From Sphingomonadaceae bacterium (GTDB lineage Bacteria > Pseudomonadota > Alphaproteobacteria > Sphingomonadales > Sphingomonadaceae), in contig JAHEGQ010000056.1 in NCBI GenBank assembly GCA_024645025.1, positions 1-37,472 on the forward strand: DNA of 37,472 nt. The letters are read 5' to 3'. Under the pieces are notes generated by a model that was given only the letters and a program-made list of their open reading frames with translations, did no database searches and was not told the DNA's origin. The translations under genes were made by a program, and so were the position numbers. This document shows, in pieces, positions 1-37,472 of this stretch (position 1 is its first letter; each line of letters begins with the position of its first letter).

Positions 1-992
1 ATTTCATCACGCTGCACACGCCGCTGACCGAGCAGACCAAGGGCATCCTCGACGCGAAGGCGCTCGCCAAGACCAAGAAGGGCGTGCGCATCGTCAACTG
101 CGCGCGCGGCGGCCTGATCGATGAAGCCGCGTTGAAGGACGCGCTCGACAGCGGCCATGTCGCAGGCGCTGCGCTCGATGTCTTCGCGGTGGAGCCGGCC
201 AAGGAATCGCCGTTATTCGGCACGCCCAATTTCATCTGCACCCCGCACCTTGGGGCTTCGACCACCGAAGCGCAGGTCAATGTTGCGCTTCAGGTCGCGG
301 AACAAATGGCGGATTATCTGGTGACAGGCGGCGTCACCAACGCGCTCAACATGCCGTCATTGTCTGCCGAAGAAGCCCCGAAGCTGAAGCCCTATATGGC
401 CTTGGCCGAAAAGCTCGGTTCGCTTGTCGGCCAATTGGCGCATGACAACCTCACCAAGATTTCGATCGAGGTCGAAGGGACAGCGGCCCAGTTGAATGTC
501 AAGCCGATCACGGGTGCGGTTCTGGCCGGGTTGATGCGCCGCTATTCGGACACGGTGAACATGGTGAACGCCCCCTTCCTGGCCAAGGAACGTGGGCTGG
601 ACGTGCGCGAGATCCGGCACGACCGCGAAGGCGTCTACCACACGCTGGTCCGCGTGACGGTCGCGACAAGCCAAGGCGACCGGTCGGTCGCGGGCACGCT
701 GTTCAACAACACCGCGCCGCGCCTAGTGGAAATGTTCGGCATCAACATCGAAGCCGACCTGGATGGGCATATGCTCTACATCGTGAACGAGGATGCGCCG
801 GGCTTTATCGGCTCCATCGGGACCTTGCTTGGCAAGAATGGCCTCAATATCGGCACCTTCCACCTTGGTCGCCGCAATGCCGGCGGCGAGGCGGTTCTGC
901 TGCTGTCGATGGACGATGCCATTCCCGAAGCCGTTCTTGCCGAAGCCAGCAAGCTGGCCGGTGTGAAAATGGTGAAGGCATTGAAGTTCTGA
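1..992 (+). CDS. serA: D-3-phosphoglycerate dehydrogenase, C-terminal part (5' truncated by window edge)
   Basis: Frame open from base 3 (FITLHTPLTEQTKGILDAKALAKTKKGVRIVNCARGGLIDEAAL...), with NAD-binding dehydrogenase signature and C-terminal ACT-like region; stop at 990-992. Confidence 0.95.
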   Translation, partial: FITLHTPLTEQTKGILDAKALAKTKKGVRIVNCARGGLIDEAALKDALDSGHVAGAALDVFAVEPAKESPLFGTPNFICTPHLGASTTEAQVNVALQVAEQMADYLVTGGVTNALNMPSLSAEEAPKLKPYMALAEKLGSLVGQLAHDNLTKISIEVEGTAAQLNVKPITGAVLAGLMRRYSDTVNMVNAPFLAKERGLDVREIRHDREGVYHTLVRVTVATSQGDRSVAGTLFNNTAPRLVEMFGINIEADLDGHMLYIVNEDAPGFIGSIGTLLGKNGLNIGTFHLGRRNAGGEAVLLLSMDDAIPEAVLAEASKLAGVKMVKALKF

Positions 993-1010
993 TCTGCTAA
1001 AGGCCCGTTC

Positions 1011-2075
1011 ATGACCAACGCCTTACTCCCTACCGGCTTTCGTGATCGCCTGCCGCCAGAGGCAGATGCCTCCGCGCGGCTGGTCCGTGCTGTCCTCGAT
1101 ACGGTGGCGGGCTATGGCTATGAACGGGTCCAGCCGCCACTGGCTGAATTTGAAGTCAGCCTGACCGGGGCCTTGGGGACATCCTCGCGCGATCTGTTGC
1201 GCTTTGTGGACCCCGTTTCCGGGGAAACAATGGCTGTCCGGTCGGATATTACCGGCCAGATCGGGCGGATCGCGCGCGGGCGCATGGGACACCATCCCCG
1301 GCCCATCCGGCTCAGCTATGGCGGACCCGTGGTCAAACTCCGGGCGGGCCAACTGCGCCCCGAACGGGAAATGATGCAGGTCGGTGCCGAATTGATCGGG
1401 CTGGATAGCGTGCCCGCCGTCACCGAAATCGTGACCGTCGCCATTGAAGCGCTGAAAGCGGCCGGCGTGCGCGACATGACGCTCGATCTGACCCTGCCCG
1501 ACCTCATCGATACGCTGCTGCCGGGCATGGATAGCACGGCGCTGAAAGATCGGCTCGATGCCAAGGATACAGCAGCGGTTCCAAAAGAATTCCGGCCATT
1601 GATTGCAGCCACGGGCGCCTATGCCGAAGCCGCGGCGCGTCTGCGGTCGTTTGACACGGCGGGCCGCCTTTCAACCCGGCTCGACGCGCTGGATGCGCTG
1701 GTAGCCGCCCTGCCCGCCGATGTCCGTGTGACGCTGGACCCGACAGAGCGGCATGGTTTTGAATATCAAAGCTGGTTCGGCTTTTCCTTGTTTTCAGATC
1801 ACACCGCAGGCGAAATCGCCCGCGGCGGCAGCTATCGATTGGGCGAAGAGCCCGCCATTGGTTTTTCTGCCTATATTGATCCGCTGATCGACGCTGGACT
1901 GGCGCAGGGGGAGCGTCGGCGACTGTTCCTGCCCTTGGGGACGTTGCCGCAAAAGGCGGCCAAATTGCGCGCCGAAGGCTGGGTGACGGTGGCGGCACTT
2001 GGCCCGGAAGATACGGCACAGGCGCAAATCTGCACGCACATCTTGTCCAATGGTCGCCCGGTGCCCATCGACTAG
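1011..2075 (+). CDS. hisZ: ATP phosphoribosyltransferase regulatory subunit (HisZ, class II aaRS-like)
   Basis: 354 aa; N-terminal LLPTGFRDRLPPEA and HisRS-like catalytic fold without anticodon domain; precedes purA. Confidence 0.88.
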   Translation: MTNALLPTGFRDRLPPEADASARLVRAVLDTVAGYGYERVQPPLAEFEVSLTGALGTSSRDLLRFVDPVSGETMAVRSDITGQIGRIARGRMGHHPRPIRLSYGGPVVKLRAGQLRPEREMMQVGAELIGLDSVPAVTEIVTVAIEALKAAGVRDMTLDLTLPDLIDTLLPGMDSTALKDRLDAKDTAAVPKEFRPLIAATGAYAEAAARLRSFDTAGRLSTRLDALDALVAALPADVRVTLDPTERHGFEYQSWFGFSLFSDHTAGEIARGGSYRLGEEPAIGFSAYIDPLIDAGLAQGERRRLFLPLGTLPQKAAKLRAEGWVTVAALGPEDTAQAQICTHILSNGRPVPID

Positions 2076-2157
2076 GGCGCGCTTTGGGCTAGACGCGCGG
2101 GCCTGCGCGCAATAGGCAACAAACGGGCAACGTCTTTCGATAGATAAGGAATATCCG

Positions 2158-3447
2158 GTGGCCAATGTCACAGTGATCGGCGCGCAATGGGGCGATGAAG
2201 GCAAGGGCAAGATCGTCGACTGGCTGGCCAGCCGGGCCGATGTCGTCGTGCGCTTTCAAGGTGGCCATAATGCGGGCCACACGCTTGTCGTCGGGGATCA
2301 AACCTACAAGCTCTCGCTGCTGCCCTCCGGCATTGTGCGCGGCACTCTGTCGGTCATTGGCAATGGCGTGGTGCTTGATCCGTGGCACTTCCGCGATGAG
2401 GTCGCAAAGCTGGCCGGCCAAGGCGTTACGATTTCGCCGGACAACCTTCACATTGCGGAAAACGCACCGCTGATCCTGCCGTTCCACCGCGATCTGGACG
2501 GCCTGCGCGAAGACGCCAGTGGGCAGGGCAAGATCGGCACGACCCGCAGGGGTATTGGCCCGGCCTATGAAGACAAGGTTGGTCGCCGCGCGATCCGTGT
2601 GTGCGATTTGGCGCATCTGGATGATCTCGATGCCCAGCTCGACCGCATCTGCGCGCACCATGATGCGCTGCGCGCCGGTTTCGGTCAGCCGCCGATTGAT
2701 CGGACGCGGTTGATCGCAGATTTGAGAGAGATTGCCGACTTCATCCTGCCCTATTCCAAGCCGGTCTGGGTGACGCTCAACGCCGCCAAAAAGCGCGGCG
2801 ACCGCGTGCTGTTTGAAGGCGCGCAGGGCGTGCTGCTGGATGTCGATCACGGCACCTACCCGTTCGTGACCTCCTCCAACACGATTGCGGGCACCGCGTC
2901 GGGCGGGTCGGGCCTTGGTCCGTCCTCGGTCGGCTTCGTGTTGGGCATTGTGAAGGCCTATACCACCCGCGTCGGCTCAGGCCCGTTCCCGACGGAGCAG
3001 GAAAATGATGTCGGCCAGCGCCTGGGTGAGCGCGGGCATGAATTTGGCACGGTCACGGGCCGCAAGCGGCGCTGCGGCTGGTTTGATGCGGTGCTGGTGC
3101 GCCAGTCGGCAGCCGTTTCAGGCATCACCGGTATCGCGCTCACCAAGCTTGATGTGCTCGATGGCTTTGAAAAGCTGAAGATTTGCACCGGCTATCGCAT
3201 CGGCGACAAGATGTATGATTATCTGCCGCCCCACGCCGCGGATCAGGCGCGGGCTGAACCCATTTATGAAGAAATGGATGGCTGGCAGGAAACAACAGCC
3301 GGCGCGCGCAGCTGGGCCGATCTTCCCGCTCAGGCGATCAAATATGTCCGCCGGATCGAAGAGTTGATCGAATGCCCGGTTGCGCTTGTGTCCACCAGCC
3401 CGGAACGCGAGGATACCATCCTTGTACGCGACCCCTTTGCGGACTGA
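2158..3447 (+). CDS. purA: Adenylosuccinate synthetase
   Basis: GTG start; [23 protein letters not shown] and [24 protein letters not shown] motifs; 429 aa. Confidence 0.98.
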
Positions 3448-3456
3448 TCGGTTTTA

Positions 3457-4734
3457 TCAGGACGCGGGCCAGTCCCGCGTTAGCCGCTTTGACGCGCGCC
3501 AGAAGAAAAAGGCGGGGAGCAACCCCAGCCATGCCGCGCCATAGAGCACCCAGCGGACGCTCTCGGCCCCGGCGACCGGCTTGAACATATCCGAGAGCAG
3601 GCCAAAGAAAAGCGGCCCAAGCCCAAGCCCAATCAAATTCTGGCCAAAGACAACAAGCGAGGTCGCGACCGCCCGTTGGTTCGTCTTCACCAATTGCTGC
3701 GCCAGAGCATAGCTGGGTCCATAATAAAAATAATTGAGCGCGGTCGGCACGATGAGCAGCGCCAGGGCTCCTTGCCAATCGCGCGCGACATAGGCCGCGA
3801 ACAGGATCGGGGCTGCCAGCGTCATCCCCAGCGCCGGGGCCCAGAGAATATATTTTTTGTCCTTTTGGCCAAAGCGGTCCGCCAGTGCCCCGCCCAGCCA
3901 GGTGCCCAGCATCCCCGCCAGTCCTGAGATGATGCCCAGCCACAGGCCGGTCTGCCCCGCGCTCAGCCCAAAATCACGCTGAAACAGGATCACGACCCAC
4001 ACGGCCTTGCCATAAGACAAGAAGGCCGTGAAACTGGCCCCTAACAGAACAAGGACAAAGCTGCGATTGGCCAAAATATCCCGCAGCGTTGCCGCAAGCG
4101 GGGCCACGGGTGCCGCCTCGGCCCGCAAGGCGTGCCGCCCCGGATCGCGCAGCAGCATCGGCAGGGCAAGCGCAAAGAGGATGCCCGGCACGCTGACCGC
4201 CAAAAACGCCTGTCGCCACCCATAAATGTCATTCAGCACGCCGCCCACGACCATGCCGATCAGCCCGCCAATCGAAATGCCCATGCCATAAAAGGCCATC
4301 GCCGACGCCCGTTTTTCAGGTGGCACGGCATCGGTAATCAGCGAATGGGCCGCCGGGGTGCACCCCGCCTCGCCCACACCCACGCCAATGCGGGCAAGCA
4401 GCAATTGCACGAAGTTCTGCGCCATGCCGCACACAGCCGTCATCGCCGACCAAAGGCCCAAGGACAGAGCAATAACGTGCGCGCGGTTGGTCGCCGGTCG
4501 ATCCACATAGCGGGCGATGGGAATGCCCAAAAAGGTGTAGAACAGCGCAAAGGCCAATCCCGTCATCAGCCCGATTTGGGTGTCGGACAGGTGGAGATCC
4601 CGGCTGATCTCTTCGGCCAATATGTTGACGATCTGCCGATCGAGGAAATTGAGGATGTAGACAAGCAGCAGCACCCACATCATCTGCCGGACGCCAGCTG
4701 TCGTGCCGCTCAGGGCCTTGGGTGCGCTTGCCAT
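3457..4734 (-). CDS. MFS transporter, spinster-like
   Basis: 425 aa with about 12 hydrophobic segments; LNFLDRQIVNILAEEISRDLHLSDTQIGLMTGLAFALFYTFLGIPIARYVDR motif. Confidence 0.88.
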   Translation of the reverse strand: MASAPKALSGTTAGVRQMMWVLLLVYILNFLDRQIVNILAEEISRDLHLSDTQIGLMTGLAFALFYTFLGIPIARYVDRPATNRAHVIALSLGLWSAMTAVCGMAQNFVQLLLARIGVGVGEAGCTPAAHSLITDAVPPEKRASAMAFYGMGISIGGLIGMVVGGVLNDIYGWRQAFLAVSVPGILFALALPMLLRDPGRHALRAEAAPVAPLAATLRDILANRSFVLVLLGASFTAFLSYGKAVWVVILFQRDFGLSAGQTGLWLGIISGLAGMLGTWLGGALADRFGQKDKKYILWAPALGMTLAAPILFAAYVARDWQGALALLIVPTALNYFYYGPSYALAQQLVKTNQRAVATSLVVFGQNLIGLGLGPLFFGLLSDMFKPVAGAESVRWVLYGAAWLGLLPAFFFWRASKRLTRDWPAS

Positions 4735-4813
4735 GCTCTCCTACCGGCCTCTGAAATGGGCCTTCCTAAGGCCTTGTGGGCAAAAGCATCGGGTTCGGCA
4801 AGGACTTAGGAAT

Positions 4814-5881
4814 TCACCCACATTGAGCGCGGTGGAGCAGCTTTTGGTCCGCGAGCACCAACGCCATCATCGCCTCGACCACCGGCGCCCCGCGAATACC
4901 AACGCACGGGTCGTGTCGGCCCTTGGTGACGATCTCGGTTGCGTCGCCGTCGCGCGTTACCGTTTCAACGGGCGTCAGAATGGAAGATGTCGGCTTGAAA
5001 GCCACGCGGACGATCACCGGCTGGCCGGTTGAAATCCCCCCGGCTATGCCCCCGGCATTGTTGGCCAGAAATTCCGGCGCGTTGCTGCCCGGGCGCATCG
5101 GATCGGCATTGTCCTCCCCACGCAACCGCGCCGCGGCAAAACCCGCGCCGATCTCGACCGCTTTCACCGCATTGATGCTCATCATTGCGGCGGCCAATTC
5201 GCTATCCAGCTTGGCATAAAGCGGCGCGCCCCAGCCAGCGGGCACGCCGGTTGCCACGCATTCCACCACGGCCCCCAAAGAGGAACCGGATTTGCGCGCC
5301 GCATCGACCAGCTTTTCCCAGCGGCCCGCCGCGGCTTCATCCGGGCAGAAAAACGGATTCTTGTCGATCTGGCTGGCTTCAAAATTGGCGCGGTCAATCG
5401 CATCGCCGCCAATTTCCACCACATAAGCAAGGATCTGAACTTCGGGGATCACCGCCCGCGCAACCGCACCCGCCGCCACCCGCGCCGCCGTTTCGCGCGC
5501 GGAGGATCGGCCGCCCCCGCGATAATCGCGAAAGCCATATTTGGCGTCATAGCTGTAATCGGCATGGCCCGGGCGATAGGCTTTGGCGACATCGCCATAA
5601 TCCTTGGACCGCTGATCGACATTTTCGATCATCAGGCTGATCGGCGTGCCTGTTGTCCGCCCTTCAAACACGCCAGAAAGGATGCGAACTTCATCCGGCT
5701 CCTGCCGCTGGGTCGTGAAGCGCGAACTGCCCGGGCGGCGCTTGTCGAGAAAAGGCTGAATATCTTCCGCCGACAGGGCTAGGCCCGGCGGACACCCATC
5801 GACCACCGCGCCCAGCGCCGGCCCATGGCTTTCCCCCCAAGTGGTGAAGCGAAAAACGCGGCCAAAGGTGTTGAAGCTCAT
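4814..5881 (-). CDS. aroC: Chorismate synthase
   Basis: [33 protein letters not shown] signature; 355 aa. Confidence 0.98.
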
Positions 5882-5946
5882 GGAAGCGCGATGCCGCGAT
5901 TTGTGCGGGAATGCAAGGTTGAGGAAATGCGCACAGAACAGGACAG

Positions 5947-6030
5947 GGCTTCGACGGGCTCAGCCCGAACGGATTTGGTTTCTTGGGAAATATTCCCACC
6001 CGTCCCGTCCGGGCTGAGCCCGTCGAAGCC
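5947..6030. repeat. REP-like inverted repeat between aroC and fabI
   Basis: Left arm GGCTTCGACGGGCTCAGCCCGAACGG (5947-5972), right arm CCGTCCGGGCTGAGCCCGTCGAAGCC (6005-6030), one mismatch over 26 bp; spacer contains a smaller GGGAA-ATA-TTCCC hairpin (5985-5997). Confidence 0.8.
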
Positions 6031-6048
6031 CCACTCTTGCTTTCCCTC

Positions 6049-6855
6049 TCAGCTCAGCGCGATATCCGGCGCATCTTCCGCCTTCATGCCGACGACATGA
6101 TAGCCGCAATCCACATGGTGGGTCTCGCCTGTCACGCCTGCGGACAGGTCGGACAGGAAGTAAAGGCCAGCGCCCCCCACATCCTCGATCGTCGTATTGC
6201 GCTTCAGCGGGGAATTCAGCTCATTCCACTTCATGATATAGCGGAAGTCGCCAATGCCCGAGGCGGCGAGCGTCTTGATCGGCCCGGCGGAAATGGCGTT
6301 CACGCGGATATTGTCGCGGCCCAGATCAACCGCCAGATATTTGACAGAGGTTTCCAGCGCCGATTTGGCAACGCCCATCACATTGTAATGCGGCACAACC
6401 TTTTCCGCGCCATAATAGGTCAGGGTTACCAGCGAGCCGCCATTGGGCATCATCGCCGCCGCCCGCTTGGCCACCGCCGTGAAGCTGTAGACGCTGATGT
6501 TCATCGTCATCAGGAAATTGTCGAGAGTCGTGTCACAATAGCGCCCGCGCAATTCCGTCTTGTCGGAAAAACCGATGGCGTGGACGACAAAGTCAATCGT
6601 TGGCCAGCGGGCGGCCAGCGTTGCAAAGGCGGTATCCAGCGCGGCCATGTCGGACACGTCGCAATCGATGAGGAAATCGCTGCCCAATTCTTCGGCCAAG
6701 GGGCGCACGCGCTTTTCCAAGGCCTCGCCCTGATAGGAAAAGGCAAGCTCTGCCCCTTCTTCGTGCAGCTTTTTGGCGATGCCCCATGCCAGACTGCGAT
6801 CATTTGCCAGCCCCATGATCAGGCCCCGCTTGCCGGCCATATATCCTGCCATCAA
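6049..6855 (-). CDS. fabI: Enoyl-[acyl-carrier-protein] reductase (NADH), FabI type
   Basis: GKRGLIMGLANDRSLAWGIAKKLHEEGAELAFSYQGEAL and YNVMGVAKSALE active-site region. Confidence 0.95.
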   Translation of the reverse strand: MMAGYMAGKRGLIMGLANDRSLAWGIAKKLHEEGAELAFSYQGEALEKRVRPLAEELGSDFLIDCDVSDMAALDTAFATLAARWPTIDFVVHAIGFSDKTELRGRYCDTTLDNFLMTMNISVYSFTAVAKRAAAMMPNGGSLVTLTYYGAEKVVPHYNVMGVAKSALETSVKYLAVDLGRDNIRVNAISAGPIKTLAASGIGDFRYIMKWNELNSPLKRNTTIEDVGGAGLYFLSDLSAGVTGETHHVDCGYHVVGMKAEDAPDIALS

Positions 6856-7823
6856 CTCTTCCCTTCGCCCCTGATTGAAGCCTTGCCGATCTGCCCCTCT
6901 TCCTGCGATTCTTCTGGCTCAGGATGGGCCAGCGCCGCATTTAGATGTGCCCCAATAACAAGCCCGAATCCGACTATCCAGAAAAACAAGAGGGCAATGA
7001 TCACGCCTGCCAGACTGCCATAGGTCAGCGCATAGCCGCCGAACAGCGAGAGAGCGGGCGGCAAAAGCGCCAAAGAGGCGGTCCACCACAAGGTGGTCAC
7101 CAGCGCGCCCGGCCATTTGGGGTGACGCCCGGCACGATAACGCGCTGGGGCAAGCGACCAGAAAATCACCAACAACCCGCAAAAAATCGCAATTGACGTC
7201 GACGCCCAACCAATTTGCACGGACATTAAGGGCCGGGCATCGGGCAGAAAACGGAACACCACTTCCTCAATCGCGGTAACCGCCAACTGGGCGGCAAAGC
7301 CTGCGAGAATCAGGATGACCGCGCCAAAGGCCAGCAGGATTCCCCCCAGCCGATAATGCCAAAAGGGGCGTTCATAGCGCGTGCCATAGGCCCGGCGCAG
7401 AATATCGCGGATCGTCTCGATAAAGCCGCTGACAGTCCACAGCCCGACAATCGCGCCCAGCCATAACAAAGGGCCCGTGCGCGCCAGCAAGACTTCGCGC
7501 GCCGCCCCTTCGATCAATTGGCCGACGCCGGGGGGCAAGGTGCCCAGCATGGATTGCACCGCCGCCAGATTTTCCTCTGGCCGCCCCATCAACTGGGTCA
7601 CGGCGGCCATCAGGATGAAGAAGGGAAAAACCGTTAGCAGCGTCAGATAAGCCAGGTTTCCAGCATGGACAAAACCATCGCTGTACACGCCCAAGGCAAC
7701 GCGCCGCCCAATTTCATAAAGCGGCGATCCCGGCCCGCACAGCGCGGCCAAGCCCCGGCCTTTGGGGTGGGCATCCGGATGTCTGCGGCGGGCCTCAGGC
7801 GTTTCCGGGGATTGCGGCCGCAT
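6852..7823 (-). CDS. YihY/BrkB family inner membrane protein
   Basis: 323 aa; AGNLAYLTLLTVFPFFILMAAV and the multi-TM pattern of the family; 4-bp overlap with fabI. Confidence 0.88.
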   Translation of the reverse strand: MRPQSPETPEARRRHPDAHPKGRGLAALCGPGSPLYEIGRRVALGVYSDGFVHAGNLAYLTLLTVFPFFILMAAVTQLMGRPEENLAAVQSMLGTLPPGVGQLIEGAAREVLLARTGPLLWLGAIVGLWTVSGFIETIRDILRRAYGTRYERPFWHYRLGGILLAFGAVILILAGFAAQLAVTAIEEVVFRFLPDARPLMSVQIGWASTSIAIFCGLLVIFWSLAPARYRAGRHPKWPGALVTTLWWTASLALLPPALSLFGGYALTYGSLAGVIIALLFFWIVGFGLVIGAHLNAALAHPEPEESQEEGQIGKASIRGEGKS

Positions 7824-7828
7824 GGCCC

Positions 7829-8752
7829 TTAAACGCCCAGCTTGGCGCGGGGGTTGCGGCTGTCCTGCCAGCCTTCGACAAAGCTTTGAAGCGCGGCATC
7901 CTCTGTCGGCAGATCAACCATCAAGGTCACCAGCTGGTCGCCGCGCGCACCACCCTTGGCGGTAAAGCCCCGCCCTTTCAGGCGCAGCGTCTTGCCCGAG
8001 GTGGCGCCCTTGGGGATGTTGAGCATCACCGGGCCATCGACGGTTGGCACCTTAACTGGCCCCCCTTTGACCGCTTCGGCCAGCGTGATGGGCAGGTCTA
8101 GCCGAACATGGTCACCATCGCGCGTGAAATGGGGGTGCGTACCCAGTTCCAGCGTGATGATCGCGTCGCCCGGACCACCGGGGCCGGGGTGGCCCTTGCC
8201 CGCCAGCTTCATCTGCGTGCCGGTTTCCAGCCCGGCGGGCAGTTTCAATTCGATCGCCTTGCCATCGGTCAGCGTAATCCGCTGCGGTGCAAGCCGGGCG
8301 GCATCCTCAAACGAGACCTTCAGGCGGAAAGCGGCATTCTGCCCCTTTTGGGGTGGGGCTTGTCGGCCAAAACCGCCACCCGGGCCGCCGCGCCCGCGCC
8401 CGCCAAACAGGCCATCGAAAATGTCGCCCAGATCGACACCCTCGGCATTAAACTCAAAGCCGCCCGGGCCTTGGCGAAAGCCGCCGCCACCGCCGCCAAA
8501 GGGGTTGCCCCCGGCAAAAGGATTGCGCGGCTGGCCATTTTCATCAATCTCGCCTCGGTCAAATTGGCCGCGTTTGTCCTTGTCAGACAAAAGGTCATAG
8601 GCCGCCGTCACCTGCGAAAAACGCTCGGCCGCTTTGGGGTTGTCGCGATTGGTGTCGGGGTGCAGCTCTTTGGCAAGCTTGCGATAGGCCTTTTTGATGT
8701 CGGCTTCGCTTGCGCCTTTTGCCACCCCCAATGTCACATAAGGATCTGCCAT
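7829..8752 (-). CDS. DnaJ/CbpA-type J-domain protein with C-terminal substrate-binding domain
   Basis: MADPYVTLGVAKGASEADIKKAYRKLAKELHPDTN (HPD motif), Gly/Phe-rich linker, DnaJ C-terminal region. Confidence 0.93.
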   Translation of the reverse strand: MADPYVTLGVAKGASEADIKKAYRKLAKELHPDTNRDNPKAAERFSQVTAAYDLLSDKDKRGQFDRGEIDENGQPRNPFAGGNPFGGGGGGFRQGPGGFEFNAEGVDLGDIFDGLFGGRGRGGPGGGFGRQAPPQKGQNAAFRLKVSFEDAARLAPQRITLTDGKAIELKLPAGLETGTQMKLAGKGHPGPGGPGDAIITLELGTHPHFTRDGDHVRLDLPITLAEAVKGGPVKVPTVDGPVMLNIPKGATSGKTLRLKGRGFTAKGGARGDQLVTLMVDLPTEDAALQSFVEGWQDSRNPRAKLGV

Positions 8753-8824
8753 CCCCCCTAGCTAGGGTGCGAAGGCCCGCGCGACAATGGGATTCAGCGT
8801 AAGGTCTTAACCTTGCGTGGCGCG

Positions 8825-9109
8825 TTAGCCGCCATTCTTGATCTTTTGGTGGTGCCGGATCACTTCATCGATGATGAAGCGCAGGAATTTTTCCGAAAAT
8901 TCCGGGTCCAGATTCGCTTCGGTCGCCAATCGGCGCAGCCGTTCAATCTGGCGTTTCTCGCGACCCGAATCGGCGGCGGGCAGGCCGGTCTTCGCCTTAT
9001 GTTCGCCCACTTGCTGGGTGATCTTGAATCGCTCAGCCAGCATATAAATCAGGGCCGCATCAATATTATCGATGCTTTCCCGGTATCGTTTCAGGGTTTC
9101 GTCGCTCAT
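8825..9109 (-). CDS. Chorismate mutase (AroQ type)
   Basis: MSDETLKRYRESIDNIDAALIYMLAERFKITQQVGEHKAKTGLPAADSGREKRQ; start placed at MSDETL rather than the longer track ORF. Confidence 0.88.
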   Translation of the reverse strand: MSDETLKRYRESIDNIDAALIYMLAERFKITQQVGEHKAKTGLPAADSGREKRQIERLRRLATEANLDPEFSEKFLRFIIDEVIRHHQKIKNGG

Positions 9110-9192
9110 CTTGTCTCTCGTTTCCCGAAAAGCGTTACGATGCAAGTCTGTTCTTCTTGCCTTTGTAACGAAGCGGGGCCAATGCGCCCTTT

Positions 9193-10206
9193 ATGACGGC
9201 TAGTATTCATAGATTATCGGCGTCTGCGGCGCCCTCACTCGATCCGATCATTGCGCTTGTCGCGTCGGGGATGAATCAGGTCAACGCCGTCATTCTGGAT
9301 CGCATGCAGTCGCAGATCCCGCTGATCCCCGAACTGTCGGGTCATTTGATCGCCAGTGGCGGCAAGCGGATGCGCCCCATGCTGACGCTCGCAACCTCGT
9401 CGCTGCTCGATTATCCGGGTACGCGCCAGTATAAGCTCGCGGCTTCGGTGGAGTTCATTCATACAGCAACGCTGCTCCACGATGATGTCGTCGACCATTC
9501 GGATATGCGGCGCGGCCGCAAGACGGCCAACATCATCTGGGGCAATTCCGCCAGCGTGCTTGTCGGGGATTTCCTGTTCAGCCGCGCTTTTGAGCTGATG
9601 GTGGAAGATGGCAGTCTGAAGGTCCTGAAAATCCTGTCCAACGCCAGCGCCGTCATTTCGGAGGGCGAGGTCAATCAGCTGACAGCCCAGCGGCAGGTGG
9701 CAACCAACGAAGACCAGTATCTCGACATTATCGGGTCCAAAACGGCCGCCCTGTTTGCCGCGGCTTGCCGCATCTCCGCGGTGATTGCCGAACGGGATGA
9801 AACGGTGGAGCTTGCGCTGGATGCCTATGGTCGCAATCTGGGTATTGCGTTTCAGCTCGTCGACGATGCGATCGATTATGCGTCGGACACCGCAACGATG
9901 GGCAAGGGCGTGGGCGATGATTTCCGCGATGGGAAGATGACGCTGCCCGTTATCCTGGCCATTGCCCGCGGCTCTGCCGACGATCGCCGTTTCTGGACAG
10001 ACGCCATGGAAGGCCGCCGCGTATCCGATGCCGATCTGGCCTATGCCCAGACCTTGCTGGTGCAAACGGGCGCGATTGCGGACACTTTCGAAAAGGCCCG
10101 GCTCTATGGTCGCCGCGCGATTGATGCCTTGGGGATGTTCCCCCCTTCCAAGGCCAAGGCCGCGCTTGTTGAAGCAGTCGAATTTGCGATCGCGCGCGCC
10201 TATTAA
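9193..10206 (+). CDS. ispB: Polyprenyl (octaprenyl-type) diphosphate synthase
   Basis: GGKRMRPMLTL, LLHDDVVDHSDMRRG and VDDAIDYASD Asp-rich motifs. Confidence 0.92.
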   Translation: MTASIHRLSASAAPSLDPIIALVASGMNQVNAVILDRMQSQIPLIPELSGHLIASGGKRMRPMLTLATSSLLDYPGTRQYKLAASVEFIHTATLLHDDVVDHSDMRRGRKTANIIWGNSASVLVGDFLFSRAFELMVEDGSLKVLKILSNASAVISEGEVNQLTAQRQVATNEDQYLDIIGSKTAALFAAACRISAVIAERDETVELALDAYGRNLGIAFQLVDDAIDYASDTATMGKGVGDDFRDGKMTLPVILAIARGSADDRRFWTDAMEGRRVSDADLAYAQTLLVQTGAIADTFEKARLYGRRAIDALGMFPPSKAKAALVEAVEFAIARAY

Positions 10207-10212
10207 GGGCCC

Positions 10213-12639
10213 GTGACGCTTCCGATTCAAGATGTTCTGCCACAGCTCTTAGCGGCGCTTACTGCCGGGCCCAATGCTGTGCTGGTCGCACCGCCCGGTG
10301 CGGGCAAGACAACCTGTGTAGCGCCTGCCCTCTTGGCGGAAAGCTGGTGCACCGGACAAATTCTGCTTTTGTCACCGCGTCGACTTGCCGCGCGCGCAGC
10401 CGCCGAACGGATTGCTGACCTCCTGGGTTCAGCCCCTGGCGGGCTGGTTGGCTATGCAACGCGGCTTGAAAGTCGCCACTCTGCCCAAACCCGCATTCTG
10501 GTTTTGACCGAAGGCATTTTTCGCAACCGCATTCAGGCCGATCCGGAATTGGCGGGTGTGTCCGCGGTGCTGTTTGACGAAGTGCATGAACGCAGCCTCG
10601 ATAGCGATTTCGGGCTGGCGCTGGCGCTGGATGCGCAAGCCGGGCTCCGGCCTGATCTGCGCCTTGTTGCCATGTCGGCAACGCTGGACGGCCGCCGCTT
10701 TGCCAATCTGCTCAAGGGGCCCATCCTTGAAAGCGCGGGCAAGATGTTTCCGCTGACCCTGCGCCATCTGGGGCGCCGGGCCGAAGCGCGGATCGAAGAG
10801 GAGATGGCCGCCGCCATCCGCCGCGCCTTGGCCGAAGAAGCCGGCGATGTGCTCGCCTTTTTGCCCGGCGTCGGCGAAATTGAGCGCACGGCGGAAAGGC
10901 TGACGGGCGTTGCCGCGCAGGTCCATCGCCTCCATGGCAGCCTTGACCCGGCAGAGCAGCGCGCCGCCTTGATAAAGGGCGCGGACCGCAAGGTCATCCT
11001 GGCCACCGCGATTGCGGAAACCAGCCTGACCATTGACGGCGTGCGGATCGTGATTGATTCGGGGCTGGCCCGGCGCGCGCGCTATGATCGCGCCGCAGGT
11101 GTGGCCCGACTGGTGACGGAGCGCGTCAGCCAAGCCGCCGCAACCCAGCGCGCCGGTCGCGCCGCCCGACAAGTTCCGGGCATTGCCTATCGGCTGTGGG
11201 AAGAGGCCGCGACGGCGGGTCTGCCGCCTTATGATCCGCCGGAAATCTTGGAAGCAGACCTGTCGCCGCTGTTGCTGGATTGCGCCATCTGGGGCGTCGC
11301 CGATCCAGCGCAGCTCAATTGGCTGGATCCCCCGCCCGCCGCTGCGCTGGCGGAGGCGCGGGCGCGCTTGACGGCGCTGGGCGCACTTGATGCCGATGGC
11401 CGACCGACAGCCCATGGCCGGGCGCTGGCCCAATTGCCGATGGCGCCGCGGCTGGCGCATATGCTGCTGACCGCCGCCGCTCATGGTGCCGCGCAAATGG
11501 CAGCCGAACTGGCCGTCCTTTTGTCCGAGCGGGGCCTTGGTGGATCGGATGTCGATCTGGAAACCCGCCGCACGCGCTGGCAGCGGGAAAAAGGGCCCCG
11601 CGCAGAGGCCGCTCGCAAGCTGGCTCAGCGTTGGGAAAAGCTTGCCCGGGCAGCCGTTTCTGAAACGTCCAGCGCCCCGCTTGGCCCGGATGCCATTATC
11701 GCGCTGGGCTTTCCAGACCGGGTTGCAAAACGGCGTGATGCCAGCGGCGAAAACTGGATCAGTGTTGGGGGCCGAGGCTTTCGGCTTGACCCAAGCTCGC
11801 CCCTCGCCCGCGCGGAATGGCTGGCCGTCGCCGATATTCAGGGGGCCGCCTCAGGGGCCCGTATCCTTTCGGCCATTCCAAGCGATCTGACGACCCTTGA
11901 AACGCTATTTGCCAATCAGATCCGGTCGGGCACGCAGCTGCGATTTGACCCAGCAAGCGGCGGCGTGCGTGCCGAAAGCGGTCGGCATCTGGGGGCGATC
12001 ACGCTGGCCAAGGGGCAGGATAGCAAGGTCAGTCCGGAAGATATCGCGGCAGCCTTGGTGGAGGGCGTGCGCACCTATGGCTTGACCGTGATCGACTGGC
12101 CCGTGGCAGCAACGCGGCTGCGCACCCGCGCCAAATATGCCGGGCTGGACGCGCTGGAGGATACCGCGTTGATGGCCAACCTTGATCTGTGGCTGGCCCC
12201 TTTGGTGGCCGGGAAACGTCGCTTGGCAGAAGTGAACGAAAGCGCGCTGGTGGACGCGCTGCGCGGCCTGCTTGGCTGGGACGGCCAACAAGCGCTTGAT
12301 CGGCTGGCGCCCGCCAGCTTCACCTCACCGGCAGGCACGACCCATGCAATTGATTATGGCGCCGAAGGCGGGCCGCTGGTGGAACTGCGCGTGCAGGCGC
12401 TGTTCGGATTATCCGAACATCCCGTGATTGGGCCCAACCGCGTGCCGCTGCGCCTGTCGCTGACCTCGCCGGCCGGACGCCCCATCCAGACAACGCAGGA
12501 TTTGCCCGGTTTCTGGGCGGGCAGCTGGCGCGATGTCGCCAAGGACATGCGGGGCGCCTATCCCAAGCATAATTGGCCCGACGATCCCGCACAGGCCACC
12601 GCCAGCCTCAAGACCAAAAAGGCCCAAGCACGCAGCTAG
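10213..12639 (+). CDS. hrpB: ATP-dependent helicase HrpB
   Basis: 808 aa DEAH-type helicase: APPGAGKTT, DEVHERSLDSDFGLAL, SATLDG, QRAGRAARQ, HrpB C-terminal domain (GSWRDVAKDMRGAYPKHNWPDDP). Confidence 0.93.
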   Translation: MTLPIQDVLPQLLAALTAGPNAVLVAPPGAGKTTCVAPALLAESWCTGQILLLSPRRLAARAAAERIADLLGSAPGGLVGYATRLESRHSAQTRILVLTEGIFRNRIQADPELAGVSAVLFDEVHERSLDSDFGLALALDAQAGLRPDLRLVAMSATLDGRRFANLLKGPILESAGKMFPLTLRHLGRRAEARIEEEMAAAIRRALAEEAGDVLAFLPGVGEIERTAERLTGVAAQVHRLHGSLDPAEQRAALIKGADRKVILATAIAETSLTIDGVRIVIDSGLARRARYDRAAGVARLVTERVSQAAATQRAGRAARQVPGIAYRLWEEAATAGLPPYDPPEILEADLSPLLLDCAIWGVADPAQLNWLDPPPAAALAEARARLTALGALDADGRPTAHGRALAQLPMAPRLAHMLLTAAAHGAAQMAAELAVLLSERGLGGSDVDLETRRTRWQREKGPRAEAARKLAQRWEKLARAAVSETSSAPLGPDAIIALGFPDRVAKRRDASGENWISVGGRGFRLDPSSPLARAEWLAVADIQGAASGARILSAIPSDLTTLETLFANQIRSGTQLRFDPASGGVRAESGRHLGAITLAKGQDSKVSPEDIAAALVEGVRTYGLTVIDWPVAATRLRTRAKYAGLDALEDTALMANLDLWLAPLVAGKRRLAEVNESALVDALRGLLGWDGQQALDRLAPASFTSPAGTTHAIDYGAEGGPLVELRVQALFGLSEHPVIGPNRVPLRLSLTSPAGRPIQTTQDLPGFWAGSWRDVAKDMRGAYPKHNWPDDPAQATASLKTKKAQARS

Positions 12640-12704
12640 CGCCGAAGACGCGCCGATGCGTAATTCTCCTTGATCAGCGGGCAAGATTGAGGGAAAGGGC
12701 GGCC

Positions 12705-12986
12705 ATGACGCAGGCACGCATCCTTCAAAAAGCCAAGAACGCCATGCAATCCGGCCGCCATGGCACCGGCAGCTGGCAGCTCGAATTCGAACGCGAAGAC
12801 GCCCAGCGGCCCGATCCGCTGATGGGCTGGGCAGGATCGCGCGACACCCGGACGCAGGTGACGCTGAATTTCCCGACGCTGGACGCGGCCAAAGCCTATG
12901 CGGAAAAGAACGGGATTGCCTATCACGTCGTTCCCGCCGCTCCGCGCGTTCTGAAGCTGCAGAGCTACGCCGACAATTTCCGCTAA
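12705..12986 (+). CDS. ETC complex I subunit (NDUFS4-like accessory subunit)
   Basis: MTQARILQKAKNAMQSGRHGTGSWQLEFERE...PLMGWAGSRDTRTQVTLNFPTLDAAKAYAEKNGIAYHV; start refined from the longer ORF. Confidence 0.88.
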   Translation: MTQARILQKAKNAMQSGRHGTGSWQLEFEREDAQRPDPLMGWAGSRDTRTQVTLNFPTLDAAKAYAEKNGIAYHVVPAAPRVLKLQSYADNFR

Positions 12987-13002
12987 GATTTCGCTGTAGG
13001 CT

Positions 13003-13542
13003 TTAGGGCTGGGAAGGTTCCGCCAACAGTTGCGGCCCCAACAGCATCAAAAGCTTAACGTCCATCGCGCAGCCTTCCGCGCGCTTGGCGGCCATAAAGT
13101 CCGCCAGCCCGGCCAAGGGCACGCGGTGGACAAGGATCGCTTCATCCTCCACGCCGCCGCCATCGCCCACCTTTTCCAGCCCTTCCGCCCGCACAAGGTA
13201 GAAGCTTTCGCTGACCATGCCGGGCGAGGAATAAAATTCGCCGATCATCTCGACCCGCGCCGGACGATAGCCGGTTTCTTCTTCCAGTTCGCGGGCAGCA
13301 GCGGATGCCACCGCTTCGCCCACCCGCTCATCCCCAACCAGTCCTGCAGGCAATTCAAGGCAGGGCGCGCCCAGCGGCACGCGATACTGTTCCACCAAAA
13401 GGACATGGCCCTGTTCCATCGCGAGGATGACCGCCGCCTTGATGCCGCGGGCACGCGATACATATTCCCATTTTCCGCGCGTTTTGGCGGTGATGAACTT
13501 GCCCTGCCAGACAATGGCTTCGGGCGCGTCGTCTTGGCTCAT
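13003..13542 (-). CDS. NUDIX hydrolase (ADP-ribose pyrophosphatase-like)
   Basis: Nudix box GEAVASAAARELEEETGYRPARVEMIGEFYSSPGMVSE. Confidence 0.9.
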   Translation of the reverse strand: MSQDDAPEAIVWQGKFITAKTRGKWEYVSRARGIKAAVILAMEQGHVLLVEQYRVPLGAPCLELPAGLVGDERVGEAVASAAARELEEETGYRPARVEMIGEFYSSPGMVSESFYLVRAEGLEKVGDGGGVEDEAILVHRVPLAGLADFMAAKRAEGCAMDVKLLMLLGPQLLAEPSQP

Positions 13543-14222
13543 AGCGCGATGATCCGGTCGGGCAGTTCATTCACATCATCAGTGGCGCGGGGCAAGTGGG
13601 CGGCCAATACCTTGCTGACATCGCCAATCGCGGCAATCAGGCCATCGGCGATCCGGCCGTCGCGCACAGGCCCAATGAGATCGGCCATGGCCTGACCCCA
13701 TTCTTGGGGATCGACCCGGGCATGGATGGCCGCATCGGCAACAATTTCGGCGCGATGTTCGGCCAGAGAGAGATACAGGAGAATGCCGGTCCGCCCGGTG
13801 GTCCGCCGCTCTGCCGCTGTGCGAAAGCACTGCACCGCACGCCGGCGCACCCGCGCCGATTTGACCGACGCCGGGACCAGCCACAGCCGCAAGGGCCGCC
13901 ACAGTTGCAGTCCCCACATCCCGATGAATTTCAGGCTGGCAACTGTCAGCGCCAATTCCAGCACCGCGCGCGGTGTCCATTCCACTGCCCAGCGACCCAA
14001 GGCGCGATCCACAAGCCCCAGATAAAAATCAGGTATCACGCACAAGACCGCCAACGCCAACAGCGCAACGCCCGCCGACCACCACAGCGCAATATCGGCA
14101 TAATCATCCGATTGGTCCGATAGGATCGTCACAATTTCACCCGACGTGCCACTTTCTGCGGCATGGACGGCGGCGCTGATCCGCGCCTGATCTGCTGCAC
14201 TCAGCTCAACCCGCCCTGTCAT
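13539..14222 (-). CDS. TPM-domain membrane protein
   Basis: MTGRVELSAADQARISAAVHAAESGTSGEIVTILSDQSDDYADIALWW plus TM segments; start overlaps the upstream TPM gene stop (TGATG). Confidence 0.82.
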   Translation of the reverse strand: MTGRVELSAADQARISAAVHAAESGTSGEIVTILSDQSDDYADIALWWSAGVALLALAVLCVIPDFYLGLVDRALGRWAVEWTPRAVLELALTVASLKFIGMWGLQLWRPLRLWLVPASVKSARVRRRAVQCFRTAAERRTTGRTGILLYLSLAEHRAEIVADAAIHARVDPQEWGQAMADLIGPVRDGRIADGLIAAIGDVSKVLAAHLPRATDDVNELPDRIIAL

Positions 14223-14971
14223 CACCAACTCCCCGAAGAGCCGCCGCCGCCAAAGCTGCCGCCGCCACCCGAAAATCCTCCAAAGCCGCCGCCAGAGCCA
14301 AAGCCCCCGCTTTGGCCGCCGCCAAAATCGCCCGGGCCCCAAATGACAATGGGAAGACCTCCCCCAAAGCGGCGCCCGCGCCGTCCACCAAATAGTGCCG
14401 GTAAAACAACGAACATCAGGATGAAGCCCCAAAAGATAAGCGCGACGGGTAGACCCCCGCCTTTGTGGGGCGCAGCATCGGCCTCAGCCGCTTTCATCCG
14501 GGCAGTGGCCTCTTCGGGGGGAAGCTGCAATTGCGCCATCACCGCATCCGCCCCGGCCAGGATGCCGCCCGGATAATCGCCAGCCTTGAACTTGGGAACG
14601 ATCGCGCGGTTGATGATGACGCTGGCATAGGCATCGGTCAGCACAGGCTCCAGCCCATAGCCAACTTCTATGCGCACCTTGCGGTCCTTGGGCGCAACGA
14701 TCAAAAGGACGCCGTCATCCTTGTCTTTTGACCCAACGCCCCAGGCGCGTCCCAAGCGATAGCCATAGTCCTCAATCGGATAGCCCTGCAAATCGGGGAT
14801 CGTCGTGACAACAAACTGCCGACCGGTCTGTTTTTCAAATCCGGCCAGCCGCGCGTCCAGCGCCGCTTCGGTGGGCGCGTCCAGCAGATTGGCCGCATCC
14901 ACGACATGCGTGTTATTGGGTTTTGGAAAATCCTGCGCCCGCGCCGCCAAGGGCGCAAGCATCAGGCCCAA
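14222..14971 (-). CDS. TPM-domain secreted/membrane protein with Gly-rich C-terminus
   Basis: NNTHVVDAANLLDAPTEAALDARLAGFEKQTGRQFVVTTIPDLQGYPIEDYGYRLGRAWGVGSKDKDDGVLLIVAP; exact start uncertain (TTG in track; signal peptide appears to extend upstream). Confidence 0.87.
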   Translation of the reverse strand: MGLMLAPLAARAQDFPKPNNTHVVDAANLLDAPTEAALDARLAGFEKQTGRQFVVTTIPDLQGYPIEDYGYRLGRAWGVGSKDKDDGVLLIVAPKDRKVRIEVGYGLEPVLTDAYASVIINRAIVPKFKAGDYPGGILAGADAVMAQLQLPPEEATARMKAAEADAAPHKGGGLPVALIFWGFILMFVVLPALFGGRRGRRFGGGLPIVIWGPGDFGGGQSGGFGSGGGFGGFSGGGGSFGGGGSSGSW

Positions 14972-15021
14972 AAAGACAAGCAGGGCACGCCCAAAAGGCG
15001 CAGCCCCCCGGCCGGGCCGGG

Positions 15022-15615
15022 TCAGAACTTCACCTGCGGCGCGCGGTCCGCATTGGGGGCCGTTGCCTGATAGGGCGTCATTGGCTGCGCACCATAAATC
15101 AGCTTGGCACCCACCGCGTCGGGGAAAGTGCGGATTGTCGTATTATAGGCTTGCACCGCCTCGTTATAATCCTTGATCGAAATATTGATGCGGTTTTCCG
15201 TGCCTTCCAGTTGCGATTGGAGGGCCAAAAAATTCTCGTTCGACTTCAGATCCGGATAGGCTTCGACCGAGGCCAACAAACGCCCCAGCCCGGCGCTCAA
15301 CTGGCCTTGGGCCTGCTGGAACTGCTGGACCTTGGCCGGGTTGCTCAGGTCGGCGCCAGACAATTGGACCGACGTTGCCTTGGCGCGGGCTTCTGTCACC
15401 TGCACCAGCACGGATTGTTCCTGCTTGGCATAACCCTTCACCGTTTCCACCAAATTGGGGATAAGGTCCGCGCGGCGCTGATAATCGGCCTGCACATTCG
15501 CCCATTTGGCCTTGGCGTTTTCTTCGGCGGTGGGCACGCTGTTGAGACCACAGCCCGAGAGCGCAAGCGCGGCCGGAACAAGGGCAAGGCCAAGACGGGA
15601 AAAGGCACGGGTCAT
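15022..15615 (-). CDS. lemA: LemA family protein (predicted lipoprotein)
   Basis: MTRAFSRLGLALVPAALALSGCGLN lipobox; ADYQRRADLIPNLVETVKGYAKQEQSVLVQVTEARAKA. Confidence 0.93.
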   Translation of the reverse strand: MTRAFSRLGLALVPAALALSGCGLNSVPTAEENAKAKWANVQADYQRRADLIPNLVETVKGYAKQEQSVLVQVTEARAKATSVQLSGADLSNPAKVQQFQQAQGQLSAGLGRLLASVEAYPDLKSNENFLALQSQLEGTENRINISIKDYNEAVQAYNTTIRTFPDAVGAKLIYGAQPMTPYQATAPNADRAPQVKF

Positions 15616-15740
15616 AAACATCAACCTCAAGCAAAGGGGCAATGGTCAAAAGATAGGGTCGCGCCTGTCGTTGCGCAACTGCCTTGCATAATGATGCCAA
15701 TCTGGCATGAATATGTCGAACACTTGGGAAGGATTGGCTG

Positions 15741-16154
15741 ATGTGGGGGGAATTCAGGGCCTTTGTGAACCGGGGCAATGTGCTGGATTTGGCCGTGGGT
15801 GTCATCATCGGGGCGGCCTTTGGCAAGATCATCACCTCGTTCACCGATGATATTTTGATGCCAATCATCGGGCTTGTAACGGGGGGTGGTGTGGATTTTT
15901 CCAGCCACTTCATTCTGCTGGGCGATCCCGGCACCAAAGCGATCACCACCTTGGCCGAGGCCAAGGCGGCGGGCATTGGGGTTTTTGCTTATGGCAGTTT
16001 CGTAACCGCGCTCATCAACTTCCTGATCATGGCGTTTGTGATCTTCCTGATCGTGCGCTGGGCGAACAAGCTGATGCCAAAGCCCGAAGCCGCGGCGCCA
16101 ACGCCTGAAGAGATTTTGCTGCTGCGCGACATCCGCGACAGTCTGAAGAAATAG
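15741..16154 (+). CDS. mscL: Large-conductance mechanosensitive channel MscL
   Basis: MWGEFRAFVNRGNVLDLAVGVIIGAAFGKIITSFTDDILMPIIGLVTGG. Confidence 0.97.
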   Translation: MWGEFRAFVNRGNVLDLAVGVIIGAAFGKIITSFTDDILMPIIGLVTGGGVDFSSHFILLGDPGTKAITTLAEAKAAGIGVFAYGSFVTALINFLIMAFVIFLIVRWANKLMPKPEAAAPTPEEILLLRDIRDSLKK

Positions 16155-16156
16155 GC

Positions 16157-17368
16157 TCAACCGCAGGCGGCGCGGAACCGGTCCAGCCCGGCCGACAGAT
16201 CGGCGATCAGATCGTCGGGATGTTCCAGCCCGATGCTCAGGCGCACCACGGGGCCTTCGGCCTGCCAGCGCGTTGCCGTCCGGTAGTTTTCCGGGTCGAC
16301 CGGCAGGGCGAGGCTTTCATAGCCACCCCAGCTATAGCCGATGCCAAAATGCGCCAGCCCATCGATCAGGGCCGCGCGGGCGGTTGCATCGCCGCCTTGC
16401 AGGACAAAGCTGAACAGCCCGCTCGCCCCCGTAAAATCGCGCCGCCACAGCTGATGGCCCGGGCTGGAGGGCAGGGCCGGATGCAGCACGCGCGCCACCT
16501 CGTCCCGCGTTTCAAGCCAGTGGGCGATCTGCACCGCACTGGCTTCATGCTGTTTCAGGCGCAGCGCCAAGGTGCGCAAGCCCCGCAGCACAAGATAGCA
16601 ATCATCCGCGCCGACAAAATGGCCCAGCATTTGGGCGGTCCGGCGCAGGCTCATCCAGCACGCCTTGTGGGTGGTGACCGCGCCCATCATCGCATCGCTA
16701 TGCCCACCCAGATATTTGGTGGCGGCGGTAATGACGAGATCGACCCCCTTATCCAGCGCCGAAAAATAGAGCGACGTCGCCCAAGTATTATCCATCAAGG
16801 TGCGCGCGCCCTGCGCCTTGGCCGCTGCCACAATGGCGGGCACGTCCTGCACCTCAAAGGTCAGGCTGCCCGGCGATTCGAGGAAAATCGCCCGCGTATT
16901 GGGCCGCATCAGATCAGCGATCCCGGCACCGATCATCGGGTCGTAATAGCTGGTCTCGACCCCCCAGCTTTTCAGGAACCCCTCGCAGAAATTGCGCGTC
17001 GGATCATAAGCGGAATCGACCATCAGCAGATGGTCCCCCGGTTTTAGGACCGACAGCAACGCCCCGGTGACCGCCGCCACGCCCGAGGAATAGAGCATCG
17101 TGCCCTCCGCCCCCGGCTCCATGTCGGTAATCGCCTCGGCCAGCGCCCATTGGGTGGGCGTTCCGCGCCGCCCATAAAAAAGCTGGCCATCGCGGTTGGC
17201 CTGCGTCCCCTGCTTAAGATGCGCGACATCCTCATAGAGAATGGTCGACGCTCGCCAGACCGGCGGATTGACAATGCCGCCCGCACCATCGCCTAGATGC
17301 GTCCACGCCTTGCGGCGCCCGGCATGGATCAGGCGCGTTTCGGGGCGGGTCTTGGGATCGTCAGCCAT
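16157..17368 (-). CDS. metC: Cystathionine beta-lyase (PLP-dependent)
   Basis: ETRLIHAGRRKAWTHLGDGAGGIVNPPVWRASTILYEDV; TAATKYLGGHSDAMMGAV PLP-lysine motif. Confidence 0.93.
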   Translation of the reverse strand: MADDPKTRPETRLIHAGRRKAWTHLGDGAGGIVNPPVWRASTILYEDVAHLKQGTQANRDGQLFYGRRGTPTQWALAEAITDMEPGAEGTMLYSSGVAAVTGALLSVLKPGDHLLMVDSAYDPTRNFCEGFLKSWGVETSYYDPMIGAGIADLMRPNTRAIFLESPGSLTFEVQDVPAIVAAAKAQGARTLMDNTWATSLYFSALDKGVDLVITAATKYLGGHSDAMMGAVTTHKACWMSLRRTAQMLGHFVGADDCYLVLRGLRTLALRLKQHEASAVQIAHWLETRDEVARVLHPALPSSPGHQLWRRDFTGASGLFSFVLQGGDATARAALIDGLAHFGIGYSWGGYESLALPVDPENYRTATRWQAEGPVVRLSIGLEHPDDLIADLSAGLDRFRAACG

Positions 17369-17437
17369 AGGCCGTGTCTAGCGGGCGGGACCCGCCCTGT
17401 CATCTGGGGAGAATAGGGCGGGGGTGCCGCTTACTCC

Positions 17438-18283
17438 TCAGGCCGCACCCAGCGCCTTGGGCGTATCTGGATCGCTACCCCAATCGGACCAGCTGCCATC
17501 ATAAAGGGCGATATCCGTCTTGCCCAAAAGATGCGCGCCAAAGACGATATTGGCCGCCGTCAGGCCGGACCCGCAGCTGGCGACCAACGGGCGGGACAGG
17601 TCGATACCCGCGGCCTCAAAGGCTTGCCGCAAATCATCGCCCTGCTTCCAACTGCCATCGGCGTTGAACAACTGGCCATAAGGCAGGTTGAAGCTGCCTG
17701 GGATATGGCCCTTGGCCACATTGGGCCGGGGATCCCCCTCGTCGCCGGTAAAGCGGGCCGCGCCGCGCGCGTCGACAATCTGTTCCGCACCGCTGTCCAG
17801 ATTGGCAAGGATCTGCGTCTTGTCGCGCACCGCTTTTTCGTTTTTCCAGACGGTGAAGTGGCGGTGGCGAATACTGGGCTTGCCGCTTTCTACCGGCCGC
17901 CCTTCGGCCTGCCATTTGGCAAAACCGCCATCCAATATGGCAACCCCATGCGCGCCAAACACCTCGGACAACATCCACCAGGCGCGCGAAGCGCTTTTAT
18001 AGGGGCTGTTGTCATACAAGACGATGCGGCTGCCATCGCCCAGCCCCAGCGATTGCATCCGGCTGGCGAATTTTTCGGCCTTGGGCAGCATCATCGGCAG
18101 GGGAGAGCTGGCATCAACAATCTCGGCCAAATCCATGAAAACCGCACCGGGAATATGCGCTGCCTCATAATCGGCCTGCGGGTTTCGGTTATCGCTGGGC
18201 AAAAACAGCGTGGCATCGACAACGCGCAAATCAGATGCGCCCAGTTCCTTGGCGAGCCAATCGGTCGTGACGAGCGAATCCAT
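17438..18283 (-). CDS. sseA: 3-mercaptopyruvate sulfurtransferase (two rhodanese domains)
   Basis: MDSLVTTDWLAKELGASDLRVVDATLFLP; catalytic CGSGLTA loop. Confidence 0.93.
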   Translation of the reverse strand: MDSLVTTDWLAKELGASDLRVVDATLFLPSDNRNPQADYEAAHIPGAVFMDLAEIVDASSPLPMMLPKAEKFASRMQSLGLGDGSRIVLYDNSPYKSASRAWWMLSEVFGAHGVAILDGGFAKWQAEGRPVESGKPSIRHRHFTVWKNEKAVRDKTQILANLDSGAEQIVDARGAARFTGDEGDPRPNVAKGHIPGSFNLPYGQLFNADGSWKQGDDLRQAFEAAGIDLSRPLVASCGSGLTAANIVFGAHLLGKTDIALYDGSWSDWGSDPDTPKALGAA

Positions 18284-18316
18284 AGCCTGTGTCTCCTGAG
18301 TTCTTGAAACCCAAGG

Positions 18317-19858
18317 CTAGCCCGAAGCATCGCCTGCGTCGAGACGCGTCAGATGCACCGCTGCGCTGGCTCGCAAGGCGCGTTGCTGATCTTCCGCCAT
18401 CCGGTCCCAATTGCGATAGGCCATGGCCAGCCGAACATTGCGGCCCAGCTGATCCCGGTTGCGCGCCAGAAAATCCCAGTAAAGCGCATTCATCGGGCAG
18501 GCCTTTGGTCCCGTTTTCTGGCGCACGTCATAGGCACAGTTGCCGCAATAATCCGACATCCGATCCACATAAGCGCCAGAGGCGGCATAGGGCTTGGACG
18601 CCAACAGCCCGCCATCGCCAAATTGACTCATGCCCAATGTATTGGGCAGTTCCACCCATTCAAAGGCATCGAGATAGACCGCCAGATACCATGAATGGAC
18701 GTCGTGTGGATCGACCCCGGCCAACAAGGCATAATTGCCGGTAATCATTAGCCGCTGGATGTGGTGCGCATAGCCCAGCGCCAACGTCTGGCCGATCGCC
18801 TCTGCAAGGCAGCGCATCTCGGTTTGGCCGGTCCAATAAAAATCCGGCAGCGGCCGCGTGGCGCCCAGGGCGTTGCGCTTGGCATAATCCGGCCCGGCCC
18901 ACCAATAAATCCCGCGCACATATTCCCGCCAGCCAATGATCTGGCGAATAAAGCCTTCCACCGCATTCAGCGGCGCACGGCCCGCTGCATATTCCGCCTC
19001 TGCCGCGCGACAGACCTCCAGCGGATCCAGCAACCCGACATTAAGATAGGGCGACAGCAAGGAATGCCACAGCAAAGGCTCGCCCGTCAGCATCGCATCT
19101 TGATAATCCCCAAATTGCGGCATCGCCTCGGCCATAAAGCGGGCCATTTCGGCCAAGGCCCCTTCGCGCGTCACCGCTAGGTCAAACCCCTCCAATTGCC
19201 CGGGATGGTCGGCAAAACGCGCCGCGACCAGCGTCAAGACCTCTTGGGTCGCGGCGTCAGGCTCTGTCCCCCTGCGGCGGGGGATGAAGAGCCGCGCCTC
19301 GGCGGGCTTGCGGTTTTCAGCATCATAATTCCACTGGCCGCCCATCGGCGCATCGCCTGCCATCAACAGACCCGTCATACGCCGCATCTCGCGGTAAAAA
19401 TATTCCATGCGCAGCTGTTTGCGGCCCTGTGCCCAGCCCGCGAAAAAGCCGGGGGGCGCGACAAAGCGTGTGTCGTCCAAGATGGTGACCGGCAAACCAA
19501 GCTGCGCCGACCAGGCCGCCATGGCTTCGCGCACCCGCCATTCGCCCGGCTCTGTTACGCGGATCGCGGTGACGCCGTGACGCGCGACCGCACGCGTGAC
19601 TTCGCCGGTAAAGCTGCCGCTGTTTTCGGGATCCTCCAAACCGATATAATCGACCGTCCAGCCCGCTGCGCGCAGCGCCGTAGCATGGTGGCGCATGGCG
19701 GACAGGATGAAGGCGATCTTGCGTTTATGGTGGCGGACATAGACCGTTTCTTCGGCCACCTCCATCATCAGGACCACGCTTGTCGCCGGATCCGCCCCTT
19801 GAAGCGCCGACAGACTGAACGAAAGCTGGTCCCCCAGCACTGGGATAAGAGTGGTCAT
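18317..19858 (-). CDS. Cryptochrome/photolyase family protein of the Fe-S bacterial (FeS-BCP/PhrB) type
   Basis: TTLIPVLGDQLSFSLSALQGAD N-terminus; cysteines in LEVCRAAE and YCGNCAYDVRQKTGPKACPMNALYW consistent with a 4Fe-4S site. Confidence 0.92.
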   Translation of the reverse strand: MTTLIPVLGDQLSFSLSALQGADPATSVVLMMEVAEETVYVRHHKRKIAFILSAMRHHATALRAAGWTVDYIGLEDPENSGSFTGEVTRAVARHGVTAIRVTEPGEWRVREAMAAWSAQLGLPVTILDDTRFVAPPGFFAGWAQGRKQLRMEYFYREMRRMTGLLMAGDAPMGGQWNYDAENRKPAEARLFIPRRRGTEPDAATQEVLTLVAARFADHPGQLEGFDLAVTREGALAEMARFMAEAMPQFGDYQDAMLTGEPLLWHSLLSPYLNVGLLDPLEVCRAAEAEYAAGRAPLNAVEGFIRQIIGWREYVRGIYWWAGPDYAKRNALGATRPLPDFYWTGQTEMRCLAEAIGQTLALGYAHHIQRLMITGNYALLAGVDPHDVHSWYLAVYLDAFEWVELPNTLGMSQFGDGGLLASKPYAASGAYVDRMSDYCGNCAYDVRQKTGPKACPMNALYWDFLARNRDQLGRNVRLAMAYRNWDRMAEDQQRALRASAAVHLTRLDAGDASG

Positions 19859-19887
19859 TTACGGCCACCTAGCGTAAAGGAGGCGTC

Positions 19888-20334
19888 ATGACACTTAAGC
19901 ATCTTGGTCAGGTCAGCGCGCTTCCGGCAAGCCCCGAAGAGGCGGTGCTCGACTATCCGCCCAACCCTCGGCCCGGGTCACCTTATCTGGTGCGCTTCGT
20001 TTCGCCGGAATTCACATCGCTCTGCCCGGTGACCGGCCAGCCAGACTTTGCGCATCTTGTCATTGACTATGTGCCCGGCGCCACAATCGTGGAATCTAAA
20101 TCGTTGAAGCTGTTCTTGGGGGCGTTCCGCAACCATGCGGGCTTTCACGAGGATTGCACCGTCGGCATCGGCCAACGCCTGTTCGCCGAAATGAAGCCGG
20201 TCTGGCTGCGCATTGGCGGCTATTGGTATCCGCGCGGCGGCATTCCCATCGACGTATTCTGGCAATCGGGCGAACCGCCCAAGGGCGTCTGGATCCCCGA
20301 TCAAGACGTCCCGGGCTATCGCGGCCGGGGGTAA
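19888..20334 (+). CDS. queF: NADPH-dependent 7-cyano-7-deazaguanine reductase
   Basis: [58 protein letters not shown]. Confidence 0.97.
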
Positions 20335-20370
20335 GTTTTGCCTTCCGAATCTTTCCAGCAAAATAATCTC

Positions 20371-20445
20371 GTCATTGCGAGCGCAGCGAAGCAATCTAGT
20401 TTGAACGCCTAGCCTTCTGGATTGCTTCGCTGCGCTCGCAATGAC
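20371..20445. repeat. REP-like perfect inverted repeat between queF and the P450 gene (convergent)
   Basis: GTCATTGCGAGCGCAGCGAAGCAATC (20371-20396) and exact reverse complement GATTGCTTCGCTGCGCTCGCAATGAC (20420-20445); 26-bp arms, 23-nt loop. Confidence 0.88.
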
Positions 20446-20454
20446 ATGGATCCC

Positions 20455-21738
20455 CTACGCCGCCTTGAACCGGATCGGCAGGCGCTTCAGGCCGCTGACA
20501 AAGATCGATTCGGCCCGCGCGGGTTCGCCGGCCAGCTCAACAGATTTCAGGCGCGGCAAAAGCTCTTCCATCAAAATCCGCATTTCCATGCGCGCCAGAT
20601 GCTGGCCCAAACAGACATGGCCACCAAAGCCAAAGCCAATCTGGCTGTTGGGCGTGCGGTCCGGGTTGAAGGTCATCGGATCTGCGAACACGGCTTCATC
20701 CCGGTTGCCCGAAATATAGCACAGCATCATCCAGTCGCCGGCCTTGATCTTCTGGCCGCCAATTTCGGTGTCTTCGGTGGCAGAGCGCATGAAGTGCTGC
20801 ACCGGGGTCGTCCAGCGCACGGCCTCCTCAATCAGGCCCGCTTTATCGGTTTCAGCCGCACGATAGCGCTCAAACAGCGCCGGATTGCGCGCCAATTCCA
20901 TCATCGCGCCGGCTGTCGAGGCGGAGGTCGTATCATGCCCCGCGGTTGCGACAATGATGTAATAGCTGTTCAATTCCCGATCCGGGATCGGCGCGCCATT
21001 GACGGTGGCATTGGCTAGAACGGTCGCCACATCCGCTTGCGGGCTGCGGCGGCGATCCTCCGTCAATTGTTTGAAATAATTTTCAAAGTCGGCAACCACC
21101 ATCTGCAGCATCTGAAGGCCCTGCATGGGATCGGTGATTTCGGCGCGTGCGCGGTTCAGCTCGGGGTCGGTAGAGCCGAACAATTGCTGCGTCAGCAACA
21201 GCATCCGCTGCTCATCTTCGCGTGGCACGCCCAGAATGTTCATCACAACGTGCAGCGGATAATGCAGCGCCACATCCTGCGCGAAATCGCATTCCCCGCC
21301 CAAGGACAGCATATGTTCCACCGTTTCGCGCGCGATCTCGCGGATGCGGTCTTCCAGCGTGCGGAGGTTCTTCGGCATGAACCAGGTCTGCGTCAGCAGC
21401 CGGTATTTCATATGGTCGGGGGCATCCATCTGGACCAGCGAGCGGACCAAATGGCCGTCGGGGATTTGGCTGCGCACAACCTGATCGATGACCGACTGGG
21501 TCAGCGTGGTTTGGCGCACGCCCGATGCAAATAATTTGTTGTTGCGGCTGATTTCCATGATGTCGGCATGGCGCGTTACCGCCCAGAACGGGTCAAACCC
21601 GGCTGCCTCTGCCACCGCGAGGGGCGCATTTTGGCGGGCCCATGCAAAGTGATCGAGCAGGCCGTTCCATTCGCCATAGGCTTTGGGATCGGTAAGGGCC
21701 GTGGCGATCTCTTGGGGCAGTTTTGGGGCAGCCGACAT
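20455..21738 (-). CDS. Cytochrome P450
   Basis: I-helix ATAGHDTTSAS and heme-binding FGFGGHVCLGQHLARMEMR; start chosen at MSAAPKLPQEI. Confidence 0.95.
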   Translation of the reverse strand: MSAAPKLPQEIATALTDPKAYGEWNGLLDHFAWARQNAPLAVAEAAGFDPFWAVTRHADIMEISRNNKLFASGVRQTTLTQSVIDQVVRSQIPDGHLVRSLVQMDAPDHMKYRLLTQTWFMPKNLRTLEDRIREIARETVEHMLSLGGECDFAQDVALHYPLHVVMNILGVPREDEQRMLLLTQQLFGSTDPELNRARAEITDPMQGLQMLQMVVADFENYFKQLTEDRRRSPQADVATVLANATVNGAPIPDRELNSYYIIVATAGHDTTSASTAGAMMELARNPALFERYRAAETDKAGLIEEAVRWTTPVQHFMRSATEDTEIGGQKIKAGDWMMLCYISGNRDEAVFADPMTFNPDRTPNSQIGFGFGGHVCLGQHLARMEMRILMEELLPRLKSVELAGEPARAESIFVSGLKRLPIRFKAA

Positions 21739-21921
21739 CCGTCTCTCCTTCGGGTTAGGCCGCAAGCGTGACGAGAATTGGATTTCAAATCAAGACGGAT
21801 AATCAGCTTATCGGGCGCTATCCCACCGAAACGCTTGCCCTTCGGGCCAAGCGCGACTAGATCGACCGCATAGGTCCGGCCGCTCCGATGGGGCGGCCCT
21901 CATTATTTTTGGAGAATCCCC

Positions 21922-22587
21922 GTGGCCCAGCCGCTCATGCCGCACGCGACCGCCGCATGGCTTGTCGACAATACCGCGCTGACCTTTGAGCAGATTGCCC
22001 GTTTTTGCGGCCTGCACATTTTGGAAATTCAGGCGATCGCCGATGAAACCTCTGGCACCAAGCTGATGGGCCGCGATCCCGTCCGTGCGGGCGAGTTGAC
22101 GATGGCGGAGATCGAAAAGGGTCAAGCTGACGCCAATTACGATCTGGTCATGGTGAAGGCGCCGGAAGCCCCCACCCGGACCAAGGGCCCGCGCTACACG
22201 CCGGTGTCTAAACGGCAGGACAAGCCGGATGGCGTGGCATGGTTGATCCGCAACCACCCCGAATTGTCAGACGGGCAGATCGGCAAGCTGATCGGCACGA
22301 CGCGCAACACGATTCAGGCGATCCGCGAACGGACGCATTGGAACATTGCCGACATCACCCCCAAGGATCCGGTCGCTTTGGGCCTGTGTTCGCAGCGGGA
22401 ACTGGACGCAACCGTTGCCAAGGCCGCCAAGATGAAGGGCATCAAGGCGGTGGAAGACACGCGCCTTGAGGGCGATCGTGCCGCGCTGATCGAAGAATTG
22501 CGGGCCGAGCGTGACGCCGCAGTCCGTGCCGCGGACGCCGCAGCCGCGGCGGCGGAGGCCGAGCTTGGTGGACAAGCCGACGCCTGA
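21922..22587 (+). CDS. trcR: DUF1013 family / TrcR-like cell-cycle transcriptional regulator
   Basis: MPHATAAWLVDNTALTFEQIARFCGLHILEIQAIADE...GVAWLIRNHPELSDGQIGKLIGTTRNTIQAIRERTHWN, typical of the alphaproteobacterial DUF1013 family. Confidence 0.85.
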   Translation: MAQPLMPHATAAWLVDNTALTFEQIARFCGLHILEIQAIADETSGTKLMGRDPVRAGELTMAEIEKGQADANYDLVMVKAPEAPTRTKGPRYTPVSKRQDKPDGVAWLIRNHPELSDGQIGKLIGTTRNTIQAIRERTHWNIADITPKDPVALGLCSQRELDATVAKAAKMKGIKAVEDTRLEGDRAALIEELRAERDAAVRAADAAAAAAEAELGGQADA

Positions 22588-23671
22588 GTCGGTTTCGCCT
22601 GACGCCTCGCTGACGGCCGATGAAAGCTTCACGGCCACCAGCAGTGCAGGGCTGACCTATCCCTGGGGCGATTTCGCGCCGGGGCCGGGCAAGCTACATC
22701 GCATCGCAGACGGGATCAGCTGGGCGCGCATTCCGATGCCTGGCTCTTTGGGCCATATCAACAGCTGGCTGCTGGATGATCATCAGGGCTTTGCTGTGGT
22801 CGATTCGGGGATGCTGCTGCGTGAATGCAGCGATGCCTGGAAAGCCCTTTTTGCAGGTGATCTGGCCGAAACCCCGATTACCCGTGTCTTCGGCACCCAT
22901 TTGCACCCGGACCATATCGGCCTAGCAGGCTGGCTGTGCAAAAAATTTGATACCGATTTATGGATGTCCCGCGGGGAATGGCTGACCGCGCGGATGCTGA
23001 TTGCCGATGTCCGCGACGAAGCGCCACTTGCCTATCACCAGATGCAGCGCGGCGCGGGTTGGGATGCGGACACGGTTGCTGAAATGGCGGGCAAGGGATG
23101 GGGCCGCTTTGCGCAAATGGTTTTTGAAATGCCCGTCAGCTATCGCCGGATTGCCGAAGGCGATGTGCTGGATATGGGGGCCCATCAATGGCGCGTGGTC
23201 GTGGGTTCTGGTCATAGCCCGGAACACGCCTGTTTGCTGAACGAAACAACTGGCGTTCTGGTATCGGGCGATCAGGTTTTGCCGCGGATCAGTTCCAACG
23301 TTTCAGTCAACCTGTCCGAGCCCGAATCAGATCCTTTGGGCGATTGGCTGACCTCGATTGATCGGTTGCTGCACCTCCCGGCCGACCTTTTGGTTTGCCC
23401 GGCCCATGGCGAACCTTTTTACGGTCTGCACCCAAGGCTGATCGCCTTGCGCGATGAACATCATCGTCGGCTGGATCAGGTCCATGCCGAACTGAAGGTG
23501 CGGCCTTTGCGGGCGGTGGATTGCTTCCCCTTGTTGTTCAACCGCCCGATTGGCGGCCATAATCGCGATCTGGCGACAGGCGAGGCGATTGCCCATCTCC
23601 ACCGGCTGCGTGCCGATGGCCGGGCACGACGCGACACGGTGGATGGCGTCCACTGGTACCACGCCGCCTGA
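22568..23671 (+). CDS. MBL-fold metallo-hydrolase
   Basis: FGTHLHPDHIGLAGWL (HxHxDH) and VGSGHSPEHACLL; GTG start at 22568 preceded by GGAGG inside the trcR 3' end. Confidence 0.9.
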   Translation: MDKPTPESVSPDASLTADESFTATSSAGLTYPWGDFAPGPGKLHRIADGISWARIPMPGSLGHINSWLLDDHQGFAVVDSGMLLRECSDAWKALFAGDLAETPITRVFGTHLHPDHIGLAGWLCKKFDTDLWMSRGEWLTARMLIADVRDEAPLAYHQMQRGAGWDADTVAEMAGKGWGRFAQMVFEMPVSYRRIAEGDVLDMGAHQWRVVVGSGHSPEHACLLNETTGVLVSGDQVLPRISSNVSVNLSEPESDPLGDWLTSIDRLLHLPADLLVCPAHGEPFYGLHPRLIALRDEHHRRLDQVHAELKVRPLRAVDCFPLLFNRPIGGHNRDLATGEAIAHLHRLRADGRARRDTVDGVHWYHAA

Positions 23672-23674
23672 CCG

Positions 23675-24148
23675 TTAGGCGCTGCCCAGATCAATATCCA
23701 AAATGGCCGACATCGCCATCATCCGGCGGGCCGCCATGCGTGCCATGCGCAGCGTTTCTGCCTTGCGCCGCGCGCCAGCCAAGCTGGCTGTCTCCGCCTC
23801 ACGCAAAATGGCAGCGTCATAGCGGTCGGCCACGATAAGCCCTGTTGCTTGCGGTGCCAGCACCGCGCGGTCAAACAGGCTGATGTCAAAGCCCTGTGGC
23901 ACCGCCCAGAAATAACGGTCGCAATAGTCCAGATAATCGGGCCATTTCGCGTCGCCCAGCAAGTCCGCACGTGAGACCTTCACTTCGACGATCAGGATTT
24001 CCCCTTTGGGGCCCAGTGCCATGATATCGGCCCGGCGGCCATTGCCCAACGGCACTTCGGGCACGCCCAGAAAATCGTGCCGATACAGCATCCGCAAAAC
24101 ACCGCGCACCACATCGGCGGCCAATAGGGGGTCTGTATCGCCAGTCAT
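23675..24148 (-). CDS. mmcB: MmcB family DNA repair protein
   Basis: MALGPKGEILIVEVKVSRADLLGDAKWPDYLDYCDRYFWAVPQGFD nuclease-like core typical of MmcB. Confidence 0.85.
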   Translation of the reverse strand: MTGDTDPLLAADVVRGVLRMLYRHDFLGVPEVPLGNGRRADIMALGPKGEILIVEVKVSRADLLGDAKWPDYLDYCDRYFWAVPQGFDISLFDRAVLAPQATGLIVADRYDAAILREAETASLAGARRKAETLRMARMAARRMMAMSAILDIDLGSA

Positions 24149-24213
24149 GCGGTCCGTCTTGTCACGATGCCGGGCAATAGAAAAGGGCGGTGGAGAAAAG
24201 GGTGGCGTTGGAA

Positions 24214-24233
24214 GGCTGCTTCGTTTGGCAGCC
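24214..24233 (-). terminator. Possible terminator hairpin downstream of the SleB-type hydrolase
   Basis: GGCTGC (24214-24219) / GCAGCC (24228-24233) immediately 3' of the minus-strand stop at 24236; weak T tract. Confidence 0.35.
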
Positions 24234-24235
24234 GG

Positions 24236-24811
24236 TCACCGATAGAAAATATGGTTGCCCAGCGCGCTGATCCGCTCCAGCCGCCAGCCGGGCTGGCGGT
24301 GCCGGGCGTGAAAATAAAGCGCGTCATCAACAGAGGCCGTCCATAGGCCATGGACGGCAATATGGGCAATGGCCTGCGCAGTCTGCCATTGCCGATTGTC
24401 ACGGGCCACCGTCGGAAAAGCGCCGCCGCGGACAAAGGAAAACTGCCGGGGCTGCAAGACGACGCCGCAAATTGTTGTCGGAAACCGGCCAGAGCGGGTG
24501 CGGTTGAGAATGGTCTGTGCCACCGCCAATTGGCCATCCAGCGGTTCGCTTTTCGCCTCAAAATATACAGCCGTCGCGAGACAGTCCATCTCTGGCTCTA
24601 GGGGGCGGTCGCCCTCATATTGGCTAACCAAGTCGGCAAGGTCTTGCGGCGATGGGGGTGGCAGGGCCGGTGCGGAGGCGACGGGGCGGGGGAAAATCCC
24701 TTCAGAAAAGCCGGGTGCAATATCGGGTCGGGCCGGTGTGAGGGAGGCCAAGGCCCCCTGAACGGGAAGCGCGATAACGGCCAGAGCCGTGATTATCCAG
24801 TCATGTCGCAT
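24236..24811 (-). CDS. Cell wall hydrolase, SleB/Hydrolase_2 family
   Basis: MRHDWIITALAVIALPVQGALA signal-like start; EMDCLATAVYFEAKSEPLDGQLAVAQTILNRTRSGRFPTTICGVVLQPRQFSFV. Confidence 0.9.
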   Translation of the reverse strand: MRHDWIITALAVIALPVQGALASLTPARPDIAPGFSEGIFPRPVASAPALPPPSPQDLADLVSQYEGDRPLEPEMDCLATAVYFEAKSEPLDGQLAVAQTILNRTRSGRFPTTICGVVLQPRQFSFVRGGAFPTVARDNRQWQTAQAIAHIAVHGLWTASVDDALYFHARHRQPGWRLERISALGNHIFYR

Positions 24812-24978
24812 AGTAGAATCGTCATGTGCAGAGGTTTGAACCTCGCCACGCAAAACTTGGCGTGACGGACGCATTCCCCCGTCTGCATTCGCACCCAAAG
24901 CCCAAGAATGAAATGGCGGGCGGCGGCGCGGCGATGCCGATGGAACCTGCGTTCTAAAACGACCGGCGCACACTCAAG

Positions 24979-25320
24979 TCAATTCTGACCATCCAGTTCT
25001 GCGGCAAACTGTGCGGCGTGTGGGATATCCAGTTCAACGATCCATAAATCCGGGTCTTGCGCGCGTCGCCGGGCACAAAAATCCCTAATTTCTTCTTCAT
25101 TTTCAATGACTTGAGAGTTTACTTGCGTCCATTCATAGGCGCCTTGGGCTGTCAAGGTTCGCGCCCAAATGCCTGTGTTTAAACCCTTTTCCAGCGTGAT
25201 CAGGATCAAGGCACCGGCGGTTTCATCCCCCTTGGCCAGAACAGCCGCCATGCCCCCGGACTGGTTCACCCGCCGGATCAGCGCATTGACGAAAAGGGCT
25301 GTGGCAAGGCGCGGCGTCAT
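24979..25320 (-). CDS. DUF1491 family protein
   Basis: MTPRLATALFVNALIRRVNQSGGMAAVLAKGDETAGALILI...DPDLWIVELDIPHAAQFAAEL. Confidence 0.8.
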   Translation of the reverse strand: MTPRLATALFVNALIRRVNQSGGMAAVLAKGDETAGALILITLEKGLNTGIWARTLTAQGAYEWTQVNSQVIENEEEIRDFCARRRAQDPDLWIVELDIPHAAQFAAELDGQN

Positions 25321-25339
25321 AGGGCGCGCCAAGGCCAGA

Positions 25340-25807
25340 TCAGGCCGCGTCGCGCGTTTGGCTGGCGGCGAACAAGGCAAAAATTGCGTCGGCGGAACCC
25401 GCGCCGCGTAATTTGGCAACAAATGCCCGATCCCGCAGCCAGCGACTGACCTGCGCCAACGCCTTCAAATGTTCAGACCCCGCATCCGGCGGCGATAAGA
25501 GGCAAAAGACGAGGTCCACGGGCAAATCGTCAATCGCCTTTACATCGACTGGGTCGGCCAGTTGGACGAAAAGGCCAACCACCTGGTCAAGCCCATCAAT
25601 CTTGCCGTGCGGAATGGCAACGCCTCCGCCAAAGCCGGTTGACCCCAATCGCTCGCGTTCGGTCAAGCGATCAATCACCTCGACGGCGGACAAGCCATAA
25701 GAGCGCTCTGCCGCCTGCCCAAGATGCTGGAACAGCGCCTTGGCATTCGCCATATGCGCCCCGGCCGTCACCGCACCGGGGGCCAGAAGAGAAGCAATCT
25801 CTGTCAT
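25340..25807 (-). CDS. ptsN: PTS IIA-like nitrogen regulatory protein
   Basis: VIDRLTERERLGSTGFGGGVAIPHGKIDGLDQVVGLFVQL. Confidence 0.93.
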   Translation of the reverse strand: MTEIASLLAPGAVTAGAHMANAKALFQHLGQAAERSYGLSAVEVIDRLTERERLGSTGFGGGVAIPHGKIDGLDQVVGLFVQLADPVDVKAIDDLPVDLVFCLLSPPDAGSEHLKALAQVSRWLRDRAFVAKLRGAGSADAIFALFAASQTRDAA

Positions 25808-25874
25808 ATCTTGTCCAGACTGGAATTTGGGGGCGCCTTAGCACAATCTTGTGCCATCGCAAGCGCCCCCCAAA

Positions 25875-26456
25875 TCAGCGGCCCTGTTGGGGCTCCACCC
25901 AGCCAATGGTGCCATCGCTGCGGCGATAGACCATGTTGAAGATGCCGGTGGCGGCATTTTTGAACAACATCGCGTTGGTGTGGCGCAAGTCCAGCATCAT
26001 GACGGCGTCGGAAACGCTTGCTTCTGGAACGTCAACGCGCGTTTCCGCGATGATGATGGGATTGTCTTCGGGGGCAACCTCTTCAGCCTCGATCGGCTCA
26101 AACACCGTATAAGCGGCATTATCTTCAGGTGGCACGATGCCCGTCGGGCCATTATGATCGTCGCGCAGGCGGCGCTTATAGCGGCGCAGCTGCTTTTCGA
26201 CTTTGTCTGCAGCGCCATCAAAGGCCAAATGCGCTTCATGCGGGCTATGGCCAGAGGCTTTCAACACCACCCCTTTAACAACGTGCATAATGACGTCGCA
26301 AACAAAGCCATGGTCGTGCGGGCCCTTGCTAAAAGTGGCTTGGGCTGAATGGGCGCGGGAAAAATATTTGGTCGCGATCCCCTGCAATCGATCCCCGACA
26401 TGGGCGCGGAGAGCCTCCCCCGTATCGACCTGATGACCCGAAACGCGGATTTCCAT
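25875..26456 (-). CDS. hpf: Ribosome hibernation-promoting factor, long form
   Basis: MEIRVSGHQVDTGEALRAHVGDRLQGIATKYF...; C-terminal VMMLDLRHTNAMLFKNAATGIFNMVYRRSDGTIGWVEP. Confidence 0.95.
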   Translation of the reverse strand: MEIRVSGHQVDTGEALRAHVGDRLQGIATKYFSRAHSAQATFSKGPHDHGFVCDVIMHVVKGVVLKASGHSPHEAHLAFDGAADKVEKQLRRYKRRLRDDHNGPTGIVPPEDNAAYTVFEPIEAEEVAPEDNPIIIAETRVDVPEASVSDAVMMLDLRHTNAMLFKNAATGIFNMVYRRSDGTIGWVEPQQGR

Positions 26457-26507
26457 ATCTCTCTCCTTTCACTCTCTTAGCTAGGAACGGATTTGTCGGA
26501 ATCAACT

Positions 26508-27230
26508 TTAAGCGACGGCTAAATCCTCCTCATCGCGGCCCAGTGACCATAAGGGATCGCTGATTTTGGCAAGAAGGGCGGCGTGCCGTTCCAATTCCTC
26601 CGGGCTCGCCGCATGGGCGCGCGCAGGGCGAACGGCCGTGCGGGATGCCGGGATCCGGCAGTCTGTCTCTTGCAAGGACAGCGGGGGCGTTATGACCTCA
26701 CCAAGGCCCAAACCAATCTGCCGCCCGCCTGTCAGTTCCACATATACCTGAGCCAACAATTCGGCATCCACCAGCGCACCATGCTTGATCCGGTGCGAAC
26801 GATCGACCCCGAAACGGGTGCACAGCGCATCTAGGCTGTGTTTGGCGCCGGGGAATTTCGATCGCGACAGCGACAAAGTGTCGATCATCCGGGCGGGGGC
26901 AATGTCTGGGCGGTTGATCCGCGACAGCTCATGATTAAGGAAAGCAAAATCGAACGCGGCATTATGCGCGACGAGCGGGCTGTCCTCCAGAAAGTCGAGC
27001 AGATCCTCGACCAGATCGCCAAAAAGGGGTTTGTCCGCCAAAAAGGCTTCCGACAGGCCATGCACCGCCTGCGCTTCGGGTGGCATGGATCGTTCCGGAT
27101 TGAAATAGGCATGGTAAGTCCGGCCGGTCTCAACCCGGTTGACCAGTTCCACACAGCCGATTTCAACAAGCCGATCGCCAGAAGCGGCGTTGAGCCCTGT
27201 CGTTTCGGTATCAAAAACGACTTCACGCAT
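26508..27230 (-). CDS. dnaQ: DNA polymerase III epsilon subunit
   Basis: MREVVFDTETTGLNAASGDRLVEIGCVEL, HNAAFDFAFLNHEL, HGALVDAELLAQVYVELTGG. Confidence 0.96.
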   Translation of the reverse strand: MREVVFDTETTGLNAASGDRLVEIGCVELVNRVETGRTYHAYFNPERSMPPEAQAVHGLSEAFLADKPLFGDLVEDLLDFLEDSPLVAHNAAFDFAFLNHELSRINRPDIAPARMIDTLSLSRSKFPGAKHSLDALCTRFGVDRSHRIKHGALVDAELLAQVYVELTGGRQIGLGLGEVITPPLSLQETDCRIPASRTAVRPARAHAASPEELERHAALLAKISDPLWSLGRDEEDLAVA

Positions 27231-27238
27231 CGTCAGGA

Positions 27239-27832
27239 CTATCGACGCTTTCTTTGGCGAAGGCAAGCGACGAGACGACGAACTGATGCCCTTGTTTCGA
27301 TCAATGACGTGCCCGTTTCGATAATATGGTCGGCCTTTTGGCGTTTGACATGGTCAGGCACCTGCAAACGCCGAATGTGACGCAGCTTGGCCTCGGTCAT
27401 CCCGGGGCGGCGCAACACCCGGCGGCGCTGCAAAAAGCCATGGGCTGAGACCACAACCGTCACGTCAACCTGCTTTGCCCCGCCCTTTTCAAACAGCAGC
27501 GGAATATCCAGCACAACCAACGGGCGGGTACGGTTGCGCAGCAAAAAGCGCTGCCGGGCATGATAGACGGCGGGATGGACGATATGTTCCAGCGCCTTGA
27601 GCGCCTCTGGATGGCCCAGAACCGCTGCCCCCAATTTCTGCCGGTCCACGCCCATCGGGCCTGTTGTGCCGGGAAAATGTGCCTCGATCCGCGCGACAAG
27701 CGCGCCTCCGGGGCCTTGAAGCTTGTGCACTTCGGCATCGGCATCGAACACCGGCACGCCCATTTGGCGGAACATGGCCGACACGGCCGACTTGCCCATG
27801 CCAATTGAGCCGGTCAGGCCGATGCGGATCAT
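27239..27832 (-). CDS. coaE: Dephospho-CoA kinase
   Basis: MIRIGLTGSIGMGKSAVSAMFRQMGVPVFDADAEVHKL; LVVLDIPLLFEKG. Confidence 0.96.
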   Translation of the reverse strand: MIRIGLTGSIGMGKSAVSAMFRQMGVPVFDADAEVHKLQGPGGALVARIEAHFPGTTGPMGVDRQKLGAAVLGHPEALKALEHIVHPAVYHARQRFLLRNRTRPLVVLDIPLLFEKGGAKQVDVTVVVSAHGFLQRRRVLRRPGMTEAKLRHIRRLQVPDHVKRQKADHIIETGTSLIETRASVRRLVACLRQRKRR

Positions 27833-28640
27833 GCGAGCAACCGCGCGCGCAAGTCCCCATCGCGGTCGCGCGGTGGGGCGGCCCCAAAAAACAGCTCAAA
27901 GGCAATCGCGGCCTGCCCAACCAACATGTCCAGCCCATCCACCGTCGCCAGACCGCGCGCTTCAGCCGCGGCCAGCAATGGGGTGACAAGCGGTGCATAG
28001 ACAATGTCGTACACCACGGCATCATCGGGAAGCGGCGACAAATCCGGTTCAAGCGGGGGTTGGCCGGTCATGCCCAGCGATGTGGTGTTGACGAATAGCC
28101 GGGCCGGCGGCAGCGCGGCGTCCATCGGCTTGACCTCCCCCTTAAGGCCAAAGCGCGCCAGAAGGGCTGCCCCCTTCAGGGCATTACGGGCAAGCACCGT
28201 GACCGGGCCAACGCCCATCCGCGAACAGGCAAACAACACCGCGTGCGCCGCGCCGCCCGTTCCCGCAACGATCACAGGGGCACCGGCCAAGGGGACATCC
28301 GCAATTGGGCCGTAAAAGCCCCCCGCATCGGTGTTGGTTCCAAACAGCGCGCCGGCTTCATCGCGTGCCACCGTATTCATCGCGCCGATGCTGGCTCGGA
28401 CATCCCCCGGATCTCCGACATGGTCCATCACCGCAATCTTGTGGGGAAGCGTAACGTTGCAGCCGCGCCAGTTGGGATCGGCCCGGCGATCAGCTATAAA
28501 CTCTGCCAAATGCTCGGGTGTGCATGGGTGGCACGATAGTCCGCCTCAATCCCAAGCGCATCCAACCAGAAACCGTGGATCAACGGGGATTTGCTGTGCT
28601 TGATCGGATCGCCGATGACCTCGGCATAGGGCTTTGTCAT
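27829..28640 (-). pseudogene. aroE: Shikimate dehydrogenase with an apparent 1-nt deletion/frameshift near 28516-28518 (true frameshift or assembly error)
   Basis: Frame from ATG 28640: MTKPYAEVIGDPIKHSKSPLIHGFWLDALGIEADYRATHAHPSIWQSL*, stop TAG at 28496-28494. Homology continues in another frame from 28515: EHLAEFIADRRADPNWRGCNVTLPHKIAVM... to stop at 27829. Adding one C to the CCC run (GGG on +) restores a 270-aa AroE. Confidence 0.88.
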
Positions 28641-29233
28641 TGGCGGATTAGTCCCGTCTCTCTCAAAAAGGCGAGCAGCGGCAACAGCGGCAGGCCGATA
28701 ATGGTGAAGTGGCTGCCCTCTACCGTCTTGAACAGCTGGATGCCACGCCCTTCAATGCGATAGCCGCCCACCCCCGACAACAGGCCCTCGCCCTCCGCGG
28801 CCAGATAGTCCGCGATAAAAGCGGGCGATAAGGCGCGCATCGTCATGCGGGCTTCGTCCAAATGCCGCCAGATAACCTCGCCGCCGCGCGCGATGCTCAT
28901 TGCGGCAAACAGGCTGTGCGTTCGGCCCGAAAGCTGGGCAAGTTGCACTGCCAGCGCGTCCAGATTGGGGGCCTTGTCGAACATCTCGCCCGTCTCCAAA
29001 GCAAGGGTTTGGTCGCACCCCAGCACAAAAGCGGCGGGCCGCTCGGCGGAAACCGACAGCGCCTTGAGGTCGGCCAGCCCTTGTGCAAGCCCCGCGGCAT
29101 CCATCCCTGCCGCGCGCAGGCGGGCCTTTTCCAAATCTTCATCACACGGTGCCGACAGTGCTTCATGTGGGACGCCAGCAGATGCCAGAATCGCCCGGCG
29201 GCCCGCGCTTTGGGACGCAAGGATCAGGCTCAT
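28637..29233 (-). CDS. maf: Maf family nucleotide pyrophosphatase
   Basis: LILASQSAGRRAILASAGVPHEALSAPCDE; VLGCDQTLAL; stop overlaps aroE start (ATGA). Confidence 0.94.
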   Translation of the reverse strand: MSLILASQSAGRRAILASAGVPHEALSAPCDEDLEKARLRAAGMDAAGLAQGLADLKALSVSAERPAAFVLGCDQTLALETGEMFDKAPNLDALAVQLAQLSGRTHSLFAAMSIARGGEVIWRHLDEARMTMRALSPAFIADYLAAEGEGLLSGVGGYRIEGRGIQLFKTVEGSHFTIIGLPLLPLLAFLRETGLIRQ

Positions 29234-30048
29234 GGCTTACCCCCTCGGCGTTCGGCATAAATGTTGATGATCGCGGCGGCGGCCTCTTCGATAGAGCGCC
29301 GGGTCATGTCGATCACGGGCCAATCATTATCGGCAAACATCCGCCGGGCATAGGCCGTTTCGCGCGCGACAGCGTCCTGATCGACATAATCGGTGTCGGG
29401 CGCCTGGTTGAGCGCCAGCAGGCGGTTGCGGCGAATTTGGACCAGCCGTTCCGGATTGGTCACCAACCCGACGACCAGCGGATGCTTCACCTTGAACAAC
29501 AGGTCGGGAGGCGGGCTTTCGACAACGATGGGGATGTTGGCGGTCTTATATCCGCGATTGGCCAAGTAAATCGATGTCGGGGTTTTGGAACTGCGCGAAA
29601 CACCCGCCAAGATGATGTCCGCCTGTTCCCAATTTTCCCAATTCAGCCCGTCATCATGGGCGATGGTAAACTGAATGGCTTCAACGCGCGCGAAATAGGC
29701 ATCATCCAACAGATGCTGCAATCCGGGCCGGGCCTTGACCTTTTTGCCCAACACAGCGGACAGCGCATCCATGACGGGGTCAATCGCCCCGACATGAGGA
29801 AGGCCCAAGGCGGCGCAACGTTGCTCCAGCGCCACCCGAATGTCAGCGTTGACGATGGTAAAGAGGACAAGGCCTGGATTTTGGGCTATCTCGACCATGA
29901 TACGCTCAACCGCGCCTGGTGTGCGGACCATCGGCCAATAATGGCGCACGGGTTCCACATCGTCGAACTGGGCAAGCGCCGCCTTGACGACGGTTTCCAG
30001 CGTTTCACCGGTTGAGTCCGAAACAAGGTGAAGATGCAGTCGGGACAA
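29230..30048 (-). CDS. ppsR: Pyruvate phosphate dikinase / PEP synthase regulatory protein (DUF299 kinase-pyrophosphorylase)
   Basis: MSRLHLHLVSDSTGETLETVVKAALAQF; ADIILAGVSRSSKTPTSIYLANRGYKTANIPIV. Confidence 0.95.
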   Translation of the reverse strand: MSRLHLHLVSDSTGETLETVVKAALAQFDDVEPVRHYWPMVRTPGAVERIMVEIAQNPGLVLFTIVNADIRVALEQRCAALGLPHVGAIDPVMDALSAVLGKKVKARPGLQHLLDDAYFARVEAIQFTIAHDDGLNWENWEQADIILAGVSRSSKTPTSIYLANRGYKTANIPIVVESPPPDLLFKVKHPLVVGLVTNPERLVQIRRNRLLALNQAPDTDYVDQDAVARETAYARRMFADNDWPVIDMTRRSIEEAAAAIINIYAERRGGKP

Positions 30049-30347
30049 TGCGAAACGCCTATGTGGATAGAATTGGGGACAGGGCTAGCGGAAAGCCGTG
30101 GAGAAGTGCAAGCGGCGCGGATCGGGAAATCTCACGGGCTCTTGTCCACAGGCTTGCCAACAACGCGCCTGATTCATCCCGCCTTGTGGATAATGGGGAC
30201 GGTATGGATCGACTCTGCCCCCAGACGTTGGGGTGGGAGAGTCAAGCTGTGCGTGGAATCGCCTGAACCAAAGAATTCCCGTCTCGCGCCCCCCAACAAC
30301 TATCAACAACCTTTCAGAGTCTTTATTAATTGAATAGGGGAGAGGTT
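30049..30347. other. oriC: Candidate chromosomal replication origin (oriC) in the ppsR/hemE divergent intergenic region
   Basis: DnaA boxes TGTGGATAG (30062-30070), TTGTCCACA (30142-30150), TGTGGATAA (30185-30193, perfect TTATCCACA on -); GANTC at 30171, 30211, 30239, 30256, 30317; AT-rich 30301-30335; Caulobacter-type hemE/DUF299 context; divergent gene orientation. Confidence 0.75.
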
Positions 30348-31379
30348 ATGACTGTCATTCAAACCCGAAAACCTCTTCTCGAAACCCTAAAGGGCCAGCG
30401 TGCCGATCGTCTGCCCATGTGGCTGATGCGCCAAGCCGGCCGTTATCTGCCCGAATATCGTGCCCTGCGCGCGGAAAAAGGCGGTTTTCTGGAACTGGTG
30501 CACGACAGCGCGGCCGCGGCCGAAGTGACATTACAGCCCATTCGGCGCTTCGGGTTTGATGGCGCCATTTTGTTTTCCGACATTTTGGTCGTTCCCCATG
30601 CCTTGGGTCAGGACCTGTGGTTTGAAGCAGGCGAAGGCCCACGTCTTGCCCCTAAGCTGGTTGATGCCACGCTGGAGGCGCTCACCAAGGCCCCTGAGCG
30701 GCTCTTGCCGGTCATCGAGACAGTTCGGCAGGTCAAGGCCCTGTTACCGGGTGAAACGACCTTTCTGGGCTTTGCGGGAAGCCCCTGGACAGTCGCCACC
30801 TATATGGTCGCCGGGCAGGGCAGCCGCGAACAGGCCGAGACACGACGTTTTGCCTATCGCGACCCCAAGGCCTTCCAACAGATTATCGATGCGATTGCCG
30901 ATTTGACCATTAGCTATCTCTCGGACCAGATCAGCGCAGGCGTCGAAGCCGTTCAATTGTTTGACAGCTGGTCGGGCAGCTTAAGCCCGGCCCAGTTTGA
31001 AGATTGGGTGATTGCCCCAACGGCCAAGATTATCTCGTCCCTGAAGGCGCGGCATCCGGAAGCGGTTGTAATTGGCTTTCCAAAGGGTGCAGGCGGCAAG
31101 CTGCCGGCCTATGCGCGGGAAGTGGGGGCGGATGCGATTGGGCTGGATGAAACGGTAGATCCTGTCTGGGCGCACCAAAATCTGCCCAAGAATTTGCCTG
31201 TTCAGGGTAATTTGGATCCCTTGGCACTGATTGCGGGCGGCGCGACCCTGGATGCGGCGGTGACACGGGTGATTGACGCATTTGCGGATCGTCCCCATGT
31301 TTTCAACCTTGGCCATGGGATTTTGCCGGATACGCCGATTGCCCATGTCGAGGCGTTGGTTGCGCGCATTCGAGGATAA
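30348..31379 (+). CDS. hemE: Uroporphyrinogen decarboxylase
   Basis: RLPMWLMRQAGRYLPEYRALRAEKGGFLEL; start ATG 30348 preceded by GGGGAGAGG. Confidence 0.97.
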   Translation: MTVIQTRKPLLETLKGQRADRLPMWLMRQAGRYLPEYRALRAEKGGFLELVHDSAAAAEVTLQPIRRFGFDGAILFSDILVVPHALGQDLWFEAGEGPRLAPKLVDATLEALTKAPERLLPVIETVRQVKALLPGETTFLGFAGSPWTVATYMVAGQGSREQAETRRFAYRDPKAFQQIIDAIADLTISYLSDQISAGVEAVQLFDSWSGSLSPAQFEDWVIAPTAKIISSLKARHPEAVVIGFPKGAGGKLPAYAREVGADAIGLDETVDPVWAHQNLPKNLPVQGNLDPLALIAGGATLDAAVTRVIDAFADRPHVFNLGHGILPDTPIAHVEALVARIRG

Positions 31380-31386
31380 GGATTTT

Positions 31387-31842
31387 ATGACGGCTGCACT
31401 GATCGGACTTTTGGGCAACGCCTATTTATGGGTGAAGGCGGGTCATATCATCTTTGTCATCTTCTGGATGGCGGGCCTGTTCATGATGCCGCGCTTCTTT
31501 GTCTATCATCAGGAATCAACGCCCGGCAGCGCCGAAGATCGTTTGTGGGTTGAACGCGAAGCACGGTTGTTGCGCATCATCCTGAAGCCATCACTGATCG
31601 TTGTCTGGGTCTTTGGTCTGGCGTTGGCCTTGGATACGGGCGCCTTTGTACAGGGCTGGTTTCATCTGAAGTTTTTGGTGGTTCTGGGCCTGTCCGGCTA
31701 TCATGGCTGGATGGTTGGCTATGCCCGGCGTCTGGCCGCTGGGGATCGCCGTCTATCGGGTAAGACACTTCGGATTTTGAACGAAGTGCCGGGGATCGCT
31801 GCGGTTCTGATTGTTGTTCTGGCGATTGTGAAGCCGTTCTAA
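31387..31842 (+). CDS. hemJ: Protoporphyrinogen IX oxidase HemJ
   Basis: LWVKAGHIIFVIFWMAGLFMMPRFFVYHQES; MVGYARRLAAGDRRLSGKTLRILNEVP; follows hemE. Confidence 0.94.
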   Translation: MTAALIGLLGNAYLWVKAGHIIFVIFWMAGLFMMPRFFVYHQESTPGSAEDRLWVEREARLLRIILKPSLIVVWVFGLALALDTGAFVQGWFHLKFLVVLGLSGYHGWMVGYARRLAAGDRRLSGKTLRILNEVPGIAAVLIVVLAIVKPF

Positions 31843-31905
31843 AGCCCCAATGTGCCCCTTGGTCGGCAAAGCAGCCAGCGGGACATATGCTTGACTTCAT
31901 AAGGT

Positions 31906-31928
31906 GGTAGGCCTAGGCGATGCCTACC
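31906..31928 (+). promoter_or_regulatory. Hairpin in the rho leader
   Basis: GGTAGGC (31906-31912) / GCCTACC (31922-31928), 9-nt loop, about 90 nt upstream of rho. Confidence 0.4.
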
Positions 31929-32018
31929 GCTCGGCCGTTCGTGCCTTGATCGCAGCTTAAGTCCTATTTTCTCTATGCTGCCGCGGCTCTCCTACCCAAT
32001 GATGACCGGATTTGATCC

Positions 32019-33278
32019 ATGATGCATTTGAAAGAATTGAAGAAGAAGACACCTGCAGAGCTTGTTGAGCTGGCAGAAGAAATGGGTGTCGAGGGCGCGT
32101 CGACGCTGCGTAAGCAGGACCTGATGTTCGCGATCCTGAAGGTTGAAGCGGAAAATGGCGAAGAAATCGTCGGAGAGGGCACGATTGAAGTGCTGTCCGA
32201 TGGCTTTGGCTTTTTGCGCGCGCCGGAATCCAACTATCTGGCCGGGCCGGACGATATTTATGTTTCACCCAATATGGTCCGCCGATATGGCTTGCGGACG
32301 GGCGACACGGTGGAAGGCGAAATCCGCGGGCCTAAGGATGGCGAACGCTATTTCGCGCTGACCACGATCAAGTCGATTAACTTCGATGATCCTGACGTTG
32401 TCCGCCATCGCGTCAATTTTGACAATCTGACGCCGCTTTACCCCGACGAACGGTTGAAGCTGGATACGCTGGATCCGACCGTTAAAGACAAGTCGGCCCG
32501 TGTCATCGACATCATTTCGCCTCAGGGCAAGGGCCAGCGCGCGCTGATTGTCGCCCCGCCGCGCACGGGTAAGACCGTGCTGTTGCAGAACATGGCGAAG
32601 GCGATCACCGATAATCATCCGGAAGTTTTCCTGCTCGTTCTCCTGGTTGATGAGCGTCCAGAAGAAGTGACCGATATGCAGCGGTCGGTAAAGGGCGAGG
32701 TGATTTCCTCCACCTTTGACGAGCCCGCCTCCCGGCACGTTCAGGTCGCTGAAATGGTCATTGAAAAGGCCAAGCGTCTGGTGGAGCATAAAAAGGACGT
32801 TGTGATCCTTTTGGACTCGATCACGCGTTTGGGCCGCGCCTACAACACGGTTGTGCCGTCATCGGGCAAGGTGCTGACCGGCGGCGTTGACGCCAATGCC
32901 CTGCAGCGCCCAAAGCGGTTCTTTGGTGCTGCACGCAACATCGAAGAAGGGGGGTCGCTGTCCATCATCGCGACGGCGCTGATTGATACTGGCAGCCGCA
33001 TGGACGAAGTGATCTTTGAAGAATTCAAGGGCACCGGCAACTCGGAAATCGTGCTTGATCGCAAGGTTGCCGACAAGCGCATCTTCCCGGCGCTGGATGT
33101 TGGCAAGTCCGGCACCCGTAAGGAAGAATTGCTTGTGGAAAAGGACAAGCTAACCAAGATGTGGGTGCTGCGCCGTATCTTGATGCAAATGGGCACGATC
33201 GACGCGATGGAATTCCTGCTCGACAAGATGAAGGATTCCAAGACCAACGATGATTTCTTCGACAGCATGAACCAATAA
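32019..33278 (+). CDS. rho: Transcription termination factor Rho
   Basis: [74 protein letters not shown]. Confidence 0.98.
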
Positions 33279-33287
33279 GGTGCAGCA

Positions 33288-33929
33288 GTGACGCTTGACC
33301 TTGCCGATGTCCTCACGCCCGCAGGGCTGACGACGTTGCTGACGGTGATCCTGATCGACCTGACCATGGCGGGCGACAATGTCGTCATCATGGGCACACT
33401 GGCCTCTGGTTTGCCGGAGCGGGACCGGCGGCGGGTGATCATGGTCGGCGTTGCGATGGCGCTGGTTTTCCTGATCGGCTTTGCACTGACCGCGACCTGG
33501 CTGCTCAACCTAACCGGGCTGTTGCTGGCCGGTGGGCTGCTGCTGATGTGGGTCGCGTATAATATGTATCGGGAATTGCGCCCGCTGACGCCAGTGGTTG
33601 CGGACGACCCTGGAACGCCGGAAATCGAAGGCCCGCCAGCCACCAAAACCTTCATGCAGGCGGCAATCCAGATCACCTTGGCCGATTTGTCGATGAGCCT
33701 CGACAATGTCTTGGCCGTCGCTGCCGCGGCGCGCCAGCACCCGACGGTTCTGTTCTTTGGGCTGGCGTTGTCGGTGACGTTGATGGGCCTTGCCGCCAAT
33801 CTGGTTGCCAAGCTTGTCCAGCGCTACCACTGGATCGCATGGATTGGGCTTGTCATGATCTTATATGTGGCGCTCAATATGATTTGGGACGGCTGGTTTC
33901 AGGTCAGCCCCTTGCTGTTCGGGAGTTAA
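33288..33929 (+). CDS. TerC/YjbE family integral membrane protein (copy 1)
   Basis: LIDLTMAGDNVVIMGTLASGLPERDRRRVIMVG and ITLADLSMSLDNVLAVAAAA motifs; GTG start. Confidence 0.9.
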   Translation: MTLDLADVLTPAGLTTLLTVILIDLTMAGDNVVIMGTLASGLPERDRRRVIMVGVAMALVFLIGFALTATWLLNLTGLLLAGGLLLMWVAYNMYRELRPLTPVVADDPGTPEIEGPPATKTFMQAAIQITLADLSMSLDNVLAVAAAARQHPTVLFFGLALSVTLMGLAANLVAKLVQRYHWIAWIGLVMILYVALNMIWDGWFQVSPLLFGS

Positions 33930-34616
33930 GTGATGGACGGCCTTTCTGCCATTTGGACCGCGATTGCGACCGACTTTTCCAACATTACGGAACCCACGGC
34001 GCTGGCGGCTTTCATTCAGGTTTTGCTGATCGATCTGGTGCTGGCGGGCGATAATGCGATCGTTGTCGGTGCACTGGCGGCGGGTCTGCCAGCGGCGCAG
34101 CGCAAAAAGGTTATTCTCATCGGCGTTGTCGCGGCTTTGGTGTTGCGCATTATCTTTGCGCTGACGGTCAGCTGGCTTTTGGGTATTGTTGGCCTTGTTT
34201 TGGCGGGCGGACTGCTGCTGCTCTGGGTTGGCTGGCGCATGTATCGCGATCTCCACACCCATTCGGAATCGGGGGGCTCCCCGGAGATTCTGGGGGATGA
34301 ACATTCCGGGATTGCCCCGGCAAAAAGCTTTGCGGCCGCGGCATGGTCGGTCGCTGTGGCAGATGTTTCGATGAGCCTTGATAATGTGCTGGCGGTCGCC
34401 GGTGCAGCGCGCGAGCATCCGGGGATCCTGATCGTTGGCCTGATCTTTGCGGTCGCGTTGATGGGCGTCGCTGCCAATATCATTGCCCGATATATTGAAC
34501 GCTATCGTTGGATTGCGTGGTTTGGCTTGGCGGTGATCCTCTATGTCGCGGTCAAAATGATCTGGGAGGGCTATCACGAAGTCCATCCCCATATTCTGGC
34601 GCTGACGGGGGCCTGA
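33930..34616 (+). CDS. TerC/YjbE family integral membrane protein (copy 2)
   Basis: LIDLVLAGDNAIVVGALAAGLPAAQRKKVILIG and VAVADVSMSLDNVLAVAGAA; starts immediately after copy 1 (GTG 33930 or ATG 33933). Confidence 0.9.
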   Translation: MMDGLSAIWTAIATDFSNITEPTALAAFIQVLLIDLVLAGDNAIVVGALAAGLPAAQRKKVILIGVVAALVLRIIFALTVSWLLGIVGLVLAGGLLLLWVGWRMYRDLHTHSESGGSPEILGDEHSGIAPAKSFAAAAWSVAVADVSMSLDNVLAVAGAAREHPGILIVGLIFAVALMGVAANIIARYIERYRWIAWFGLAVILYVAVKMIWEGYHEVHPHILALTGA

Positions 34617-34624
34617 GGTCAGGG

Positions 34625-34658
34625 CGGCCCCCACCTTAGCAAACTAAGGCGGGGGCTG
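34625..34658. terminator. Bidirectional terminator-like hairpin between convergent TerC and dienelactone hydrolase genes
   Basis: CCCCCACCTTAG (34628-34639) CAAA CTAAGGCGGGGG (34644-34655): 12-bp arms, one A/C mismatch, flanked by further pairs. Confidence 0.7.
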
Positions 34659-34676
34659 TGATTACCCTGGAAATAG

Positions 34677-35366
34677 TTAGCCCAGATGTTCGGCAAAAAA
34701 GGCCTCGGTCCGGCCATCGGCAAGCTGGGCGCCCGCGTCATCCCGGCGATTGCCCATTTCAGCCGCAAAGCCATGATCCAGCCCGATATAATCGTGGAGC
34801 GTGACTTTGGGGTGCGCATCTAGTGCCTTATGGATGGCGGATTGCGCGTCGGGCCCGACAAAATGGTCGGCGGTTGGGATGTGGAGCATCAGCGGATTGG
34901 CGATGGCATGGCTTTCATCAAGCATGGTATCGATCATCACGCCATAATAGCCGACGGCGGCATCCACATCGGTCCGGGTGGCAGCCATATAGGCCAGTCG
35001 GCCGCCAAGGCAGAAGCCAACAAGGCCAATTTTGGCGACGGGGTTGTGGCCGGCAAGGCCATGGCGGATGGCCTTGATCGCCGTTTCGATATCGATCACG
35101 CCATCTTGCGCGTCATATTGCTGAAAATAGCCAAAGGCCTGTTGAAGCTCTGCCTCGACATCGGGATTCAGCTCTACCCCCGGCGCGAACCGCCAGAAAA
35201 TGTCGATCGCGACGGCCAGATAGCCTTTGGCCGCCCAACCATCGCATTTGCGGCGAATGCCTTCATTCAGGCCGAAGATTTCGGGGACCACAAGAATGGC
35301 CGCCTTGGGCGGGGTGGCGGGGGCAGTGATATAGGCGTTCATCTCGCCAATCTTGGTCATGCTCAT
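34677..35366 (-). CDS. Dienelactone hydrolase family protein
   Basis: AILVVPEIFGLNEGIRRKCDGWAAKGYLAVAID; VGFCLGGRLAYMAA nucleophile motif; DHGFA. Confidence 0.93.
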   Translation of the reverse strand: MSMTKIGEMNAYITAPATPPKAAILVVPEIFGLNEGIRRKCDGWAAKGYLAVAIDIFWRFAPGVELNPDVEAELQQAFGYFQQYDAQDGVIDIETAIKAIRHGLAGHNPVAKIGLVGFCLGGRLAYMAATRTDVDAAVGYYGVMIDTMLDESHAIANPLMLHIPTADHFVGPDAQSAIHKALDAHPKVTLHDYIGLDHGFAAEMGNRRDDAGAQLADGRTEAFFAEHLG

Positions 35367-35866
35367 ATCAATCGTGTCCTTTTCTCGAGGGGAAGCTGGT
35401 TATATTCGAAATCCAAAAGCCAGCTTTTGGTGCGGGGCCCATCGCCCGCTGAATAATATTCCGCACCTGCGCTAGAGGTAACGCGGTGGCACGGGATGAT
35501 GAGGGGGTAGGCGTTGGTCTTGCACGCTTGCCCAACGGCGCGGGCGATACTGCCTATTTCGGCCGCCACCGCGCCATAGGTGCGCGTTTCACCATAGGGG
35601 ATGGCAGCAATTGCGGCGCGCAGCTGACGGCCTTCGCCTTTTGGAAGATCAACCAACGGAAGATCAAATTGCTGACAGCGGCCCGCAAACCAGCCGGTCA
35701 GCTGGTCCAGCGCACGGGCGAGAATGGGGTGGGCGGTATCTCCGCCTTTTGGTGCGGCGGCGGTCTGGCCCAGCAGGCGCAGGCCAAGCAACGCCGCGTC
35801 GGACGTGTGCAGCACGATCGGGCCGATCGGGCTTTCGAAACAGGCGGTTGCGGTTACGCGATGCAT
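35363..35866 (-). CDS. ogt: Methylated-DNA--[protein]-cysteine S-methyltransferase
   Basis: IPYGETRTYGAVAAEIGSIARAVGQACKTNAYPLIIPCHRV; start refined to MHRVTATACFESPIGPIVL. Confidence 0.9.
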   Translation of the reverse strand: MHRVTATACFESPIGPIVLHTSDAALLGLRLLGQTAAAPKGGDTAHPILARALDQLTGWFAGRCQQFDLPLVDLPKGEGRQLRAAIAAIPYGETRTYGAVAAEIGSIARAVGQACKTNAYPLIIPCHRVTSSAGAEYYSAGDGPRTKSWLLDFEYNQLPLEKRTRLI

Positions 35867-35914
35867 GGCGCACAGATGGAACGAAATGACCGATGGCTCA
35901 AGGGAGGAAGGGCG

Positions 35915-36154
35915 ATGAAGTTTCACATCGACGTTGATTGCACGCCCGAGGAAGTGCGCCGGCTTGTCGGGTTGCCGGATTTATCTGAGGTGCATGCGGC
36001 CTATATCGAGCAGATGAAGGATGTCATGGCGAAAGGTTTGACGCCGGATATGGTCGATTCCATGGTCCGCAACTGGATGCCAGGCGGTGCTGCGGGCATG
36101 GATTTCATGCGTGATCTGATGAAGGGCCTGTCCACGCCACCCAAGCGGGATTGA
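35915..36154 (+). CDS. DUF6489-like small conserved protein
   Basis: 79 aa MKFHIDVDCTPEEVRRLVGLPDLSEVHAAYIEQMKDVMAKGLTPDMVDSMVRNWMPGGAAGMDFMRDLMKGL; RBS-like GGGAGGAAGGG upstream. Confidence 0.75.
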   Translation: MKFHIDVDCTPEEVRRLVGLPDLSEVHAAYIEQMKDVMAKGLTPDMVDSMVRNWMPGGAAGMDFMRDLMKGLSTPPKRD

Positions 36155-36168
36155 TCCGAGCGTTCAAA

Positions 36169-37440
36169 ATGACCCAAGTCGAGACGATCTTTGCCCTTTC
36201 CAGTGGCGCACCGCCGGCGGGCATTGCTGTTGTGCGGATCAGCGGCCCTGCGGCTGGGGCGGCGCTTGTTGCACTGGCGGGGGCGTTACCGCCGCCGCGC
36301 CATGCCAGTTATCGACGGGTGCGCGATGCGGCGGGGGCCGTGCTCGACCATGCGTTGATCTTGTGGTTTCCCGGCCCGCACAGTGCGACAGGCGAGGATT
36401 TGGCGGAATTGCATCTTCATGGTGGCCGCGCGGTGGTCGCTGCGGTTTTGGCGGCGCTGGCAGATCTGCCCGGCTGTGTTCCTGCCGAGGCTGGTGCCTT
36501 TACGCGTCGGGCCTTTGAGAATGGTCGGATCGACCTAAGCGCGGCGGAAGGGTTGGCCGATCTGTTGGCGGCAGAGACGGAGGGGCAGCGGCAATCCGCC
36601 CTTGTTCTGGCTGAAGGCGCGCTGGGACGTCAGGTAGCGTTATGGGAGGCCCGCCTTTTGGCGGAATCTGCGCGGATCGAGGCGCTGCTGGATTTTGCCG
36701 ATGAAGGGGATGTGGCCGATGCGCTGCCGGATACGAATGGCCTCTCGCTGTTGGTAGACGAGATGACGGCGCTGGCTGCTGCGCCGCCCGCGGAGCGTTT
36801 GCGCGATGGTGTCCGGCTGGTTTTGGCGGGCCCCCCCAATTCCGGTAAATCAAGCCTGTTTAACGCTCTGTCCGGCAGGGATGCGGCGATTGTCACCCCG
36901 ATTGCGGGCACAACGCGGGATCGGTTGGAGGCGCCGATCAGCCTGGAGGGGGTGCCCTTTTTGTTAATTGATACAGCGGGCCTGCGTGACATGACCGACG
37001 ACGCGGTGGAGGCGATCGGGATACAGCGGTCCGGCGAGGCGATGGTGCAGGCGGATATCCTCTTATGGCTTGGCGCGCCGGAGGACTGCCCATCGGGTGC
37101 GCTGCAACTGGCGACCAAGGCCGACCTCGCTTCTGGTGATCGACCCGGCTTGGCGGTATCGGTTGTGTCTGGGGCTGGCTTGAACGCGCTGCGGTCGGAG
37201 ATTCTGGCCCGTGCGCGTGCGCTGTTGCCCAAGCCGGGGGCGTTGGCACTTCATGCGCGTCACAGGTCGATTATGGGCGATGTCTTGCAGTGGCTGCGGG
37301 CTGCGGTTGCGGCGGACGATCTGCTGGTGCGGGCCGAGGTGCTGCGTTTGGCGCGGCAAGGTTTGGATGCGCTCACGGGGCGGTCTGGGGTCGAATCGAT
37401 GCTGGATGCGCTTTTCGGGCAGTTCTGTATTGGAAAATAG
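36169..37440 (+). CDS. mnmE: tRNA modification GTPase MnmE (TrmE)
   Basis: MTQVETIFALSSGAPPAGIAVVRISGPAA; GPPNSGKSSLFNALSGRDAAIVTPIAGTTRD; DTAGLRD; C-terminal FCIGK. Confidence 0.97.
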   Translation: MTQVETIFALSSGAPPAGIAVVRISGPAAGAALVALAGALPPPRHASYRRVRDAAGAVLDHALILWFPGPHSATGEDLAELHLHGGRAVVAAVLAALADLPGCVPAEAGAFTRRAFENGRIDLSAAEGLADLLAAETEGQRQSALVLAEGALGRQVALWEARLLAESARIEALLDFADEGDVADALPDTNGLSLLVDEMTALAAAPPAERLRDGVRLVLAGPPNSGKSSLFNALSGRDAAIVTPIAGTTRDRLEAPISLEGVPFLLIDTAGLRDMTDDAVEAIGIQRSGEAMVQADILLWLGAPEDCPSGALQLATKADLASGDRPGLAVSVVSGAGLNALRSEILARARALLPKPGALALHARHRSIMGDVLQWLRAAVAADDLLVRAEVLRLARQGLDALTGRSGVESMLDALFGQFCIGK

Positions 37441-37454
37441 CGCGCCTGTCGGCC

Positions 37455-37470
37455 TGTTTCACGTGAAACA
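37455..37470. promoter_or_regulatory. parS: parS centromere site (ParB binding palindrome)
   Basis: Perfect 16-bp palindrome TGTTTCACGTGAAACA; last A begins ATG at 37470-37472, the presumed start of mnmG/gidA, which runs off the window. Confidence 0.88.
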
Positions 37471-37472
37471 TG

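Follow-up and report, generated by a model that had tools for sequence, protein, structure and literature searches.

The window, a 37,472-nucleotide stretch of a Sphingomonadaceae draft genome, closes on a perfect parS palindrome. This is very probably an ordinary origin-proximal parS, at which ParB would nucleate beside the predicted promoter of mnmG-rsmG-parA-parB. What is added beyond an ordinary, well-conserved parS is a parS-promoter composite.

A perfect parS site near the candidate origin

Positions 37455-37470 read TGTTTCACGTGAAACA, an exact match to the 16-bp parS consensus, and the window terminates in ...GGCCTGTTTCACGTGAAACATG. This was the sole parS-like match with 2 or fewer mismatches anywhere in the window, and at the same threshold no match was found in 100 shuffled window sequences. 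The initial annotation had called a perfect parS here, about 7.1 kb from a candidate oriC, and both claims were borne out. The 16-mer is exact, unique in the window and close to the candidate oriC (about 7.1-7.4 kb), and the genome encodes a cognate ParB. Support for the candidate oriC comes from the neighboring genes, the GC skew and three DnaA-box-like sites. All three sites fall in a 132-bp stretch; one is perfect and the other two have a single mismatch each. The cumulative GC-skew minimum, near 29-30 kb, coincides with the candidate oriC (Table 1). Between rho and mnmE, at 33288-34616, are two adjacent similar genes that by eye look like tandem, TerC-like integral membrane paralogues.

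Table 1. Coordinates of features in the window and on the adjoining contig C76
Feature	Position	Strand	Basis or remark
Kinase/pyrophosphorylase gene, oriC flank	29230..30048	-	PF03618
Candidate oriC, intergenic	30049..30347	.	DnaA-box-like sites, gene context, GC-skew minimum
DnaA-box-like 9-mer	30062-30070	-	
DnaA-box-like 9-mer	30142-30150	+	
DnaA-box-like 9-mer	30185-30193	-	
hemE, other oriC flank	30348..31379	+	URO-D Pfam match
mnmE (trmE)	36169..37440	+	TrmE_N and MnmE_helical Pfam matches; 3' end 14 bp before parS
Overlap with C76 end, 22 bp	37451..37472	+	Equals L006 minus strand 4770-4749
parS, perfect palindrome	37455..37470	.	Consensus match; corresponding upstream site in 112/120 relatives
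ATG, A shared with parS	37470..37472	+	9-codon frame closed by TAG on C76; not the mnmG start
parS-like site in mnmG	+1358 from MnmG GGGHAG motif		Contig C76
parS-like site, rsmG 5' end	+1858 from MnmG GGGHAG motif		Contig C76
parS-like site, rsmG 3' end	+2364 from MnmG GGGHAG motif		Contig C76

The window stops where its contig stops, and its last 22 bases recur on another contig, C76, which runs on into mnmG, rsmG, parA and parB, the genes expected downstream by the initial annotation, all of which were identified by Pfam (MnmG, RsmG, ParA-type ATPase and ParB). C76 by itself carries parS through parB, while the link to mnmE is made by the 22-bp overlap and conserved synteny. Both draft contigs end exactly at parS, as would fit a break of the assembly graph close to the palindrome. 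The mnmG, rsmG, parA and parB reading frames overlap by ATGA in the source genome, and the order mnmG followed by rsmG-parA-parB was kept in 77/77 of the relatives' loci long enough for the test.

We used the same mismatch limit to search the draft genome. All 5 parS-like sites found lay on C76 or at the window's contig end, compared to 1 match for a reversed-pattern control. One of the 5 is the same upstream site recounted in the overlap of C76 with the window's contig (C6), leaving four parS elements clustered within about 2.5 kb that span mnmG-rsmG and adjoin parA-parB. No copy turned up elsewhere in this draft (2.23 Mb, 78% complete, such that distant copies could be missing), which places the whole set about 7 kb from the candidate oriC.

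The encoded ParB is full-length by Pfam (ParB_N, HTH_ParB and ParB_C), and its best PDB match was Caulobacter ParB (6t1f, E 1.5e-65). Alignment with the latter revealed conservation of the GERRWRAA segment and the GKSRSH recognition region, supporting assignment of a parS-type DNA-binding domain. The local protein keeps R173 and G201, known as parS-type specificity residues (PMC7383237). It bears L and N at positions 179 and 184, respectively, versus T and A in Caulobacter ParB; according to the same study, both vary from one ParB homologue to another (PMC7383237).

Selection on the parS DNA

We gathered 120 distinct loci by MnmG similarity, and not by parS. A parS-like site was present upstream of mnmG in 112 of these, including most members of other orders. 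Within rsmG, the VSRET/VPRET segment was encoded as GTT-(T/C)CA-CGT-GAA in 103/105 cases, compared to an expectation of about 0.0015 per case based on mnmG codon usage. Since the upstream site and the parS-forming rsmG codons are both so widely retained, the parS DNA itself is under selection across relatives. Synonymous positions in rsmG are accordingly constrained by parS, a point to bear in mind when codons are used in evolutionary analysis.

The parS site inside mnmG (about +1358) was confined to part of the window's genus (L125-L132, L134-L136 and the window's own mnmG), and non-carriers have unrelated residues there. Elsewhere in the genus, an intragenic parS lies instead at +656 or +958, and these differing positions look like turnover of coding parS sites. 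In one locus (L122), two sites, at -113 and +1852 relative to the MnmG motif, share the sequence TGTTTCGCGCGAAACA, in which the CACGTG core is changed to CGCGCG; the specificity of ParB may have shifted in that lineage.

The mnmG start codon and predicted promoter

The bases following position 37470 are TG, so the last A of parS is indeed the A of an ATG, as had been annotated. In contrast to the annotated reading, however, this ATG is not the start of mnmG, although it is in the mnmG frame: it reads MFDLNARSA followed by a TAG stop. MnmG homology starts 39 nt further on, at the following in-frame ATG (L006:4712, minus strand, on C76), after the promoter-like element, and likewise in the close relatives that were aligned. 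Since mnmG starts there, parS does not occupy its ribosome-binding region. We considered whether the open 9-codon frame, being in phase with mnmG, might encode a leader peptide that controls it. This is hardly credible: a parS-fused ATG was present in only 15/120 loci, where the frames were unrelated or missing, and in the window the ATG immediately precedes the predicted -35 element, upstream of the predicted transcription start. The leader peptide was therefore rejected for want of conservation.

The interval from parS to the mnmG ATG comprises TTGACC, 17 bp, TAGCGC and six bases, with parS ending 3 bp 5' of the predicted -35 element. In the genus alignment, TTGAC and GCGTAGCG blocks were prominent beside parS. 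Among 86 distinct Sphingomonadaceae loci, TTGAC began between -38 and -33 in 73, versus 0.43 expected, and at -35 or -36 in 64 of those 73. In the -10 element, T and A were conserved at 96% and 95%, respectively, with TA at -12 from the ATG, and a Shine-Dalgarno-like motif preceded mnmG in 11/86. The promoter motif was less common outside the family (6/32). A generic sigma-70 scan of positions 36900-37472 identified no promoter; the promoter-like element lies past the window end.

The spacing of the -35 and -10 elements to the ATG, together with the rarity of Shine-Dalgarno motifs, is that of a leaderless promoter, and this geometry predicts that the first transcribed base is the A of the mnmG start codon. 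The leaderless mnmG mRNA hinted at by the initial annotation is thereby supported as a prediction. The hairpin that the annotation placed at the start of the mRNA is not. Since the promoter-like element lies downstream of the palindrome, the predicted transcript would exclude parS, and the local RNA fold at parS was no better than that of shuffles (z 0.11). Leaderless mRNAs are known in Zymomonas, a sphingomonad relative (119 TSS-gene pairs; PMC7566282). We regard it as improbable that the TTGAC...TA block, known here from its consensus, is instead some other protein-binding or spacing element, since the distances from the ATG, -35/-36 for TTGAC and -12 for TA, fit sigma-70 spacing, and the Zymomonas transcripts provide a documented precedent.

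This predicted promoter followed parS, forming a composite, at 73/80 upstream sites. The composite was absent on the opposite side of parS at these 80 sites, as well as at the rsmG 5' parS site (0/84). Across the family, 194/401 genomes contained the composite, while a reversed-pattern control matched only a handful. At 16/78 rsmG 3' parS sites, TTGACC-N-TA followed 4 bp later, just upstream of parA. These 16 sites come from a subset of L021-L045 and from L062, and 15 of them belong to one cluster of relatives, in a conserved coding stretch; the motif may serve as a promoter for parA or may be there by chance as part of the coding sequence.

Probable segregation role and possible regulation

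Based on homology, ParB would nucleate at the parS cluster, close as a CTP-dependent clamp and spread across the flanking kilobases; the ParB-loaded region would then serve as cargo for ParA, moving the origin. The predicted promoter would start leaderless mnmG and transcribe the overlapping mnmG-rsmG-parA-parB genes. We infer ParB binding, spreading and segregation, as well as leaderless transcription and a single transcript. Segregation would be the main role, with any promoter effect arising from adjacent ParB occupancy. Since parS sits beside the predicted operon promoter, autoregulation by ParB is possible, as is the effect of ParB on mnmG transcription raised by the initial annotation; occupancy there could mildly autoregulate parAB.

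Alternatively, the site might act chiefly as an operator, at which ParB controls the mnmG operon promoter in a ParA/ParB feedback, leaving the centromere role to the other sites. Placement of parS directly before the promoter at 73/80 Sphingomonadaceae upstream sites favors this view, as do the tightly packed gene order ending in parAB and the ability of the intergenic parS3/parS4 sites of P. aeruginosa to repress adjacent promoters (PMC5521831). We nevertheless judge it unlikely. The gap between parS and the -35 element ranges from 1-44 bp, with one outlier at 229, and parS persists in loci outside the family, which carry the promoter motif less often (6/32). In addition, the P. aeruginosa gidA and parA promoters were unregulated when tested in E. 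coli (PMC3909081). The regulatory precedents point both ways. Helical phasing of parS relative to the -35 element was suggested by a first set of loci (R 0.43; p 0.004-0.04 with clades merged within 1-3 bp, although simulation outcomes varied with the indel model); it failed to replicate at 10.5 bp in a larger family set (P 0.05-0.15) and was dropped.

An ordinary parS beside a predicted promoter remains our preferred reading. A more speculative extension, which we consider rather doubtful, is that the composite constitutes one conserved Sphingomonadaceae element in which ParB loading feeds back on the leaderless operon, coupling assembly of the segregation complex to the supply of ParA/ParB and of the tRNA/rRNA modification enzymes.

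Comparison with known systems

A parS cluster in Caulobacter crescentus was reportedly described by Toro et al. in 2008. The organism resembles the present case in having several parS sites within a few kb near ori that support ParABS segregation, and in bearing parS inside essential or high-fitness-cost genes. It differs in parS number and exact placement, the composite being defined here for Sphingomonadaceae. ChIP-seq identified at least five Caulobacter parS sites about 8 kb from ori (Tran et al., PMC5815017). In Hyphomonas neptunium, about 7 kb separate parAB from hemE/ori, and ParB bound the two upstream parS sites in EMSA (PMC6650430). The layout of parAB/parS relative to hemE/ori, at about 7 kb, is the same here, although there are four parS sites rather than two, one of them inside mnmG and confined to part of the genus. 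Like parS3/parS4 of P. aeruginosa (PMC5521831), the window's parS is intergenic and adjoins a predicted promoter; ParB repression was demonstrated for the former, at other genes.

Taken together, these findings correct the mnmG start codon at the contig junction and bring parAB, the predicted promoter of their operon and a segregation site together in one small conserved block, which opens ParB autoregulation of chromosomal parAB to direct testing in a laboratory sphingomonad.
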